NCBI RefSeq assembly: GCF_000698555.1
Contig: NZ_JFHE01000005.1
Location: forward strand, 186,001-250,000
DNA: 64,000 nucleotides
Direction: 5' to 3'
Origin: Caballeronia grimmiae
GTDB lineage: Bacteria; Pseudomonadota; Gammaproteobacteria; Burkholderiales; Burkholderiaceae
Shown: positions 1 through 64,000 of the stretch, one piece after another
How the letters are laid out: each line of letters begins with the position of its first letter
Numbering within the stretch: the stretch's first letter is position 1
Translations under genes and position numbers: made by a program
The notes under the pieces: generated by a model
What the model was told of the DNA's origin: nothing
What the model saw: the letters and a program-made list of their open reading frames with translations, nothing else
The model's database searches: none

Positions 1-43
1 GGACTCAAGGTTAACCCTAGTCATTCTTCTACCGGAATACGCC

Positions 44-502
44 ATGTCCGCCGTCCTTTCGAATCAAACGCCCGTAATGAACGCCCGCGCCAGCGCCGCG
101 CGGTTCGTTCGCGTGGCGGTGCAATCGGCGGGCATTGCCGCAATCTGGTTCGCTGCGGACTTCGTCGCGCGCACGCTGGCGTTGCCGGTGCCGGGCAGTG
201 TGGTCGGTTTGGTCGCGCTGCTGATCCTGCTGATGAGCGGCGGCATCGCACCGCGCTGGGTCAAGGCCGGCGCGGACTGGCTGCTCGCCGACATGCTGCT
301 GTTCTTCATCCCGGCGGCGGTCGCCGTCGTGCAATACGGCGGGCTGTTCAAGGAAGACGGCTGGCGGCTCGCGCTGGTCGTCGTCGGCGGGACGCTGATG
401 GTGATGGTCGCCGTCGCCTTCGCCGTCGACCGCGCGGCACGGCTCGAGCGGCGTCTTGCGCTGCGGCGCGCGCTTGGCGCCCGCCACGCGGCGCGTGCGT
501 GA
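44..502 (+). CDS. CidA/LrgA family holin-like membrane protein
   Basis: This 152-residue inner-membrane protein has about four hydrophobic segments after a short polar N-terminus and a basic, Arg-rich C-terminal tail. Its size and segment pattern fit the CidA/LrgA family, and it is followed at once by an LrgB-type gene, the usual partner. In the family these pairs act like holin/antiholin or small-metabolite transport systems that influence murein hydrolase activity and, in some bacteria, pyruvate handling. The start could be the ATG at 44 or the in-frame ATG at 77. Its stop codon overlaps a possible GTG of the next gene, so the two are co-transcribed. Which of CidA or LrgA it is cannot be told from sequence alone. 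Confidence 0.85.
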   Translation: MSAVLSNQTPVMNARASAARFVRVAVQSAGIAAIWFAADFVARTLALPVPGSVVGLVALLILLMSGGIAPRWVKAGADWLLADMLLFFIPAAVAVVQYGGLFKEDGWRLALVVVGGTLMVMVAVAFAVDRAARLERRLALRRALGARHAARA

Positions 503-519
503 TCGGCGACCAAGCGACG

Positions 520-1242
520 ATGAGCCACTTCTACGCTTCCCTTTTCGGTGACGACGCCGGCCGGCTGATCGCGGCGGGGTGCTTCGTGCTGACCGTCGCG
601 CTGTACTTCGCGTCGAAGCGCCTGTACGCGCGCTACAAAAGCCCGTGGCTTACGCCGCTTCTGGCGGTCCCGGCGGTGCTCGCGCTGATCGTCGTGACAG
701 CGCGCATCCCGTATTCGGTCTATTTCGCCGACACGCGCTGGCTGATGTGGCTGCTCGGTCCCGCGACCGTCGCGTTCGCGGTGCCGATCTACGAATATCG
801 CGCGTTGCTCAAGCGTCACTGGATTTCGCTCACGGTCGGCGTGACGGTCGGGATTCTCGTGGGCGTCGGCGGATCGCTCGCGCTCGCAAAGCTGCTGCAT
901 CTGTCGCCGGAATTGCAGCGCAGCCTCGCGACGCGCTCGGTTTCGACGCCGTTCGCGCTCGCCGTGTCCGACAAGATTCACGCTTCCAGGGATCTCACCG
1001 CGCTTTTCGTGATCGCGACGGGCGTATGCGGCATGCTGTTCGGCGAACTCGTGCTCGCGCTGGTGCCGCTGCGCACGCGGCTCGCACGCGGGGCATTGTT
1101 CGGCGCAGCGGCGCACGGCGTCGGCACCGCGAAAGCGCGCGAATTGGGGAGCGAAGAGGGCGTCGTCTCCAGTCTCACGATGATGATCGCGGGCGTCGTC
1201 ATGGTGCTGCTCGCGCCCTTGCTGCAAGTGTTGCCGTTCTAA
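520..1242 (+). CDS. lrgB: LrgB family protein (CidB/LrgB)
   Basis: A 240-residue polytopic membrane protein of the LrgB family. A conserved stretch in the second half reads RSVSTPFA, followed by GAAAHGVGTAKA, both typical of the family. It forms a two-gene operon with the CidA/LrgA-like gene just upstream. An in-frame GTG at 499 overlaps the upstream stop, but the ATG at 520 gives the usual N-terminus and is preferred. The pair is thought to control autolysis or export of small metabolites; the substrate is not shown by the sequence. Confidence 0.88.
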   Translation: MSHFYASLFGDDAGRLIAAGCFVLTVALYFASKRLYARYKSPWLTPLLAVPAVLALIVVTARIPYSVYFADTRWLMWLLGPATVAFAVPIYEYRALLKRHWISLTVGVTVGILVGVGGSLALAKLLHLSPELQRSLATRSVSTPFALAVSDKIHASRDLTALFVIATGVCGMLFGELVLALVPLRTRLARGALFGAAAHGVGTAKARELGSEEGVVSSLTMMIAGVVMVLLAPLLQVLPF

Positions 1243-1295
1243 GCGAACGCGCGACAAAATCGGCGCATCAAGAGCCAAACCATCTCATAAGACTT

Positions 1296-1304
1296 TGCTA
1301 CAAT
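1296..1304 (+). promoter_or_regulatory. Extended -10 promoter for ahcY
   Basis: TGCTACAAT matches an extended -10 element (TGn plus TACAAT). It sits about ten bases before the first conserved base of the SAH riboswitch, so the transcript would begin almost exactly at the aptamer. No good -35 hexamer is visible 17 bp upstream, as expected for extended -10 promoters. Confidence 0.6.
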
Positions 1305-1313
1305 CGACCTTCG

Positions 1314-1450
1314 CCCCCGAGGAGCGTTGCGACGGACGGTTCGCTGAAAAGCACCATCTGCCAGGCTCGGAGGCATTCAATCCGGACGGTTCGAAGGCGC
1401 TTCAGCACTGAACGCGCACGCAGAGCCACCGCATTCGAACGGCGCTCACG
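1314..1450 (+). promoter_or_regulatory. SAH (S-adenosylhomocysteine) riboswitch
   Basis: The leader of ahcY carries the conserved blocks of the SAH riboswitch. CCGAG at 1317-1321 can pair with CTCGG at 1366-1370 (P1). GAGCG at 1322-1326 can pair with CGCTC at 1443-1447 (pseudoknot). The conserved AACGGCGCTCAC block lies at 1438-1449. The class binds S-adenosylhomocysteine and turns on genes that remove it, which fits the SAH hydrolase gene 37 bases downstream. The insert between the two 3' strands is fairly long but within what the class allows. No obvious intrinsic terminator separates the aptamer from the strong ribosome binding site AAGGAGG near 1475-1481, so access to that site may be the regulated step. 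Confidence 0.88.
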
Positions 1451-1486
1451 TCAACATTTCTAGTCTTTTTAGAAAAGGAGGGCGTG

Positions 1487-2908
1487 ATGAACGCCGCAGT
1501 TCTCGATTCCCAAAACACCAAGGATTTCGTCGTCGCCGACATGTCGCTCGCCACATGGGGCCGCAAAGAGCTCGACATCGCCGAGACGGAAATGCCGGGC
1601 CTCGTGCAGATCCGCGAAGAGTACAAGGTGCAGCAGCCGCTGAAGGGCGCGCGCGTCGCCGGTTCGCTGCACATGACCATTCAGACCGGCGTGCTGATCG
1701 AAACGCTGAAGGCGCTGGGCGCGGACGTGCGCTGGGCGTCGTGCAACATCTTCTCGACGCAGGACCACGCTGCCGCCGCGATCGCCAATGGCGGCACGCC
1801 GGTGTTCGCGTTCAAGGGCGAATCGCTCGACGAGTACTGGGAATTCTCGCACCGCATTTTCGAATGGCCGAATGGCGAATTCGCCAACATGATCCTCGAT
1901 GACGGCGGCGACGCAACGCTGCTGCTGATCCTCGGTTCGAAGGCGGAGAAGGATCGCTCGGTGATCGCCAAGCCGGCGAACGAGGAAGAAGTCGCGTTGT
2001 ACAAGTCGATCGAGCGCCATCTCGACGCCGATCCGACGTGGTACTCCACGCGCCTTGCGCACATCCAGGGCGTGACCGAAGAAACGACGACGGGCGTGCA
2101 TCGCCTGTATCAGATGGAGAAGGAAGGGCGTCTGCCGTTCCCGGCTATCAACGTCAACGATTCGGTCACGAAGTCGAAGTTCGACAACCTGTATGGCTGC
2201 CGCGAATCGCTCGTGGACGGCATCAAGCGCGCAACCGACGTGATGATCGCCGGCAAGATCGCGGTCGTGGCCGGCTACGGCGACGTGGGCAAGGGCTGCG
2301 CGCAATCGCTGCGCGGTCTGGGCGCGACCGTGTGGATCACCGAAATCGATCCGATCTGCGCGCTGCAGGCGGCGATGGAAGGCTATCGCGTGGTCACGAT
2401 GGAATACGCCGCCGACAAGGCCGACATCTTCGTGACGGCGACGGGCAACTACCACGTTATCAACCACGATCATATGAAGGCGATGCGCAACAACGCGATC
2501 GTCTGCAACATCGGCCACTTCGATTCGGAAATCGACGTTGCGTCCACGCGCCAGTACACGTGGGACAACATCAAGCCGCAGGTCGATCACATCATCTTCC
2601 CGGACGGCAAGCGCATCATTCTGCTGGCCGAAGGGCGTCTCGTGAATCTGGGCTGCGCGACGGGCCATCCGTCGTTCGTGATGTCGAACTCGTTCACGAA
2701 CCAGACGCTCGCGCAGATCGAACTCTTCACGCGTGGCGACCAGTACGAAAACAAGGTCTACGTGCTGCCGAAGCAACTCGACGAGAAGGTCGCGCGCCTG
2801 CACCTCGGCCGTATCGGCGCGGAACTGACCGTGCTGTCGGATGAGCAGGCCGGCTATATCGGCGTAGAAAAGAACGGTCCGTTCAAGCCGAACCACTACC
2901 GCTATTAA
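1487..2908 (+). CDS. ahcY: Adenosylhomocysteinase (SAH hydrolase)
   Basis: A 473-residue cytosolic enzyme that hydrolyses S-adenosylhomocysteine to adenosine and homocysteine, relieving product inhibition of methyltransferases and feeding the methionine cycle. The NAD-binding motif [13 protein letters not shown] lies near residue 262. The C-terminus KPNHYRY, which reaches into the neighbouring subunit's cofactor site in this family, is intact. A GTG at 1484 directly precedes the ATG at 1487; the ATG is better placed behind the AAGGAGG ribosome binding site. Expression is predicted to be SAH-activated by the riboswitch upstream. The gene is followed by a small membrane protein and metF, so the block serves one-carbon and methionine recycling. 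Confidence 0.97.
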
Positions 2909-2991
2909 TCGGACGCGGCGGCTGTCGCGCGCGGGCGCCTCGTGCATCCGCGCGCCGTTGCGCCTAACGACGACCATCCCGGAGAACCTCG

Positions 2992-3345
2992 ATGACCGTG
3001 CTGCTGACATGGCTGATCAATGCGCTCGCGCTGTTGATCATCACATATCTGGTGCCGTCGATTCACATACGCAGTTTCGGCACGGCCCTCATCATCGCGG
3101 TCGTGCTGGGGCTGATCAACGCGGTGCTGCGCCCGATCCTCATCGTCCTGACGCTGCCGGTCACCGTCCTCACGCTCGGCCTCTTCATCCTCGTGGTGAA
3201 TGCGCTGTGCTTCTGGCTGTGCTCGTCCTTGCTGAAGGGCTTCGAAGTATCGGGATTCTGGTCCGCGTTCTTCGGCTCGATTCTGTACAGCATCGTCTCG
3301 TGGCTGCTGTCGGCGCTCATCTTCGGGCAGCGCAACTTCGGGTAG
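2992..3345 (+). CDS. Phage-holin-4-like small membrane protein (PF04020-type)
   Basis: A 117-residue, very hydrophobic protein with four predicted membrane segments and the family-like core NAVLRPILIVLTLPVTVLTLG. It resembles the Phage_holin_4_2/YvlD group, which despite the name is mostly chromosomal and of unknown role. It lies between ahcY and metF with short gaps (83 and 28 bases) and probably shares their transcript. Nothing here suggests a prophage. Confidence 0.8.
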   Translation: MTVLLTWLINALALLIITYLVPSIHIRSFGTALIIAVVLGLINAVLRPILIVLTLPVTVLTLGLFILVVNALCFWLCSSLLKGFEVSGFWSAFFGSILYSIVSWLLSALIFGQRNFG

Positions 3346-3373
3346 CCGCCGCGCTTCCCGCGCACACACCAAC

Positions 3374-4213
3374 ATGAAACCGATCGAACTCTCATTCGAG
3401 TTTTTCCCGCCGAAGACGCAGGAAGGCGTGGACAAGTTGCGGGCTTCGCGCGCGCAACTGGCGAAGCTCTCGCCGAAGTTCGTCTCCGTGACCTTCGGCG
3501 CGGGCGGCTCCACGCAGCAAGGCACGCTCGACACCGTGCTCGAAATGGCGGCGGAAGGCTTCGAGGCGGCGCCGCATCTTTCGTGCATCGGCTCGTCGAA
3601 GGAAAGCCTGCGGGCGATTCTCGGCGCGTATCGCGAGCACGGCATTCGCCATATCGTCGCGCTGCGCGGCGATCTGCCTTCGGGCATGGGCGAAGTCGGC
3701 GAACTGCGCTATGCGTCGGAGCTCGTGGCATTCATCCGCCAGGAGCACGGCGACTGGTTCCACATCGAAGTGGCCGCGTATCCGGAGTTTCATCCGCAAG
3801 CGCGTTCGCCGCGCGCCGATCTCGAGAATTTCGCGCGCAAGGTGAAAGCGGGCGCGAACGCCGCGATCACGCAGTACTTCTTCAACGCCGACGCGTACTT
3901 CGAGTTCATCGACGAAACGAAGAAGCTCGGCGTCGATGTGCCGATCACGCCGGGCATCATGCCGATCACGAACTTCTCGCAACTGATGCGCTTCTCCGAC
4001 ATGTGCGGCGCAGAAGTGCCGAAGTGGATCGCGCGCCGGCTGGAAAGCTATGGCGACGATCGCGAGTCGATTCGCGCGTTCGGTCTCGACGTGGTGACGG
4101 GCTTGTGCCGCCGTCTCGTCGATGAAGGCGCGCCGGGCCTGCATTTCTATACGTTGAACGGTGCGGCCGCGACGAAGACGATCTGCGAGCGGCTCGGCTT
4201 CGGCAAAGCCTGA
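3374..4213 (+). CDS. metF: Methylenetetrahydrofolate reductase
   Basis: A 279-residue FAD-dependent TIM-barrel enzyme that reduces 5,10-methylene-THF to 5-methyl-THF, the methyl donor for homocysteine remethylation. The N-terminal ELSFEFFPPKT contains the catalytic Glu of the family, and VTFGAGGSTQQGT follows as expected. Length matches the bacterial MetF type without the C-terminal regulatory domain of eukaryotic enzymes. It ends the ahcY block and supplies the methyl group for the homocysteine that AhcY releases. A GC-rich hairpin follows at 4234. Confidence 0.96.
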   Translation: MKPIELSFEFFPPKTQEGVDKLRASRAQLAKLSPKFVSVTFGAGGSTQQGTLDTVLEMAAEGFEAAPHLSCIGSSKESLRAILGAYREHGIRHIVALRGDLPSGMGEVGELRYASELVAFIRQEHGDWFHIEVAAYPEFHPQARSPRADLENFARKVKAGANAAITQYFFNADAYFEFIDETKKLGVDVPITPGIMPITNFSQLMRFSDMCGAEVPKWIARRLESYGDDRESIRAFGLDVVTGLCRRLVDEGAPGLHFYTLNGAAATKTICERLGFGKA

Positions 4214-4233
4214 TTTTTCGTTGTTTGCATCAC

Positions 4234-4262
4234 CCGCGCGGCGCTCGCCGCGCGGTTCTTCT
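4234..4262 (+). terminator. GC-rich hairpin after metF, probable terminator
   Basis: CCGCGCGG at 4234-4241 pairs with CCGCGCGG at 4248-4255 around a six-base loop. TTCTTCTT follows instead of a pure T run. It is placed to end the ahcY-metF transcript, but the broken T tract makes its strength uncertain. Confidence 0.5.
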
Positions 4263-4393
4263 TCTCTCCCGCATCAACGCATCCCGCCACACGCCTTTGC
4301 TCCTTCCGAAACTGGGGAAAACCGCGTATCGGCGTCATATTTGTTCGTGCTAGTGTTGCGCCCGGTTTTTTCGTCCGCTAACAAGGCGGAGGA

Positions 4394-4413
4394 CGCGATC
4401 AAGTAAGATCGCG
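4394..4413 (+). promoter_or_regulatory. Inverted repeat upstream of the dipeptide ABC operon
   Basis: CGCGATC at 4394-4400 and GATCGCG at 4407-4413 form a perfect 7-bp inverted repeat with loop AAGTAA, about 40 bases before the start of the binding-protein gene. It could be a leader hairpin or an operator. Nothing further identifies a regulator. Confidence 0.4.
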
Positions 4414-4451
4414 CTACGCTGGCCAGAAGCCGGCACTGACCTGGAGGAAAC

Positions 4452-6083
4452 ATGAAGAAAACTGGCCTGTTGCGAGCCGCCCGCTTGTCGGCGCTCATGG
4501 GCGCTGTCGCTACGGCAACGCTGTTCGCGGCGAGCGCTGCGAACGCGGCAATCCCGAACAAGACACTGATTTACTGCTCCGAAGGCAGCCCCGCCGGTTT
4601 CGATCCCGCGCAATACACCACAGGCACCGATTTCACCGCCAACACGTTCACCGTGTATAACCGCCTCGTCGAATTCGAGCGCGGCGGCACGAAGGTCGAA
4701 CCGGGTCTCGCCGAAAAGTGGGAAGTCTCGTCCGATGGCCTGACTTACACATTCCATCTGCGCCACGGCGTGAAGTTCCAGACGACGTCGTACTTCAAGC
4801 CGACGCGCGAATTCAACGCGGACGACGTGCTCTTCACGTTCAACCGCATGCTTGATGCGAACCATCCGTTCCGCAAGGCGTACAACGTGCAGTTCCCGTA
4901 CTTCACGGACCTTGGCCTCGACAAGCTGATCGCGAAGATCGACAAGGTCGATCCGTACACCGTCAAGTTCACGCTGAAGGAAGTGAGCGCACCGTTCATC
5001 CAGAACATGGCGATGGAATACGCGTCGATTCTCTCGGCGGAATACGCGGACAAGCTGCTGAAGGACGGCAAGGCCTCCGACATCAATCAGTATCCGCTCG
5101 GCACGGGCCCGTTCATTTTCCGCAGCTATACGAAGGACGCGACCATTCGCTTCGATGGCAATCCGGACTACTGGAAGCCGAACGCGGTGCAGATCTCGAA
5201 GCTGATCTTCTCGATCACGCCGGATGCCGCCGTGCGGGTGCAGAAGCTGAAGAGCAACGAATGCCAGGTGATGAGCTATCCGCGCCCCGGCGACATTTCG
5301 GCGCTGAAGTCGGCATCGAACGTGGACACGCCGTCGCAGGCCGGCTTCAACGAAGGTTACGTCGCCTATAACGTGACGAAGAAGGACCTCGGCAACGCCG
5401 ACGTTCGCCGCGCGCTCGACATGGCCATCAACAAGAAGGCGATCATCGATTCCGTGTATCAGGGCGCGGGCCAGGCGGCCACCGCACCGATGCCGCCGAC
5501 GCAGTGGTCCTACGTCAAGAACCTGAAGACGAACCCGTACGACACCGCCAAGGCCAAGGAACTGCTCTCGAAGGCAGGCTTCCCGAACGGTTTCGAGATC
5601 ACGCTGTGGGCCATGCCCGTGCAACGCGCCTATAACCCGAACGCTCGCTTGATGGCCGAAATGATCCAGGCCGACTGGGCGAAGATCGGCGTGAAGGCGA
5701 ATATCGTGTCCTACGAGTGGGGCGAGTATCTGAAGCGCGCACACGCGGGCGAACACGATGCGCTGCTGATCGGCTGGACCGGCGACAACGGCGATCCCGA
5801 CAACTGGCTCGGCACGCTGCTCGGCTGCGATGCCGTGAAGGGCAGCAACTTCTCGAAGTGGTGCTACAAGCCGTTCGACGATCTCGTCGTGAAGGGCCGC
5901 TCGACCACCGATGTCGCCGCGCGCACGAAGGCCTACACCGACGCGCAGCAGATCTTCGCGCAACAACTGCCGTTCTCGCCGATCGCGCATTCGACCGTCT
6001 ATCAGCCGGTCAGCAAGAAGGTGACGAACATGAAGATCGAGCCGCTCGGCTACGTGCGCTTCGATGGCGTCGGCATGCAGTAA
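4452..6083 (+). CDS. dppA: Periplasmic dipeptide-type substrate-binding protein
   Basis: A 543-residue solute-binding protein of the family-5 extracellular type (DppA/OppA). Residues 1-33 form a classical signal peptide ending in ASAANA, followed directly by mature sequence. EPGLAEKWEVSSDGLTYTF is a typical family motif near the N-terminus. It delivers peptide or a similar ligand to the permeases encoded downstream. It lies about 120 bases before dppB, with a strong hairpin in the gap that probably keeps its message more abundant than the membrane genes. Dipeptides are the likeliest ligand, but related proteins bind haem, glutathione or opines, so the substrate is inferred. Confidence 0.93.
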   Translation: MKKTGLLRAARLSALMGAVATATLFAASAANAAIPNKTLIYCSEGSPAGFDPAQYTTGTDFTANTFTVYNRLVEFERGGTKVEPGLAEKWEVSSDGLTYTFHLRHGVKFQTTSYFKPTREFNADDVLFTFNRMLDANHPFRKAYNVQFPYFTDLGLDKLIAKIDKVDPYTVKFTLKEVSAPFIQNMAMEYASILSAEYADKLLKDGKASDINQYPLGTGPFIFRSYTKDATIRFDGNPDYWKPNAVQISKLIFSITPDAAVRVQKLKSNECQVMSYPRPGDISALKSASNVDTPSQAGFNEGYVAYNVTKKDLGNADVRRALDMAINKKAIIDSVYQGAGQAATAPMPPTQWSYVKNLKTNPYDTAKAKELLSKAGFPNGFEITLWAMPVQRAYNPNARLMAEMIQADWAKIGVKANIVSYEWGEYLKRAHAGEHDALLIGWTGDNGDPDNWLGTLLGCDAVKGSNFSKWCYKPFDDLVVKGRSTTDVAARTKAYTDAQQIFAQQLPFSPIAHSTVYQPVSKKVTNMKIEPLGYVRFDGVGMQ

Positions 6084-6133
6084 TCTGCTGACGGAACGCT
6101 TTTTGCACTAGACGATAATCAGTCGCAACAGGG

Positions 6134-6167
6134 CCGGCGGCGCGGATCGAAACGATCCGGCCGCCGG
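6134..6167 (+). other. Strong intergenic stem-loop between dppA and dppB
   Basis: CCGGCGG at 6134-6140 and CGGATCG at 6143-6149 pair with CGATCCG at 6153-6159 and CCGCCGG at 6161-6167, closing a three-base AAA loop with one small internal bulge. No T run follows. This is the place where binding-protein operons often carry a processing or 3'-protecting hairpin, giving more binding protein than permease. Confidence 0.65.
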
Positions 6168-6205
6168 TTACGTATTTACCCCACGAACGATATCAAAGGG
6201 CGATC

Positions 6206-7216
6206 ATGTTCCGATTCGTTTTGCGACGCATAGGAATGGTGATACCGACGTTCATCGGCATTACGATTCTCGCGTTCGCGCTCATCCACCTGATCCCGGG
6301 CGATCCCATCGAAGTGATGATGGGCGAGCGGGGCGTGGACCCGGCGATGCACGCCGAAGCCATGAAGCGCCTGGGGCTGGACCAGCCGCTTCCGCTCCAA
6401 TATCTCACTTACGTCGGCCATGCATTGAAGGGCGATCTCGGCACGTCCATCATCACGAATACGAGCGTGATGGGCGAGTTTCTGGCGCGCTTTCCGGCCA
6501 CGGTCGAACTGTCCATTTGCGCGATGATCTTCGCGCTCGTCGTCGGCCTGCCGGCTGGCGTGGCGGCGGCGCTCAAACGCGGCACGGTCGTCGATCACAG
6601 CGTCATGGGCACCGCGCTCACCGGCTATTCCATGCCGATCTTCTGGTGGGGCTTGATCCTCATCATGTTCTTCTCCGCGAAGCTCGGATGGACGCCCGTG
6701 TCGGGACGCATCGCGGTGGAGTACGACATTCCGCACGTCACGGGCTTCATGCTGATCGACTCGCTCTTCTCGACCGATGAAGGCGCGTTCACGTCGGCGT
6801 TGTCGCATCTGATCCTGCCGACCATCGTGCTCGGCACGATTCCGCTTGCGGTCGTCGCGCGCATGACGCGCTCGTCGATGCTCGAAGTGCTGCGCGAGGA
6901 CTACATCCGCACGGCGCGCGCGAAGGGCTTGTCGCCGTTGCGCGTGGTCGTCGTGCATGCGCTGCGTAACGCGCTCATTCCGGTGGTCACCGTCATCGGC
7001 TTGCAGGTCGGCACGCTGCTCGCGGGTGCGGTGCTGACCGAGACGCTGTTCTCGTGGCCGGGCGTCGGCAAGTGGCTGATCGACGCCATTTCGAGGCGCG
7101 ACTATCCGGTCGTGCAGGGCGGCATTCTGATGATCGCATCGCTCGTGATCGTCGTGAATCTGGTCGTCGATCTGCTCTACGGCGTGTTGAATCCGCGCAT
7201 TCGCCATACTCGCTGA
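6206..7216 (+). CDS. dppB: Dipeptide ABC transporter permease DppB
   Basis: A 336-residue inner-membrane permease of the binding-protein-dependent (BPD) family, with about six membrane segments. The EAA-loop region RTARAKGLSPLRVVVVHALR near residue 235 is the contact site for the ATPases. The N-terminus MFRFVLRRIGMVIPTFIGI is typical of DppB/OppB proteins. It pairs with DppC, whose gene starts 10 bases downstream, to form the channel. Confidence 0.94.
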   Translation: MFRFVLRRIGMVIPTFIGITILAFALIHLIPGDPIEVMMGERGVDPAMHAEAMKRLGLDQPLPLQYLTYVGHALKGDLGTSIITNTSVMGEFLARFPATVELSICAMIFALVVGLPAGVAAALKRGTVVDHSVMGTALTGYSMPIFWWGLILIMFFSAKLGWTPVSGRIAVEYDIPHVTGFMLIDSLFSTDEGAFTSALSHLILPTIVLGTIPLAVVARMTRSSMLEVLREDYIRTARAKGLSPLRVVVVHALRNALIPVVTVIGLQVGTLLAGAVLTETLFSWPGVGKWLIDAISRRDYPVVQGGILMIASLVIVVNLVVDLLYGVLNPRIRHTR

Positions 7217-7226
7217 GGACACACGA

Positions 7227-8144
7227 ATGGCTGACGTTCAAAACAATCTCCCGCCCGGTGCGCTGACGCCGCCGTCCGGCCGCATGGTCGCGGCGCGCGA
7301 GTTCTGGGCGAACTTCTCGCGCAATCGCGGCGCCGTCGTGGCGGGCGTCATCGTCATTGCGCTCATGCTGGTGGCGATCTTCGCGCCGCTGATCGCGCCG
7401 CATAGCCCGATCGAGCAATACCGCGACTATGTGAAGATCCCGCCCGCGTGGCTCGAAGGCGGCAATCGCATGTTCCTGCTCGGCACCGACGAAGCGGGCC
7501 GCGACATTCTCTCGCGTCTGATGTACGGCGCGCGGCTGTCGTTCTGGATCGGCTTCGTGTCGGTGGTGCTCGCGCTGATTCCGGGCGTCGTGCTCGGTCT
7601 GATGGCCGCGTTCTTCAACTGGCTCGATACGCCGATCATGCGCGTGATGGACGTGCTGCTCGCGCTGCCGTCGCTGCTGCTCGCGGTCGCTGTCGTGGCG
7701 ATCATCGGGCCGGGGCTCGTCAACACGATGCTCGCCATCGCGATCGTCGCGCTGCCGGGTTATGTGCGCCTCACGCGCGCATCGGCGCTCGGCGAATTGC
7801 AGAAGGAATACGTGACGGCATCGCGCGTCGCGGGTGCGGGCACCGTGCGGCTCATGTTCTCGCAAGTGCTGCCGAATTGCGCCGCGCCGCTCATCGTGCA
7901 GGCGACGCTTGGTTTCTCGTCCGCGATTCTCGATGCCGCCGCGCTCGGCTTCCTCGGCCTCGGCGTGCAGCCGCCGGCTGCGGAGTGGGGCGCGATGCTG
8001 GCATCGGCGCGCGATTACATCGAAAGCGCATGGTGGATCGTGACGATGCCCGGTCTTTCGATTCTGATCTCGGTGCTCGTCATCAACCTGCTCGGCGACG
8101 GGCTGCGCGATGCGCTCGATCCGAAACTGAAACGGATGGGATGA
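7227..8144 (+). CDS. dppC: Dipeptide ABC transporter permease DppC
   Basis: A 305-residue permease with a cytosolic N-terminal stretch and about six membrane segments. The motif [20 protein letters not shown] is a hallmark of DppC/OppC proteins, and an EAA-like loop ([19 protein letters not shown]) lies near residue 197. It is followed after one base by the first ATPase gene, so translation is probably coupled through dppBCDF. Confidence 0.94.
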
Positions 8145-8145
8145 C

Positions 8146-9177
8146 ATGAACGATCTATTGACTATCCGTAACCTGCAGGTGACCTTCGGCGGCACGCAGG
8201 CCGTCGATCGCATCAGCCTGTCGGTGGCGCCGGGCGAAGTGGTCGGCGTCGTCGGCGAATCCGGCTCGGGCAAGAGCGTCACGATGATGGCGCTGATGGG
8301 CCTCATCGATGCACCCGGCAAAGTCACCGCCGATCAGGTCACGTTCGACGGCAAGGACTTGCTGAAGGCGTCGGCGCGCGAGCGTCGAAGGATCATCGGC
8401 AAGGACATCGCCATGGTGTTTCAGGACGCGCTCACGAGCCTGAACCCGAGCTATACCGTCGGCTATCAGATCAAGGAAGTGCTGAAGCTGCACGAAGGAT
8501 TGCGCGGCGATGCCTTGCACAAGCGTGCGCTGGAGCTGCTCGATCAGGTCGGCATTCCGGATGCAAAAAGCCGCATCGATGCGTTCCCGCATCAGATGTC
8601 GGGCGGCATGAACCAGCGCGTGATGATTGCGATGGCGGTCGCGTGCAATCCGAAGCTGCTGATCGCCGACGAGCCGACCACCGCGCTCGACGTGACCATT
8701 CAGGCGCAGATCATGGAACTGCTCGTGCGCCTGCAGAAGGAACGCGGCATGGCGCTCGTGCTGATTTCGCACGATCTCGCGGTGGTGTCGGAAGTGGCGC
8801 AACGCGTGGCGGTGATGTACGCGGGCGAGATCATCGAAACGAATCATGTGCCGGCGATTTTCAGCGAGCCGCATCATCCGTACACCGAAGCGCTGCTGGC
8901 CGCGATTCCCGAGCATAGCCGCGGCGCGGCGCGTCTCGCGGCGCTGCCGGGCATGGTGCCGGGACGGGACGATCGGCCAAGCGGGTGTCTGTTTGCGCCG
9001 CGCTGCAAGTATGCCGTCGATGACTGCTGGAAGGGCCGGCCGCATCTGTATCAACTCGACTGGAACGATCCTGCGGTGCGTGCGCGCTGCATCAAGCCGC
9101 TCAATGTCGCAAGCGATGTGAAGCAGGCGGTGCGCGCGGAGCGTGAGGCACAGATCGTCGGGGAGGGCGCGCGATGA
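8146..9177 (+). CDS. dppD: Dipeptide ABC transporter ATP-binding protein DppD
   Basis: A 343-residue ABC ATPase. Walker A GESGSGKS lies near residue 38, the signature is MSGGMNQRV, and Walker B is [12 protein letters not shown]. The C-terminal oligopeptide/dipeptide extension carries Cys residues ([15 protein letters not shown] and a later ARC), which in this family can bind an iron-sulfur cluster. It energises the importer with DppF, whose start overlaps its last codons by four bases. Confidence 0.95.
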
Positions 9178-10178
9178 ACGCGATACCGAAGGAACTCAAT
9201 CAGGACATCGTGCTGGCCGCCGACAAGCTCACGAAGCATTACTCGGTCAAGCGCAGCATGTTCACGCAGGGCACGGTGAAGGCGCTGAACGGCGTGTCGT
9301 TCGAATTGCGGCGCGGGCGCACGCTCGCGGTCGTCGGCGAATCGGGATGCGGCAAGTCCACGCTTGCTCGCCAGTTGACAATGATCGAAGCGCCGACGTC
9401 GGGCCGCCTTTTGATCGACGGCGAAGACGTGGCCGGCGCGAGCAAGGCGAAGATCGCGGATTTGCGCCAGCGCGTGCAGATGGTGTTTCAAAACCCGTTT
9501 GCATCGCTGAATCCGCGCAAGACGGTGGAGCAAACGCTCGGCGAGCCGCTCGCGATCAACACGAAGCTCTCGTCGACGGAACGGGCGGAACGTATCGCGA
9601 AGATGATGCGCACCGTTGGCCTGCGGCCCGAACATGCGTCGCGTTATCCGCACATGTTCTCGGGCGGACAGCGTCAGCGCGTGGCAATTGCGCGGGCGAT
9701 GATTCTCGATCCGCAGATTCTCGTGGCCGACGAACCGGTGTCGGCGCTCGACGTGTCGATTCAGGCGCAGATTCTCAATCTCTTCATGGATTTGCAGCAG
9801 GAGTTCGGCACGAGCTACGTGTTCATCTCGCACAATCTTTCGGTGGTGGAGCATATCGCCGACGACGTGATGGTGATGTACTTTGGCGGCATTGCGGAGC
9901 TGGGCGACAAGAAGACGATCTTCGCGAATCCGCGACATCCGTACACGCGTTCTCTCATGTCCGCGACGCCTGCGTTGTTCGAAGAGGATCGGCGCATCAA
10001 GATCAAGCTGCAGGGCGAGATGCCGTCGCCGCTGAATCCGCCGTCGGGCTGCACGTTCCATCAGCGCTGCCCGTATGCGATCGAGCGATGCCGGGTGGAA
10101 GAACCGGCGCTGCGTGTCGTCGATGGCCGCCAGGTGTCGTGTCATCGCGCCGAGGAGGTCGGTGAAGCCGAAGCCTGA
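9174..10178 (+). CDS. dppF: Dipeptide ABC transporter ATP-binding protein DppF
   Basis: A 334-residue ABC ATPase, second of the pair. Walker A is GESGCGKS, the signature is FSGGQRQRV, and Walker B is [12 protein letters not shown]. The C-terminal Cys-containing extension ([16 protein letters not shown]) matches the oligopeptide-type family. It overlaps dppD by ATGA and is itself overlapped by the probable GTG start of the following gene. Confidence 0.95.
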
Positions 10179-11310
10179 ATCGCGGGTGGCGCGCCGGTTG
10201 ATCGACCGGACGCGCCGCTTCGTGTCCTGTGGCATGGCGCTGCTCGCGCGGCGCGCTGGCGTCGTGGCGTACGCGATGGCGCTGTTATTCGCGTTGTCGA
10301 CGGTGGCGTTCGCGGTCACGGGATCGCGCAGTCCGCCCGGCGGCACGCCTCAACCCGCGGGCGATGCAAGCGCGACGGAGGTTCCGGCATCGGCTGCACC
10401 GCCCGCGACGCCGGCTCGGGTCGTTCCAGTCGACCGCTCCGACGGCACGACGGCAAGCGGGCCGGTGCGCGCGGAACCGGCGCGCATGCCGTTCTATGTC
10501 GCCACGAAAGGCGCGACGACGATCTATCTGCTCGGCACGTTGCACGTCGGTTTTCCGACCGACTATCCGCCTGAACAGCCTTTTCGCAAGCCGATCCTCG
10601 CGGCGCTGTATGCATCGCCGACACTGGCGCTCGAAATTTCCCCCGACGAACTGCTGCTCTCCCAGGACGATGTGAACCGCTATGGCATGTGCCGCAGCGA
10701 ATGTCTGATCGACTATTTGCCCGATTCGATGTGGAAGAAGGTCGAGGCGCGCATGCGCGGCAATCCTGTCGCGCTGAAGAATTTGCGGCATACAAGGCCG
10801 TGGCTTGCGTCGATGCTGATTCAGACGTACGACACGCTCAAGGCCGGGTTTCAGAGCGAGTACGGCACGGAGGCGCAGTTGCAGAATGTTTATCTGCGCG
10901 TGCGCGGAAGGATTGTTGGTCTCGAGACGCTGAACGAGCAGATATCGACGTTCACGCATCTATCGTCGGCGCAGCAGCGGGAGATGCTGGCGCAGGATCT
11001 CGTGCAAACCTCGGCGGAGAATATCGCCGATGTGAAAGAGCTGCATCGGCTGTGGCGTATCGGCGATGCGGATGCGTTGAAGGCCTGGGACGATGCGAAG
11101 AGCTCGAAGCTGGCGCGGTCGAAGGCGCTGGCGGCGCAGGTGGATAACCGCGTGGTGTATGAGCGGAATCGGCGGTTTGTGCAACGGATCGTGGGGCTGG
11201 CGGCGCCCGATCGGCCGGTGTTTGTGGCGATCGGGGCGTTGCATCTTGGTGGCGAGCGCGGGGTGCTGGAGTTGTTGAGGAGGAGGGGGTTTGTGGTGGT
11301 TCCCGGGTAG
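10162..11310 (+). CDS. TraB/GumN family protein, exported
   Basis: A protein of about 382 residues. After a basic N-terminus and a hydrophobic segment (VVAYAMALLFALSTVAFAV) it has a Pro/Ala-rich linker and then a TraB/GumN domain. The family's two motifs are present: YLLGTLHVG near the start of the domain, and AIGALHLGGERGVLELL at the end. These motifs are proposed metal or catalytic sites, but the bacterial function is unknown. The GTG at 10162, just behind GAGGAGG, overlaps the end of dppF; an ATG at 10234 is the alternative start. Overlap with the peptide importer suggests co-transcription, not necessarily shared function. Confidence 0.78.
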   Translation: MKPKPESRVARRLIDRTRRFVSCGMALLARRAGVVAYAMALLFALSTVAFAVTGSRSPPGGTPQPAGDASATEVPASAAPPATPARVVPVDRSDGTTASGPVRAEPARMPFYVATKGATTIYLLGTLHVGFPTDYPPEQPFRKPILAALYASPTLALEISPDELLLSQDDVNRYGMCRSECLIDYLPDSMWKKVEARMRGNPVALKNLRHTRPWLASMLIQTYDTLKAGFQSEYGTEAQLQNVYLRVRGRIVGLETLNEQISTFTHLSSAQQREMLAQDLVQTSAENIADVKELHRLWRIGDADALKAWDDAKSSKLARSKALAAQVDNRVVYERNRRFVQRIVGLAAPDRPVFVAIGALHLGGERGVLELLRRRGFVVVPG

Positions 11311-11452
11311 CTTCTCGAGATGTCTTTCCGGCCTTGGCGATCAGCCGCTCGTCTGGGCAAACCAGCATCCACCGCTTTGAAAGGCGATAGACGCGCGATG
11401 CATTGTCGCAATTGGATAGCCCTAGCGCGCCCAACAGCCGAGGTTTGGCGAT

Positions 11453-12193
11453 TTAGCTGTACGCTCGGTTGAGAAGTGCGCCGGTAAGCATAGCAGCGAA
11501 CTTCACGTTGGTAACGAGATAGCGCTTCCACATCCGGCGTGGCTCCTGAATTACACGAAACAGCCATTCGAGACCGCTTCGCTGCATCCAGACCGGCGCT
11601 CGACGAACTTTCCCGGCGATTACGTCGAACGTTCCACCCACGCCCATGACGAAATCGACACCGAGGTCATCCTTCCAGCGCTCAATGAACGTCTCTTTCT
11701 TAGGCGATGTAATGGCCACGAACAAGAGTCGCGCACCCGAACTGCGAATCGCATCAACGGCAGCTTTCTCGTTGTCCCAGAAGTATCCGTTACTGCATCC
11801 TGCGACCTGAAGTCCACGATGCTTCTCCAGCACGCGTTCTACCGTTTTTGCTACCACTACATCCGTCGCGCCAAGCAGATAGACCGGCCATTTGCGGTCA
11901 GCAGCGGTTGCCAGCAAGCGATCGAACAGATAGATTCCCGCGACACGCTCCGGTACGGCGTGTCCTAGAAGACGCGCCCCCCAGACAACGCCCATTCCAT
12001 CAATATTGATGAGGTCGCATGCTTGAACTGAGTCGGCAAGTTCCCGGTCTCGCTTCATATGGACGAGCTTGGAAACGTTGACAACAGCGTGCTGTGTGAA
12101 GTCTCTTCTCTCTATGCGCTCGGCAAGAAGCGACACCGTTTCTTCCATCGTCCCGGCATGCATCGGGAACCCTAAAAAATTGAAAAGCCTCAT
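11453..12193 (-). CDS. wecG: WecG/TagA/CpsF family glycosyltransferase
   Basis: A 246-residue GT26-type enzyme. INIDGMGVVW near residue 67 and SPKKETFIERW around residue 163 are the conserved family blocks, followed by GVGGTFDVIAGKVRRAP. WecG itself moves ManNAcA from UDP-ManNAcA to lipid-linked GlcNAc; TagA uses ManNAc. The same operon encodes WecB and WecC, which make UDP-ManNAcA, so a ManNAcA transferase is the best guess. It is the last gene of the operon, and its start overlaps the lyase stop by ATGA. It acts at the inner face of the cytoplasmic membrane. Confidence 0.88.
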   Translation of the reverse strand: MRLFNFLGFPMHAGTMEETVSLLAERIERRDFTQHAVVNVSKLVHMKRDRELADSVQACDLINIDGMGVVWGARLLGHAVPERVAGIYLFDRLLATAADRKWPVYLLGATDVVVAKTVERVLEKHRGLQVAGCSNGYFWDNEKAAVDAIRSSGARLLFVAITSPKKETFIERWKDDLGVDFVMGVGGTFDVIAGKVRRAPVWMQRSGLEWLFRVIQEPRRMWKRYLVTNVKFAAMLTGALLNRAYS

Positions 12194-13110
12194 TGATTGC
12201 CTTCGTGCACGTTAATGTCTGATGGAGCCTTCCCTTTCGCCCCGCGAGAAGAATGCAGAGACCGATCGGCCCCGATGCGCTCTTTGATCACCAAGGGACC
12301 GAAGTCGATGGTTCTCACGTCGACGTCGGTCGGATCGCGCTTCCACCGAGCCTTATAGATGCCCAGCTTAAAATACGCGCCGTCATCTCCGCGGTACGCG
12401 TTAGGAACGCCTTCTATCGAGAACACCTTTTTTTCGTTATAAAATAGTTCTGTCTTCGATGCCGCTCCAGTAGGATCAGGAACGTATATCAATGTCCACG
12501 TCACTGTATTGCCGCGGTCAAACATAGGCGCGCCGAACAAACGAGTGACATAGTCCTGTCTGTGCTCAGTACGACTATGTACTTCATACTGGCCACCACC
12601 TGAAATAAACAATGCAAATGGCGGATATCCGGCAGCCGGTCCCTGATGTATTTGTGCAATAACTTCGTCTTGCTTACTGTCGAATTGATAGTCATCCGGG
12701 ATCCGCATTTGCCACTGCACGACATATTCGCGGCCTTGGATGAAATGCAGAAAGCCTCCAAAAGATATTTCGGCCCTGGGCGTCCCGTTTGCAACGCCCG
12801 TGTAATCTGTTTCGCGGGCTATTTGCGCTCGCAGAACTTTCTTTGGATCGCCAGCCGGAAATGGGACGATTCTGATCGAATCGGGACCAGAGACCTGCAA
12901 CTGTAGACGTCGATCGATGCCGGTAGTCCAATCTGTTGAGAAAAGTACTCTCTCGGCGGCGCCAGGCGTCGATGCGCACGCCGGCTTCGGCCACATCGAC
13001 GCGCCACCCCAAATAACAAACACTATAAGTATGTTAATGAAATTTACAACTGATCGAACCACCGAAGAGTTCCTCGAAGGAGCAGCGGAGTCACTGCGTT
13101 TCATAGCCAT
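12190..13110 (-). CDS. Secreted polysaccharide-lyase-like protein (heparin-lyase fold, PF14099-type)
   Basis: About 306 residues. A short basic start is followed by a hydrophobic signal segment (NILIVFVIWGGASM) and a likely cleavage after PACAS. The mature part looks like a beta-jelly-roll heparin-lyase-type domain: an early PRAEISF motif, VVQWQMRIPDDY, then EVIAQIHQGP and YEVHSRTEHRQDY, then the conserved LKLGIYK-like element FKLGIYKARW near the end. Lyases of this fold cut uronic-acid-containing glycans by beta-elimination. It sits inside the polymer operon between wzy and wecG, so it probably trims or releases the cluster's own ManNAcA polymer. The start may be the ATG at 13110 or 13104. 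Base composition is more AT-rich than in the flanking genes. Confidence 0.75.
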   Translation of the reverse strand: MAMKRSDSAAPSRNSSVVRSVVNFINILIVFVIWGGASMWPKPACASTPGAAERVLFSTDWTTGIDRRLQLQVSGPDSIRIVPFPAGDPKKVLRAQIARETDYTGVANGTPRAEISFGGFLHFIQGREYVVQWQMRIPDDYQFDSKQDEVIAQIHQGPAAGYPPFALFISGGGQYEVHSRTEHRQDYVTRLFGAPMFDRGNTVTWTLIYVPDPTGAASKTELFYNEKKVFSIEGVPNAYRGDDGAYFKLGIYKARWKRDPTDVDVRTIDFGPLVIKERIGADRSLHSSRGAKGKAPSDINVHEGNQ

Positions 13111-13115
13111 AAGGA

Positions 13116-14390
13116 TTATTGCGCGCTTCGACGGGGTTGAGTCAGCAGTTCTGTCGCCAACCAAAGTACAGCGACGGCACCACCGAAGAGAATTGTCTTC
13201 GTGACAAGAACTTCAATGCCTTCGCGATAAAGGTTGAAGACGAAGACGAACGAGAATGACGAAAGAAAGGCAACAACCAACTTTCGCTTGGAACGGATTA
13301 AGACTTCGTCAAACGTTCGCAGGATGACACCGGAAACAAGACTGCCGACTGCACAAGCGACACCACCGCCGAGTAGGTACAACTCGCCTAGAATCGTTGG
13401 CGAGTATGTAATGAGGTCAGTTCGCCCGAGCACGACTTGAGTATAGTAGTTGCCAGCATTCAACACGATCGCAGGCTTGTCGTGCCACAGAAAGCGAGGT
13501 ATCGGCGTCGTCAATTGATTCAAGAAGACGTTCTCGGTGACTTCGTGGCGTCTGCAAAAATCAACAATGTTGTAGAACGCATCGACCGGCGCGAAGCCGT
13601 CGTAGAGAAAGATGAATAAACGTCCCGCGACGCCACCTGTTTCGTCTGACGTGGTGCCTGTGTAACGAAATATGGCAACGGCGAGTGTGATCGTGATCAG
13701 AGCGCCCGAAACTGCGATAAAACTTCGAAACGATATGTCTTTGCGCAGCACCGCAATAACGGCGATTGAGAACAAAGCCGCGAAGCCCAGTTGTCGATAT
13801 CCGCCAAGTACGACAAAGGTGAGGGCGCAGTAAAGAACCGTTGCGACGATCGTGTGGACTTTCTCTCTACGTGTCCTGGCTCTCAGAGCAGCTAACGTGC
13901 AAGCGACCAATCCCATGGAAAAAAACAGAGAGTAGCCACCCATTCCCACATTCGCGTCGTAGCGGTTTTCGTAGCCACCTTCCTTGAGTAGCACCGGCCC
14001 TCCGGAGCTTGCTAGGTAAATAAGCATGGAAACCGTGAATGCAGTGGTGAGGACCTGGACAAATCCCTTCGTGCCCAATCGCCAATCGATTTCCGCTCGC
14101 TTCGGCAGCAAGCGCCTAACCGGAGCTGCAATGAAATAACCAAGCAAGAACAGGAGAAGGCACGCCTGTGCGAGCAAGACGAGCTCGCGACTTGTCGCAT
14201 CGGAAGCGCTGATCTTGTCAATGCCGAAGTAAGAAAACAGAATTCGTGCGAGCAGAAGGCCGCCGAAGTATGTGAACACATAGCACGAGACGAACAGCGT
14301 GAAATATACGCGCCGAAGGCTCGTTGCGCCCAACCTTTGCCAGTACAGAGCCAATCCAACAAGATTTGCGAGGCAGAGCAAATAAATCAT
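13116..14390 (-). CDS. wzy: Wzy-type O-antigen/oligosaccharide repeat-unit polymerase
   Basis: About 424 residues with ten or more hydrophobic segments and no soluble domain. A long polar stretch before the last segments (LTTPIPRFLWHDKPAIVL) resembles the large periplasmic loop of oligosaccharide repeat-unit polymerases. Wzy joins lipid-linked repeat units at the periplasmic face. It is the only polymerase candidate in the cluster, which supports the call although sequence conservation in this family is weak. The start at ATG 14390 begins just before the first membrane segment; an ATG at 14456 would add 22 residues. AT-rich compared with neighbours. Confidence 0.75.
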   Translation of the reverse strand: MIYLLCLANLVGLALYWQRLGATSLRRVYFTLFVSCYVFTYFGGLLLARILFSYFGIDKISASDATSRELVLLAQACLLLFLLGYFIAAPVRRLLPKRAEIDWRLGTKGFVQVLTTAFTVSMLIYLASSGGPVLLKEGGYENRYDANVGMGGYSLFFSMGLVACTLAALRARTRREKVHTIVATVLYCALTFVVLGGYRQLGFAALFSIAVIAVLRKDISFRSFIAVSGALITITLAVAIFRYTGTTSDETGGVAGRLFIFLYDGFAPVDAFYNIVDFCRRHEVTENVFLNQLTTPIPRFLWHDKPAIVLNAGNYYTQVVLGRTDLITYSPTILGELYLLGGGVACAVGSLVSGVILRTFDEVLIRSKRKLVVAFLSSFSFVFVFNLYREGIEVLVTKTILFGGAVAVLWLATELLTQPRRSAQ

Positions 14391-14459
14391 TTCGGCTCGT
14401 AGTTCATCGAGAATTTTTCTTTGCGTGCAGCTTCGTAACGACGCGAGTCGAAGCACAGA

Positions 14460-15569
14460 TCATTTTTTGGTCGATACTTCTATAACTTCGCGTTCAAGGA
14501 GCTGTCCGACGCGATCTAATCCAAAGCGCTCCGTAATCCATCTAGACCCGGCTCCAGGTTGGATTGAGGAAGATAGCTTCTGCGCTTCCAGGATCGCATC
14601 CGCGAGAGTGCGAGGATCGAGGCTATCGACAATCACGGATTGATCCGGCTTGAGGACTTCGATTACTGGCGGATGCCGATAAGCCACGACCGGCAAGTCG
14701 AAGCATTGAGCCTCCACGAAGCTCATACCGAACGAATCCACCCGGCTCGGCAGGCAGAACACGTCCGCCTTTTGGAGCAATCTGCGTTTCGCTTCGCCGG
14801 AGACCCAACCGGCCCATTCGATGCGCTCTTGGAGGCTGTGCTGCTCCGCCTCCCTACGCAACGCATCGAACTCTGGCCCCTCGCCGGCAATGATCAAGCG
14901 GAACGAGTCGGGCAGACGAGCTAGGGCTCCGAGCGTTTCCACAAAGCCCTTTCCGTGAACGATCCTGCCCATGACGAGGACGTATCGAACGTCGTCGCCC
15001 TTAGAGTTCGGAGCGAACGCCTCTGCTTGATACGGATTCGGTACGACTACCGCCTTCTCCGCCAATCGCGCTTCCTCAAGCAGACGCTTCCCGTAGTGAG
15101 TCAGAACGACGGTGCGTGTGGAAAGCCTGATCAAGCAGGCGATCACCTTTCTCCAGAATCCGCTCCGGAGATACTGTTCAAGGTATGGCGTGTGGAGATA
15201 GACGAAAGCACGCTGCCTCAGACCGATTCGGAGAAACGCGGTAAGCCCAAGCATCCTTAACAGACACAAGCCTGATCCGGGATGGACGTGGAAGAGCTTT
15301 GCTCTGCCGAAATTACGGAGCAAAACGCCATAACAACGGAAGAACGATAGGATCCACGGACCGAGTTTTCCCCAAAGCGGTGTCGACCGATGAGTCGAGA
15401 TGTGAATCGTCTCACCTAACGCGCCCAGCAACCGGAGGTGAATTGGAATAACGGTGGCGACCCCGCCCTTTCCGCCCTTCGGCTCCGTCGATAAGACCAC
15501 GTGAATCGTATTCACCGGCATCCCTTGTGTGTTGAGTGCGTCGTCATCGCTTCGGCGAGGGGCGCTCAA
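14460..15569 (-). CDS. Family-4 glycosyltransferase
   Basis: A 369-residue GT-B fold enzyme. An N-terminal Gly-rich KGGKGGVATVIP loop, the middle element VLVMGRIVHGKGF and the C-terminal DSFGMSFVEAQ correspond to the GT4 donor site. The usual first Glu of the EX7E motif appears to be Asp here. It should transfer one sugar of the repeat unit from a nucleotide donor onto the lipid-linked acceptor; the sugar cannot be read from sequence. It overlaps the flippase gene by ATGA, which fixes the start at 15569. Confidence 0.87.
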   Translation of the reverse strand: MSAPRRSDDDALNTQGMPVNTIHVVLSTEPKGGKGGVATVIPIHLRLLGALGETIHISTHRSTPLWGKLGPWILSFFRCYGVLLRNFGRAKLFHVHPGSGLCLLRMLGLTAFLRIGLRQRAFVYLHTPYLEQYLRSGFWRKVIACLIRLSTRTVVLTHYGKRLLEEARLAEKAVVVPNPYQAEAFAPNSKGDDVRYVLVMGRIVHGKGFVETLGALARLPDSFRLIIAGEGPEFDALRREAEQHSLQERIEWAGWVSGEAKRRLLQKADVFCLPSRVDSFGMSFVEAQCFDLPVVAYRHPPVIEVLKPDQSVIVDSLDPRTLADAILEAQKLSSSIQPGAGSRWITERFGLDRVGQLLEREVIEVSTKK

Positions 15570-16810
15570 GCGCGACGAATCTCAGCGGATGGCGCGCACA
15601 GCGCCCCACTCTGCGATTTGAGAAGAATATTGCGCATCACCGTAGTGGCGATGCACACGGCTAGAATGGGAGGGAAGTACAGCTTAGCGCTGGTCTCGAA
15701 CAGCACCAGTGCCGCGCCCAGATAAGTGCCGCATGCAGCCAAATTAATCAGCATTGCTGCTTTGCTCGCCTCCCTCACCATGAGCACGTTGCTGTATGCC
15801 ATGCTCGACATGCTGATGCAACCGACCGCGGACATCGCGAGGCCGCACGCGAGAGTCATCGCGAGTTCATCGGCAGTAGCGTTAAGAAGACAGATCGCCG
15901 ACACGATGCCTGCGTTCGCAGCGAACGTGGCAACGCTGGCAAGGACGATCTCGCGGTTGGTCCTTCGCGTCAGGTCGTATAGCGGCCCGCCCGCAGCAGC
16001 GATGCGGCTCAGTTCGGGTAATCGATACATGGTGATTGCTCGAGGAATGAGCGCGCTAATCGCTGAAACCGATGCGATGAGTGACATGATTCCAGCGAAC
16101 CGGGGACCATTCGTGAAGGACGCGATCGGCACAAGGCTCAGGGCAATTCCGCCAGAAAGGAAGTTGGTGAAGCCGAACTCAAGTCCCTTGAACTCGTATT
16201 GCGACGCCTTGAATGTGCCAGGCTTTCCTATTCGCACGAACATCCACACGCCGGCGGTGCCTAGCGAGAAGCCAAGCGGAAGCCCAGCGCAGGCGCCGAA
16301 CCGCTTGAAGGCAAAAATGCTCACGCAGGTGACGATGATGAGCGCAGCGTCCGTGAGAATAATGAATCGGTAACTGCGCTGCGCAAGAAAGTAGTGACGC
16401 CCGAGCTGATAGACGGTCCATCCGACCAGTATCGCGATGACCTCGGGCACCGGTAGTCCAAACCCGAGTACCGGCTCCTCCATGGCGAAAACGGTGCCGC
16501 AGACAAGCAGCGTAACCATGCCCATGCGGACGAGATCATAGAAACACTGGACCCCGTGCGAACGGTCGGGCGACACCGGCACGCGCACGAGAATAAGCGC
16601 GCCCCATCCAATAGCCGTGAAGAAAGCGAGCGTCTGCGCGATGGAAAACGCTGAGCCGGCGCGACCAAGGTCGCCAAGGTCATACACTCTCTCTATGAGC
16701 AGAAAGGCGATGACCCGATAAAGTCCCGGCATGCCCGTCGCGACAATCGCTTCGAACTTTCGCACCAGGTCTGGGAGGGGCTTCGCGATAAAGGGCACGA
16801 ACTGCTTCAT
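15566..16810 (-). CDS. wzx: Wzx-like polysaccharide flippase
   Basis: A 414-residue protein with about twelve hydrophobic segments, fitting the MATE/Wzx superfamily by pattern and context. It would move undecaprenyl-linked repeat units across the inner membrane for polymerisation by Wzy. It lies between the GT4 gene and wecC, overlapping both by ATGA. Primary-sequence motifs are weak, as usual for Wzx proteins. Confidence 0.75.
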   Translation of the reverse strand: MKQFVPFIAKPLPDLVRKFEAIVATGMPGLYRVIAFLLIERVYDLGDLGRAGSAFSIAQTLAFFTAIGWGALILVRVPVSPDRSHGVQCFYDLVRMGMVTLLVCGTVFAMEEPVLGFGLPVPEVIAILVGWTVYQLGRHYFLAQRSYRFIILTDAALIIVTCVSIFAFKRFGACAGLPLGFSLGTAGVWMFVRIGKPGTFKASQYEFKGLEFGFTNFLSGGIALSLVPIASFTNGPRFAGIMSLIASVSAISALIPRAITMYRLPELSRIAAAGGPLYDLTRRTNREIVLASVATFAANAGIVSAICLLNATADELAMTLACGLAMSAVGCISMSSMAYSNVLMVREASKAAMLINLAACGTYLGAALVLFETSAKLYFPPILAVCIATTVMRNILLKSQSGALCAPSAEIRRA

Positions 16811-18051
16811 CCCCGCGCCAACATCCCGCGCGTATCGATCACGACTTTGGCCTGCAGCCGAATCGGATCGATGTTCTTAAAGGGCACGTGATCGACGAGA
16901 ACCACGATCACATCCGCGCGAAGCAGCGCGTCGTTGAGCGTGCAGAGTTCGACCTTGTCGGCGAGATGCCGCGGCAGTTCGCGGATATTCGGTTCCACCG
17001 CCAGCACGCTGCCCGGATAATTACTCGCCAGTTCCGTCGCGATTTCAAGAGCCGGACTCTCCCGCAGATCATCGATATCCGCCTTGAACGCCAGCCCCAG
17101 ACACGCGATGACCGGCTCCTTGAACCGCTTCGCCGCCCGCTCGACGCGCTCCACCACCCAATGCGGCTTCGAATCATTGACGATGCGCGCCGTACGAATC
17201 AACCGCGCCTCTTCCGGTGCCGAATCCACGATGAACCACGGATCAACCGCAATGCAATGCCCGCCGACGCCCGGCCCCGGCTGCAGAATGTTCACGCGCG
17301 GATGGCGATTCGCCAACCGAATGAGTTCCCACACATTGATGTCGAGCCGATCGCAGATCAGCGACAACTCGTTGGCGAACGCAATGCCCACATCGCGCGA
17401 TGCGTTTTCGGTCAGCTTGCACATCTCCGCCGTGCGCGCCGTCGTGAGAATGCACTCGCCGCGTACAAAGATTTGATACAACTCGCGCGCCACTTCACCG
17501 CATCGGCGCGTCATGCCTCCGATCACGCGGTCGTTCTCTACCAGCTCGCGAATCACGTGGCCCGGCAACACGCGCTCCGGGCAATGCGCGACACGAATAT
17601 CCGACGCCTCGCCCGCATTCTGCGGAAAGCTCAGATCCGGCCTCATTTCTGCCATCCAGGCAGCCATCTGCTCGGTCGCGCCGACAGGCGACGTCGATTC
17701 CAGCACCACGAGATCACCCTTCTTGAGCACCGGCGCGATCGCACGGCTAGCGGCTTCGATATACGACAGGTCGGGCTTGTGACCATCGGTGAATGGCGTG
17801 GGCACCGCGATCAAGAAAGCATCAGCGGGTTGCGGCCTCGTGAACGCCTGCAGATTTCCTTGCGCCACCGCTGCCTGCACCAGCATGTCGAGTTCCGGCT
17901 CGACGATATGAATCTCGCCACGATTAATCGTATCGACGGCATGCTGATTCACGTCGACTCCGATGACCTTCTTGCGCCGCGCCGCAAAAGCAGCAGCGGT
18001 CGGCAAGCCGATATACCCGAGTCCGACGACGGAGATAGTTTCGAATTCCAT
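16807..18051 (-). CDS. wecC: UDP-N-acetyl-D-mannosamine dehydrogenase
   Basis: A 414-residue NAD-dependent UDP-sugar 6-dehydrogenase. The N-terminal Rossmann motif is GLGYIGLPTA and the catalytic Cys lies in GPGVGGHCIAVDPWF near residue 260. Together with WecB next door it turns UDP-GlcNAc into UDP-ManNAcA. Related enzymes act on UDP-GlcNAc or UDP-GalNAc, but the adjacent 2-epimerase makes the ManNAc substrate most likely. Confidence 0.92.
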   Translation of the reverse strand: MEFETISVVGLGYIGLPTAAAFAARRKKVIGVDVNQHAVDTINRGEIHIVEPELDMLVQAAVAQGNLQAFTRPQPADAFLIAVPTPFTDGHKPDLSYIEAASRAIAPVLKKGDLVVLESTSPVGATEQMAAWMAEMRPDLSFPQNAGEASDIRVAHCPERVLPGHVIRELVENDRVIGGMTRRCGEVARELYQIFVRGECILTTARTAEMCKLTENASRDVGIAFANELSLICDRLDINVWELIRLANRHPRVNILQPGPGVGGHCIAVDPWFIVDSAPEEARLIRTARIVNDSKPHWVVERVERAAKRFKEPVIACLGLAFKADIDDLRESPALEIATELASNYPGSVLAVEPNIRELPRHLADKVELCTLNDALLRADVIVVLVDHVPFKNIDPIRLQAKVVIDTRGMLARG

Positions 18052-18080
18052 AAGCTCGCGTGTTTCTTTTGGCAGTACGA

Positions 18081-19226
18081 TCAGGCAGCTACGGCAAGCG
18101 GATGCTCGGAGCGCAGCAAGGCGTCGGCGATGCGATCGCAGGCGCGACCGTCACCGTAAGGGTTGGCGCCACGGCTCATTGCCGCGTATGCGTCGGCGTC
18201 GCGCAGAAGATGCATCACGTTCTCGACGATCGCGTCAGCGTCCGTGCCGACGAGCTTCACCACGCCCGCGTCCACCGCCTCCTGACGCTCGGTGGTCTCG
18301 CGCATCACGAGGACAGGCTTGTTCAACGACGGCGCCTCTTCCTGGATGCCGCCCGAATCGGTCAGGATCACATCGGCGCGATCCATCAGGCGTACGAACG
18401 GAAGATAGTCGAGCGGTTCGATGAGATGCACGTTCGTGATGCCCGTCAACAGGCGATTCACGGGCTCACGCACGTTCGGGTTCAGATGCACCGGATAAAC
18501 GATGTCGACGTCCGGCGACGCGTGCGCGATCTGAGCGAGCGCTGAGCAGATGCGCTCGAAGCCGCCGCCGAAACTCTCGCGCCGATGCCCCGTCACGAGC
18601 ACGAGGCGTCGGCCCGGGGCCAACGAGGGCAATTCACGCTCGGCGACCGCGCACAGGTCGGCATCATTCGAAAGACGCGCACCGACTTGCAGCAGCGCGT
18701 CGATGACGGTGTTGCCCGTCACGACGATCTTGTCGTCGTCGATGCCTTCGGCGAGGAGGTTGTGCCGAGCGCGCTCAGTCGGCGCGAAGTGCAGCGCGGC
18801 CAATGCACCTGTGAGCTTGCGGTTCGCTTCCTCCGGCCACGGCGACGCCAGATTGCCTGTGCGCAAGCCGGCTTCGACGTGTCCCACTGAGATGCGCTGG
18901 TAGAAGGCAGCGAGCGTCGTGGCCATGGTCGTCGTGGTATCGCCATGGACGAGAACCATGTCGGGGCGATACGTCGCGAGCACGTCGCGCATGCCAGCGA
19001 GAATCGCAGACGTGACGTCGAAGAGATCCTGTCCGCGCTTCATGATGTTGAGATCGAAATCGGGACGGATGTCGAATAGCGCAAGCACCTGATCGAGCAT
19101 CTCGCGATGCTGACCCGTAACGCACACGCGGCATTCGAACCCAGAATCGCGCGCGAGGCGCTTGACGAGCGGCGCCATCTTGATTGCTTCGGGACGAGTG
19201 CCGAACGCAAGAAGCAGTTTCTTCAT
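18081..19226 (-). CDS. wecB: UDP-N-acetylglucosamine 2-epimerase (non-hydrolysing)
   Basis: A 381-residue GT-B-fold epimerase interconverting UDP-GlcNAc and UDP-ManNAc. It shows the N-terminal [46 protein letters not shown] and [10 protein letters not shown] motifs, all characteristic of the non-hydrolysing type. It feeds WecC, and the pair defines ManNAcA as a component of the polymer. Confidence 0.96.
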
Positions 19227-19265
19227 GAATGTCGAGTCTTTTGTATTTGTGGGCGACGCGGCCGA

Positions 19266-21467
19266 TCAACTGCCCGTGGCGGCATATTGCGAATACGCCC
19301 CATACGCCGTGCCGCTCGCCGGCGTATCCGTGAGCAACGCTCCGTGCAGCGGCACGCCCGCGTTTGCGAGTTGGCGCGTGGTTTCGCGAAGTTCAGCCGC
19401 GGTGTGACGTCCATGCCGCACGACCAGCAACGACGCATCGACGTGCCTGCCGATCAGCCCGGCATCGGTCACAGCGAGCACAGGTGGCGAGTCGATAATC
19501 ACGTAGTCGTAGCGCTCGCGCAGACGCTTCAGAACACTCGCGAGCCGTTCATTCATCAGTAGTTCCGATGGCCGATCGGGCATCCCCCCGCCGGTAATGA
19601 CGTCGAGACCCGGAAGCACGTTGCGGTTAATCACTGCATCCGGTTCCGCGTCACGAAGCAGATTCGAGAAACCCGGTTCCCGCTTCAGCCCGAGCACGCC
19701 GCTCAAGTTGCCGCGACGCATGTCGCCGTCGATCAACAGCACGCGAGCGCCGCCCGCCGCGATCACCGCCGCGAGATTGACCGAGATAAACGATTTGCCG
19801 ATCCCCGGCCGCGCGCCGGTGACCATGACGATCATGTTCCGCTGCTTGAGCACGCCGAACTGAAGCGCCGTGCGCAAGCTGCGCAGACCTTCGACAGCGA
19901 CGTCGTTCGGGGCGAGCGCGGCCAGCACTCGATGTTTCGACGAACCACGCCGGCGCGAAGCGGCAAGTGCCGCCTCGCGTGGCGAGTGGGAGATGATCGC
20001 GAGCACAGGAAGGTCGATCGCGCTTTCGATCTCGGCAGGCGTTTCCAGCCCGCGATTGAACATGCGTCGACCGAGCGCGAGGGAGCAGCCCGCCACGAGA
20101 CCGAGCAGGACCGAAAGCACCAAAGCCAGCGCCTTTTTCGGTGCAACCGGCTTCTCCGGCGTCACCGCATAGTCGACCGTCCGTACATTGCCCAGTTGAC
20201 CGGCCTTGAGCACGCTCAATTGCTGCGTGCTGTTCAGCAGACTCGTATACAGGTCGTTGCTGACTTTCACATCGCGCAAGAGCCGCACCGCGTCCTGCTG
20301 AACAGACGGCAGCGCGCTGATTCGATGATCGAAATCGCCCGACTGCCGCTTCAATTCGCCAATGCTTGCATCGATGGCCACCACTTCCGGATGGTGCGCG
20401 GTATAGCGCTGCACGAGCTCAGCGCGCTTCTGTTCCAGTTCGACGATCTTCGACCGGTTTTCGACCGCCGATTGAAGCAGCAACTTGCTCTGTTCTTCTA
20501 GGTCCACCGCGCCGTTTTTGGCACGGAACGCGTTGTAGCGTGCTTCGGCGCGATCGAGATCGGCGCGCAGTTGCGGCAACTGATCGGCCAGGAACGCGAG
20601 CATCTGTTGCGCCTGCGCGGATTTCCGGTCGACGTTGCGCTGCACGTACAGCGCGGCGATGGCGTTGACGGTCGTCGCCGTCAGTTCGGCATCCTTTCCA
20701 TCGAGCGACATGCCGACGATGCCCGACTGCTTCGTCTTCTCCGCGATCTTCAGCGCATCTTGAAGATCGGCGATGGTCTGCTGTGTCGAGAAGCGCTTCA
20801 GATCGAAGCGAGTACCGGAGCGCGCAAGCAGCGACCTGACGGTCAACGTGACGCCGCCCGCGCTTGCTGTCTCGCCCACGCGTCCGCGCAGTATGGTGTC
20901 GCCGTCCGGCGACACCAGTTCGTATCGTTCGCCGTCTCGAGCGATCAGCGTGAAGGTCTTCTCGTACTGCGTCGAAGGCACAGTGAACTCAGATACGCCG
21001 ATGCGCTCGCCGCCCCACGCGAAGCTGCCAAGACCGAAGGCCGCGCTCGCCAGTCCGCTGCCGGCTGTGTAGCGCACATACGGCGCGCCGACGATAGGAA
21101 CGTAATGCGGACGCGCATCGATGTCGAGATGGAGTCGATTGACTGCGTCGCCCACCACGTTGCGCGAACGCATCAACTCGATTTCTGCGTCCGCGCTCGC
21201 CTTGTTTTGAAACAGCGCCGCGAGGTCGCCCAGCTTGTCGTTCAGCGAGCCGGCGCCGCTGTCGTCATCGACCTGGATGAGCACGTCGGCGCGATAGGTC
21301 GGCGCCCAGAGGAACGCATAGAGCGAGCCGATCGACAGCGCGCAGGCCGTCGCGATTGCAATGAGCTTCCGGTTCTCGCGAAGCACTGTGAGCACTTCCG
21401 AAAGAGAAATCTCGTCGTTGTCGGGCGTGGAGCGCGACTGATTGGGAGGTTGCTGCATATCTTTCAT
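19266..21467 (-). CDS. wzc: Wzc-type polysaccharide co-polymerase / tyrosine autokinase
   Basis: A 733-residue protein. An N-terminal Wzz domain has its first membrane segment near residues 33-53 and its second near 442-465. The cytosolic BY-kinase domain has Walker A GARPGIGKS near residue 550 and Walker A' LLIDGDMRRG near 575. The C-terminal tail is Tyr-rich (YGAYSQYAATGS), giving three phosphorylation candidates. It controls chain length and couples polymerisation to export through Wza. The ATG at 21467 overlaps the stop of the phosphatase gene by ATGA and is preferred over upstream in-frame ATGs. The adjacent phosphatase should reverse its autophosphorylation. Confidence 0.94.
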   Translation of the reverse strand: MKDMQQPPNQSRSTPDNDEISLSEVLTVLRENRKLIAIATACALSIGSLYAFLWAPTYRADVLIQVDDDSGAGSLNDKLGDLAALFQNKASADAEIELMRSRNVVGDAVNRLHLDIDARPHYVPIVGAPYVRYTAGSGLASAAFGLGSFAWGGERIGVSEFTVPSTQYEKTFTLIARDGERYELVSPDGDTILRGRVGETASAGGVTLTVRSLLARSGTRFDLKRFSTQQTIADLQDALKIAEKTKQSGIVGMSLDGKDAELTATTVNAIAALYVQRNVDRKSAQAQQMLAFLADQLPQLRADLDRAEARYNAFRAKNGAVDLEEQSKLLLQSAVENRSKIVELEQKRAELVQRYTAHHPEVVAIDASIGELKRQSGDFDHRISALPSVQQDAVRLLRDVKVSNDLYTSLLNSTQQLSVLKAGQLGNVRTVDYAVTPEKPVAPKKALALVLSVLLGLVAGCSLALGRRMFNRGLETPAEIESAIDLPVLAIISHSPREAALAASRRRGSSKHRVLAALAPNDVAVEGLRSLRTALQFGVLKQRNMIVMVTGARPGIGKSFISVNLAAVIAAGGARVLLIDGDMRRGNLSGVLGLKREPGFSNLLRDAEPDAVINRNVLPGLDVITGGGMPDRPSELLMNERLASVLKRLRERYDYVIIDSPPVLAVTDAGLIGRHVDASLLVVRHGRHTAAELRETTRQLANAGVPLHGALLTDTPASGTAYGAYSQYAATGS

Positions 21468-21901
21468 TGCGGCTCGTTCAGCCTGTGAGTCCATTGCGAG
21501 ATGCCGTATCGAATCTGGGCGAAGGCGAGTTCGGACACGGTTCGATGGCGTCGATACGGGTCCATGACGTCCGCTTTGTCCTGTTCGCAAAGGCGAAATA
21601 CCTTGCCGCGCGCCGATGGAAACGCGGCCTTCACCCAGTCGCACTGGGCCAGTGTCATGGTGAGAATCAGATCGGCGTCGCGCACGAGCGACGCGTCGAG
21701 TTGCCTCGCGACGTGCGAATCGAGCGCAATACCGTGTGCTTGCGCGAGTTCGCCGATGACCGCGTCCACAGGCGCGCCAACGAGCGCAGCCGTCCCCGCC
21801 GACGTCACCTCGACATCCGCAAGCTCATGCGCCAGCAACGCCGCCGCAACCGGACTCCGGCACACATTCCCCTCGCACACCATCAGCACGGAGCGGATCA
21901 T
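21464..21901 (-). CDS. wzb: Low-molecular-weight protein tyrosine phosphatase (Wzb)
   Basis: A 145-residue LMW-PTP. The P-loop VCEGNVCRSP starts at residue 8 (C-x5-R signature), and the general-acid Asp lies in VMDPYRRH near residue 114. It dephosphorylates the Tyr tail of the Wzc-like kinase encoded immediately downstream. Its ATG at 21901 overlaps the wza stop by ATGA; the reading frame stays open far upstream but only by chance within wza. Confidence 0.95.
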   Translation of the reverse strand: MIRSVLMVCEGNVCRSPVAAALLAHELADVEVTSAGTAALVGAPVDAVIGELAQAHGIALDSHVARQLDASLVRDADLILTMTLAQCDWVKAAFPSARGKVFRLCEQDKADVMDPYRRHRTVSELAFAQIRYGISQWTHRLNEPQ

Positions 21902-23076
21902 TTCGCGATCACTCCCGCCGTAAGCCCCGTGCTGATCAGCGGCATCAACAGGCTTATCACGCGGTTGAAGCGCACGAGCCCATTGCCGTCGACATAAACG
22001 ATGTCCTTCGGCTGCAGATCGAAATCCTTCGCGACGAGCATCGCGACCGGCGACCGGCTGTCGAGATGGAAGACTTCGGGCTTGCCGTCGCGCGAGCGGA
22101 TGACGAACATCTGCGCGGTGTCCGCCGTGTTCGCATTCACACTGCCCACTTGCGACAGCGCATCCGCGAGCGACAGCGTGCCGTCGCGTCGCGGCACCGC
22201 CGAACCGGGCTTGCTGACTTCGCCCATCACGTAGACGCCCTTGTCCTCGCGCGAGGTCACGCGCAGCACGTCGCCCGCCTTGAGAAACAGCTTCGACGGA
22301 TCGACGCCCTGCGCCAGCATCCGCGTCACATCGAGCCGATGCGGCACGCCATTGCGCACGAGCACGACATCGCTCTGATCGGCGCTGTCGGAGAAGCCGC
22401 CCGCGTGCGCGATCGCGTCGTAGAAATTGAGCGGCACATCCGTCAACGAGAACGCACCGGGCGACCGGACTTCGCCATCGACATAAACCTGACGCGAACG
22501 GTACGACGCCATGCGAACCGTCACCTGCGGGTTCACGAAATAGCGGGACAGCGCGGAAGTCAGCCGCTCGCGGATTTGTTGCGTGCCGAGGCCCGCCACG
22601 TTGAGACTGCCCGCGTAGGGGAAAGCGAGCTTGCCGCTTTGATCGACGACGAAACCCGCCGCCGGATCGCCCGGCTTCGACGGCCCCTGCGTCTGCGTGG
22701 AGCCGACGGCCTGCGCAAGCTCGGGGTGATCCCACACGACGATCTGCAAGACATCGCCCGGGCCGACCGTATAAGGTTGCGGCGCGGCGAACAACTGGCG
22801 CGTCTGCGCGTCCTGCCAGGCACTGCGCTTCTCCGCGAGGCTTCTCACGGTCGCGAGATCCAGCTCGGTGATCGGAATCTCGGGCGTCGCGGCCGTCGGC
22901 GCAACGGAGGACGTGCTGGTCTGCACGCCATCGTTCGTGTTCGGCCCGGTGAGCATCTGAAAGCCCGGTGCGGCCGCGCAGGCGCTCAGGAGTCCTGTCA
23001 GCGCGATCGCAGCGCCAAGCCGCGGAGTGGAAGCGCGCCGCATTGCGTCGCAGGCGCGTTCAATCGAAAACTTCAT
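21898..23076 (-). CDS. wza: Wza-like outer-membrane polysaccharide export lipoprotein
   Basis: A 392-residue polysaccharide biosynthesis/export protein. The N-terminus ends in the lipobox LLSAC, so it should be lipidated and sent to the outer membrane. The PES domain begins at YTVGPGDVLQIVVWDHPE, followed by SLBB repeats (VYVDGEVRSPGAF and VYVMGEVSKPGSA). The C-terminal FDLQPKDIVYVDG and a hydrophobic end fit the transmembrane helix of Wza. It forms the export channel docked to Wzc. Confidence 0.95.
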   Translation of the reverse strand: MKFSIERACDAMRRASTPRLGAAIALTGLLSACAAAPGFQMLTGPNTNDGVQTSTSSVAPTAATPEIPITELDLATVRSLAEKRSAWQDAQTRQLFAAPQPYTVGPGDVLQIVVWDHPELAQAVGSTQTQGPSKPGDPAAGFVVDQSGKLAFPYAGSLNVAGLGTQQIRERLTSALSRYFVNPQVTVRMASYRSRQVYVDGEVRSPGAFSLTDVPLNFYDAIAHAGGFSDSADQSDVVLVRNGVPHRLDVTRMLAQGVDPSKLFLKAGDVLRVTSREDKGVYVMGEVSKPGSAVPRRDGTLSLADALSQVGSVNANTADTAQMFVIRSRDGKPEVFHLDSRSPVAMLVAKDFDLQPKDIVYVDGNGLVRFNRVISLLMPLISTGLTAGVIAK

Positions 23077-23091
23077 GGATGACCCTGCGCT

Positions 23092-24477
23092 TCAATAAGC
23101 GTTGTGATGAACGAAGCCCCGCACGATCGTCGCGAAGAGGATGCGTACATCAAAGGCCAACGACCAATTGCTGAGATAGAACAAATCGTGCTCGACGCGC
23201 TTTTGCATCTTCTCGATGGAATCCGTTTCGCCGCGCAGCCCGTTCACCTGCGCCCAGCCCGTGATGCCCGGCTTGATGCGATAGCGATGGATATAGCCGT
23301 CGACGATTTCCTGATACACCGCGTCATGCTCGATGGCATGCGGACGCGGCCCCACCACCGACATGTCGCCGCGCAGCACGTTGAGGAATTGCGGCAGTTC
23401 GTCGAGACTCGTGCGGCGCAACAGCGCGCCAAGGGGCGTGATCCGCGCATCGCCGCGCGTGGCCTGCTCGACCACGCCGTCGCCCGGCGCGTGAACGTGC
23501 ATCGTGCGGAATTTGAAAATCTGAAAGGGCTCGCCCTTCGCTCCGTGGCGCCACTGCTTGAACATCACCGGACCCGGCGACGAGCACTTCACCGCAAGCG
23601 CAATGAGCAGGAACAACGGCGAGAGCGAGATCAGCGCGCACGTCGCGAAAGCACAGTCGAAAATCGCCTTGACGGCCAGCGCGCGATCCGTGAGCGGCGC
23701 TGCGACGAGATTGACGGCGAATGCAGCGTCGACGTCGGCGGCGTCGTTGCGAAAACGCGCGTGCTTGCCGACATCCGGAAGAAAGCGGATGTTCAGCAAG
23801 TCATTGCGGAAGATGTCGAGGAAGCGCAGAAGCGTCGCTTCATCGGTCAGCGGAAGCGCGAGCCATAGTTCGTCGATACGCTGCTCTCGCACGTAGGCGA
23901 CGAACGGCTCCATGTGGCAAAAGAGCCGGAAGCCGTCGGTGTTCGCCGTCGCTGCTTCGTTCAGATCGAACCGTGCGTCGATGCGATACACGGAATCGCG
24001 CCTGGCGAGAAAGCGCTGCATGAACGCATCGCAATGATCGCCGCGTCCGACGAGGGCAACCGAGCGCGTTCGAGCACGTCGGGCGCGAATCATTCGGACG
24101 ACGAAGCGGCACCCTGTCACACCCGCGAAGGTCGACGACGACCAGCAGGCGAACCATATGAGCGATGGCTGAAACTCGCGATGCATCGACATTGCGGCGA
24201 AGGTCGCGAGGGCTTCGCAAAGCGTCCACGCGAGCGCCGGCCCGAGAATGCCGGCGACAGTCCCGCTGCACTGCTGACTGCGCACGGATTGGCCCGCCCA
24301 GGCGAGCAACACGGCGAACGCCGCGGCGGCGCTCACATAGCCGGCCTCGAAGGACGCGCCGAACACGCGATACGCAAAAAGCGCGCTTCCGAGAGCGACG
24401 AACGCTTCGCATAGACGCAGCGGCACGTCGCGGCCAGAAGGCCGCTCCAACAACAGAGAATATCTCGACAATCGCAT
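23092..24477 (-). CDS. wcaJ: Undecaprenyl-phosphate glucose phosphotransferase (WcaJ/ExoY family)
   Basis: A 461-residue polyisoprenyl-phosphate hexose-1-phosphate transferase. It has N-terminal membrane segments, a CoA-binding-like middle domain, a further segment near residue 270 and the catalytic bacterial sugar transferase domain. The latter shows FKFRTMHV, TSLDELPQFLNVLRGDMSVVGPRP and KPGITGWAQVNGLRG. It starts repeat-unit synthesis by loading the first sugar-1-phosphate on undecaprenyl phosphate; glucose is typical, galactose or an amino sugar possible. The ATG at 24477 gives normal family length; the frame is open to 24606. It is the first gene of the operon. Confidence 0.9.
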   Translation of the reverse strand: MRLSRYSLLLERPSGRDVPLRLCEAFVALGSALFAYRVFGASFEAGYVSAAAAFAVLLAWAGQSVRSQQCSGTVAGILGPALAWTLCEALATFAAMSMHREFQPSLIWFACWSSSTFAGVTGCRFVVRMIRARRARTRSVALVGRGDHCDAFMQRFLARRDSVYRIDARFDLNEAATANTDGFRLFCHMEPFVAYVREQRIDELWLALPLTDEATLLRFLDIFRNDLLNIRFLPDVGKHARFRNDAADVDAAFAVNLVAAPLTDRALAVKAIFDCAFATCALISLSPLFLLIALAVKCSSPGPVMFKQWRHGAKGEPFQIFKFRTMHVHAPGDGVVEQATRGDARITPLGALLRRTSLDELPQFLNVLRGDMSVVGPRPHAIEHDAVYQEIVDGYIHRYRIKPGITGWAQVNGLRGETDSIEKMQKRVEHDLFYLSNWSLAFDVRILFATIVRGFVHHNAY

Positions 24478-24602
24478 GACCCGACCGACGGTGATACCGG
24501 GGCACCGAACCGCCGCCGGATAAAGGCAGCAGTCCACCGGACCATCGGCTATTCGACCTGAATATGAGGTCGCCATACTCGTGCTGCGAGACTGTTGTGC
24601 TC

Positions 24603-24695
24603 GCATGCCGGTCAGCGACTCCCTTTTGTAAGGCGGCGCAGTTCACCTGCGTCACCACCCGAAAGGGGCGAAGTCTCCGTTAAGCACCGGCATGC
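24603..24695. repeat. Spaced 10-bp inverted repeat upstream of wcaJ
   Basis: GCATGCCGGT at 24603-24612 is matched exactly by its reverse complement ACCGGCATGC at 24686-24695, with 73 bases between the arms. The copies lie about 125 and 210 bases upstream of the preferred wcaJ start. They could be paired binding sites for a regulator that loops the promoter. Confidence 0.45.
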
Positions 24696-24852
24696 AGGAA
24701 TCGGAGAGGTCTGAATTCAAGAGGCGCAGAAAAGCGCGCGGACGACGAGAGGAGAGATGAGGCGGGAGGCGGCGTGTGCGGTCACGCGAGGGCAGGGGTG
24801 ACGCATCGCCATGTCGCGGCGGCGCGCGATGTAGGACAAATCGTGCAGGAAC

Positions 24853-24880
24853 GGCGCGTGCAAACTTGTCGACACGCGCC
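24853..24880 (-). terminator. Possible terminator stem-loop after the DUF979 gene
   Basis: GGCGCGTG at 24853-24860 pairs with CACGCGCC at 24873-24880 around a 12-base loop, just past the leftward DUF979 stop. There is no T run on the minus strand after it, so it may be an end-protecting hairpin more than an intrinsic terminator. Confidence 0.4.
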
Positions 24881-24896
24881 GCTCGTTAATGCAGCT

Positions 24897-25853
24897 TCAG
24901 AGGAACATCAGCCAGTTCAACAGGAAGATATTCACGACCAGCAACGTCAGCGCAGTCGGCACCTGCACCTTGATGACCGCGTTCTTGTCGGGTAATTCGA
25001 GCAGCGCCGCCGGCACGATGTTGAAGTTCGCCGCCATCGGCGTCATCAGCGTGCCGCAGTAGCCGGAGAACATGCCGATCGCGACCATCGTCGCCGGATT
25101 GCCGTGAAAGACGCCAACGAGAATCGGCACGCCGACGCCGCCCGTCATCACCGGGAACGCGGCGAAGCCGTTGCCCATCACCATCGTGAACAGCGCCATG
25201 CCGATGCAGTACACCGCCACCGCGACGAGCCTGTAATCGAGATTCACGTAAGCCGTCGTCACGTGCGCGACCGCCTTGCCGACGCCCGCGTCGGAGAACA
25301 CGAGCCCGAGCATGCCGAGCATCTGCGGCAGCACGGCGGCCCACGACAGCGCATCGATCAGGCGGCGCGCTTCACGCATCGACTGGCCGACGGTATCGCG
25401 CGTCATCACGCACGCGACCGCCAGCGCGATCACACAGCCGATGCCGAAGCCGATCAGCGTCACGTTCTTCAACTCGATGAGCGGCCTGCCGCCGAACACG
25501 AGATGACTCGCCCCGAGCGTCAGGATGACGGTGACGACGGGAATCGTCAGCGCGGGCACGAAGAGCTTGTTGCCGAGACGCATGGCGCTCTGGCGGCGCG
25601 TTTCATCGGAGAGCATCTTCGGCTTCGCGCCGGTGACGCCGCCGAGACCCGCGATCAGCGCCATCGCCACGACCAGCACGCCGACGACCGATGGCGGCAG
25701 CAAGTCGCCGATGAGAAAAATCAGCGCATACACGAGCCAGAACACGCCCGTTGTCAGCCGGCGCGGATGCGACTTGTCGGTGAGGATCATGCCCGCGACG
25801 ACCACGAGCACGATGCCGACCAGATAGAAGAGATAGTTGATCGTCAGCGTCAT
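24897..25853 (-). CDS. DUF979 family membrane protein
   Basis: A 318-residue polytopic membrane protein with about nine to ten hydrophobic segments, recognised as the DUF979 type by its pairing with a DUF969 protein. The motif MGNGFAAFPVMTGGVG late in the protein, and GYCGTLMTPMAANFNIVPAALLEL near the end, look like transporter re-entrant segments. It overlaps the DUF969 gene by ATGA. The pair lies beside the 5-oxoprolinase genes, so transport of 5-oxoproline or a related compound is a reasonable but untested idea. Confidence 0.82.
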   Translation of the reverse strand: MTLTINYLFYLVGIVLVVVAGMILTDKSHPRRLTTGVFWLVYALIFLIGDLLPPSVVGVLVVAMALIAGLGGVTGAKPKMLSDETRRQSAMRLGNKLFVPALTIPVVTVILTLGASHLVFGGRPLIELKNVTLIGFGIGCVIALAVACVMTRDTVGQSMREARRLIDALSWAAVLPQMLGMLGLVFSDAGVGKAVAHVTTAYVNLDYRLVAVAVYCIGMALFTMVMGNGFAAFPVMTGGVGVPILVGVFHGNPATMVAIGMFSGYCGTLMTPMAANFNIVPAALLELPDKNAVIKVQVPTALTLLVVNIFLLNWLMFL

Positions 25854-26569
25854 GCTTTTTCTCCGGCGACGTTGCGGGTGAGCGCATCGAGTTCGCGCGT
25901 CAGTTGACGGTCGAGCAGCCAGAGGCGAAAGCCATGAATCAGGAACGCGCAGATGGCGGTCGGGATGCCCCAGACGGCCACGTGCATCGGCTCGACGATA
26001 ATGCCCGCTTCCTTCAGGAACGTGACCATCAGCACGATCGCGCCGAACGCCACGAAGATGTCCTCGCCGAAGAACAGCCCGACGTTATCGGTCGCGGCCG
26101 AGTACGCGCGCAGCTTGTAGCGCACGGCGTCGGACAGCTTGCCGTAGCGCGCTTCCGTCGCGCCTTCCGCCATCGGGGCGAGCAGCGGCCGCACCATCTG
26201 CGGATGACCGCCGAGGCCCGTCAGGCCGACCGCCGCCGTCAGTTCGCGCACCAGCAAATAGACGATCAGCAGACGCCCGGCCGTCGCCGCGCGAATGCCC
26301 GAGATCCAGATTTGCGCGCGTTCGCGCAGCCCGTGCCGCTCCAGCAAGCCGATCACCGCAAGCGGCAACAGGATGATGAGCGGGATATTGCGCGTCTTCA
26401 GAAAGCCGGTGCCGATGGCGCTCAGAATGCGCTCGGGCGGGAAGTGCGCCGCGAATCCGGTGATGATCGCGGCTGCCGCGACGATCAGCATCGGATTGAA
26501 GCGCAGCACGAAGCCCACGATGATGACGGCCACGCCGATGAGCGGCCATAAACTGACTGGGGTTGCCAT
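25850..26569 (-). CDS. DUF969 family membrane protein
   Basis: A 239-residue membrane protein with about six hydrophobic segments. LLPLAVIGLLERHGLRERAQ and GLTGLGGHPQMVRPLLAPM are its most conserved-looking parts. The gene is translationally coupled to the DUF979 gene, implying a two-subunit membrane complex. It lies about 130 bases after pxpA, with a terminator between, so it may have its own promoter or depend on read-through. Confidence 0.82.
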   Translation of the reverse strand: MATPVSLWPLIGVAVIIVGFVLRFNPMLIVAAAAIITGFAAHFPPERILSAIGTGFLKTRNIPLIILLPLAVIGLLERHGLRERAQIWISGIRAATAGRLLIVYLLVRELTAAVGLTGLGGHPQMVRPLLAPMAEGATEARYGKLSDAVRYKLRAYSAATDNVGLFFGEDIFVAFGAIVLMVTFLKEAGIIVEPMHVAVWGIPTAICAFLIHGFRLWLLDRQLTRELDALTRNVAGEKA

Positions 26570-26652
26570 GAGATCTCCAAACGAACATGGATGAAAACAC
26601 CGCGCCTCGAACCGGGCGCGTGGTGACTGCGCGGCTCTCGTGGCCGCTTGCT

Positions 26653-26678
26653 AAAACGCCCCGGCGGTGCGGGGCGTT
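26653..26678 (-). terminator. Intrinsic terminator after pxpA
   Basis: On the minus strand AACGCCCC pairs with GGGGCGTT (plus-strand arms 26655-26662 and 26671-26678) around an eight-base loop, followed by TTTT. It is 20 bases past the pxpA stop and before the DUF969 start. Confidence 0.75.
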
Positions 26679-26697
26679 CAGTGCTCGGTTACGTCGC

Positions 26698-27444
26698 TCA
26701 GGCGGCGCGGGCGGCGCGCACGCCAATGCCGGCGACAGCCAGTGCGCCGCGAATGCGCCGTGCGAACGCGAGCGCGTGTTCGCCATCGCCATGCAGGCAG
26801 ATGGTCTGCGCATTCAACGGCACCCATTCGCCCGATACGGCCTGCACGCGCTGCTCGCGCACCATCGACAGCGTGCGGTCGAGCACGGCGTCTTCGTCGT
26901 CGAGCAATGCGCCCGGCTCCTTGCGCGGCACGAGCGAACCATCGGCGCGATAGCCGCGATCCGCGAACACTTCTTCGATTGCGCCGAGCCCCGCGCGCTT
27001 CGCGGCATCGACGAGACCGCTGTTCGCGAGGCCGAAGATCAGCAGCGTCGGATCGAAGTCGCGCACGGCGGCGACGATGGCATCGGCGATTTGCGGCGTT
27101 TTCGCCGCCTGGTTGTACAGCGCGCCGTGCGGCTTCACGTGCGCGATGCGCCCGCCTTCCGCTTTCGCGATCGCAGCGAGCGCGCCGAGCTGATACAGCA
27201 CGCCCGCGTAGATCTCTTCGGGCGGCAGGTCCATTTCCTTGCGGCCGAAGTTCTCGGGATCGTTGAAGCTCGGGTGCGCGCCGATCGCCACGCCTTTCGC
27301 CACCGCCCAGCGCACGCAGTCGCGCATCGCGGTGGCGCCGCCCGCATGCCAGCCGCACGCGATGTTCGCGGAACTCACGAGGTCGAGCAGCGCTTCGTCC
27401 GAGCCGCAGCCTTCGCCGAGGTCGGCGTTGAGATCGATTTCCAT
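26698..27444 (-). CDS. pxpA: 5-oxoprolinase subunit PxpA (LamB/YcsF family)
   Basis: A 248-residue cytosolic protein starting [20 protein letters not shown], the family signature, with [11 protein letters not shown] and [10 protein letters not shown] following. With PxpB and PxpC it cleaves 5-oxo-L-proline to glutamate using ATP. Here it is third in the operon (B-C-A), 33 bases after pxpC. A terminator follows. Confidence 0.94.
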
Positions 27445-27477
27445 GTTAGTCGTCGATGTAGTCGTTGGGTTTGTCTG

Positions 27478-28509
27478 TTATCGCGCGATGCGTTCTTCGT
27501 GCATCGCGATGGCTGTTTCCACCTGTTTTACATACTGCCGTTCTTCAGCAAGCGCGTGGCGCGCTTCCTCCACCGATGTCTCGATGAAGCGCACGCCTCC
27601 GTTCAGCCGCGCCTGCGCGAGCTTCCACAAGTCCGCGCGAATGACTGCGCCGATCTTCGGATAGCCGCCCGTGGTCTGGGCATCGCCCATCAGGATGATC
27701 GGCTGTCCGTTCGGCGGCACCTGAATCGTGCCGGGCAAGACCGCGTGTGACAGCAGTTCGGTCTTGTCGCGACGCTCGAGCGCCGTGCCCGCGAGCCGGA
27801 AACCCATGCGGTTGCTGTTCGGCGTGATCGTCCATTCCTCGTTCCAGAAGTCGTCGTGAGCCTTGTCGCTGAAGCTCGCATATTCCGGACCGCGCAGCAC
27901 GCGGATCGGCGCGGCCCACGCGAGGCCGGGCGCGTGGCGGCCGCGGCGCAGGGGTTCATCGACGAGAACGAACTTGCACCACGCGGGCGCCTTGACGCCG
28001 AAAGCGGGTTCCTCCGGCGAAAACGCGATGCCCTTGTGCGGCTGCGGCACGCCTGCCGGCAAGCGGTCGCCGTCACGCAACGCGCGCCCGCCGAGCCCGC
28101 CGAAGCACGCGCCGAGGTCGGTGCTGCGCGAGCCGAGCATCGGCAGGACGTCGATGCCGCCCGCGATGCACACGTAGCCGCGCATGCCGCGCTTCGCCGC
28201 GCGCAGCGTCAGTTCCTGGCCCGCGCGCACCGGAAGGCTCCACCACGAATAGACCGGCACGTCGTCGAGCGTCGCGCCGAAGTCGGTGCCCGTGATGGCG
28301 ATGCGCGTCGCGCGCTTGAAGCGCAGCACCGTCGGCCCGAACGTCACCTCGATGCCCGCCGCATCCGGCCGGTTGCCGACGAGTCGATTGCCGATTTCGA
28401 GCGACAGCGCATCCAGCGCACCGCCCGAACTGACGCCGAGATGGCGGTATCCGTGGCGGCCGAGATCCTGCACCGTGGACAGCACGCCTGCGCGAATCAC
28501 GTCGATCAT
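27478..28509 (-). CDS. pxpC: 5-oxoprolinase subunit PxpC (biotin-dependent carboxyltransferase-like)
   Basis: A 343-residue protein of the KipA/AHS2 carboxyltransferase-like family. It starts MIDVIRAGVLSTVQDLGRHG, the family hallmark, and later shows SNRMGFRLAG and GQPIILMGDAQTTGGYPKIG. It forms the ATP-dependent 5-oxoprolinase with PxpB and PxpA. The ATG at 28509 overlaps the pxpB stop, which decides the start against the longer open frame. Confidence 0.94.
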   Translation of the reverse strand: MIDVIRAGVLSTVQDLGRHGYRHLGVSSGGALDALSLEIGNRLVGNRPDAAGIEVTFGPTVLRFKRATRIAITGTDFGATLDDVPVYSWWSLPVRAGQELTLRAAKRGMRGYVCIAGGIDVLPMLGSRSTDLGACFGGLGGRALRDGDRLPAGVPQPHKGIAFSPEEPAFGVKAPAWCKFVLVDEPLRRGRHAPGLAWAAPIRVLRGPEYASFSDKAHDDFWNEEWTITPNSNRMGFRLAGTALERRDKTELLSHAVLPGTIQVPPNGQPIILMGDAQTTGGYPKIGAVIRADLWKLAQARLNGGVRFIETSVEEARHALAEERQYVKQVETAIAMHEERIAR

Positions 28510-29159
28510 GCGCGCACCTCCAGCGCCGTGAAGCGCACGCGGTCGCCGGGCTGCATCAGCGTCGGCGGATTGCGCGACGGATCGAAAAGCCTGAGTTCGG
28601 TGCGGCCGAGCAGTTGCCATCCGCCCGGCGATGCAGCCGGATAGATGCCCGTCTGCGCCCCGCCGATACCCACCGATCCGGCCGGCACTTCGAGGCGCGG
28701 CTCGCGGCGGCGCGGCATGTGCAACGCGGGATCGAGCCCGCCGAGATACGCGAAGCCCGGCTGAAAGCCCAGGAAGAACACGATGTATTCCGCTTCGGTG
28801 TGACGCTTCACGACTTCATCGATGGACAGGCCCGCGTGCTTCGCCAGTTCCGCGAGATCGGGGCCGTCCTCGCCGCCGTAGCGCACCGGAATCTCGATCG
28901 TGCTGCCGGGCGCATCGGCGCTGCCGGCGGCGTCCCATCCGGCTTCGAGTTGCGCGGCGAGGCTTTCATAGTCGGCGTCGAGCGGATCGAAGACGATCGT
29001 CAGATTGTTCATGCCGGGCACGACTTCGACGACATGCGGCATCAGGCGCGCACGCTCGGCGAGCGCCCAGATGCGTCGCTGGCAGTCGATCGTGGCGGGC
29101 GGCGCGGCTTCGCAAACAAGCGCGCAGTCGCCCAGCGGATGAATTCGTGGTGGTGTCAT
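28506..29159 (-). CDS. pxpB: 5-oxoprolinase subunit PxpB (KipI/AHS1 family)
   Basis: A 217-residue protein of the KipI/AHS1 family. It shows HPLGDCALVCE near the N-terminus and the conserved FFLGFQPGFAYLGGLD and GSVGIGGAQTGIYPAASPGGW blocks. It is the first gene of the pxpBCA operon and is transcribed away from the MarR-type gene. Three short repeats in the shared intergenic region are candidate control sites. Confidence 0.93.
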   Translation of the reverse strand: MTPPRIHPLGDCALVCEAAPPATIDCQRRIWALAERARLMPHVVEVVPGMNNLTIVFDPLDADYESLAAQLEAGWDAAGSADAPGSTIEIPVRYGGEDGPDLAELAKHAGLSIDEVVKRHTEAEYIVFFLGFQPGFAYLGGLDPALHMPRRREPRLEVPAGSVGIGGAQTGIYPAASPGGWQLLGRTELRLFDPSRNPPTLMQPGDRVRFTALEVRA

Positions 29160-29233
29160 GGCTTCCAGTCTTGCGTCGGCACGGAGGGCGGAGAACGCGT
29201 TTCTCTTCGCCGCACCGTGCACACGATGTTACA

Positions 29234-29262
29234 TTGTCAATAAATTATCAAGAAGTTATCAA
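29234..29262. promoter_or_regulatory. Three helically phased 7-bp direct repeats in the pxpB-marR intergenic region
   Basis: TTGTCAA at 29234, TTATCAA at 29245 and TTATCAA at 29256 recur at exactly 11-bp steps, so they face the same side of the helix. They lie between the divergent pxpB (75 bases away) and MarR-type gene (about 70 bases away) in a notably AT-rich patch. They may be an operator array for the adjacent regulator or a phased activator site. Confidence 0.5.
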
Positions 29263-29332
29263 TACGCGTTTGTCTGGAGTGTGGCGCAAGCGGGTTCCGC
29301 TAGACTCCGGTTCAACTCAAATGGTCATTGCC

Positions 29333-29845
29333 ATGTCGCGTCATCCTGCCAAGATCGTGTCGTCTGAGCACCTCGTCTCCGAAACCAGCGCGGAACTTTC
29401 CGAGTTCGAATATGCGCTCATCATGGCGAGCAATGCGTTCAATCGATGGATGGTGCGCTGCATGTCCGCAGCCGGCGCGAAAGACATGACGGCGGTGGAA
29501 GTGTCGCTGCTGCATCACGTGAATCATCGGGATCGCAAGAAGAAGCTCGCGGATATCTGCTTCGTGCTGAATATAGAGGACACGCACGTCGCGACTTATG
29601 CGCTGAAAAAGCTCGTGGCGCGCGGCTACGTGGCGAGCGAAAAGGCCGGCAAGGAAGTGTTCTTTTCCGCGACGCCGGCGGGGCGTGAGCTGTGCGGGAA
29701 GTATCGCGAAGTGCGCGAGAGCTGCCTGATCTCGGCGCTGCGCGAAAGCGGATTGACCAATGAACAGATCGGCGAGGCCGCGCAATTGATGCGCAACGCA
29801 TCCGGCCTCTACGACACCGCCGCGCGCGCGGCGGCATCGCTTTGA
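29333..29845 (+). CDS. MarR-like winged-helix DNA-binding regulator
   Basis: About 170 residues with a central winged helix (VSLLHHVNHRDRKKKLADICFVL, then ATYALKKLVARGYV) and a C-terminal helical part, in the MarR architecture. The recognition-helix and wing region is followed by FSATPAGRELC. It is divergent from pxpBCA and likely controls it in response to an amino-acid-like effector; this rests on context only. The start may be the ATG at 29333 or at 29321; neither has a strong ribosome binding site. Confidence 0.8.
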   Translation: MSRHPAKIVSSEHLVSETSAELSEFEYALIMASNAFNRWMVRCMSAAGAKDMTAVEVSLLHHVNHRDRKKKLADICFVLNIEDTHVATYALKKLVARGYVASEKAGKEVFFSATPAGRELCGKYREVRESCLISALRESGLTNEQIGEAAQLMRNASGLYDTAARAAASL

Positions 29846-29858
29846 ACGAGGCCGGCCA

Positions 29859-30473
29859 TCAGTAAAGCGCCGCTTCGGTGACGATTGCATCGAGCGGCAT
29901 ATCGTGCAGTTCGCGCGGCAACGCATCGAGCTTGCCCGCTTCGTACGCAATGCCTATCGTGACCGGCTTGCGCGCGGCCGGCCAGGCGGCGAGCGTGCGG
30001 TCGTAATAGCCGCCGCCATAGCCCAGCCGATAACGGTCCGCATCGAAACCGACGCACGGCACCAGCAACAATTCCGGCACCACGACATGCTCTTCCTCGG
30101 GCACGGGAATTCGATAACGGCCGGCCTTCATCGGCGAGTCTGCGCGCCAGGCGTGAAAGGCCATCGGCGCGTGAGGCTGCACGACGACGGGCAACGCAGC
30201 CTCGCGTGCATCGCCGGCATTGCCCGATGCGAGCCAGTCGGTCAACACGACGCGGGCATCGAACTCACCGGCCACCGGCCAATAAAAGCCGATGCATCTG
30301 ACCGGGCGTGCTTCGAGCAACGCGCGAAGCCGCTCGCCGAGCGCGGCATCGGCGAGCGCCCGCGACGGCTCTTCCTGCTGCGCTTCGCGCCTTGCCAGCA
30401 GCGTCGCGCGCAAGGTGCTTTTGGGTTCCGCGCAAACGTTGCGTGCTATGCTTTGGACCGATCTTTGGACCAC
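29859..30473 (-). CDS. fau: 5-formyltetrahydrofolate cyclo-ligase
   Basis: About 204 residues. The ATP-binding signature RLGYGGGYYDRTLA lies in the last third, preceded by LLLVPCVGFDAD. The enzyme converts 5-formyl-THF to 5,10-methenyl-THF at the cost of ATP, rescuing folate from a dead-end form. The start is unclear: no ATG fits, and GTG at 30473 or TTG at 30500 are candidates. The latter would overlap the start of the divergent lytic transglycosylase gene. Confidence 0.9.
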   Translation of the reverse strand: MVQRSVQSIARNVCAEPKSTLRATLLARREAQQEEPSRALADAALGERLRALLEARPVRCIGFYWPVAGEFDARVVLTDWLASGNAGDAREAALPVVVQPHAPMAFHAWRADSPMKAGRYRIPVPEEEHVVVPELLLVPCVGFDADRYRLGYGGGYYDRTLAAWPAARKPVTIGIAYEAGKLDALPRELHDMPLDAIVTEAALY

Positions 30474-30493
30474 CTCGCGCTCCAGTAATAACG

Positions 30494-32461
30494 ATGTCAA
30501 AACGCCTCAACCGAGTATATCTTGCGGCCGGCTACGCCCTTGCCGCCGCTACGCTGGTCGCATGCGGAACGGCCACCGCCGTCCCGCCGGACGCGGACTT
30601 TTCTCCGTCCTCCGACGATCGCATTTTCATGCAATTGCGCGAGGCGTCACGTGCGAACGATGCGGGCCGCGCCGCTTTGCTCGCCTCGCAGATTCCGAAC
30701 TATCCGGCGCCTGGCTATATCGACTATTTCACGATCAAGCCGCAGCTTTTCGATGCGCAAGGCCACGCGCGCCCCGACGCGCCCGATGCACCCGTGCTCT
30801 CGTTCCTGCAGCGTTACGACGGTCAGGCCATTGCCGACCGCATGCGCAACGACTATCTCGTCGTGCTCGGCGGCCGTCACGACTGGCGCAATTTCCAGGA
30901 GCAGTATTCCCGTTTCGTGCTCAACGACGACACGCAGGTCAAATGCTATGCGCTCGAAGCGCGCATGTCGCGCGGCGAGAATGTCGCGGATGCGGCGCGC
31001 GCACTGCTCGTCGATCCGAAATCGTACGGCGACGGCTGCGTCGATCTGATCGCTGCGCTCGCGGAGTCCGGCCAGTTCACGAGCGACGACATCTGGCAGC
31101 AAATCCGCCTCGCCTATGAGCAGAACTACACGACGACCGGCGCGAATATCGTCGATGCGCTCGGTCAGGAAAGGCCGAAGCCCGAACTGCTCGATAACGC
31201 CGTCAACAAGCCGCCGCTTTATCTGGCGCGCGGCGTCATGCCGAACACGCCGGCGCATCAACTGACGCTGCTCGCCGTCACGCGCCTCGCGCGCAACGAT
31301 CCGGCGATGGCCGCCGCCACGTTCAGTTCCGTCGCGCCGAGCCTGACGGCCGCCGAGCGCGCCGTGGGCTGGGGCACCATCGGCTATCAGGCGGCGCTGA
31401 AGCGCATGCCGGCGGCGGCGGACTGGTATCGGCTGTCGGCGAATGCGCAGTTGTCGAATCCGGCGTATGAATGGCGCACGCGCAGTGCGCTGCTTGCCGG
31501 CGACTGGAACATGGTGCGCTGGTCGGTCGAGCAAATGCCGCCGACGCTGCGCAGCCAGCCTTCGTGGACCTACTGGCACGCGCGCGCCGTCAAGCAGGCC
31601 GGCGATACCGCCACGGCGAATCAGGAATTTCAGAGCATCGCGGATCAATACAACTTCTATGGCCAGCTCGCGCTCGAAGAGCTGGGGCAGAAGATCACGC
31701 TGCCGCCGCGCACGACCGTATCGGATGCGGAAATCGCGCAGATGCAGTCGGTGCCGGGCTTCGCGCTGTCGCAGCGTTTCTACGCGCTCAATCTGCGGCT
31801 CGAAGGCAATCGCGAATGGAACTGGCCGCTGCGCACGATGACCGACCGGCAACTGATCGCCGCTGCGCAGTACGCGAAGCGCATCGAACTGTTCGACCGC
31901 ACCGTCAACACCGCCGACAAGACGAAGAGCGAACATGATTTCTCGCTGCGCTATCTGTCGCCGTTCCGCGAGATCGTGGAGCGCGATGCGCAGAACACCG
32001 GGCTCGATATCGAATGGGCGTACGGGCTGATTCGGCAGGAGTCGCGCTTCATCATCAACGCGCGGTCGGAAGTCGGCGCGGGCGGCTTGATGCAACTGAT
32101 GCCCGGCACGGCGCAACTCGTCGCGAAGAAAATCGGTCTCGGGCCGGTGTCGCGCGCGCAGATGAACGACATCAACACGAACATCCTGCTCGGCACGAAT
32201 TACCTGTCGATGATCTACAATCAATTCGACAACTCGCCCGTGCTCGCCACCGCTGGCTATAACGCCGGTCCCGGACGGCCGAAGCAATGGCGGCAGGATT
32301 TGCGGGCGCCCGTCGAGGGCGCGGTTTTTGCTGAAACCATTCCGTTTTCCGAAACGCGCGATTACGTGAAGAACGTGCTGTCGAACACCGTGTATTACGC
32401 CGCGTTGTTCGAAGGCCGTCCGCAATCGCTGAAGGCGCGGCTGGGTTATATCGCGCCGTAA
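30494..32461 (+). CDS. slt: Soluble lytic murein transglycosylase (Slt70-like), probable lipoprotein
   Basis: A 655-residue exported protein. The N-terminal signal ends in LVAC, a lipobox, so outer-membrane anchoring is likely. A long superhelical region of alpha-hairpins precedes a C-terminal SLT domain with the catalytic Glu near residue 516 in GLIRQESRF, followed by GAGGLMQLMPGTA, NILLGTNYL and AGYNAGPGR. It cleaves peptidoglycan glycan strands to 1,6-anhydro ends. The ATG at 30494 is chosen because the signal peptide follows it; the open frame extends upstream inside the divergent fau gene. Confidence 0.93.
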   Translation: MSKRLNRVYLAAGYALAAATLVACGTATAVPPDADFSPSSDDRIFMQLREASRANDAGRAALLASQIPNYPAPGYIDYFTIKPQLFDAQGHARPDAPDAPVLSFLQRYDGQAIADRMRNDYLVVLGGRHDWRNFQEQYSRFVLNDDTQVKCYALEARMSRGENVADAARALLVDPKSYGDGCVDLIAALAESGQFTSDDIWQQIRLAYEQNYTTTGANIVDALGQERPKPELLDNAVNKPPLYLARGVMPNTPAHQLTLLAVTRLARNDPAMAAATFSSVAPSLTAAERAVGWGTIGYQAALKRMPAAADWYRLSANAQLSNPAYEWRTRSALLAGDWNMVRWSVEQMPPTLRSQPSWTYWHARAVKQAGDTATANQEFQSIADQYNFYGQLALEELGQKITLPPRTTVSDAEIAQMQSVPGFALSQRFYALNLRLEGNREWNWPLRTMTDRQLIAAAQYAKRIELFDRTVNTADKTKSEHDFSLRYLSPFREIVERDAQNTGLDIEWAYGLIRQESRFIINARSEVGAGGLMQLMPGTAQLVAKKIGLGPVSRAQMNDINTNILLGTNYLSMIYNQFDNSPVLATAGYNAGPGRPKQWRQDLRAPVEGAVFAETIPFSETRDYVKNVLSNTVYYAALFEGRPQSLKARLGYIAP

Positions 32462-32475
32462 GCGCATTCACACGA

Positions 32476-32501
32476 CGCCGCGCGTTCCGACACGCGCGGC
32501 G
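32476..32501 (+). terminator. Perfect 10-bp stem-loop after slt
   Basis: CGCCGCGCGT at 32476-32485 pairs exactly with ACGCGCGGCG at 32492-32501 around a six-base loop. It starts 14 bases past the slt stop. No T run follows, so termination may be factor-assisted or the hairpin may only protect the 3' end. Confidence 0.45.
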
Positions 32502-32570
32502 GCTCGTCTTCGTATCTGTCCGCGCATTCGTCAGCCGCAACCGGCAAGCCGTGATATCCAAGAGGCGAAC

Positions 32571-33527
32571 ATGCGACATCAAAACGTAGCGCTCATCGGC
32601 GGTTCCGGCTTTATCGGGAGCCATCTCGTCAACGCGCTCGTCGATCTCGGCAAGAACGTGCGCATCGCCACGCGGCGGCGCTCGAACGCCGCGCATCTGA
32701 CGCTGCTTCCCGTCGATGTCCTCGAAACCGACGTACACGATCCCGTGAAACTCGCCGCGTTCGTTGCGGAAGCGGATGCGGTCATCAATCTCGTCGGCGT
32801 GCTGCATGGAAGGCGCGGCGATCCCTACGGCCCGGAGTTCGCGCGTGCGCACGTGGAGTTGCCGCGCAAGATCGCCGCCGCGTGCGAGGCGAAGGGCGTG
32901 CGCAGGTTGATCCACATGAGCGCGATCGGCGCGGATGCAGAAGGCCCGAGCATGTATCTGCGCTCGAAGGGCGACGGCGAGAAGCTGATTCGCGAGTCGG
33001 GCCTCGACTGGACGATCTTCCGCAGTTCCGTCGTCTTCGGCCCCGAGGACAATCTGCTGAATCAGTTTGCGTTCCTTCAGCGCATCTTTCCGGTGATCCC
33101 GCTCGCTTGCGCCGATGCGCAGTTCCAGCCGGTGTTCGTCGGCGATGTCGCGAAGGCCATCGTGAACGTGCTCGATCTCGACGCGGCCAACCGCATGACC
33201 TACGAACTCGCGGGTCCGGGCGTGTACACGCTCGCCGAACTGGTGCGTTTCGCGGGCGCGACGATCGGACGGCGTGCGCGCATCATCAAGCTGCCCGACA
33301 GCCTCGGCCGCCTGCAGGCGATGACGCTCGAAATGGCGCCCGGCGAACCGCTGATGTCGCGCGACAATCTGGATTCGATGCGCACGCCGAGCATCGCGAG
33401 CGGCCCGCTTGCGCCGGAACTGGGCATCGGCGAGCCGGCGAGCATCGAGGCGATCGCGCCGCTGTATCTCACGGGCAACTCGCCGCGCTCGCGCTTCAAT
33501 ACCTTCCGCGCCACGGCGCATCGTTGA
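32571..33527 (+). CDS. Complex I NDUFA9-like NAD(P)-binding protein
   Basis: A 318-residue atypical SDR. The N-terminal nucleotide-binding motif is IGGSGFIGSHLVN, followed by INLVGVLHGRRGDPYG and MSAIGADAEGPSMYLRSKGDGE, where the Y-x3-K pair is YLRSK. It resembles the bacterial homologues of the NDUFA9/39-kDa subunit that bind NAD(P) or act on quinone-related substrates. Role in bacteria is unclear. It sits just upstream of a GST and cca. Confidence 0.85.
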   Translation: MRHQNVALIGGSGFIGSHLVNALVDLGKNVRIATRRRSNAAHLTLLPVDVLETDVHDPVKLAAFVAEADAVINLVGVLHGRRGDPYGPEFARAHVELPRKIAAACEAKGVRRLIHMSAIGADAEGPSMYLRSKGDGEKLIRESGLDWTIFRSSVVFGPEDNLLNQFAFLQRIFPVIPLACADAQFQPVFVGDVAKAIVNVLDLDAANRMTYELAGPGVYTLAELVRFAGATIGRRARIIKLPDSLGRLQAMTLEMAPGEPLMSRDNLDSMRTPSIASGPLAPELGIGEPASIEAIAPLYLTGNSPRSRFNTFRATAHR

Positions 33528-33539
33528 TTTCGGAGCCGC

Positions 33540-34163
33540 ATGAAACTCGTTATCGGTGACAAGAACCTTTCCTCCTGGTCGATGCGTCCGTGGGTGCTGC
33601 TCAGGCATTTCGGCCTGGCGTTCGACGAGATGCTGATCCGCCTTGACCAGCCCGACACGAAGGCGAAGATTCTCGACGTCACGCCATCGGGCAAGGTGCC
33701 GTGTCTTATCACCGATAACGGCCATGCCGTATGGGAATCGCTCGCGATCATGGAGACGATTGCGGAGAACCATCCGCAGCACGCGATGTGGCCGCGCGAC
33801 GCCGCTGCCCGCGCGCTTGCCCGCAGCATCAGCGCGGAGATGCACGGGGGCTTCGCGGACCTGCGTCAGAACATGCCGATGCAGATCGACATGCACGCGC
33901 CCGGCCTCGGTGCGACGCCGGCGACGCTCTTCGATATCGCGCGCATCGACGCGATGTGGAACGACTGTCTCGCGCGATCGGGCGGGCCGTTCCTGTTCGG
34001 CGAGTTCGGCATCGCGGATGCGATGTACGCGCCGGTCGTCATGCGCTTCAACTCTTACGAGCCTGCGTTGAGCGAGGGATCGCGCGCCTATGCGCGTCGC
34101 GTGACGGCATTGCCGGCGGTGGCTGCGTGGATCGACGATGCGCGCAAGGAAGCCGCGCGATGA
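33540..34163 (+). CDS. Glutathione S-transferase family protein
   Basis: A 207-residue GST. The N-terminal thioredoxin-like half carries SSWSMRPW, which supplies a Ser active-site candidate, and the glutathione-binding GKVPCLITDNG followed by ESLAIMETI. The C-terminal half is all-helical with FGEFGIADAMYAPVV. Substrate unknown. It overlaps cca by ATGA and starts 12 bases after the NDUFA9-like gene, so the three genes form one transcript. Confidence 0.9.
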   Translation: MKLVIGDKNLSSWSMRPWVLLRHFGLAFDEMLIRLDQPDTKAKILDVTPSGKVPCLITDNGHAVWESLAIMETIAENHPQHAMWPRDAAARALARSISAEMHGGFADLRQNMPMQIDMHAPGLGATPATLFDIARIDAMWNDCLARSGGPFLFGEFGIADAMYAPVVMRFNSYEPALSEGSRAYARRVTALPAVAAWIDDARKEAAR

Positions 34164-35395
34164 ATATCTACGCGGTAGGCGGCGCGATTCGTGATGCGCT
34201 GCTCGGCATGCCGGTGATGGATCGCGATTACGTGGTCGTCGGCGCGACGCCCGAGCAGATGGTGGCGCAGGGGTATCGACCGGTCGGGAAGGACTTTCCG
34301 GTGTTCTTGCATCCGCAGACGCACGAGGAATACGCGCTGGCGCGCACGGAGCGCAAGACGGCGGCGGGCTATCACGGATTCCAGTTCTATTATTCGCCGG
34401 ATGTCACGCTCGAAGAGGACCTGGCGCGCCGCGATCTCACGATCAACGCGATGGCGCGCGAAGTCACGCCGGCGGGCGAGCTGACGGGACCGGTGATCGA
34501 TCCGTTCGATGGCCGGGCGGACCTCGAGAACAGGCTTTTCAGGCATGTGGGCGATGCGTTCATCGAGGACCCGGTGCGCATTCTGCGGCTTGCGCGTTTT
34601 GCTGCGCGCTTTGCGGATTTCACCGTCGCGCCGGAGACCGAGGCGTTGATGAAGAGGATGGTCGAGGCCGGCGAAGTGGATGCGCTCGTGCCCGAGCGCG
34701 TGTGGCAGGAAGTGTCGCGCGGCCTGATGGAGAAGAAGCCGTCGCGGATGTTCGAGGTGTTGCGCGGCAGCGGCGCGCTTGCGCGGATTCTTCCGGAGAT
34801 CGATGCGCTTTGGGGCGTGCCGCAGCGTGCGGACTATCATCCGGAGGTCGACACGGGCGTTCACGTGATGATGGTGCTGGACTATGCGGCTTCGCAGGGC
34901 TTCACGTTACCGGTGCGCTTCGCCGCGCTGACGCACGATCTCGGCAAGGCGACGACGCCGGAGGATGTGCTGCCGCGTCATATCGGACATGAGGGGCGCA
35001 GTGTCGATTTGCTGAAGCCATTGTGCGAGCGTTTGCGTGTGCCGAACGAATGCCGCGACCTGGCGATGCTCGTTGCGCGTGAGCATGGGAATATCCATCG
35101 CGTGATGGATATGGGCGCGGCGGCGCTCGTGCGCTTGTTCGAGCGGTCGGATGCTTTGCGTAAACCTGCGCGGTTTGCGGAAGCGTTGCAGGCTTGTCTT
35201 GCGGATATTCGCGGGCGGTTGGGGCTCGAGGCGCAGCCTTATCCGCAGGCTGAGCGGTTGCGGGTGGCACTGGTTGCTGCTCGGGCTGTTGATGCTGGCG
35301 CTGTGGCTTTGCGGTTTGCTTCCGAGCCTTCGCGGATTAAGGATGCGGTGCATGAGGCACGGGTTGCGGCCGTGCAGGACGCTTTGTTTTCTTGA
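34160..35395 (+). CDS. cca: Multifunctional CCA-adding enzyme (tRNA nucleotidyltransferase)
   Basis: A 411-residue enzyme that adds or repairs the 3'-CCA of tRNAs. The class II head domain has GGAIRDALLG and the catalytic carboxylates in MDRDYVVVG, then EDLARRDLTINAMA and EDPVRILRLARFAAR. A C-terminal HD domain (LTHDLGKATTPEDVLPRHIGHE) gives phosphohydrolase/phosphodiesterase activity as in the E. coli enzyme. The start overlaps the GST stop. Codons near the 3' end are less GC-rich, leading into the AT-rich flank of the inverted repeat. Confidence 0.95.
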   Translation: MNIYAVGGAIRDALLGMPVMDRDYVVVGATPEQMVAQGYRPVGKDFPVFLHPQTHEEYALARTERKTAAGYHGFQFYYSPDVTLEEDLARRDLTINAMAREVTPAGELTGPVIDPFDGRADLENRLFRHVGDAFIEDPVRILRLARFAARFADFTVAPETEALMKRMVEAGEVDALVPERVWQEVSRGLMEKKPSRMFEVLRGSGALARILPEIDALWGVPQRADYHPEVDTGVHVMMVLDYAASQGFTLPVRFAALTHDLGKATTPEDVLPRHIGHEGRSVDLLKPLCERLRVPNECRDLAMLVAREHGNIHRVMDMGAAALVRLFERSDALRKPARFAEALQACLADIRGRLGLEAQPYPQAERLRVALVAARAVDAGAVALRFASEPSRIKDAVHEARVAAVQDALFS

Positions 35396-35431
35396 TTGCT
35401 TTTTGTTGAGATTTTTTTTGTTGGTGAGCTT

Positions 35432-35673
35432 TCTTCGTTGAGGTTGTATTCGTGTCGGTCTATTAGCGCGCCCCTCCCCGGGGCGGGGGTCACTTTCTTT
35501 GCCGCTGCAAAGAAAGTAACCAAAGAAAGCAGCTTTTTTTCGAACCGCACGAAGCACAGACTTGTGTGCTCACTTCGTAGAACCTCCGTGGCCCTCAGCT
35601 TGAAAGAGCCTTGAATCACCTTCCGCGCCCACTGACAACTAACGTCCTCCGAGCCCCTTGGCTCGACAACACC
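35432..35673 (+). repeat. Left arm of the long inverted repeat (short-loop form)
   Basis: Here the central stem ACTTTCTTTGC (35492-35502) / GCAAAGAAAGT (35507-35517) closes a four-base CGCT loop. The GC-rich palindrome lies at about 35468-35488 and the GAGCC/GGCTC hairpin at 35651-35664. Confidence 0.85.
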
Positions 35674-35975
35674 AGTGGGGCACCACGCGCATCGCATGTT
35701 CAACGCTGATCGCACTTTGAAATCAAGGGCAGATAACGGGCACGGCGGCACGGTCACGCAGAAATCTCCGAAAGCAGAAATCGCCTCGCGGGGTCCTTCA
35801 AGGTCGAGCGCGACTCAGCCGGTCAGCCGCGCAGTAGCCGCTCATCAGGAGCGTCGCGAGACAGAAGGGACTGAAATCAGAAATTAAGCGGAGCGCGGGC
35901 GACGGAAGCCTGAGTAAAGTGGCTTCGAGTAATCGGTCAGCCCTTAAGTTGTAGCGTGGCGCTGTACATACAGTC

Positions 35976-36257
35976 GGTGTTGACGAGCCAAGGGGCTCGG
36001 AGGACGTTAGTTATCAGCGGGCGTGGAAGGTGATTCAAGGCTCTTTCAAGCTGAGTGCCACCGATGTTCTACGAAGTGACCACACGACTTAGTGCATCGT
36101 GCGGTTCGAAAAAAAGCTGCTTTCTTTGGTTACTTTCTTTGCATGGGACCAGAGTAAGACGCTAAAGCGCCAACTCTGGTCGACAGCAAAGAAAGTGACC
36201 CCCGCCCCGGGGAGGGGCGCACTAATAGACCGACACGAATACAAGCTCAACGAAAAA
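35976..36257 (-). repeat. Right arm of the long inverted repeat (long-loop form)
   Basis: This arm matches the left one in reverse orientation. Its central stem (36132-36142 with 36186-36196) holds a 43-base loop in place of CGCT. That loop contains its own stem, GACCAGAGT (36147-36155) with ACTCTGGTC (36173-36181), and a smaller inner one, so the arm can fold into a nested cruciform. Confidence 0.85.
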
Positions 36258-36263
36258 AGACCC

Positions 36264-36458
36264 CTAAAGCGCCCGAGCAATCAAAGAAAGCAAAATAGAG
36301 AGCAACAGCGTCGACATGAAGGGAAACGAATACTCCCGCCCGAAGAGGCGCAAATTAAAATCCCCGGGCAACCGCCCGATGCCAAGCTTCCTGAGCCACG
36401 GCCAGCACCCCGAAAGCACGACAAGTGCGATAAAAGTAGTGAGTACCCAGCGAATCAT
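36264..36458 (-). CDS. DUF2905 family small membrane protein
   Basis: A 64-residue protein with two hydrophobic segments separated by the conserved-looking LGIGRLPGDFNLRLFGREYSF (the second half of LGKLPGDI-type motifs in this family). Function unknown. The ATG at 36458 gives normal length; the frame is open to 36539 inside the upstream gene. It follows the methyltransferase gene by ten bases and is probably co-transcribed. Confidence 0.85.
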   Translation of the reverse strand: MIRWVLTTFIALVVLSGCWPWLRKLGIGRLPGDFNLRLFGREYSFPFMSTLLLSILLSLIARAL

Positions 36459-36468
36459 GATCGCGTGC

Positions 36469-37674
36469 TCAAAGTGTATGAGACCGGTCGCCGGAAGAAA
36501 ACGCATCCAGTCCGGAAGAAACCCCGCGTGAAAACGCAATCACCTTGAACAGCTCGCCCATCTCGGCCTCCGACAACAGCTTCTGAACAGCATTAGCCGC
36601 AGGCAAAAACCGCTTCACATCCGAGGGATCGAGTTCACCGAGCACATCCGTAATGCCAGCGTTCATCAGAAACCGCGCCTGCGATGTGAACCCGAGCAAA
36701 TCCGCCCCCGTCTCGACACCCGCCTCCGCGATACCCGTAAACTCGACGTGCGCCGTCAAATCCTGTAGCCCCGGATACAAAAATGGATCGGTATGCGCGC
36801 GATGCCGGTAATGACACATCAACGTCCCGCCCGCGCGCTGCGCATGATAAAACTCGCGGCGCGGGAATCCATAGTCGATAAAAAACGCCGCGCCACGCAC
36901 GAGCATCGTGCAAACCGTCTTCGTGAACGCGAGCGCCGCTTCATGCGTCTCGGTCAGATATTCAGCGAAAGGCTCGTCATTCGTTTCGTCGATGGCGTCA
37001 TCGATCAGCGAAATCTGCGGGTCCACAGACAGCGAACGATCCTCGAAGGCAAAGCCATCACCCTGCACGACGACGCCGCGCTCGTGCCACGCGCCCAGCT
37101 TGCGCACCACCAGACGCACCGGCATCGCGTCGAGCACTTCGTTGCCGACCACCACGCCTTCGAACGCATCGGGCAACGCATCAAGCCATTCGACCTTCGC
37201 GGCAAGCGCAGGCGCTTGCGCCATCAACGTCGCGCGCTGCCGATCGCGCAGTTCGCCCGACAAATCCACGATCGCGTATTGCTCGATATCCACGTCGAGT
37301 TCCGCGAGCGCCGTCAGCAGCCCCGCGGCGAGCTTGCCCGTGCCGGCGCCGAACTCCATCAGCCGCCGCGTGCCGCTCGCCCGCAACGCCTGCGCAACCG
37401 GCCGCGCCAGCGTCTTCGCAAACAAGGGCGACAGTTCCGGCGCCGTCACGAAATCGCTGCCGTCTTCCGCACGGCGGCCGAATTTCATCGCCCCGCCGCT
37501 GTAATAGCCAAGGCCGGGCGCGTAAAGCGCGAGGTCCATGTAGCGGTCGAACGGCAGCCAGCCGCCCGCCGCCGCGATGCGCTCGCGAATCAGTCGGGTA
37601 AGCGCCTCGGACTGCGCGAGCGCGTCGGCGCCCGGAGCAGGTAAACTATCGGATCGTTGAGCATTCGGATTCAT
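36469..37674 (-). CDS. Class I SAM-dependent methyltransferase, MidA/NDUFAF7 family
   Basis: A 401-residue protein of the COG1565 type. The SAM-binding region reads MEFGAGTGKLAAGLL, preceded by LYAPGLGYYSGG and DFVTAPELSPLFAKTLA, all typical of the family. Eukaryotic NDUFAF7 methylates an Arg of complex I subunit NDUFS2; bacterial substrates are not established. It is divergent from the SDR gene with only 13 bases between the start codons. The ATG at 37674 is chosen because upstream codons would run into that gene. Confidence 0.88.
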   Translation of the reverse strand: MNPNAQRSDSLPAPGADALAQSEALTRLIRERIAAAGGWLPFDRYMDLALYAPGLGYYSGGAMKFGRRAEDGSDFVTAPELSPLFAKTLARPVAQALRASGTRRLMEFGAGTGKLAAGLLTALAELDVDIEQYAIVDLSGELRDRQRATLMAQAPALAAKVEWLDALPDAFEGVVVGNEVLDAMPVRLVVRKLGAWHERGVVVQGDGFAFEDRSLSVDPQISLIDDAIDETNDEPFAEYLTETHEAALAFTKTVCTMLVRGAAFFIDYGFPRREFYHAQRAGGTLMCHYRHRAHTDPFLYPGLQDLTAHVEFTGIAEAGVETGADLLGFTSQARFLMNAGITDVLGELDPSDVKRFLPAANAVQKLLSEAEMGELFKVIAFSRGVSSGLDAFSSGDRSHTL

Positions 37675-37687
37675 CCCAGCATTGTAA

Positions 37688-38533
37688 ATGAGCGCTTCCT
37701 CGCCGTTTTCCCCCGCAAATCCGCCCGATTCCCGCTCCGGGGAACCGCGAACCCGCGCCGTGCTCGTCACGGGCGCGGGCAAACGCATCGGACGGGGCAT
37801 CGCGCTGGAATTCGCCCGCCAGGGATGGAACGTCGCCGTGCATTACGGAACGTCCGAACGCGAAGCGCGCGAAACCGTCGCACAGATCGAGGCGGTGGGC
37901 CGCCGCGCGGTCGCGCTGCAAGCCGATCTCGCCGATGAAACCGCCGTCGCGCAACTCGTGCCCGCGTGCGTCGAGTCGTTCGGCTCGCTGCAATGCGTGG
38001 TGAACTGCGCATCGCGCTTCGACGAAGACACCGCCACGACCTTCGGCTACGCGAAGCTGATGCAGATGACCGCGGTGAATCTCGCCGCGCCGCTCACGCT
38101 CGCGCGCACGCTGCACGAAGCGACGCCCGACGACGCCGCAAACGACGACGCACGGCGCGCCGTCGTCATCAACGTGCTCGATCAGAAGCTGTACAACATG
38201 AACCCGGATTACCTCTCGTACACGCTGACGAAGGCCGCGCTCGACAACGCCACCGTCGCGCTGGCGCAGGCGCTCGCGCCGAAGCTGCGTGTCGTCGGGC
38301 TCGCGCCGGGACTCACGCTCGTGTCGGCGTGGCAGACGCCCGCGTCGTTCGAGGCGGCCCATCGCGTGACGCCGCTCGGACGCGCATCGACTGTGGACGA
38401 TCTCGCGCAGGCCGCGTGCTATCTGGCGAACGCGCATGGCGTGACCGGCACGACGCTCGTCGTCGATGGCGGTCAGCATCTCGTGCCGAGCCCGCGCGAC
38501 GTGATGTACATGATCGACGCGCCAAAGCCTTAA
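37688..38533 (+). CDS. SDR-family oxidoreductase, pteridine reductase-like (FolM-type)
   Basis: A 281-residue short-chain dehydrogenase. The cofactor motif TGAGKRIGRGIA carries the Arg pattern of pteridine reductases instead of the plain GxxxGxG form. The catalytic Tyr-Lys pair is YTLTK, and NVLDQKLYNMNPDYLSY is characteristic of FolM/PTR1-like enzymes. It probably reduces dihydromonapterin or dihydrofolate-like pteridines. The dihydroneopterin aldolase gene starts 16 bases downstream, supporting a pterin role. Confidence 0.87.
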   Translation: MSASSPFSPANPPDSRSGEPRTRAVLVTGAGKRIGRGIALEFARQGWNVAVHYGTSEREARETVAQIEAVGRRAVALQADLADETAVAQLVPACVESFGSLQCVVNCASRFDEDTATTFGYAKLMQMTAVNLAAPLTLARTLHEATPDDAANDDARRAVVINVLDQKLYNMNPDYLSYTLTKAALDNATVALAQALAPKLRVVGLAPGLTLVSAWQTPASFEAAHRVTPLGRASTVDDLAQAACYLANAHGVTGTTLVVDGGQHLVPSPRDVMYMIDAPKP

Positions 38534-38549
38534 CCTTGGAACCTCACCC

Positions 38550-38947
38550 ATGCTTGCCGCTCTTTCGCATCCCCGGCTGACCGATTGCCGGCGGCTTTTT
38601 CTGCGCAACTACGAAGTGCGCATCAACATCGGCGTGCATGACTTCGAGAAGCGCGGCGAGCAACGCGTCGTGATCAACGTCGAATTGTTCGTGCCGCTCG
38701 CGCTGTCGACGCCCGTCGCCGACAAGCTCGCCGAAGTGGTCGATTACGACTTCATGCGATCGACCATCGCCGAGCGCGTGAAGCGCGGTCACATCCACTT
38801 GCAGGAAACGCTCTGCGACGACGTCGCCGCCGCGCTTCTCGCGCATCCGAACGTTCGGGCCGTCGCCGTATCGACGGAAAAGCCCGATGTCTATCCGGAC
38901 TGCGACGCGGTCGGCGTCGAAGTCTTTCGCATCAAAGAGGAACGAGC

Positions 38948-38951
<4 letters not shown>
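38550..38951 (+). CDS. folB: Dihydroneopterin aldolase
   Basis: A 133-residue FolB-type enzyme of folate synthesis that releases glycolaldehyde from dihydroneopterin. [20 protein letters not shown] is the family N-terminal block, with [11 protein letters not shown] and [21 protein letters not shown] following, where the catalytic Lys lies. It lies between the pteridine reductase-like gene and ttcA and overlaps the latter by ATGA. Confidence 0.92.
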
Positions 38952-39907
<956 letters not shown>

Positions 39908-39944
39908 ACGCCTGTCCATCAAGGCCCGGCGTGCTCTCGCGCGC

Positions 39945-39972
39945 CTTTTCAGACAAGTTCGCGTGCTATATT
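39945..39972 (+). promoter_or_regulatory. Putative sigma-70 promoter of glmUS
   Basis: A -10-like TATATT at 39967-39972 with a weak -35 candidate CTTTTC at 39945-39950 (16-base spacer), 42 bases before the glmU start. The -10 is preceded by TGC, close to an extended -10. Confidence 0.4.
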
Positions 39973-40014
39973 GGCCCGACCTCAAACCCGGCTTGAACCC
40001 GCAATAAATTCGCG

Positions 40015-41376
40015 ATGAACATCGTCATTCTGGCTGCCGGCATGGGCAAGCGCATGCGCTCCGCCTTGCCAAAAGTCCTTCATCCCCTGGCGGGCCGGCC
40101 GCTGCTGGCACATGTCATCGAGACGGCGCGCGCGCTGTCGCCTGAGCGTCTTGTCGTCGTCGTCGGACACGGCGCGGACAAGGTGCGCGAAGCCGTCGGC
40201 GCGCCCGACGTCCAGTTCGCCATTCAGGACAAGCAGCTCGGCACCGGACACGCCGTGCAGCAGGCGCTGCCGCTGCTCGATCCATCCGTGCCGACGCTCG
40301 TGCTCTACGGCGACGTGCCGCTCACGCGCGCAAGCACGCTCGAGCGTTTGCTCGATGCCGCCGGAACCGAACGCTACGGCGTGCTCACGGTGACGGTCGA
40401 CGACCCGACCGGCTACGGCCGCATCGTGCGTGACGCGAGCGGCGCGGTGCGCAAGATCGTCGAACAGAAGGATGCGAGCGACGAACAACGGCGCATCGCG
40501 GAAATCAACACGGGCATCGTCGTATCGCCGACGCGCACGCTGGAAGCGTGGCTCGCGTCGCTGAAGAACGACAACGCGCAGGGCGAGTTCTATCTCACCG
40601 ACGTCGTCGAGCGCGCGATCGAAGCGGGCGTCGAAGTCGTGACGGCGCAACCCGACGCCGAATGGGAAACGCTCGGCGTGAACAGCAAGGTGCAACTCGC
40701 CGAACTGGAGCGCATCCATCAGCGCAACGTCGCGCATGCGCTGCTCGAAGCCGGCGTGACGCTCGCCGATCCCGCGCGCATCGACGTGCGCGGCACGCTG
40801 GAATGCGGCGCGGATGTGTCCATCGACGTGAACTGTGTGTTCGAAGGCCGCGTGACGCTCGCTGACAACGTGAGCATCGGCCCGAACTGCGTCATTCGCG
40901 ATGCATCGATCGGCGCGGGAACGCGCGTCGACGCGTACACGCATATCGAAGGCGGAACGACGGGCGCGAAGGTCGTGCTCGGGCCGTATGCGCGCTTGCG
41001 TCCCGGCGCGGTGCTCGGCGACGAGGCGCACGTCGGCAACTTCGTGGAAGTGAAGAACGCGGTGATGGGCCACGGCGCGAAAGCGAACCACCTGAGCTAT
41101 ATCGGCGATTCCGATATCGGCGCGCGCGTGAACGTGGGCGCGGGCACCATCACCTGTAATTACGACGGCGCGAACAAGCATCGCACGATCGTCGAAGATG
41201 ACGTGTTCATCGGCTCGGATACGCAACTCGTCGCGCCGGTGCGCGTCGGGCGTGGCGTGACGATCGCGGCGGGCACGACGGTCTGGAAGGACGTGGGCGA
41301 AGGCGAATTGGTGCTGAACGAAAAGCGCCAGGTCAGCAGAACGGGCTACGTCCGCCCGGTCAAAAAGAAGGTTTGA
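40015..41376 (+). CDS. glmU: Bifunctional GlmU: glucosamine-1-P acetyltransferase / GlcNAc-1-P uridyltransferase
   Basis: A 453-residue enzyme making UDP-GlcNAc, the precursor of peptidoglycan, LPS and, through WecB, the polymer made by the 11453-24477 cluster. The N-terminal uridyltransferase carries [19 protein letters not shown]. The C-terminal left-handed beta-helix is seen as hexapeptide repeats, with [25 protein letters not shown] as the acetyltransferase site. It is followed by glmS 73 bases downstream, the preceding step of the pathway. Confidence 0.97.
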
Positions 41377-41449
41377 AGCGCGCCAGGCCGTGCCGGAAGG
41401 CGCGGCCTTCTCAGTGGTGCGTTCGGTTCGGATTTCAAAGGATATCGCC

Positions 41450-43267
41450 ATGTGCGGAATTGTCGGCGCGGTTGCGCAACGTAATATCGTCCCGGTGCTC
41501 GTCGAAGGTTTGCGGCGGCTCGAATATCGCGGCTACGACTCGTGCGGCGTCGCGGTGCTGAGTCATGGCGCGCCGCGCCGCGCTCGCAGCGTCGCGCGCG
41601 TGTCGGATCTCGATGCGCAAGTGAAGGAAACGAACCTTGCCGGCATGACGGGCATCGCGCACACCCGCTGGGCGACGCACGGCGCGCCCGTCACCGACAA
41701 CGCGCACCCGATCTTTTCGCGCGATACCGTGGCGCTCGTGCATAACGGCATCATCGAGAATTACGAGTCGCTGCGCACGATGCTGCGCGACAAGGGTTAC
41801 GAGTTCGTCTCGCAGACGGATACCGAAGTCATCGCGCATCTGATTCACAGCATGTATCGCGGCGATCTGTTCCAGACCGTGCGCGAGGCCGTCAAGCAAC
41901 TGCACGGCGCGTATGCAATCGCGGTGATTCACAAGGATCAGCCGCATACGGTGGTGGGCGCGCGCCAGGGTTCGCCGCTCGTCGTCGGCGTGGGCGAGGG
42001 CGAGAACTTCCTCGCCTCCGATGCCCTCGCGCTGGCCGGCAGCACGGATCGCTTCGCGTTCCTCGAAGAGGGCGATGTCGTCGAGATCGCGCTCGATGGC
42101 GTGAAGATTGTCGATCGTCAGGGCATGCCCGCCGAGCGCGAAGTGCGCGTGGTGGCCGCGTATGGCGGCGCGGTGGAGCTGGGGCCGTATCGCCATTTCA
42201 TGCAGAAGGAAATCTTCGAGCAGCCGCGCGCGATCACCGACACGATTCCGCAAGGCGATGAATTCACCGCGAGCCTCTTCGGCGAGAACGCGAAGGATGT
42301 GTTCGCGGGCATCGACAGCCTGCTGATTCTCGCGTGCGGCACGAGTTATTACTCGGGGCTGACGGCGAAGTACTGGCTCGAATCGATCGCGAAGATTCCG
42401 ACGCAGGTGGAGATTGCGAGCGAGTACCGGTATCGGGAGTCGGTGCCCAATCCGAAGGCGCTGGTCGTCGTGATCTCGCAGTCGGGCGAAACCGCCGATA
42501 CACTCGCCGCGCTCAAGCACGCGCAATCGCTCGGACATGCGCACACGCTCGCCGTGTGCAACGTGAGCACGAGCGCGATGGTGCGCCAGACGGAACTCGC
42601 GTTCCTGACGCATGCGGGGACGGAGATCGGCGTGGCGTCGACAAAGGCGTTCACGACGCAGCTCGTCGGTCTGTTCGTGCTCGCGGTGACGCTGGCGAAG
42701 CTGCGCGGCCGCGTCGATGCGAAACAGGAAGCGGCGTATCTCGGTCAGTTGCGTCACTTGCCGGCCGCGCTGAATAGCGTGCTGGCGCTGGAGCCGCAGA
42801 TCATCGCGTGGTCGGAAGAGTTCGCGCGCAAGGAGAATGCGCTGTTCCTCGGGCGCGGGCTGCATTACCCGATCGCGCTGGAAGGGGCGCTCAAGCTCAA
42901 GGAAATTTCGTACATCCACGCCGAAGCGTATCCGGCGGGCGAACTGAAGCACGGGCCGCTGGCGCTCGTGACCGAAGCGATGCCGGTCGTGACCGTCGCG
43001 CCGAACGACACGCTGCTCGAGAAGCTGAAGTCGAACATGCAGGAAGTGCGGGCGCGCGGCGGAGAACTGTACGTGTTCGCGGATGCCGATACGCGCATCG
43101 TCAGCGAGGACGGCATTCATGTGATTCGCATGCCGGAGCACTACGGTGCGTTGTCGCCGATTCTGCATGTGGTGCCGCTTCAGTTGCTGGCGTATCACAC
43201 GGCGTGTGCGCGTGGGACGGACGTCGACAAGCCGCGGAATCTGGCTAAGTCGGTGACGGTGGAGTGA
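41450..43267 (+). CDS. glmS: Glutamine-fructose-6-phosphate aminotransferase GlmS
   Basis: A 605-residue enzyme forming glucosamine-6-phosphate from fructose-6-P and glutamine. The N-terminal [12 protein letters not shown] gives the catalytic Cys after Met removal. The glutaminase domain has HTRWATHG and HNGIIENYE. Two SIS domains follow ([19 protein letters not shown]), and the C-terminus ends in [12 protein letters not shown], the conserved sugar-site tail. The open frame extends upstream but CGIVG must be N-terminal, which fixes the start. A strong terminator follows. I see no glmS ribozyme, as expected outside Gram-positives. Confidence 0.97.
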
Positions 43268-43295
43268 TGTTGGTGGGGATGTAGCGGGATGCTCG

Positions 43296-43323
43296 AAGCG
43301 CCTCTTCCGAGGCGCTTTTTTTT
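43296..43323 (+). terminator. Intrinsic terminator after glmS
   Basis: AAGCGCCTC at 43296-43304 pairs with GAGGCGCTT at 43309-43317 around a TTCC loop, and is followed by an unbroken T run to 43323. It is the clearest rho-independent terminator in the window. Confidence 0.93.
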
Positions 43324-43630
43324 CGTCCCTCACCCGACCGCTCCCGCGTTTACCTGTGGACAAACCTGTCGACACTGCGCCGGTTAACCGTTGACGCTTT
43401 CTGCATAACCCGCCGTCCCGCGAGAATCGCCGAAAGTTGTCCCGGCTTCCGCCCGCAATCCGCCAAACCATACCGAAGTTGTTTACTCGGCAAGTCATTG
43501 ACGCAAAACGCGCGAAGCGGGTTATCCACTGAAACGGCGCAGGCTTGTTAACTACTACCACGTATACATACGAATCCTTTTGTTTACTTAGAGGCGCGTG
43601 CAGTGCTGCTCAAAACCAAAGCAGCGCAGT
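43324..43630. other. Intergenic stretch between glmS terminator and gntR, no gene
   Basis: No coding region is credible here. It holds two near-matches to a DnaA box (TGTGGACAA at 43355 and TTATCCACT at 43522), too few and too far apart to suggest an origin. The last 60 bases are AT-rich. No terminator for the leftward gntR gene is obvious. Confidence 0.4.
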
Positions 43631-44335
43631 TCACTCAACAGCCGTCTCGTGAACCTGCCGCAGACGCTCTCGGCTATTGCTCAAGTGCATGCGCATCGCG
43701 GCGCGGGCATCGTCGGCATCCTGGCGAACGATCGCCCGATAGATCGCCTTGTGTTCGTTCAGCACGTTGCGCAACCGTTCGATCTGATCCAGTTCCGCAA
43801 TCTCCGCTTTTCCAAGCCGCGTGCGAGGACTGACCGCGCGTCCCATCTGACTGAGCACATCGTAGAAATAGCGATTGCCGCTCGCCCGCGCGATCTGCAA
43901 GTGAAACTCGACGTCATGCTCTAGCACATCGGTGCTGCCATTGGCGATCTGTTCTTCGTAACGCTCCACCGCACCGGCAATCTGCTTGAGATGCTGCTCC
44001 GTCCGGCGCCCCGCTGCCAGCGCGGCGGCGGCGCCTTCGAGATCGATTCGAAATTCGATGATCGCCATGATGTCCAGCAGGTTCGACAAGTCCGCATCGT
44101 GCAGCCGCACCGACTCGCGATCCGCCATCGCCCGAATGAACGTGCCGACGCCGTGCCGCGTCTCGACTACGTTTGCCGCCTGCAGCCGCGATACCGCCTC
44201 CCGCACCACCGAGCGACTCACGGCCATCTGTTTCATCAGCGCGGCTTCGGTCGGAATCTTGTCGCCGGGGCGAAGCACGCCGCGTTCGATCTCTTCGACG
44301 AGCGCGGCGACGACTTTATCGGTGAGGCTGGGCAT
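43631..44335 (-). CDS. GntR/FadR-family transcriptional regulator (FCD domain)
   Basis: A 234-residue regulator. The N-terminal winged helix shows GVLRPGDKIPTEAALMKQMAVSRS and VVREAVSRLQAANVVETRHGVGTF, typical of GntR. The C-terminal helical FCD domain carries the metal/ligand His pattern (EHDVEFHLQIARASGN). It is divergent from the D-glucarate genes with a 302-base gap that contains operator-like sites. It most likely represses garL-garR and the permease/gudD unit, responding to glucarate or a downstream intermediate. Confidence 0.9.
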   Translation of the reverse strand: MPSLTDKVVAALVEEIERGVLRPGDKIPTEAALMKQMAVSRSVVREAVSRLQAANVVETRHGVGTFIRAMADRESVRLHDADLSNLLDIMAIIEFRIDLEGAAAALAAGRRTEQHLKQIAGAVERYEEQIANGSTDVLEHDVEFHLQIARASGNRYFYDVLSQMGRAVSPRTRLGKAEIAELDQIERLRNVLNEHKAIYRAIVRQDADDARAAMRMHLSNSRERLRQVHETAVE

Positions 44336-44464
44336 TTTCGGTCTGGTTCTGATATTGATTGAGGTCGGATGACGCCAATGTCGCGCCGGCGCGGGTTTCG
44401 CCGGGACGTCCGATGAACCATCATGGAGTGCGGCTAAGACTCCGTCAATTCAGTGAACATCGAA

Positions 44465-44480
44465 TTGTAAGACATCTTAT
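44465..44480. promoter_or_regulatory. Operator-like site 1 for the GntR-type regulator
   Basis: TAAGACATCTTA (44468-44479) has perfect 5-bp inverted arms TAAGA/TCTTA. The overlapping TTGTAAGACAT also fits the TGT-N3-ACA layout common for FadR-type regulators. It lies in the gntR-garL intergenic region, 130 bases upstream of gntR. Confidence 0.6.
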
Positions 44481-44577
44481 CTCTTCATAAGACGAGCTAC
44501 ACGAGGCCGAGAGGCATCCTGCAACAAGAATTAAGGGTTAACGTCTCGTTCCACGCTCAAGAAAACCCGGTATCTTC

Positions 44578-44593
44578 TGTTAAGACATCCTAT
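44578..44593. promoter_or_regulatory. Operator-like site 2 upstream of garL
   Basis: TAAGACATCCTAT repeats the core of site 1 with one change over 13 bases. It lies about 45 bases before the garL start, where a bound repressor would block the promoter. Confidence 0.6.
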
Positions 44594-44637
44594 GACTTAG
44601 TCGCATCCAAACGACCCCGCCGCCACAGGGAGGCATC

Positions 44638-45423
44638 ATGCCGTCTTCGACACCGTATCAACCGTTGCCCAATGCGTTCCGCACATCGCTACTGGCGAGA
44701 GAGAAGCTGATCGGCTGCTGGTCGTCGCTGGCGAGTCCGATCGTCACCGAGTTGCTGGGCGTCGTCGGTTTCGACTGGATCCTGCTCGACGCCGAGCACG
44801 CGCCCAACGATGCGCTGACGCTGATTCCGCAACTTATGGCGCTCAAAGACAGCGTCAGCGCACCTGTCGTGCGTCCGCCGGCGAACGAGCCGGTCGCGAT
44901 CAAGCGTCTGCTCGATGCCGGCTTCGTCAACTTCCTCATCCCGTTCGTCGACAGCGCCGCCGACGCCCGCCGCGCCGTCGCCGCGACGCGGTATCCGCCG
45001 CACGGCATCCGGGGCGTGTCGGTCGGGCATCGCGGGAACCGTTACGGGACTGTCGCGGACTACTTCAAGGTGGCGAACGACAACATCAGCGTCGCGGTGC
45101 AGATCGAGAGCCGCGCGGCCGTCGATGCGATCGACGAAATCGCCGCCGTTGATGGCGTCGATGCGCTCTTCGTCGGACCATCCGATCTCGCCGCCGCGTA
45201 CGGCCAGCTCGGCAACGCGAATCATCCGGACGTGCAGGCGGCCATCGCTCACGTATTCGAACGCGCGCACGCGGCGGGCAAGCCGAGCGGCATCCTCGCG
45301 CCCGTGCAGCAGGACGCGGAACGCTATCTGTCGATGGGCTGCACGCTCGTCGCCGTCGGCGCGGATCTCGGCATGCTTCGCAACACGGCGCAGGCCGTGA
45401 AGAAACACTTCATCGAAGAGTAA
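44638..45423 (+). CDS. garL: HpcH/HpaI-family aldolase, 5-keto-4-deoxy-D-glucarate aldolase
   Basis: A 261-residue class II metal-dependent aldolase. It shows [36 protein letters not shown] and [15 protein letters not shown], carrying the catalytic Arg, the metal-binding Glu/Asp and the phosphate-like loop of the family. It splits 5-keto-4-deoxyglucarate into pyruvate and tartronate semialdehyde. The next gene encodes the reductase for the latter and gudD lies nearby, so GarL is more likely than the HpcH homologue of aromatic catabolism. Confidence 0.9.
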
Positions 45424-45488
45424 GCTGCGACAGGTTCGCGCTTCTCTCGCAGCACCCGGACATCGACACCTGAACAAAGGAGCAATAC

Positions 45489-46385
45489 ATGGCGACAAAA
45501 GCAGGCTTCATCGGTCTCGGCATCATGGGCCTTCCCATGGCGGCGAATCTCGTCAAGAACGGCGTCGAGCTGGCGGCGTTCACGCGCAGCGGCGTGCCTG
45601 CCGAACTGACGCAGGCGGGCGCCACGGCAAGCGACAGCCCCGCAGCCGTCGCGGAAAAAGCCGACGTCATCTTCCTGATGGTGCCGGATACGCCCGACGT
45701 CGAGCGCGTGCTGTTCGGCGAAAACGGCGTCGCGAATTCGCTGCGCGCGGGACAGATCGTCGTCGACATGAGTTCGATCTCGCCGATCGCCACGCGCGAG
45801 TTCGCCGCGAAAGTGCGCGAGCGCGGCGCCGATTATCTCGATGCGCCCGTTTCCGGCGGCGAAGTCGGGGCGAAGGCGGCGTCGCTCACGATCATGGTCG
45901 GCGGCGCGCAAGCCACCTTCGACAAGGTGAAGCCGCTCTTCGAGATGATGGGCAAGAACATCTCGCTGATCGGCGAGGTCGGCGCGGGGCAGGTGTGCAA
46001 GGTCGCGAACCAGGTGATCGTCGCGGCGACGATCGAAGCGGTCGGCGAGGCGCTGCTGCTCGCGTCCAAAGCGGGCGTCGATGCCGAAAAGGTCCGCACC
46101 GCGCTGATGGGCGGCTTCGCGTCGTCGCGGATTCTGGAAGTCCACGGCGAGCGGATGACGAAGCGCACGTTCAATCCGGGCTTCCGCATCGAACTGCATC
46201 AAAAGGATCTGAACCTGGCGCTCGCGACCGCGCAATCGCTCGGCGTATCGCTGCCGAACACGGCGACGTGTCAGGCGCTCTTCAACGCGTGCACTGCGCA
46301 CGGCGGCAAGGCGTGGGACCACTCGGGCATGGTCCGCGCGCTCGAGATTCTGGCGAACCACGAGATCGGGCAGGACGTGAAGTAA
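45489..46385 (+). CDS. garR: 2-hydroxy-3-oxopropionate (tartronate semialdehyde) reductase
   Basis: A 298-residue beta-hydroxyacid dehydrogenase. The N-terminal GFIGLGIMGLPMAANL binds NAD(P)H, DAPVSGGEVGAKAASLTIMV is the substrate loop, and the catalytic Lys lies in KVANQVIVAATIEAVGE. It reduces tartronate semialdehyde to D-glycerate. It is 65 bases after garL in the same transcript and is followed by an intrinsic terminator. No glycerate kinase gene is present in the window. Confidence 0.92.
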   Translation: MATKAGFIGLGIMGLPMAANLVKNGVELAAFTRSGVPAELTQAGATASDSPAAVAEKADVIFLMVPDTPDVERVLFGENGVANSLRAGQIVVDMSSISPIATREFAAKVRERGADYLDAPVSGGEVGAKAASLTIMVGGAQATFDKVKPLFEMMGKNISLIGEVGAGQVCKVANQVIVAATIEAVGEALLLASKAGVDAEKVRTALMGGFASSRILEVHGERMTKRTFNPGFRIELHQKDLNLALATAQSLGVSLPNTATCQALFNACTAHGGKAWDHSGMVRALEILANHEIGQDVK

Positions 46386-46412
46386 CCGTTGTTTTGTAGA
46401 ACGGCACACGGG

Positions 46413-46435
46413 AAGCCGGCGCGAGCCGGCTTTTT
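46413..46435 (+). terminator. Intrinsic terminator after garR
   Basis: AAGCCGGC at 46413-46420 pairs with GCCGGCTT at 46425-46432 around a GCGA loop, with TTTTT at 46431-46435. It separates garL-garR from the permease/gudD unit, so the latter needs its own promoter. Confidence 0.88.
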
Positions 46436-46453
46436 CGTTGGCCTCACATAGAG

Positions 46454-46468
46454 TTGTCAGACGTCTAC
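46454..46468. promoter_or_regulatory. Operator-like site 3 upstream of the permease gene
   Basis: TTGTCAGACGTCTAC resembles site 1 (TTGTAAGACATCTTA), sharing TTGTnAGACnTCT. It lies about 90 bases before the permease start and just past the garR terminator, as expected if one regulator controls both glucarate units. Confidence 0.5.
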
Positions 46469-46557
46469 TGACTGCACTGCGAAGGCACGGCGAAAAGGCG
46501 CTGCATGCCGCGCCAAAGGGTAAACACGCGATGCCATAGTCGTCCGATGACCATAGA

Positions 46558-47928
46558 ATGTCATCAGACAACCTACCACGTCAGGAGACAAGCTTGCGAT
46601 CCGCTCCCGCCACGCGCGCCGACGACTTGCTCGAATCGGCCAGTTCCAAGGTCAAGCGCCACGTCCTGCCCTTGTTCCTCATCATGTTCATCGCGAATTA
46701 CATCGATCGGGTGAACGTCGGTTTCGTCAACTCGCACATGCAGACGGACCTCGGCATTGGCGCGGCGGCATACGGGCTCGGCAGCGGGCTGTTTTTCATC
46801 GGCTATGCGCTGTTCGAAGTGCCCTCCAACGTGCTGATGCAGAAGTACGGCGCGCGCGCGTGGCTCACGCGGATCATGGGGACGTGGGGCATCGTCGCCG
46901 CGGCGATGGCGTTCGTCTGGAACGACACGTCGTTCTACGTGCTGCGATTCCTGCTCGGCGTGGCGGAAGCGGGCTTCTTCCCCGGCGTTGTGTTCTATTT
47001 CACGCAATGGCTGCCGCAAAAAGAGCGCGGCAAGGCCATCGCCGTGTTTCTGGGCGGGTCCGCCATCGCGTCGGTGCTGTCCGGGCCGATCACGGGCGGC
47101 CTTCTGTCGATTCGCGGCCTCGGCCTGCACGGCTGGCAGTGGATGTTCCTGATCGAAGGCGGCTTCTCGGTGCTGCTGTGCGGCCTGAGCTGGATGCTGC
47201 TGAAGTCGCGCATCGCCGACGCGCACTGGCTCACCGCCGACGAACGTCACGCGCTGCAAAGGGCAATCGCGAACGAGCAGGCCGAGCGCGAAGCCACGGG
47301 CGGCCGTCACGTGTCCGCGCTCCAGCTGCTCAAAGACCCGCAGATCGTGCTGTTCTGCTTCCTGTATTTCGCGATCCAGCTCACCATTTACGCCGCGACG
47401 TTCTGGCTGCCGACGATCATTCGCAAGATGGGCGGCCTCACCGATTTCCAGGTCGGCCTTTTCAACGCGGTGCCGTGGCTGATCGCGATGGTCGCGATGT
47501 ACTGCTTCGCGCTGCTCTCCGCGCGCTGGCGCTTCCAGCAGGCGTGGCTCGCGACGGCGCTCGTCATCGCGGCGTGCGGGCTGTTCGCATCGACGACGGG
47601 CAATGCGGTGCTGTCGTTCGTCGCCATCTGCTTTTCGGCAATCGGCTTCAAGGCGGCGGCGTCGCTGTTCTGGCCGATTCCGCAAGGCTATCTCGATGCG
47701 CGCGTCGCGGCCGGCGTGATCGCGCTGATCAACTCGGTCGGCAATCTCGGCGGTTTCTTCGCCCCCGCGACGTTCGGCTATCTTCAACAACATACGGGCT
47801 CTGTATCGGGCGGCCTGTATGCGCTCGGCGTCGCGTCGCTGATCGCGGCTGCGGCGGCTTTCCTTACGCGCAACCGGCGCTCGGACGGGACGCCCGTCGG
47901 CCACGCATCGCCCCGCAATGCACATTGA
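46558..47928 (+). CDS. MFS transporter, probable D-glucarate/galactarate permease
   Basis: A 456-residue major-facilitator protein with about twelve membrane segments of the anion:cation symporter type. [16 protein letters not shown] near residue 41 and [17 protein letters not shown] are signatures of the GudP/tartrate/phthalate group. Located between garR and gudD, it most likely imports D-glucarate or galactarate with protons. It has its own operator-like site upstream. ATG at 46558 is used; no stronger start is seen. Confidence 0.87.
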
Positions 47929-47962
47929 ACGCGGCTTGACCATCCACTTCGGGACCACTCAC

Positions 47963-49312
47963 ATGTCGACCAACGCAATCCAACCGAACGCCACTCCGAA
48001 AGTCACCGAACTGCGCGTCGTGCCCGTCGCGGGCCGCGACAGCATGTTGATGAACCTCTCCGGCGCCCATGCGCCGTTCTTCACGCGCAACATCGTCATC
48101 CTGACGGACAGCGCGGGGAACACCGGCGTCGGCGAAGTGCCGGGAGGCGAGAACATCCGCCGGACCATCGACGATGCCCGCGCGTTCGTCGTCGGGCAAT
48201 CCATCGGCAACATGCAGGCGGTGCTGAACCGCGTGCGCACGCAATTCGCCGATCGCGATGCGGGCGGTCGCGGCCTGCAGACCTTCGACCTGCGCACGAC
48301 GATCCACGCCGTGACCGCGCTCGAAGCCGCGCTGCTCGATCTGCTCGGCCAGCATCTCGGCGTGCCGGTTGCCGCGCTGCTCGGCGAAGGCCAGCAGCGC
48401 GACGAAGTGGAGATGCTCGGCTATCTGTTCTATATCGGCGATCGCAACAAGACCGATCTGCCCTATGCGTCCGGCGAGAACGGCAAGGACGACTGGGAGC
48501 GCCTGTGCACCGAAGTCGCGCTGACGCCGGAAGCGGTCGTGCGCCTCGCGGAAGCCGCACAGGCGCGCTACGGCTTCAACGACTTCAAGCTGAAAGGCGG
48601 CGTGCTCGCGGGCGATGCCGAAATCGAAGCGGTGACGGCGCTTGCCGAGCGTTTCCCGGACGCACGGGTGACGCTCGATCCGAACGGCGCGTGGTCGCTC
48701 GCGGAAGCGGTCCGCCTGTGCCGCGACCAGCACGACGTCCTCGCCTACGCGGAAGATCCGTGCGGCGCGGAGAACGGCTATTCGGGCCGCGAAGTGATGG
48801 CGGAGTTCCGCCGCGCGACCGGCCTGCCGACCGCGACGAACATGATCGCAACCGACTGGCGTCAGATGGGCCACGCCATCCAGTTGCAATCGGTCGATAT
48901 CCCGCTGGCCGACCCGCATTTCTGGACGATGCAGGGCTCCGTGCGCGTCGCGCAGATGTGCAACGACTGGGGCCTCACGTGGGGATCGCACTCGAACAAT
49001 CACTTCGATGTGTCGCTCGCGATGTTCACGCATGTCGCCGCGGCCGCGCCGGGCAAGATCACGGCCATCGATACGCACTGGATCTGGCAGGACGGCCAGC
49101 GTCTGACGCGCGATCCGCTGCAGATCGTCGGCGGCAAGGTGAAGGTGCCGGCGACGCCGGGGCTCGGCGTCGAACTCGATATGGACGAAATCGAGAAGGC
49201 GCACGCGCTTTACCTCGAGCACGGCCTCGGCGCGCGCGACGATGGTATCGCGATGCAATATCTGATTCCGAACTGGAAGTTCGACAACAAGCGCCCGTGT
49301 CTCGTGCGCTGA
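47963..49312 (+). CDS. gudD: D-glucarate dehydratase
   Basis: A 449-residue enolase-superfamily enzyme converting D-glucarate to 5-keto-4-deoxyglucarate. It shows the KxK motif FKLKGG, the metal ligands in LDPNGAW and EDPCGAENG, an Asn in [10 protein letters not shown], and the catalytic His in [18 protein letters not shown]. The C-terminal [19 protein letters not shown] is typical of GudD. The start at ATG 47963 skips 15 upstream codons that would run close to the permease stop. GudD, GarL and GarR form a linear pathway to glycerate and pyruvate. Confidence 0.95.
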
Positions 49313-49325
49313 AGCTGAACGCTCG

Positions 49326-50162
49326 TCAGGAGTCGCGCTTCAGCCGCTCGATGAGCGCCATCGCGGCGGCGGGATTGGCAGGCTTGTTCCCGCTGATGAC
49401 ATACAGATAAACGTCGCGCGCCGATGCCTTCGCAGCCGGTTTCCTAGTCTTTCCGACCGTCTGCAGGTCGTCGGGCGCACCGCCTGCCGCCCACTCTTGC
49501 ACGCGCTTCGCCCAGCGGTCGAGCGCGGCCTTCGTATAGCCGTTGGCCGGCTTTTCGGTCGTGCCCATGATGCGGGCGTAGACGAAAGGCGCGGTCACAT
49601 CCGCGATTTGCGGATACTTCGAATCGCCCGCGACGACGGCCGCCACACCGTATTGCCGAAGCAGCGCGACGAACGCCGGATCGACGAAACTCGCGTGCCG
49701 CACTTCGACCGCGTGACGAATCGCGCGCCCTTCCACTTCTTGCGGCAGCAGCTTCAGGAAGTTTTCGAAGTCTTCGGCATCGAATTGCTTGGTCGGCGCG
49801 AATTGCCAGTTGATCGGGCCGAGCTTGTCCTTCAGTTCGAGCACGCCGCTCGCGAAAAAGCGTTCGATGGATTCGCCCGCTTCCGCCAGCACCCGCCGAT
49901 GCGTCGAATAACGCGATGCCTTCAGGGAGAACACGAAGTCGTCGGGCGTTTCGTCGTGCCACTTGGCGAACGTCGCGGGCTTCTGCGAGCCGTAGAACGT
50001 GCCGTTCACTTCGATGCTCGTCAGCGCGCGGCTCGCGAATTCGAGTTCGCGCTTTTGCGCGAGCCCTTCGGGATAAAAGGTGCCGCGCCACGGCTCGAAA
50101 TTCCATCCACCGACGCCGATACGAATGGTCGGCGTGCCGCTCGTTTTCTTTTTGGTCGCCAT
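49326..50162 (-). CDS. DUF72 family protein (YecE-like)
   Basis: A 278-residue TIM-barrel-like protein. IRIGVGGWNFEPWRGTFYP and EVNGTFYGSQKPATFAKW are the family's N-terminal blocks, and a later HAVEVRHASFVDPAF is also conserved. Biochemical function unknown. A good AGGAG ribosome binding site supports the ATG at 50162. The C-terminal region is basic and Ala-rich. It is convergent with gudD with only a 13-base gap. Confidence 0.9.
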   Translation of the reverse strand: MATKKKTSGTPTIRIGVGGWNFEPWRGTFYPEGLAQKRELEFASRALTSIEVNGTFYGSQKPATFAKWHDETPDDFVFSLKASRYSTHRRVLAEAGESIERFFASGVLELKDKLGPINWQFAPTKQFDAEDFENFLKLLPQEVEGRAIRHAVEVRHASFVDPAFVALLRQYGVAAVVAGDSKYPQIADVTAPFVYARIMGTTEKPANGYTKAALDRWAKRVQEWAAGGAPDDLQTVGKTRKPAAKASARDVYLYVISGNKPANPAAAMALIERLKRDS

Positions 50163-50225
50163 GGGGCGTCTCCTGTCCGAACCCGTCACGAGTGTAACGA
50201 ACAAGGAAGGCGCGCGTGCGCGGCG

Positions 50226-50492
50226 TCATTTCCTCCCGACGAGATAGCTCACGCCCTGCGGACCATACTGCTCAGAATGCGCGGCATTGGCCGGCAAATG
50301 AAAGATTTCGCCGACGCGATACAGCCGCGCGTCATCGCCGATGCGGATTGTCAGTTCGCCTTCGAGAATCAGCGCCTTTGCCTCGAACGGATGCGTGTGG
50401 ATGTCGAGCGAGCCGTTCGGTTCGCGCGTGACGGTGACGACTTCATCGAAGCCCTCGGCGGAAAGAAGGGTGAGATAGGCGTCGCGTTGCAC
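50226..50492 (-). CDS. Small cupin-domain protein
   Basis: An 88-residue single-domain cupin. DIHTHPFEAKALILEGELTI contains two His and the Glu of cupin motif 1, and motif 2 is seen as GEIFHLPANAAHSEQYG. A metal site is therefore likely, but the substrate or ligand cannot be told. It is upstream of the DUF72 gene on the same strand, 63 bases away, and may be co-transcribed. Confidence 0.82.
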   Translation of the reverse strand: MQRDAYLTLLSAEGFDEVVTVTREPNGSLDIHTHPFEAKALILEGELTIRIGDDARLYRVGEIFHLPANAAHSEQYGPQGVSYLVGRK

Positions 50493-50553
50493 GAGGGAAT
50501 CCGGACGAAAGAGGGAAGGGCGCGCCGGACGCGCCCCGGGCGCCGATGCGAAA

Positions 50554-50850
50554 TCAGTTGCCGAAGAAGATATCGCACTGCGGTCCGCGGACGCAGGGCT
50601 TGGAGATCGGGCTGCCGCCCATGCTCATCGAGCCGGCGCCGCCGCGCGTCGATGGCATGCCGCCATACGATGTATCGCCGGTGCTATCCATGCTTGCGCC
50701 CTGCTGCATCGCGCCGGGCTGGGTCCATGTGTCCGGCGTGGCCTGCCCTGGCACTTGCGCGGTCCGATAATAAGTCTGCTGCGCCGATGCGATGCCCGCG
50801 ACGGCGAGTACCGAGACGGCAAGCGCCGTCTTGATGAGCTTCGATTTCAT
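50554..50850 (-). CDS. Small exported protein of unknown function
   Basis: A 98-residue protein with a clear signal peptide (MKSKLIKTALAVSVLAVAGIA, cleavage likely after ASA). The mature part is Gly/Ser/Met/Pro-rich and ends with two Cys in CVRGPQCDIFFGN that could form a disulfide in the periplasm. I recognise no domain. The terminal motif looks conserved-like compared with the low-complexity middle. Confidence 0.65.
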   Translation of the reverse strand: MKSKLIKTALAVSVLAVAGIASAQQTYYRTAQVPGQATPDTWTQPGAMQQGASMDSTGDTSYGGMPSTRGGAGSMSMGGSPISKPCVRGPQCDIFFGN

Positions 50851-51150
50851 GTCTTCGACTCCTTGAGTGGGACGCGCGACGATTCATGCGATGCTGTCGC
50901 GCATCCGTTCGTATCCGGTGAGCCGCAGGAAGCGCGCAGTGCGGACGTTCGTGCATCGCTTCGCGGGCGTTGCGCGTGTTCGCGGCAATTCCGTTATAGG
51001 CGGCGGCCTTCGCAATGAACAGGAAATACGCTTATACGTCGGCGATCCGGTCGCGCGCATGACACGATGCGGTCAACGACGACATGCGCTGCCAGCAATA
51101 GAATGCAAGTCATTCACGAGCCCGGAAACCATCGAACCAAGGAGAGCGCG
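50851..51150. other. Divergent intergenic region, no gene
   Basis: This 300-base region separates the leftward small exported protein from the rightward arsC-like gene. It should contain both promoters. I see no convincing hexamers, hairpins or repeats. The only open frames are short shadows without family resemblance. Confidence 0.4.
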
Positions 51151-51573
51151 ATGACCGTCACCATCTATCACAACCCCCAATGCGGCACTTCGCGCAACAC
51201 GCTGGCGCTGATCCGCAATGCGGGCATCGAGCCGAACGTCGTCGAGTATCTGACGCATCCGCCGAGCCGCGAGACGCTCACCACGCTGATCGCGCGCGCC
51301 GGTCTGTCGGTGCGCGACGCCCTGCGCGAAAAGGGCACGCCCTACGCGGAACTTGGCCTCGGCGATCCCGCGCTTACCGACGATCAGCTAATCGACGCGA
51401 TGCTCGCGCATCCCATTCTCATCAATCGCCCGTTCGTCGATACGCCGGTCGGCGCGCGGCTGTGCCGTCCATCGGAACTGGTGATCGACATCCTGCCGTC
51501 GCCGCAGAAAGGACCGTTCACGAAGGAAGACGGCGAGGTGGTCATCGACGAGCAAGGCAAGCGCGTGCGCTGA
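51151..51573 (+). CDS. arsC: ArsC-family (glutaredoxin-dependent) arsenate reductase
   Basis: A 140-residue thioredoxin-fold protein. The active-site Cys is residue 12 in YHNPQCGTSRNTL, and the Arg residues that stabilise arsenate in this family lie in HPILINRPFV and CRPSELV. It reduces arsenate to arsenite with glutaredoxin. No ars operon partner is nearby, so it may be a generic ArsC/YffB-like enzyme. AAGGAGAG precedes the ATG at the right distance. Confidence 0.88.
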   Translation: MTVTIYHNPQCGTSRNTLALIRNAGIEPNVVEYLTHPPSRETLTTLIARAGLSVRDALREKGTPYAELGLGDPALTDDQLIDAMLAHPILINRPFVDTPVGARLCRPSELVIDILPSPQKGPFTKEDGEVVIDEQGKRVR

Positions 51574-51688
51574 CGCTGCAAGCCGTTACTCCGCGTTACC
51601 TTTCTGGCATTGCTGTTGCACCTGTGTCAGACATCGCCTTCTAGACTGCACCTGACTCACACGGCACTCGGTGCAGGAGATAAGCGAG

Positions 51689-51973
51689 ATGAAGAACAAA
51701 CTTCTTGGTACGGTCGTCGGGCTCGCGGGACTGGCGGCGCTTGCGGTATCGGCATCGGCGTCTGCGCATGTCGATGTGGCGGTCGGCGTCGGCGTGCCGG
51801 CTTATTACGGCCCTGCCCAACCGGTGTACGTGCAGCCCGCCCCGGTCGCTTACGGCTATGGCTACGGATACGATGACGGCTGGCGCGAGCAACGCTGGCG
51901 CGAGCGTCGTGAGCGTCACTGGCGGCACGAGATGCGCCGCGAAGATCGCTGGCACGACCGGCACGGCTGGTAA
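51689..51973 (+). CDS. Small exported protein with YG repeats and an Arg/Trp/His-rich tail
   Basis: A 94-residue protein. A signal peptide (MKNKLLGTVVGLAGLAALAV, cleavage after SASA) precedes a Val/Gly-rich segment, a PVYVQPAPVAYGYGYGYDDG linker and a highly charged tail of Arg, Trp, His and Glu. AGGAG is suitably placed upstream of the ATG. Similar small periplasmic proteins are common in Burkholderiales but have no known role. A strong terminator follows, so it is a single-gene transcript. Confidence 0.7.
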   Translation: MKNKLLGTVVGLAGLAALAVSASASAHVDVAVGVGVPAYYGPAQPVYVQPAPVAYGYGYGYDDGWREQRWRERRERHWRHEMRREDRWHDRHGW

Positions 51974-51989
51974 CAAACCGGCTTCTGAG

Positions 51990-52026
51990 ACGCGGCGGGC
52001 GTCTGCGGCCCGCCGCGTTCTTGTTG
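51990..52026 (+). terminator. Intrinsic terminator after the small YG-repeat protein
   Basis: An 11-bp perfect stem, ACGCGGCGGGC at 51990-52000 with GCCCGCCGCGT at 52008-52018, closes a seven-base loop and is followed by TCTTGTTG. The T tract is interrupted, but the stem is very stable. Confidence 0.75.
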
Positions 52027-52116
52027 GCGCTGCGTCAGCGTGTCCCGGCCGTACGCCTCAAGTCGCGTGCGTCCGCGCCGTTATTGCGGGGATAGCCGCA
52101 TTCCAATTCCTTCACG

Positions 52117-53289
52117 ATGTTCAGTCCGGTCAGCATCCTCGTCGTCACCGCATTGTCGAGCGTGCTCTCGATACTGGTGCTGATCTCGTTGTCATCCCAC
52201 GCCATCGACGGCGTCCCGCGCTGGCTCTGGGCGAACGTGCTGGCGATCGCATCGCTTGCGCTGTTCGCGATGCAGAACGTCGTGCCCGCGTGGCTCGGCG
52301 TCGTCGTCGCGAATCAGCTCATCGCGGCAACGGCGCTTCTGATCTACGAAGGCTGCAACGACTTCTTCGGCGTGCGGCTCGGCACTCAGGCGCGCGCCGT
52401 CGGCTGGATGATGTGGCTGGGCGTCATGGCCGGCATCACGTACTACACCTATGTCGCGCCGGACATGCATGTGCGCGTGATGATCGTGTCGGCGTTCCAT
52501 GCGGCGTGCGATCTCGCGATTGCGGGCCGCGTGCTGCTGTCGCGCCCGCCCGACCGGCCGCGCTACAACTATCTGTTCGTCGCCGGCGCCGCCTTGCTCG
52601 GGACGTTCGGCCACACCGCACGCGGCGCGATCTACACGGTCGCGCCACCGCCGCAGACGGCGCTGCTTCAACCCGGCCCGATGCAGATCACGTTTCTCGC
52701 CCTCGGCATTCTCGTGTTGCCGTCGCTGTGCATCGGGCTCGTCATCATGGCGCATGACCGCCTCGCGATGCGCCTCGAAAGGCTCGCCCGTTTCGACGAC
52801 CTCACCGGCGCGCTGTCACGCAAGGCGCTGCTCGAAGCCGCCGCGTCGCGGCTTGCCCGGTCTTCGCAGGACGGCCGGCGCGAGTATGTCGCGGTCATCG
52901 ATCTCGATCACTTCAAGAGCGTGAACGACCGATACGGCCACGCGGGCGGCGACGAAGTGCTGCGCCATTTCGCAGCGATCGTGAACGCGCGCATTCGTGA
53001 CGGCGATGCGTTCGGGCGCATCGGCGGCGAAGAGTTTTGCCTGCTCTGCACGGCGGCGCGCATCGGCGATGTGACCGCGCTGGTCGAGCGCCTGCGCGCG
53101 ACGGTCGCGTCGACGCCTTGCGGCGTATCCGGCGGCGTGCTGCGTTACACGTTCAGCGCGGGCATCGCGGCGTGGGATGGGCGCGAATCGCTGGCCTCGC
53201 TGATGGCGCGCGCCGATGCGCGGCTGTACGCGGCCAAGCTCGCGGGCCGGGATCGCGTGAACGGGCCGGTGGAGAACGCGGCCACGTAA
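52117..53289 (+). CDS. Membrane-bound diguanylate cyclase (GGDEF)
   Basis: A 390-residue protein with about six to seven N-terminal membrane segments followed by a GGDEF domain. The active site reads GRIGGEEFCLLC near residue 303, a functional GGEEF variant. RDGD lies five residues before it, matching the RxxD inhibitory site, so c-di-GMP feedback is likely. LDHFKSVNDRYGHAGGDEVL provides the metal and substrate contacts. It makes c-di-GMP in response to an unknown membrane signal, possibly affecting exopolysaccharide production. The region immediately upstream has no clear promoter. Confidence 0.93.
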   Translation: MFSPVSILVVTALSSVLSILVLISLSSHAIDGVPRWLWANVLAIASLALFAMQNVVPAWLGVVVANQLIAATALLIYEGCNDFFGVRLGTQARAVGWMMWLGVMAGITYYTYVAPDMHVRVMIVSAFHAACDLAIAGRVLLSRPPDRPRYNYLFVAGAALLGTFGHTARGAIYTVAPPPQTALLQPGPMQITFLALGILVLPSLCIGLVIMAHDRLAMRLERLARFDDLTGALSRKALLEAAASRLARSSQDGRREYVAVIDLDHFKSVNDRYGHAGGDEVLRHFAAIVNARIRDGDAFGRIGGEEFCLLCTAARIGDVTALVERLRATVASTPCGVSGGVLRYTFSAGIAAWDGRESLASLMARADARLYAAKLAGRDRVNGPVENAAT

Positions 53290-53301
53290 GCCGTGCGGCG
53301 T

Positions 53302-53799
53302 TCAGTCATCGTCGACGCCGCCGCGCGCTGCGCGCTCGCCGGGCGGCTTGCGCATCCATCGCCGAAGCAGGCTTTTCTCGACGACGCGCCCCACGATCAG
53401 CAGCACGATCAGCATGACCGTCGCGATGATCGCCAGGCTCCAGATGCCGAGCCCGCACAGGATGCCGACAGCCGCCGTGACCCAGATCGAAGCGGCCGTC
53501 GTCAGCCCGCGAATGCGGTTCTCCGCCTGGTTCTGGATGATGACGCCCGCGCCCAGAAATCCGATTCCCGTCACGATGCCCTGCACGACGCGCGACACAT
53601 CGGCGTCGTCATAAAGCGTGCGCGTGGAGAAGCCCATTGCGCACATCGTCGCGATGCACGCCCCGAGCGATACCAGCCCGAGCGTTTTCATGCCTGTCGG
53701 CTTGCCGTGCAAATCACGATCGATGCCGATGATGCAGCCCACGAGCACCGCGCACAGCATGCGCAGGACGGCATCGGCGAGAATGGGGTAGGGCAGCAT
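53302..53799 (-). CDS. MgtC/SapB family membrane protein
   Basis: A 165-residue protein with four to five membrane segments. GCIIGIDRDLHGKPTGMKTLGLVSLGA and QGIVTGIGFLGAGVIIQ, then GLTTAASIWVTAAVGILCG, are the MgtC family blocks. Members modulate F1Fo ATP synthase or cation homeostasis, and some act in Mg-limited growth. Family assignment is firm, function here unknown. ATG at 53799 fits the usual N-terminus. Convergent with the GGDEF gene (12-base gap). Confidence 0.9.
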   Translation of the reverse strand: MLPYPILADAVLRMLCAVLVGCIIGIDRDLHGKPTGMKTLGLVSLGACIATMCAMGFSTRTLYDDADVSRVVQGIVTGIGFLGAGVIIQNQAENRIRGLTTAASIWVTAAVGILCGLGIWSLAIIATVMLIVLLIVGRVVEKSLLRRWMRKPPGERAARGGVDDD

Positions 53800-53977
53800 C
53801 GCGGGCTCCGTTGTCGGTTTTCTTGTCGCGCGGAGAAGGCGCGGATCGGCGTAGTGCAACTTTAAGTCCGTCGATCTTCGCATTGAAGCGGTGCAAACGA
53901 CAGTGGCGCGCACCGCGCGATTTTTTGTCGCGATAACGTGCTGTGCTCTGCATCAGCCTAGAGGCGACTGAAACGAC

Positions 53978-54376
53978 ATGACCCACCAGACCCGATTCTC
54001 GATGATCGACGCGGCCCCGACGCCGGTCGGCCCGTTCTCGCACGCGGCGGAAGCCGATGGCTGGGTCTTCCTGACCGGCCAGATGCCCACGCATCCCGAC
54101 GACGACACCGCGCCGCTGCCCGACGGCATCGCAGCGCAGACGCGGCGCGTGATGGACAACCTCATCATCGTGCTGACGGGGCTCGGCCTCACGCTCGACC
54201 ACGTCGTGAGCGTGCGCATCTTCCTGACCGAGTTCAAGCGCGATTACGACGCGATGAACGCCGTCTATCGCTCGTACTTCGCGCCGAAGCCGCTGCCGGC
54301 GCGCACGTGTATCGGCGTGACGGCGCTCGCCCGCGATGCGCTCGTGGAAATCGACTTCGTCGCAAGGCGGCCGTAG
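53978..54376 (+). CDS. RidA/YjgF family protein
   Basis: A 132-residue Rid protein. PTPVGPFSHA and VFLTGQMP mark the N-terminal half. The Arg essential for imine/enamine hydrolysis is present in PARTCIGVTALARDALVEIDF. It probably deaminates reactive 2-aminoacrylate-type intermediates. It is convergent with the AlkB-like gene, whose stop is one base away. Confidence 0.9.
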   Translation: MTHQTRFSMIDAAPTPVGPFSHAAEADGWVFLTGQMPTHPDDDTAPLPDGIAAQTRRVMDNLIIVLTGLGLTLDHVVSVRIFLTEFKRDYDAMNAVYRSYFAPKPLPARTCIGVTALARDALVEIDFVARRP

Positions 54377-54377
54377 A

Positions 54378-54977
54378 TCACCGGCGCGCCTTCGACGCAT
54401 CCACCCACCGGAACGTCAGGTTGATGCGCTCGCCACGCGCGCCCGGCTCCTTCGGCACGCGATGCACCCATTCGAGCTGCGTGCGTCCGCGCATCACCAG
54501 CAGGCTGCCGTGCGTGAGCGAGAGCGTGTGCGTCGTGTGCGTGCGGACATGGCGGAACTCGAAGGTGCGCGCCGTGCCGAGGCTCACCGATGCGATCACC
54601 GGCTCCGGTCCAAGCTCGCGCTCCTTGTCGGCGTGCCAGCCCATGCTGTCCTGCCCGCCGCGATAGCGATTGATCAGCACGCTGTTGAAGCGCGCGCCGG
54701 CCGTCTTTTGCGCGGCATCGCGAAGTTGCGCGACGGCGGGCGTCCACGGCTGCGGCACGTTGCGGATGCCCGAATAGACATAGACCGCATCCGGCTCGCC
54801 CTGCCACGCAGTCAGACGAGGCAGCGGCACGCGCCCGCCCGGCGTGTTCATGTGGTCCTGTTGCCAGCGCACTTCATCGATCAGCGCGCCCATCAGGTCG
54901 CAGCCGGCGTCCGCGCCGATCCAGTCGGGATGCCACGCGATATCGGGCTTGGGAATGTCGTCGAAGAGATCGAACAT
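54378..54977 (-). CDS. alkB: AlkB-like 2-oxoglutarate-dependent dioxygenase
   Basis: A 199-residue protein of the ALKBH2/3-like group. Fe(II) ligands are in MGWHADKE (His, Asp) and in WVHRVPKE (distal His), and the 2-oxoglutarate Arg is in ERINLTFRWV. NSVLINRYRGGQDSMGW is a family block. It probably repairs alkylated DNA or RNA bases by oxidative demethylation. ATG at 54977 gives MFDLFDDIP, typical of Burkholderia homologues from memory. Confidence 0.9.
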   Translation of the reverse strand: MFDLFDDIPKPDIAWHPDWIGADAGCDLMGALIDEVRWQQDHMNTPGGRVPLPRLTAWQGEPDAVYVYSGIRNVPQPWTPAVAQLRDAAQKTAGARFNSVLINRYRGGQDSMGWHADKERELGPEPVIASVSLGTARTFEFRHVRTHTTHTLSLTHGSLLVMRGRTQLEWVHRVPKEPGARGERINLTFRWVDASKARR

Positions 54978-55064
54978 GGCGATGCGCGCCGATCCGGCCA
55001 AAAGATTTCACGATAGCAGAGCCATCGCGCGCCGGCGTTGCGCTTTTATCGCTTGGCCGCGCGT

Positions 55065-55093
55065 TTGGGCGCGAGCGGAGCGTGTGCTACAGT
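55065..55093 (+). promoter_or_regulatory. Putative sigma-70 promoter of the receiver-domain gene
   Basis: TTGGGC at 55065-55070 and TACAGT at 55088-55093 with a 17-base spacer, 34 bases before the start codon at 55127. Confidence 0.45.
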
Positions 55094-55126
55094 CGGCGCG
55101 ATCATCTCGAAAATAATGGAAATCGC

Positions 55127-55519
55127 ATGACGACCACCGCCGAAGCACACGGCGGCGCGGAGAGCCGCCGCATTCTGCTTGTCGACGATAGCGCCGACGC
55201 CGCGTTCGCGATGTCGATGCTGCTCGAAGCCATGGGTCACGAAGTGCGGACGGCGCACGACGGCGCGTGCGCGCTTAACTCCGTCGACGATTTCCGGCCC
55301 GATGTGGTGCTGCTCGATATCGGCCTGCCGGGAATGAGCGGTTTCGAGGTGGCCCGCGAGATGCGCAAACGCGATGCGACACGCGGCGCGCTGCTGCTCG
55401 CGCTCACCGGCTACGGCAGCGCCGCCGACCGTCAGACCGCGCTCGACGCCGGCTTCGATCATCACCTCACGAAGCCGGTCTCCATCGGCGATCTTCAGGC
55501 GTTGCTCTCGCGCGCCTGA
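55127..55519 (+). CDS. Single-domain response regulator (CheY-like receiver)
   Basis: A 130-residue receiver domain with no output domain. The acidic pocket is in ILLVDDSADAA, the phospho-Asp in VVLLDIGLPGMSGFEVA near residue 63, and the conserved Lys in HLTKPVS. It is an orphan: no kinase lies next to it. It may serve a hybrid kinase elsewhere or act as an allosteric adaptor. Confidence 0.92.
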   Translation: MTTTAEAHGGAESRRILLVDDSADAAFAMSMLLEAMGHEVRTAHDGACALNSVDDFRPDVVLLDIGLPGMSGFEVAREMRKRDATRGALLLALTGYGSAADRQTALDAGFDHHLTKPVSIGDLQALLSRA

Positions 55520-55532
55520 GCACGAGCACGTC

Positions 55533-56339
55533 TCATTCGATCCGCAGTCTCGCCATATAGGGCAGGTGATCGGAAAGCCACGCGGTATCCTGCGTCGGCA
55601 CGATCCACTCGAGCGGCTTCAGTCCTCGCACGAACATCTTGTCGAGCGCGAGCGCCGGGGAGAACGCCGGAAACGTGCGGCCGGATTCGCCGAGCATCGT
55701 CGCCACTTCGTTCATGCCGAGCTCGCCGAAGAGCGCCACGGAGTCGTTGCGCCAGTCGTTGAAATCGCCCGCCAGCACGAGCGGGCCGTCCGGCGCTTCC
55801 TTCGCGATCCAGTGCGCGATCCAGTTCATCTGACGCAGCCGCGCCGCACGCGTCAGCGCGAGATGCGCGCAAAGCAGCGTAATCGCGTGACCTGCAAAAG
55901 TCGCCCGCGCGACGAGCAGCCCGCGCTTTTCGAAGCGATGCGCGGAGATGTCCCATCGACCGGAAAGATCGAGCGGATGCGGCGAGAGGATCGCGTTGCC
56001 GTGCCGCCATGACGGCTTGAAGACGTTCGGGCCGAGCGCGATCTGCAATTCGAGCGCGGTGGCGATTTCGGTGGCCTGGCAATGCCAGACATCGTCGAGC
56101 GGAGCGGAGAGCGGCTTGCCGAAGCCGCTTGCGAGCATCGGCTGCGGCATGCGCCGCGCCATGGCTTCCTGAAGGAAATAGACGTCCGCGTTGGTGGTCT
56201 GAACCCACCGCTGCATCGCGCTCCACGCGCGCAGGCCGAGCGGCGAGCGGCCCTTGTGCAGATTCCAGCTCACCGCCGTGAAATCCGGCGTGACCGCATT
56301 CGCGGACGGTGCTGGCGGAAGATGTTCTGGGTTTCGCAT
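55533..56339 (-). CDS. Endonuclease/exonuclease/phosphatase (EEP) family protein
   Basis: A 268-residue EEP-fold hydrolase. The metal and catalytic residues are seen in SWNLHKGR, FLQEAMA, LAGDFNDWRND and the C-terminal SDHLPYMARL. Substrate could be DNA, a phospholipid head group or an inositol phosphate; family members vary. No signal peptide, so cytosolic. A good match to small Burkholderia EEP proteins. Confidence 0.88.
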   Translation of the reverse strand: MRNPEHLPPAPSANAVTPDFTAVSWNLHKGRSPLGLRAWSAMQRWVQTTNADVYFLQEAMARRMPQPMLASGFGKPLSAPLDDVWHCQATEIATALELQIALGPNVFKPSWRHGNAILSPHPLDLSGRWDISAHRFEKRGLLVARATFAGHAITLLCAHLALTRAARLRQMNWIAHWIAKEAPDGPLVLAGDFNDWRNDSVALFGELGMNEVATMLGESGRTFPAFSPALALDKMFVRGLKPLEWIVPTQDTAWLSDHLPYMARLRIE

Positions 56340-56372
56340 ACTTTCGTTGTCTTTGTACGCGCCGGCAGCCGG

Positions 56373-56900
56373 TCACTCGGCCGGCGCGGATGGAGCGAGG
56401 CTGGCGCGCACCCGGTACGCCAGCGAAGGATTGCTGTCGATGATCTGCCATTGCGCCCATTCTCCCGGCTTCACCACGAGGCCGGGATGCGAGCCGCTCA
56501 CCTGACGCGGCGTCGGCGGCACCTTGCAGCCGGAAGCCGACGTGCGCGATGCATCGTCTTCGATCATCTCCTGCGCATCGATGGCGAGCGTGATGTCGTC
56601 GGCGCTCGCGTGCGTCGGGGACACGGTGACGGTGCGTTGCAAATCGATATCGCCCGCCGGCTTGTCGGCGCAACCGACACGATTCTGCACGACATTGTGA
56701 TGCGTGTCGGTGCGGGCCTGACCGACATTCGTCGTCTCGGTGAACGAGTCGATCTGCTGACCGTCGCGCACGACTTGCAGTTCCCAGTTGACCGGCTGCG
56801 GCGTGGTCTGCGCGAAGCCGTGAGTCGCGGCGAGGCAGGCGCTCAGGATGAGAGCGGATTGGACCCGATGCAAAAGTGCGGTGCGGTTTCTTTTCGTCAT
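56373..56900 (-). CDS. Exported protein of unknown function
   Basis: A 175-residue protein with a signal peptide (VQSALILSACLAATHGFAQ, probably cleaved after GFA). The mature protein begins QTTPQPVNWELQVVRDGQQI and contains about four Cys (in RVGCADKPAG and SASGCKVPP). No domain recognised. The ATG at 56900 is the only start that keeps the signal peptide intact. It lies 33 bases after the EEP gene start on the same strand. Confidence 0.75.
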   Translation of the reverse strand: MTKRNRTALLHRVQSALILSACLAATHGFAQTTPQPVNWELQVVRDGQQIDSFTETTNVGQARTDTHHNVVQNRVGCADKPAGDIDLQRTVTVSPTHASADDITLAIDAQEMIEDDASRTSASGCKVPPTPRQVSGSHPGLVVKPGEWAQWQIIDSNPSLAYRVRASLAPSAPAE

Positions 56901-57171
56901 TGAAAGCTTCTCCGGCGCGCGGGCATGATCGGATGGCGGCCCGGCCGCGCCTGCGATGGCGTGCGGCGGCCGCCGAATCGGCGTTGCTCGGCCAGTTGGG
57001 GAGCACATTCCGAACCCGCCCGCCGCATCGATCCCGACGATGATACTAGCGCGCGGCGTCATCGGCAGAAGCGGCCGCGATTGGCAGCAGACGCGGCGGA
57101 CTGCTCGCTTGCGCGTCGTTTTGTCATCGATACACTGAAACCGTCGATCAATCAAAACGACGGGGTGTGAC

Positions 57172-58149
57172 ATGACGACGGCCGTGGTCAAACAGGAACT
57201 GGCGGTGGCATCTTTCAGCAAGGTCTACAGTCTCGACGAGGTGGAGACCGCGCTCAACGAACTGCCCGACGGCGCAAGCGACGCGCTGCGCGCCACCTAC
57301 GAAAAGATGCTCAAGGTCGGCAATCTGCGCTTTTGCGTGAAGCCGAACCGTATGCCATCCATCGACGATCTCGCGGCTTCGCTGCCAAATTTCGACGAAC
57401 CGCTCGACGACATCCGCAAGCAGATTGCGCTATGCCTCGAAACCGACGATCGCCTCGAACTCATGCCGATGCTGCTGCTCGGCGAGCCGGGCATCGGCAA
57501 GACGCATTTCGCGAAACAGCTTGCGCGGCTGCTCGGCACGTCGAGTCATTATGTTGCGATGAGTTCGCTCACGGCCGGATGGATTCTGTCGGGCGCGTCG
57601 TCGCAATGGCGCAATGCGAAGCCGGGCAAGGTATTCGATGCGCTCGTGAACGGCAGTTACGCGAACCCCGTCATCACCGTCGATGAAATCGACAAGGCCA
57701 CCGGCGACGCGCAGTACGATCCGCTCGGCGCGCTCTACGCGCTGCTCGAACACGACACGGCGCAGGCGTTCATCGACGAATTCGCGGAAGTGCCGATCAA
57801 CGCGGGCAACGTCGTGTGGATCGCGACGGCCAACGACGCCCGCGCGATCCCCGAGCCGCTTTTGAACCGCATGAACGTCTACGAGATTCCCGCGCCGGAC
57901 CGCGACGGCGCGCGGCGTATCGGGCAGGCGATCTACGCGGAGATTCGCGAAGCGCACGCGTGGGGCGCGCGTTTCCCCGAAACGCTCGGCGACGCCCCGC
58001 TCGATGTGCTCACGCAAGCGTCGCCGCGCGGCATGCGTCGCGCGATGCTCAACGCGTTCGGCAACGCGCGCATCGACGGAAGGCATCACGTCGAGGCGCG
58101 CGATATCCAGCTCGACCGGCAGTCGCGCCGAAAATCGATCGGTTTTTGA
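57172..58149 (+). CDS. Stand-alone Lon-like AAA+ ATPase
   Basis: A 325-residue AAA+ ATPase whose core resembles the ATPase module of Lon. Walker A is LLLGEPGIGKTHFA near residue 103. A Walker B region VITVDEIDKATGD is followed by DPLGALYALLEHDTAQAFIDEF and VVWIATANDARAIPEPLLNRM, which parallels Lon's sensor-1 and Arg-finger region. The Lon N-terminal and protease domains are absent. A short N-terminal helical region (SFSKVYSLDEVETAL) precedes. It may be a chaperone-like or MoxR-like remodeller; substrate unknown. Confidence 0.85.
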   Translation: MTTAVVKQELAVASFSKVYSLDEVETALNELPDGASDALRATYEKMLKVGNLRFCVKPNRMPSIDDLAASLPNFDEPLDDIRKQIALCLETDDRLELMPMLLLGEPGIGKTHFAKQLARLLGTSSHYVAMSSLTAGWILSGASSQWRNAKPGKVFDALVNGSYANPVITVDEIDKATGDAQYDPLGALYALLEHDTAQAFIDEFAEVPINAGNVVWIATANDARAIPEPLLNRMNVYEIPAPDRDGARRIGQAIYAEIREAHAWGARFPETLGDAPLDVLTQASPRGMRRAMLNAFGNARIDGRHHVEARDIQLDRQSRRKSIGF

Positions 58150-58332
58150 CGAGGCGAAACTGCCGAAATTGACTAAAACTGCCCGATAACCTGTCTTTTT
58201 GGTCATCTGGCGGCCAGATCCTTGCCTTTTTCCGAATTGCACCGGAAAACAACGCTAACTGCGTGGCTTTGTTGTGCGACGCGCAATAGTCGCGCACGTA
58301 GAATAGTTAGATTGGGTTGCGCGGAAAGGGAC

Positions 58333-59433
58333 ATGGATCGGATCGAATGCGTGGTCATCGGGGCGGGCGTCGTCGGGCTCGCCATTGCGCGTGCGCTGGC
58401 GCTGCGCGGGCGCGAAGTCATGGTGCTGGAGGCGGGTGAAGCCATCGGCGTCGGCACGAGCTCGCGCAACAGCGAAGTGATTCACGCGGGCATCTACTAT
58501 CCGCGCGGCTCGCTGAAAGCCGAACTGTGCGTGCGCGGACGCGAGATGCTCTACGAATTCTGCGCTGCGCATGGCGTGCCGCATCGGCAATGCGGAAAGC
58601 TGCTCGTCGCGACGGCGCGCAACCAGATTCCGCAACTGGCGGCCATCGAACAGAAGGGCATCGAGAATCGCGTTGAAGGGCTGGCACGCATCAGCGGCGC
58701 GCAGGCGATGGAAATGGAGCCGCAGTTGCGATGCGTCGAAGCGGTGTATTCGCCGCGCACGGGCATCGTCGATAGCCATCAGTTCATGCTCGCGCTGCAG
58801 GGCGACGCCGAGAACCACGGCGCGGGCGTCGTGTTCCATACGCCGGTCGTCGGCATCGATGCGCGCGAAGGGTGCTTTATCGTCGAGACGGGCGGCGATG
58901 CGCCCGCGCGCTTCAGGGCGTCGTATCTGATCAACAGCGCCGGGCTGCACGCCAACGACATCGCGCGCCGCATTCGCGGCCTCGACGACCGTCACGTGCC
59001 GCCGCTCTACTTTGCGAAGGGCAATTACTTCAGCGTGAGCGGGCGCACGCCGTTCGACCGTCTCATCTATCCGATGCCGAACGAAGCGGGTCTCGGCGTC
59101 CACCTGACGATCGATATGGGCGGTCAGGCGAAGTTCGGCCCGGACGTGGAATGGGTGACGTCGCTGAACTACGACGTCGATCCGCGCCGCGCCGATTCCT
59201 TCTACGCGGCGATCCGTGCCTACTGGCCCGGCCTGCCCGACGACGCGCTGCAACCGGCTTACGCGGGCATCCGGCCGAAGCTTTCCGGTCCCGGCCAGGC
59301 CGCCGCCGATTTCATGATCCAGGGCAAATCGGCGCATGGCGTGCCGGGACTCGTGAATCTCTTCGGCATCGAGTCGCCGGGGCTGACGGCATCGCTTGCA
59401 ATTGGCGAACGCGTCGCCGACATGGCGCGCTAA
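58333..59433 (+). CDS. FAD-dependent oxidoreductase, L-2-hydroxyglutarate oxidase-like (LhgO/DAO family)
   Basis: A 366-residue flavoprotein. The N-terminal FAD-binding motif is [16 protein letters not shown], followed by [17 protein letters not shown], typical of LhgO-type DAO enzymes. The C-terminal part has [20 protein letters not shown] and [17 protein letters not shown]. It likely oxidises L-2-hydroxyglutarate or a similar 2-hydroxyacid. The ATG at 58333 is chosen because the Rossmann motif begins within ten residues of it; upstream frame is open by chance. Confidence 0.88.
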
Positions 59434-59575
59434 GGATCGCTAGCGGGCCGCCAAGGGACCGTGCGCGCTTATTCCTGGCATTCGTGGTCAACCAATCGCT
59501 CGCGTGTTGATATGCTCGGGAAGTCGCCGTCGTCAGAACGGCGCTTTCCCCCAATACAACATGGAGCGAGTCACC

Positions 59576-59890
59576 ATGAAGACATCCCGTCGCACGTTTC
59601 TGATCACCAGCGTGGGCGTTGCATCGACGTTCGCGCTCGGCTCACGCGCCGCTTTCGCCGAAGCGCCGAAGGTCGAAGAAAGCGATCCCACCGCTCAGGC
59701 GCTCGGCTACAAGCTCGACGCAAGCAAGGTCGACAAGGCCAAATTCCCGAAATACGCGGCTGGACAGGACTGCGGCAACTGCCAGTTCTATCAGGGCAAG
59801 GCCGAAGATCCATTCGCGCCGTGCCCGATGTTCGCGAACAAGCTCGTCGCATCGAAGGGATGGTGCAGCGCATACGCGAAGAAGGCGTAA
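59576..59890 (+). CDS. High-potential iron-sulfur protein (HiPIP), Tat-exported
   Basis: A 104-residue protein. The N-terminal twin-arginine signal MKTSRRTFLITSVG ends before the mature region (after AAFA). Four Cys follow the HiPIP pattern: CGNCQFYQG, then a Cys in APCPMF, then GWCSAY, giving ligands for one [4Fe-4S] cluster. HiPIPs are periplasmic electron carriers for reaction centres or oxidases. Folded export through Tat is expected for a cluster protein. ATG at 59576 is placed right before the signal. Confidence 0.92.
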   Translation: MKTSRRTFLITSVGVASTFALGSRAAFAEAPKVEESDPTAQALGYKLDASKVDKAKFPKYAAGQDCGNCQFYQGKAEDPFAPCPMFANKLVASKGWCSAYAKKA

Positions 59891-59915
59891 CGCGGTAAAA
59901 ACCGTGTTCATCGAG

Positions 59916-59949
59916 GCGCGCCCGGCTGCAAAGCCCGGCGCGCTTTTTC
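59916..59949 (+). terminator. Intrinsic terminator after the HiPIP gene
   Basis: A 12-base stem with one mismatch (59916-59927 with 59932-59943) closes a GCAA loop and is followed by TTTTT. It lies 25 bases past the HiPIP stop. Confidence 0.88.
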
Positions 59950-60125
59950 TTGTGCGGCTTCTTTCGCTTTTGTTCATTGCTTGATAACCCAACGCGCGGT
60001 CTTTACACTCGCCTAGGCTAAAAAAGCCTCCCGCTTCGTTTCTCTCGCTTCGAGGGCGGCGGCGCGGCACACCGGATCATCGGACGCGCGAGTCCGGCGG
60101 CACATCCAACGACAAAGGGGTACGC

Positions 60126-61430
60126 ATGGCAGGCAGACCATTGAACGCGCGCGCTGTAGTGGCCGCCGTGATCGGCAACGCGCTGGAGTGGTACGACTTC
60201 ACCGTTTTCGGCTTCATGACCGTCGTGATCGCGCGGCTGTTTTTCCCCAGCGAAAGCGATTACTCGTCGATTCTCCTGACCACCGCGACCTTCGGCGTCG
60301 CGTTCGTGATGCGGCCTGTCGGCGGCATCGTGCTCGGGCTGTATGCCGACCGCGCCGGGCGCAAGGCCGCGCTGATGCTCGTCATCGCGATGATGACGCT
60401 CGGCATCCTGCTGCTCGCGATTGCGCCGCCGTACTCCGCAATCGGCATCGGCGCGCCGCTCATCATCGTGGCCGCGCGGCTGATTCAAGGGTTCTCGGCG
60501 GGCGGCGAGTTCGGCAGTTCGACGGCGCTTCTGATCGAAGCCGCGCCGTTCTCCAAGCGCGGGTTCTACGGCAGCTTCCAGATGGCGAGCCAGGCGGCGG
60601 CGCTGCTGCTCGGCGCCGTCGTCGGCGCGGCGATTTCGCGCGGAATGTCGCCGCAGGCGCTCGAGTCGTGGGGCTGGCGCGTGCCGTTCATTCTCGGGCT
60701 CGTGATCGGGCCGGTCGGCCTCTACATCCGGCGCAACATGTCGGACACGGAAGCCTTCCTGCACGCGCGAAAGACGGCGCAACGCGCGACGCTCGGCGAA
60801 GTGTTCCGCGGGCATAGCCGCGAGATTCTGTGCGGGCTCGGCTCGGTCGTCGCGCTGACGGTCACGGTCTACGTGCTGATCGCCTATTTGCCGACGTTCG
60901 CCGTGAAGCAACTGAAGCTGCCGTTCGGGCAGTCGTTCACGGCGTTGATCGTCGGGAATCTGCTGCTGACCGTGCTATGCCCGGTGGCGGGCGCGTGGTC
61001 CGATCGCATCGGCCGCAAGGGGCTGACGCTGTGGTCGCTGCTGATTACGCTTGTTCTGATCTATCCGCTCTTTGCGTGGCTCGCGGCGGAGCCGAGCGTG
61101 ATGCGGCTCGTCATCGTGCAGAGCGTGTTGTCGATCACGCTCTCCGGCTACTACGGCCCGTTCGGCGCGCTGCTCGCGGAGCTGTTCCCGGCGCACGTGC
61201 GATCGACCGGCTTGTCGCTCGCGTATAACATCGCGGTGATGATCTTTGGCGGCTTCGGGCAGTTTATCGTGACGTGGCTGATCCGCGTCACCGAATCGCA
61301 GCTCGCGCCGACCTTCTATGTGATGGGCGGACTCGTGATTTCGCTGGTCTCCGTCGCATGCATTCCCGCCGCGCGTCACGCCGACGTCGACGAATCGCGC
61401 AGCGTTACTCGCCAGGCAGCATCGAAATGA
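60126..61430 (+). CDS. MHS-family MFS transporter
   Basis: A 434-residue transporter with about twelve segments, of the metabolite:H+ symporter type (citrate/alpha-ketoglutarate/proline permease group). The N-terminal ALEWYDFTVFGFMTVVIARLFF and RPVGGIVLGLYADRAGRKAAL are diagnostic. It most likely imports an organic acid or osmolyte; substrate not determined. It overlaps the small cupin gene by ATGA, so the two are co-expressed. Confidence 0.92.
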   Translation: MAGRPLNARAVVAAVIGNALEWYDFTVFGFMTVVIARLFFPSESDYSSILLTTATFGVAFVMRPVGGIVLGLYADRAGRKAALMLVIAMMTLGILLLAIAPPYSAIGIGAPLIIVAARLIQGFSAGGEFGSSTALLIEAAPFSKRGFYGSFQMASQAAALLLGAVVGAAISRGMSPQALESWGWRVPFILGLVIGPVGLYIRRNMSDTEAFLHARKTAQRATLGEVFRGHSREILCGLGSVVALTVTVYVLIAYLPTFAVKQLKLPFGQSFTALIVGNLLLTVLCPVAGAWSDRIGRKGLTLWSLLITLVLIYPLFAWLAAEPSVMRLVIVQSVLSITLSGYYGPFGALLAELFPAHVRSTGLSLAYNIAVMIFGGFGQFIVTWLIRVTESQLAPTFYVMGGLVISLVSVACIPAARHADVDESRSVTRQAASK

Positions 61431-61738
61431 AGGTGATTGAAAGCAGCAAGTTCACTGCCGAGCGCGCGTGGGGCGCGCTCGATATCTGCGTGATGAACGG
61501 CACCTCGTGCCGTCTGCACTGGACCGATGCGCCATACAAATGGCACGTCAACGACGGCGAGGAAGTCTTTGCCGTGATGGACGGCGTGGTGCGGATGCAC
61601 GTACGCGATGCGGACGGCGAGCGCACCGTCACGCTCCATGCCGGCGATATCTTGCACGCCCAGGCCGGTGACGAGCACTACGCCGAGCCCGTCGGCGCGG
61701 CGCGCATTCTGGTGATCGAGAAAGAAGGAAGCGTTTAG
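61427..61738 (+). CDS. Small cupin-domain protein coupled to the MHS transporter
   Basis: A 103-residue cupin. Motif 1 is in HVNDGEEVFAVMDGVVRMHV and motif 2 in HAGDILHAQAGDEHYAEP. The start at 61427 overlaps the transporter stop by ATGA. Cupins next to permeases often act as isomerases, sugar-acid processing enzymes or sensors; which applies here cannot be read from sequence. Confidence 0.85.
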   Translation: MKVIESSKFTAERAWGALDICVMNGTSCRLHWTDAPYKWHVNDGEEVFAVMDGVVRMHVRDADGERTVTLHAGDILHAQAGDEHYAEPVGAARILVIEKEGSV

Positions 61739-61741
61739 GGC

Positions 61742-62011
61742 TCAGCGTTGCAGGCCGGCTGCCACGAGCAGTTCGGCCAGCGCTTCGGTCATGCCGCCTT
61801 CGTTTGCTTCGGCGCGTTCCTTCAGTTGCTTGACGAGCTTTTCGTCGAGCTTGCATGCGAAGGGCACGAGGCCCTTTGCCTGATCGAGCTTGCGCTGCTC
61901 GCGCCGATCCATCTTCGGCGCGTTCGCGTCGCCGATGGCCGCGCGGCCGCCTTGCTTCAGTTCGTTGGCGAGCTTGAACGCCTTGGTCTGTTCCAGTTGA
62001 AATTTGTTCAC
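61742..62011 (-). CDS. Small protein with a ribbon-helix-helix-like C-terminus
   Basis: An 89-residue charged protein. The last half reads like a ribbon-helix-helix unit: a short strand (VPFACKLD), a helix (EKLVKQLKERAEAN), a Gly turn (EGGMT) and a second helix (EALAELLVAAGL). The N-terminal half is basic and flexible. It is not a clear member of any family I can name. It lies downstream of the Mut7-C RNase-like gene on the same strand, 54 bases away, and convergent with the cupin gene. Confidence 0.6.
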   Translation of the reverse strand: MNKFQLEQTKAFKLANELKQGGRAAIGDANAPKMDRREQRKLDQAKGLVPFACKLDEKLVKQLKERAEANEGGMTEALAELLVAAGLQR

Positions 62012-62065
62012 GCGATGCTCCGATGCGGCAGTTTTGAATGTGCCGTATTGTACGTGGCCGCGCGC

Positions 62066-62824
62066 TCACGCCTGAGCGGCTTCGGCCAGCGCGTCGATGC
62101 GCGCGCGCATTCGCTTCCAGTGCGAGCCTTCCCAGAACACGCGATGACACACATCGCACGTGACAAAGCGCGTATGGCGCTGGCGCACGCCGTCGGGCAC
62201 GCGATGGTCGATTTCGTCGGCAGCGGCGGGGCGCAGCGGCGCGTTGCACATCAGGCATAAGCGAAACGCGCGCAGATGCGGCGCCAGGTCGAGCCGTTCC
62301 GCGACTTCGCGCCATTGCTCGTCCGGTTGCAGCGCGCGCACATAGCAGCCGCGCAGCACGGCGCGACGCTTCAGCAACTCGCGATCGCGTGTCAGCACGA
62401 TGCGCGATTCCTCCTGCGCGAGACGCTCGATTGCGTCGTCGGCGAAGTTGTTGTCGAAGCGCGTATCGAAGCCGCCGAGCCGCAGCAGTTGCGCGAGGCC
62501 GCCGAGATGGGCATCCGCGATGAAGCGAAGATCCGCTGCCTTCATCGGGGCGCGCAAGAGCAGCGAGCCGTCGGCCATGCCGGGCGGCGCGCGATGCGGC
62601 GGATAAACCTCGATGAGATCGCCGGGCTGAATCTGCGCGTCGAAGCCGGTGGGGTGGCCGTTGCGCAAAATCAGATCGACTTCCGTGTGCGGCACGCCGA
62701 GCGCTTCGATCATGTGTTTGGTCGACGATGTCGGCGGACAGGCGCATTCGAACGTGCGCCCCCTCTGCGACCGGGCGACGAAATCGTTCAATTCGTGATG
62801 GAAATGAAAGCGCGCCGTGACCAT
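62066..62824 (-). CDS. Mut7-C RNase-domain protein with N-terminal ubiquitin-like domain
   Basis: A 252-residue protein. An N-terminal ubiquitin-like beta-grasp region (about 1-80, ending VYPPHRAPPG) is followed by a Mut7-C/PIN-type nuclease domain. That domain shows FIADAHLGGLAQLLRLGGFDT, DDAIERLAQEESRIVLTRDRELL and a final Cys cluster (CLMCNAPL, then CDVCHRVFWEGSHWKRM) forming a zinc ribbon. The Asp residues could form the nuclease site. Bacterial function is unknown. The ATG at 62824 is preferred. Confidence 0.85.
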   Translation of the reverse strand: MVTARFHFHHELNDFVARSQRGRTFECACPPTSSTKHMIEALGVPHTEVDLILRNGHPTGFDAQIQPGDLIEVYPPHRAPPGMADGSLLLRAPMKAADLRFIADAHLGGLAQLLRLGGFDTRFDNNFADDAIERLAQEESRIVLTRDRELLKRRAVLRGCYVRALQPDEQWREVAERLDLAPHLRAFRLCLMCNAPLRPAAADEIDHRVPDGVRQRHTRFVTCDVCHRVFWEGSHWKRMRARIDALAEAAQA

Positions 62825-62924
62825 GCAGCAGTATCGCATTGGCCGCCGCTGCGTGCTTCGGGGCGATGTGCTCTACTGGCGTGCGACGTTGCACGGATCA
62901 TCGAACTCACAGCGGAGCACAGGC

Positions 62925-63797
62925 ATGGATATCGGTTTTATCGGATTGGGAGAAATGGGCGGCGCGATGGCGAGCAACGCGCTGAAAGCGGGACATTCGG
63001 TGCGCGTGTGGAACCGCTCGCGCGACAAGACGCGGTCGCTGGCGGATCAGGGCGCGTCCGTGGTCGATACGCCCGAGCAGGCCTTCGCCGGCGACGCCGC
63101 GTTTTCCATGCTCGCCGACGACCACGCGCTGCGCTCGGTGCTCATCGACGGCGGCTTGCTCAAGCACGCGCCGAAGGGGCTCGTGCACGTCAACATGGCG
63201 ACGATCTCGGCGGCGCTTGCAGTCGAACTGGCGGAACTGCACGCGCAGCATGGCGTCGCGTATGTCGCCGCGCCGGTGCTCGGCCGGCCGGATGTCGCCG
63301 CGGCGGGCAAGCTCAACATTCTCGCGGCGGGCGCGGATGCGGACATCGACCGCGTGCAGCCCGTGTTGGATGCGTTGGGGCAGAAGACGTGGCGCGTCGG
63401 TCAGCAGCCGCAGCACGCGAACGTGCTCAAGCTCGCGGCGAATTTCATGCTGGCCTCGGCGATCGAGACGGTCGGCGAAGCGGCGGCGCTCGTGACCGGA
63501 CACGGCATCGAGGCGCAGGCGTTTCTCGACGTCATCACCAATTCCCTGTTTCCGGGGCCGGTCTATGCGGGCTACGGCAAGATGATCGCGGAGCGCCGCT
63601 ACGAGCCCGCGTTGTTCAAGGCGCGGCTCGGGCTGAAGGACGTGCGCCTCGCGATCGCCGCCGGCGATGCGGTCAACGTGCCGCTGCCGGTCGCGAGCGT
63701 AGTGCGCGACAACCTCGTCGATGCCCTCGCGCACGGCGACGGCGAGAAGGACTTCGCGGTGCTCGGACAGGTCGCGGCGCGGCGCGCGGGCCGATAA
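62925..63797 (+). CDS. NAD(P)-dependent oxidoreductase, 3-hydroxyisobutyrate dehydrogenase family
   Basis: A 290-residue beta-hydroxyacid dehydrogenase family protein. The N-terminal GFIGLGEMGGAMASNA binds the cofactor, and WNRSRDK suggests NADP preference. The substrate loop is less canonical (APVLGRPDVAAAGKLNILAAG in place of APVSGG), while the catalytic Lys is in KLAANFMLASAIE. The altered loop suggests a substrate other than hydroxyisobutyrate or tartronate semialdehyde, perhaps an imine as in imine reductases. Divergent from the Mut7-C gene. Confidence 0.9.
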   Translation: MDIGFIGLGEMGGAMASNALKAGHSVRVWNRSRDKTRSLADQGASVVDTPEQAFAGDAAFSMLADDHALRSVLIDGGLLKHAPKGLVHVNMATISAALAVELAELHAQHGVAYVAAPVLGRPDVAAAGKLNILAAGADADIDRVQPVLDALGQKTWRVGQQPQHANVLKLAANFMLASAIETVGEAAALVTGHGIEAQAFLDVITNSLFPGPVYAGYGKMIAERRYEPALFKARLGLKDVRLAIAAGDAVNVPLPVASVVRDNLVDALAHGDGEKDFAVLGQVAARRAGR

Positions 63798-63866
63798 ACA
63801 ACACTCACGCTGGCCGGGGAGGGGCACACGGCATAATCCCTTCCTTTCTTTTCTTTCCCTGCCGCG

Positions 63867-64000
63867 ATGAAGTTGCAATTCTGGTGGCCGTTCGTCGCCT
63901 CCGCATTCGTCATATTCGCCATTCCCGGGCCCAGCCTGCTGCTCATGATGACGCACGCCGCGCGCTACGGCATGCGCCGCTGCGTCGCGACGATGGCCGG
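63867..64000 (+). CDS. LysE/RhtB family exporter, partial (cut by window end)
   Basis: Only the first 44 codons are present. The N-terminus shows a hydrophobic segment with FAIPGPSLLLMMTHAARYGMR, the LysE family signature (PGPs followed by a basic loop with a Gly). These proteins export amino acids or related metabolites. Start at ATG 63867 directly precedes the first membrane segment. Substrate cannot be inferred. Confidence 0.8.
   Translation, partial: MKLQFWWPFVASAFVIFAIPGPSLLLMMTHAARYGMRRCVATMA

Follow-up and report, generated by a model that had tools for sequence, protein, structure and literature searches.

In the window, that is, the whole stretch of 64,000 nucleotides of Caballeronia grimmiae DNA that was analysed, two convergent genes are separated by a long inverted repeat. 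To the left lies a cca-type nucleotidyltransferase gene (34160-35395, + strand; Pfam poly-A-polymerase/CCA-type domains) and to the right a gene for a 64-residue DUF2905 protein (36264-36458, - strand; Pfam DUF2905), both outside the element. A repeat search places the arms at 35429-35673 and 35976-36259, in inverted orientation around a spacer of 302 nt (35674-35975), with 96% identity in an outer and 92% in an inner layer, which amounts to about 16 mismatches in total. The left arm (+) consists of an outer layer (35429-35502, 74 nt, 96% identical to 36186-36259), with GTGTCGGTCTATTAGC, the CCCCTCCCCGGGG palindrome and the first half of a core hairpin, followed by the second half of this hairpin and the inner layer (35506-35673, 168 nt, 92% identical to 35976-36143). 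The right arm (-) is its inverted match, with inner layer and core half at 35976-36143 and outer layer at 36186-36259. The interiors of the arms are unequal, 3 nt on the left versus 42 nt on the right; repeat and palindrome analysis defines the latter as an insert (36144-36185, -) at the tip of the core hairpin that is itself hairpin-capable. The family core, GCAAAGAAAGTAACCAAAGAAAGC, is found at 35507-35530 (+; G000:C5:221507-221530) in the left, short-loop arm and at 36119-36142 (-; G000:C5:222119-222142) in the right arm. The calculated fold energy of the single strand 35425-36265 is -562 kcal/mol, while 20 shuffled sequences have a mean of -289 (sd 6.4; z -42.6), so the palindrome is not due to chance. 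The inverted repeat that had been noticed in the first-pass annotation is therefore real, and its coordinates, arm sizes and number of mismatches are nearly as described there. The spacer had been said to be devoid of a credible gene: ORFs of at least 60 codons overlap it, and a codon-usage gene caller, which also missed the DUF2905 gene, keeps none of them. A coding spacer was rejected on this ground, with a caller that can miss genes as small as DUF2905.

The focal copy belongs to a family. With one focal arm as query, 53 matching pieces were retrieved from the own genome (G000), in which 17 regions were read with the gene caller trained on 75 ORFs. They comprise 14 inverted pairs, in some of which one arm is degraded, two single arms and one double in the same direction, besides four short hairpins; other weak matches to the outer motif occur beyond the 17 regions. 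The common plan is a quasi-palindrome of about 0.5-0.85 kb, with two arms that each carry one conserved core (TTACTTTCTTTGC-loop-GCAAAGAAAGTAACCAAAGAAAGC) and a variable spacer. The arms are, as had been noticed, nested palindromes, built of the outer layer (GTGTCGGTCTATTAGC), the CCCCTCCCCGGGG palindrome, the core hairpin and the inner layer. A short loop in one arm is combined with a hairpin-forming insert in the other in 9 of the 14 pairs. The focal left arm is 88-95% identical to 8 of 10 short-loop arms, and 85 and 87% identical to the other two. With up to 3 mismatches allowed, the motif of the long-loop insert occurs at 22 genomic sites, and the insert hairpin is also seen as a tandem of about 50 bp away from arms (G000:C18:79371-79493 and G000:C28:61099-61170). 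Comparison of the 14 spacers, each with 30 nt of arm per side, revealed a common sequence in six, mostly at 68-80% identity and in either orientation. In another genome, the outer layer is present threefold on each side of one element, symmetrically (G047:C2:707295-708479).

The idea of a dispersed element had been raised from the focal copy, with the reservation that an arm found only once or twice in the genome would speak against it. With 14 pairs in the own genome and an element match (E 0.001) in 48 of 58 Caballeronia genomes, own included, this idea is borne out. The exact 24-mer core reaches up to 33+41 occurrences per genome, while a reversed control gave none. In a sample of the family it is present in 12 of 150 genomes and 2 of 25 genera; a looser core pattern is present in 8 of 398 genomes and 8 of 212 genera of a sample of the phylum, own genome included. 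Among the matches listed, the core at 7 of 17 loci outside Caballeronia lies inside a palindromic stretch of some 500-700 nt with 64-77% identity, namely in Hydrogenophilus, Pseudoxanthomonas (two, both from one MAG), Stenotrophobium, Lysobacter, Marinobacterium and Trinickia; no long palindrome was found at the other 10, two of which lie at an edge. Across genera, little likeness extends beyond the core, as judged by eye. One locus of Xanthomonas maliensis (L044, 6389-7157) has three cores in the same direction, about 315-405 bp apart, and a long palindrome was not found there. Nine plasmid records of 0.67-2.5 Mb, all predicted to be non-mobilizable, contain matches; of three annotated plasmid regions, two have no annotated feature and one has a hypothetical protein over the match. 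A phage origin was rejected after a search of 50,697 phage records (E 1e-5) without a match. Within the open-licence literature, no description of the palindrome family was found beyond the paper on Bp1_Cand684.

Placement relative to genes was derived from a sample of at least 116 stretches with a core, of which 99 loci were used and 17 from other genera left out, together with the 17 own regions; Burkholderia peredens, B. turbans, Ca. B. verschuerenii and Ca. P. kirkii were counted as Caballeronia. After removal of 34 of 117 clusters, because of an edge position or for want of a called neighbour, 83 were kept among the matches listed. The cores are arranged as '+-' in 58 of these, '-' in 11, '+' in 7, '++-' in 5 and '+--' and '++--' in one each; '-+' does not occur. 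Paired cores thus form inverted doublets. Some arms, at L070 and among other singles, stand alone or next to a degraded partner. No called gene lies within any of the 83 clusters among the matches listed; the caller missed the 64-residue DUF2905 gene, hence small genes may be absent from the placement counts. Moreover, loci are common to related species, and the counts are therefore not independent. Among the matches listed, 38 of the 58 pairs lie between codirectional, 18 between convergent and 2 between divergent genes, versus 401, 82 and 79 among 562 pairs of neighbouring genes (p 0.36, 0.0025 and 0.022, respectively, by Fisher's test), that is, convergent sites are enriched and divergent ones avoided. 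The distance from the core has a median of 46 nt to 3' ends (n=74) and 111.5 nt to gene starts (n=42), again among the matches listed. The convergent setting that had been put forward thus holds for the focal copy and as an enrichment, and fails as a rule for the family, 38 of 58 pairs being codirectional; accordingly, an element specific for convergent genes was rejected as a rule.

For the cca-DUF2905 junction, 50 of the 58 genomes were read and 49 are counted, since cca was not found in G020. A full element is present in 11 (G000, G002, G007, G010, G021, G038, G039, G040, G047, G049 and G057), while the gap is at most 28 bp in 20. Short hairpins of 35-137 bp are found in four (G041, G054, G052 and G006), arm remnants with a moved block in one (G048), a contig end after one arm in four (G004, G008, G017 and G019) and other inserts in two (G015 and G051); no state was assigned to seven (G009, G016, G018, G023, G024, G026 and G043). 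The inserts in G015 and G051, of 0.8-1.0 kb and without arms, indicate that the junction accepts other DNA too. A GGATCC word is common to the outer palindromes of both arms, and the G041 hairpin would be the expected product of a deletion between two such words. No target-site duplication was recognised by eye between empty and filled junctions, the flanks of which have strongly diverged. The elements of G038 and G039 have an insertion sequence inside one arm, each with an 8-bp duplication (by eye) within a hairpin stem. All three element-borne insertion sequences examined are of the IS256/Mutator type (PF00872; L340 3717-6515, L341 2340-3736 and the centre of L317). Of 30 genomes read at the flgL-fliR junction, seven have long palindromes (G000, G002, G004, G006, G007, G010 and G021) and four a single arm (G008, G013, G024 and G057).

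The spacers are found in both orientations. At the cca locus, the best spacer alignments are opposite in orientation for G010 versus G002, G057 and G021 and for G049 versus G047 and G038. A larger rearrangement is found in G048, where a block of 10 kb (flgK-flgL-fliR...fliL) occupies the cca-DUF2905 junction and is flanked by arm remnants on either side. In G000 and G047 each border of this block carries an element, one in the ycgR-flgK and the other in the fliL-fliK interval, and at the old site in G048 one full element lies between fliK and ycgR. The distance between cca and fliR is about 40-58 kb in 26 and 20-28 kb in 3 of the 29 other genomes with both genes on one contig, against 5 kb in G048, which indicates that G048 represents the derived state. 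From this we infer that the flagellar block was excised between two copies and integrated into a third.

Do the two arms of a pair change together? In Caballeronia, 41 arms at the cca and fliR loci were compared, the own-genome right arms being left out. Mean identity is 0.845 to the own partner (14 pairs), 0.857 to the other locus in the same genome (22) and 0.687 to the same locus and side in another genome (207). Of the 41 arms, 18 find their closest match within the same genome, in only four cases in their own partner, and 23 find it in another genome. Copies in the same genome are thus alike on average, with no preference for the own partner, and exchange among them has only partial support. 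A local inverted duplication as the origin of the pair (a recent duplication or inversion had been offered earlier) is not supported by these figures.

A clearer signal comes from a second genus, g11, presumed to be Burkholderia on account of the highest scores for a Burkholderia Rfam family (RF02421). The paired locus was examined in 11 of its genomes and is always one pair between the same two genes, which by Pfam encode an AraC-type regulator and a class-III aminotransferase in L314; in the other genomes they were recognised by the look of the sequence. Untrimmed, all 11 genomes give a partner identity of 0.815 versus 0.760. In a trimmed set of nine, restricted to alignment columns 36-300 and without G125 (broken by an insertion sequence) and G143 (short arm), both choices being made after alignment, partners are 0.948 identical, versus 0.881 for the same side and 0.882 for the opposite side across genomes, and none of 20,000 permutations reached the partner value. 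In these nine genomes the partner is the nearest arm for 16 of 18 arms. Minority states common to both arms number 88, against 30.5 (sd 9.7) with shuffled partners; for another 105, the state is confined to a single arm or the two arms carry different ones. In a tree, both arms group together in seven of the nine genomes, six of these forks being starred. Partner differences over 2,034 positions comprise 40 transversions, 35 changes of wobble type with respect to one RNA strand and 30 with respect to the opposite strand. With no bias in wobble direction, selection on one RNA strand was rejected. Transitions and transversions number 65 and 40 between partners versus 900 and 1040 between genomes; this excess of transitions may reflect youth or (compensatory) selection. 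Spacers align for 3 of 15 pairs at this locus, one (G103 versus G191) in opposite orientation. As to cargo, 4 of the 11 genomes (L311, L312, L313 and L314) carry a gene for a Tae4-type T6SS amidase effector (PF14113) in the interval that the arms enclose, and IS256 is present in one.

Taken together, we consider it probable that this is a dispersed, non-coding element of the foldback type, the arms of which are kept symmetric by recombination or template switching. Such an element explains the copies, the sites, the flips, the co-evolving arms and the moved block. The likeness of the arms would be maintained by recombination, gene conversion or template switching during replication rather than by selection for an RNA hairpin, with exchange between arms and perhaps also between copies. 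Deletion through the nested palindromes would leave shorter hairpins behind, and new sites may be gained through some mobilising activity or by recombination. Against this reading, selection for symmetry could likewise hold the arms alike.

A related possibility, which overlaps with the foldback reading, is a non-autonomous transposon, similar to REPINs or MITEs, that is moved by a RAYT or another transposase. The copies are dispersed, form inverted doublets near 3' ends and can be present or absent at the same site, all of which would suit such a transposon. On the other hand, the arms are much longer than REPs as characterized in the available excerpts of PMC3733652, and the target duplication to be looked for at the cca junction was not recognised by eye. 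No mobilising enzyme was identified in a search that covered Y1_Tnp (PF01797) as the sole enzyme family. This domain is encoded in 57 of 58 genomes, mostly as one weak copy and also in Caballeronia genomes free of the element, and 10 of its loci, all in other genomes than the own, were read and show no significant adjoining arm (best E 0.019). Mobilisation by a RAYT was tentatively set aside, Y1_Tnp being present irrespective of the element and without adjoining arms in these loci. The transposon as a whole appears doubtful, although conceivable. A Y1_Tnp-like gene of about 235 codons adjoins a glutamate-synthase-like gene (named from its sequence) in L230, L232 and L234, and in most Caballeronia.

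The first-pass annotation had raised bidirectional terminators, a cruciform or a source of a long hairpin RNA as possible roles of the paired arms. That selection maintains the element as a terminator, or as a structure at mRNA 3' ends, with each arm stopping transcription that arrives from the 3' end facing it, is unlikely. The proximity of the cores to 3' ends, the avoidance of divergent and enrichment of convergent sites among the matches listed and the persistence of short hairpins at 4 of the 49 cca junctions would agree with such a function. The placement near 3' ends, however, fits terminator use and insertion tolerance alike, the latter predicting the same distribution, and the 20 junctions with a gap of at most 28 bp have no room for an element. 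A terminator scan gave four weak sites versus 1.6 +/- 1.2 in shuffled sequences, with no solid T-run straight after a stem; the core hairpin has no conserved T-run on its 3' side (G002, G021), and in the short hairpins of G041 and of own contig C3 the stem is preceded by T-runs and followed by A-runs, the wrong orientation for an intrinsic terminator.

A trans-acting small RNA, as proposed for RF02421 (Bp1_Cand684), is very improbable here. The outer arm does have sequence homology to this family (GTGACC..CCGCCCCG.G.AGGGGCG..GCTAATAGACCG in the alignment to the Rfam model): the focal copy matches at 35408-35499 (-, 38 bits) and 36189-36283 (+, 29.2 bits), both below the gathering score of 44, and another own-genome copy attains 44.6 bits. 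Matches occur in 42 of 150 genomes of the family (35 above the cut-off) and 5 of 25 genera, including all 13 sampled genomes of the presumed Burkholderia. In the available excerpts of PMC3521395, Bp1_Cand684 of B. pseudomallei is validated by RT-PCR, and a trans-acting role is suggested because its neighbours differ; a dispersed element would likewise be expected to have varying neighbours. The model covers only the outer edge of an arm, and inverted pairs hold most of the matches in the presumed-Burkholderia and Caballeronia loci read, with long palindromes around those at L311-L321 and an unpaired single copy at L322 and L323. According to a figure legend in PMC3521395, the copy with the RT-PCR signal has pdhB and lpdA as its neighbours; the flanking genes in two genomes of the presumed Burkholderia, pdhB and lpdA by the look of the sequence, are codirectional, and read-through could therefore give such a signal. 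Furthermore, no promoter-like site was found in 35350-36350, where 0.3 would be expected.

If the foldback reading is extended, it could tentatively be imagined that a selfish class of long palindromes is widespread in Beta- and Gammaproteobacteria, recognisable chiefly from a core of about 45 nt per arm and without a transposase of its own, whose symmetry and homogeneity would be maintained, and whose spread possibly driven, by host replication and recombination. Such palindromes might act as portable recombination sites that move blocks and collect cargo, and RF02421 would then be a fragment of one rather than a small RNA. In bacteria, long palindromes that are nearly perfect are generally regarded as unstable. 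The family analysed here nonetheless persists with many copies in a genome, and at one locus concerted evolution of its arms is seen. Its copies are the likely route for the relocation of one gene block, and there is reason to re-examine RF02421 as a piece of a repeat.

How does this family relate to known systems? MITEs and foldback elements are non-coding, have inverted arms and are present in many copies. The element has the same inverted arms, non-coding interior and high copy number; it differs in that no autonomous partner, transposase (with Y1_Tnp alone surveyed) or target duplication was identified. RF02421 (Bp1_684, Bp1_Cand684_SIPHT) is homologous to part of the outer arm, but is described in the excerpts of PMC3521395 as a small RNA of 114 nt, whereas here it forms the edge of one arm in a long palindrome. 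REPs and REPINs, as far as the excerpts of PMC3116915 and PMC3733652 describe them, are dispersed inverted doublets with a spacer that form hairpins and lie mostly 3' of genes, with singles as remnants. This layout, the dispersal and the placement near gene 3' ends, also of GTAG and CGTC REPs, are common to the element. In contrast, the REP unit is a small palindrome of 20-40 bp with a stem of 5-13 bp (PMC3733652, in part), against arms of 74+168 nt, and, unlike REPINs, the element has no linked RAYT in the 10 loci read. Template switching that turns imperfect into perfect palindromes is discussed in the excerpt of PMC4060949. The intergenic palindromes of Caenorhabditis, which undergo gene conversion from arm to arm and alongside which those of the human Y chromosome are cited (PMC1803023, in part), are situated at paralogous gene pairs, while the element is non-coding, dispersed and bacterial. 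As in these long inverted repeats, its arms co-evolve and its spacer diverges, which makes the family a natural system in which to measure arm-to-arm conversion in bacteria.
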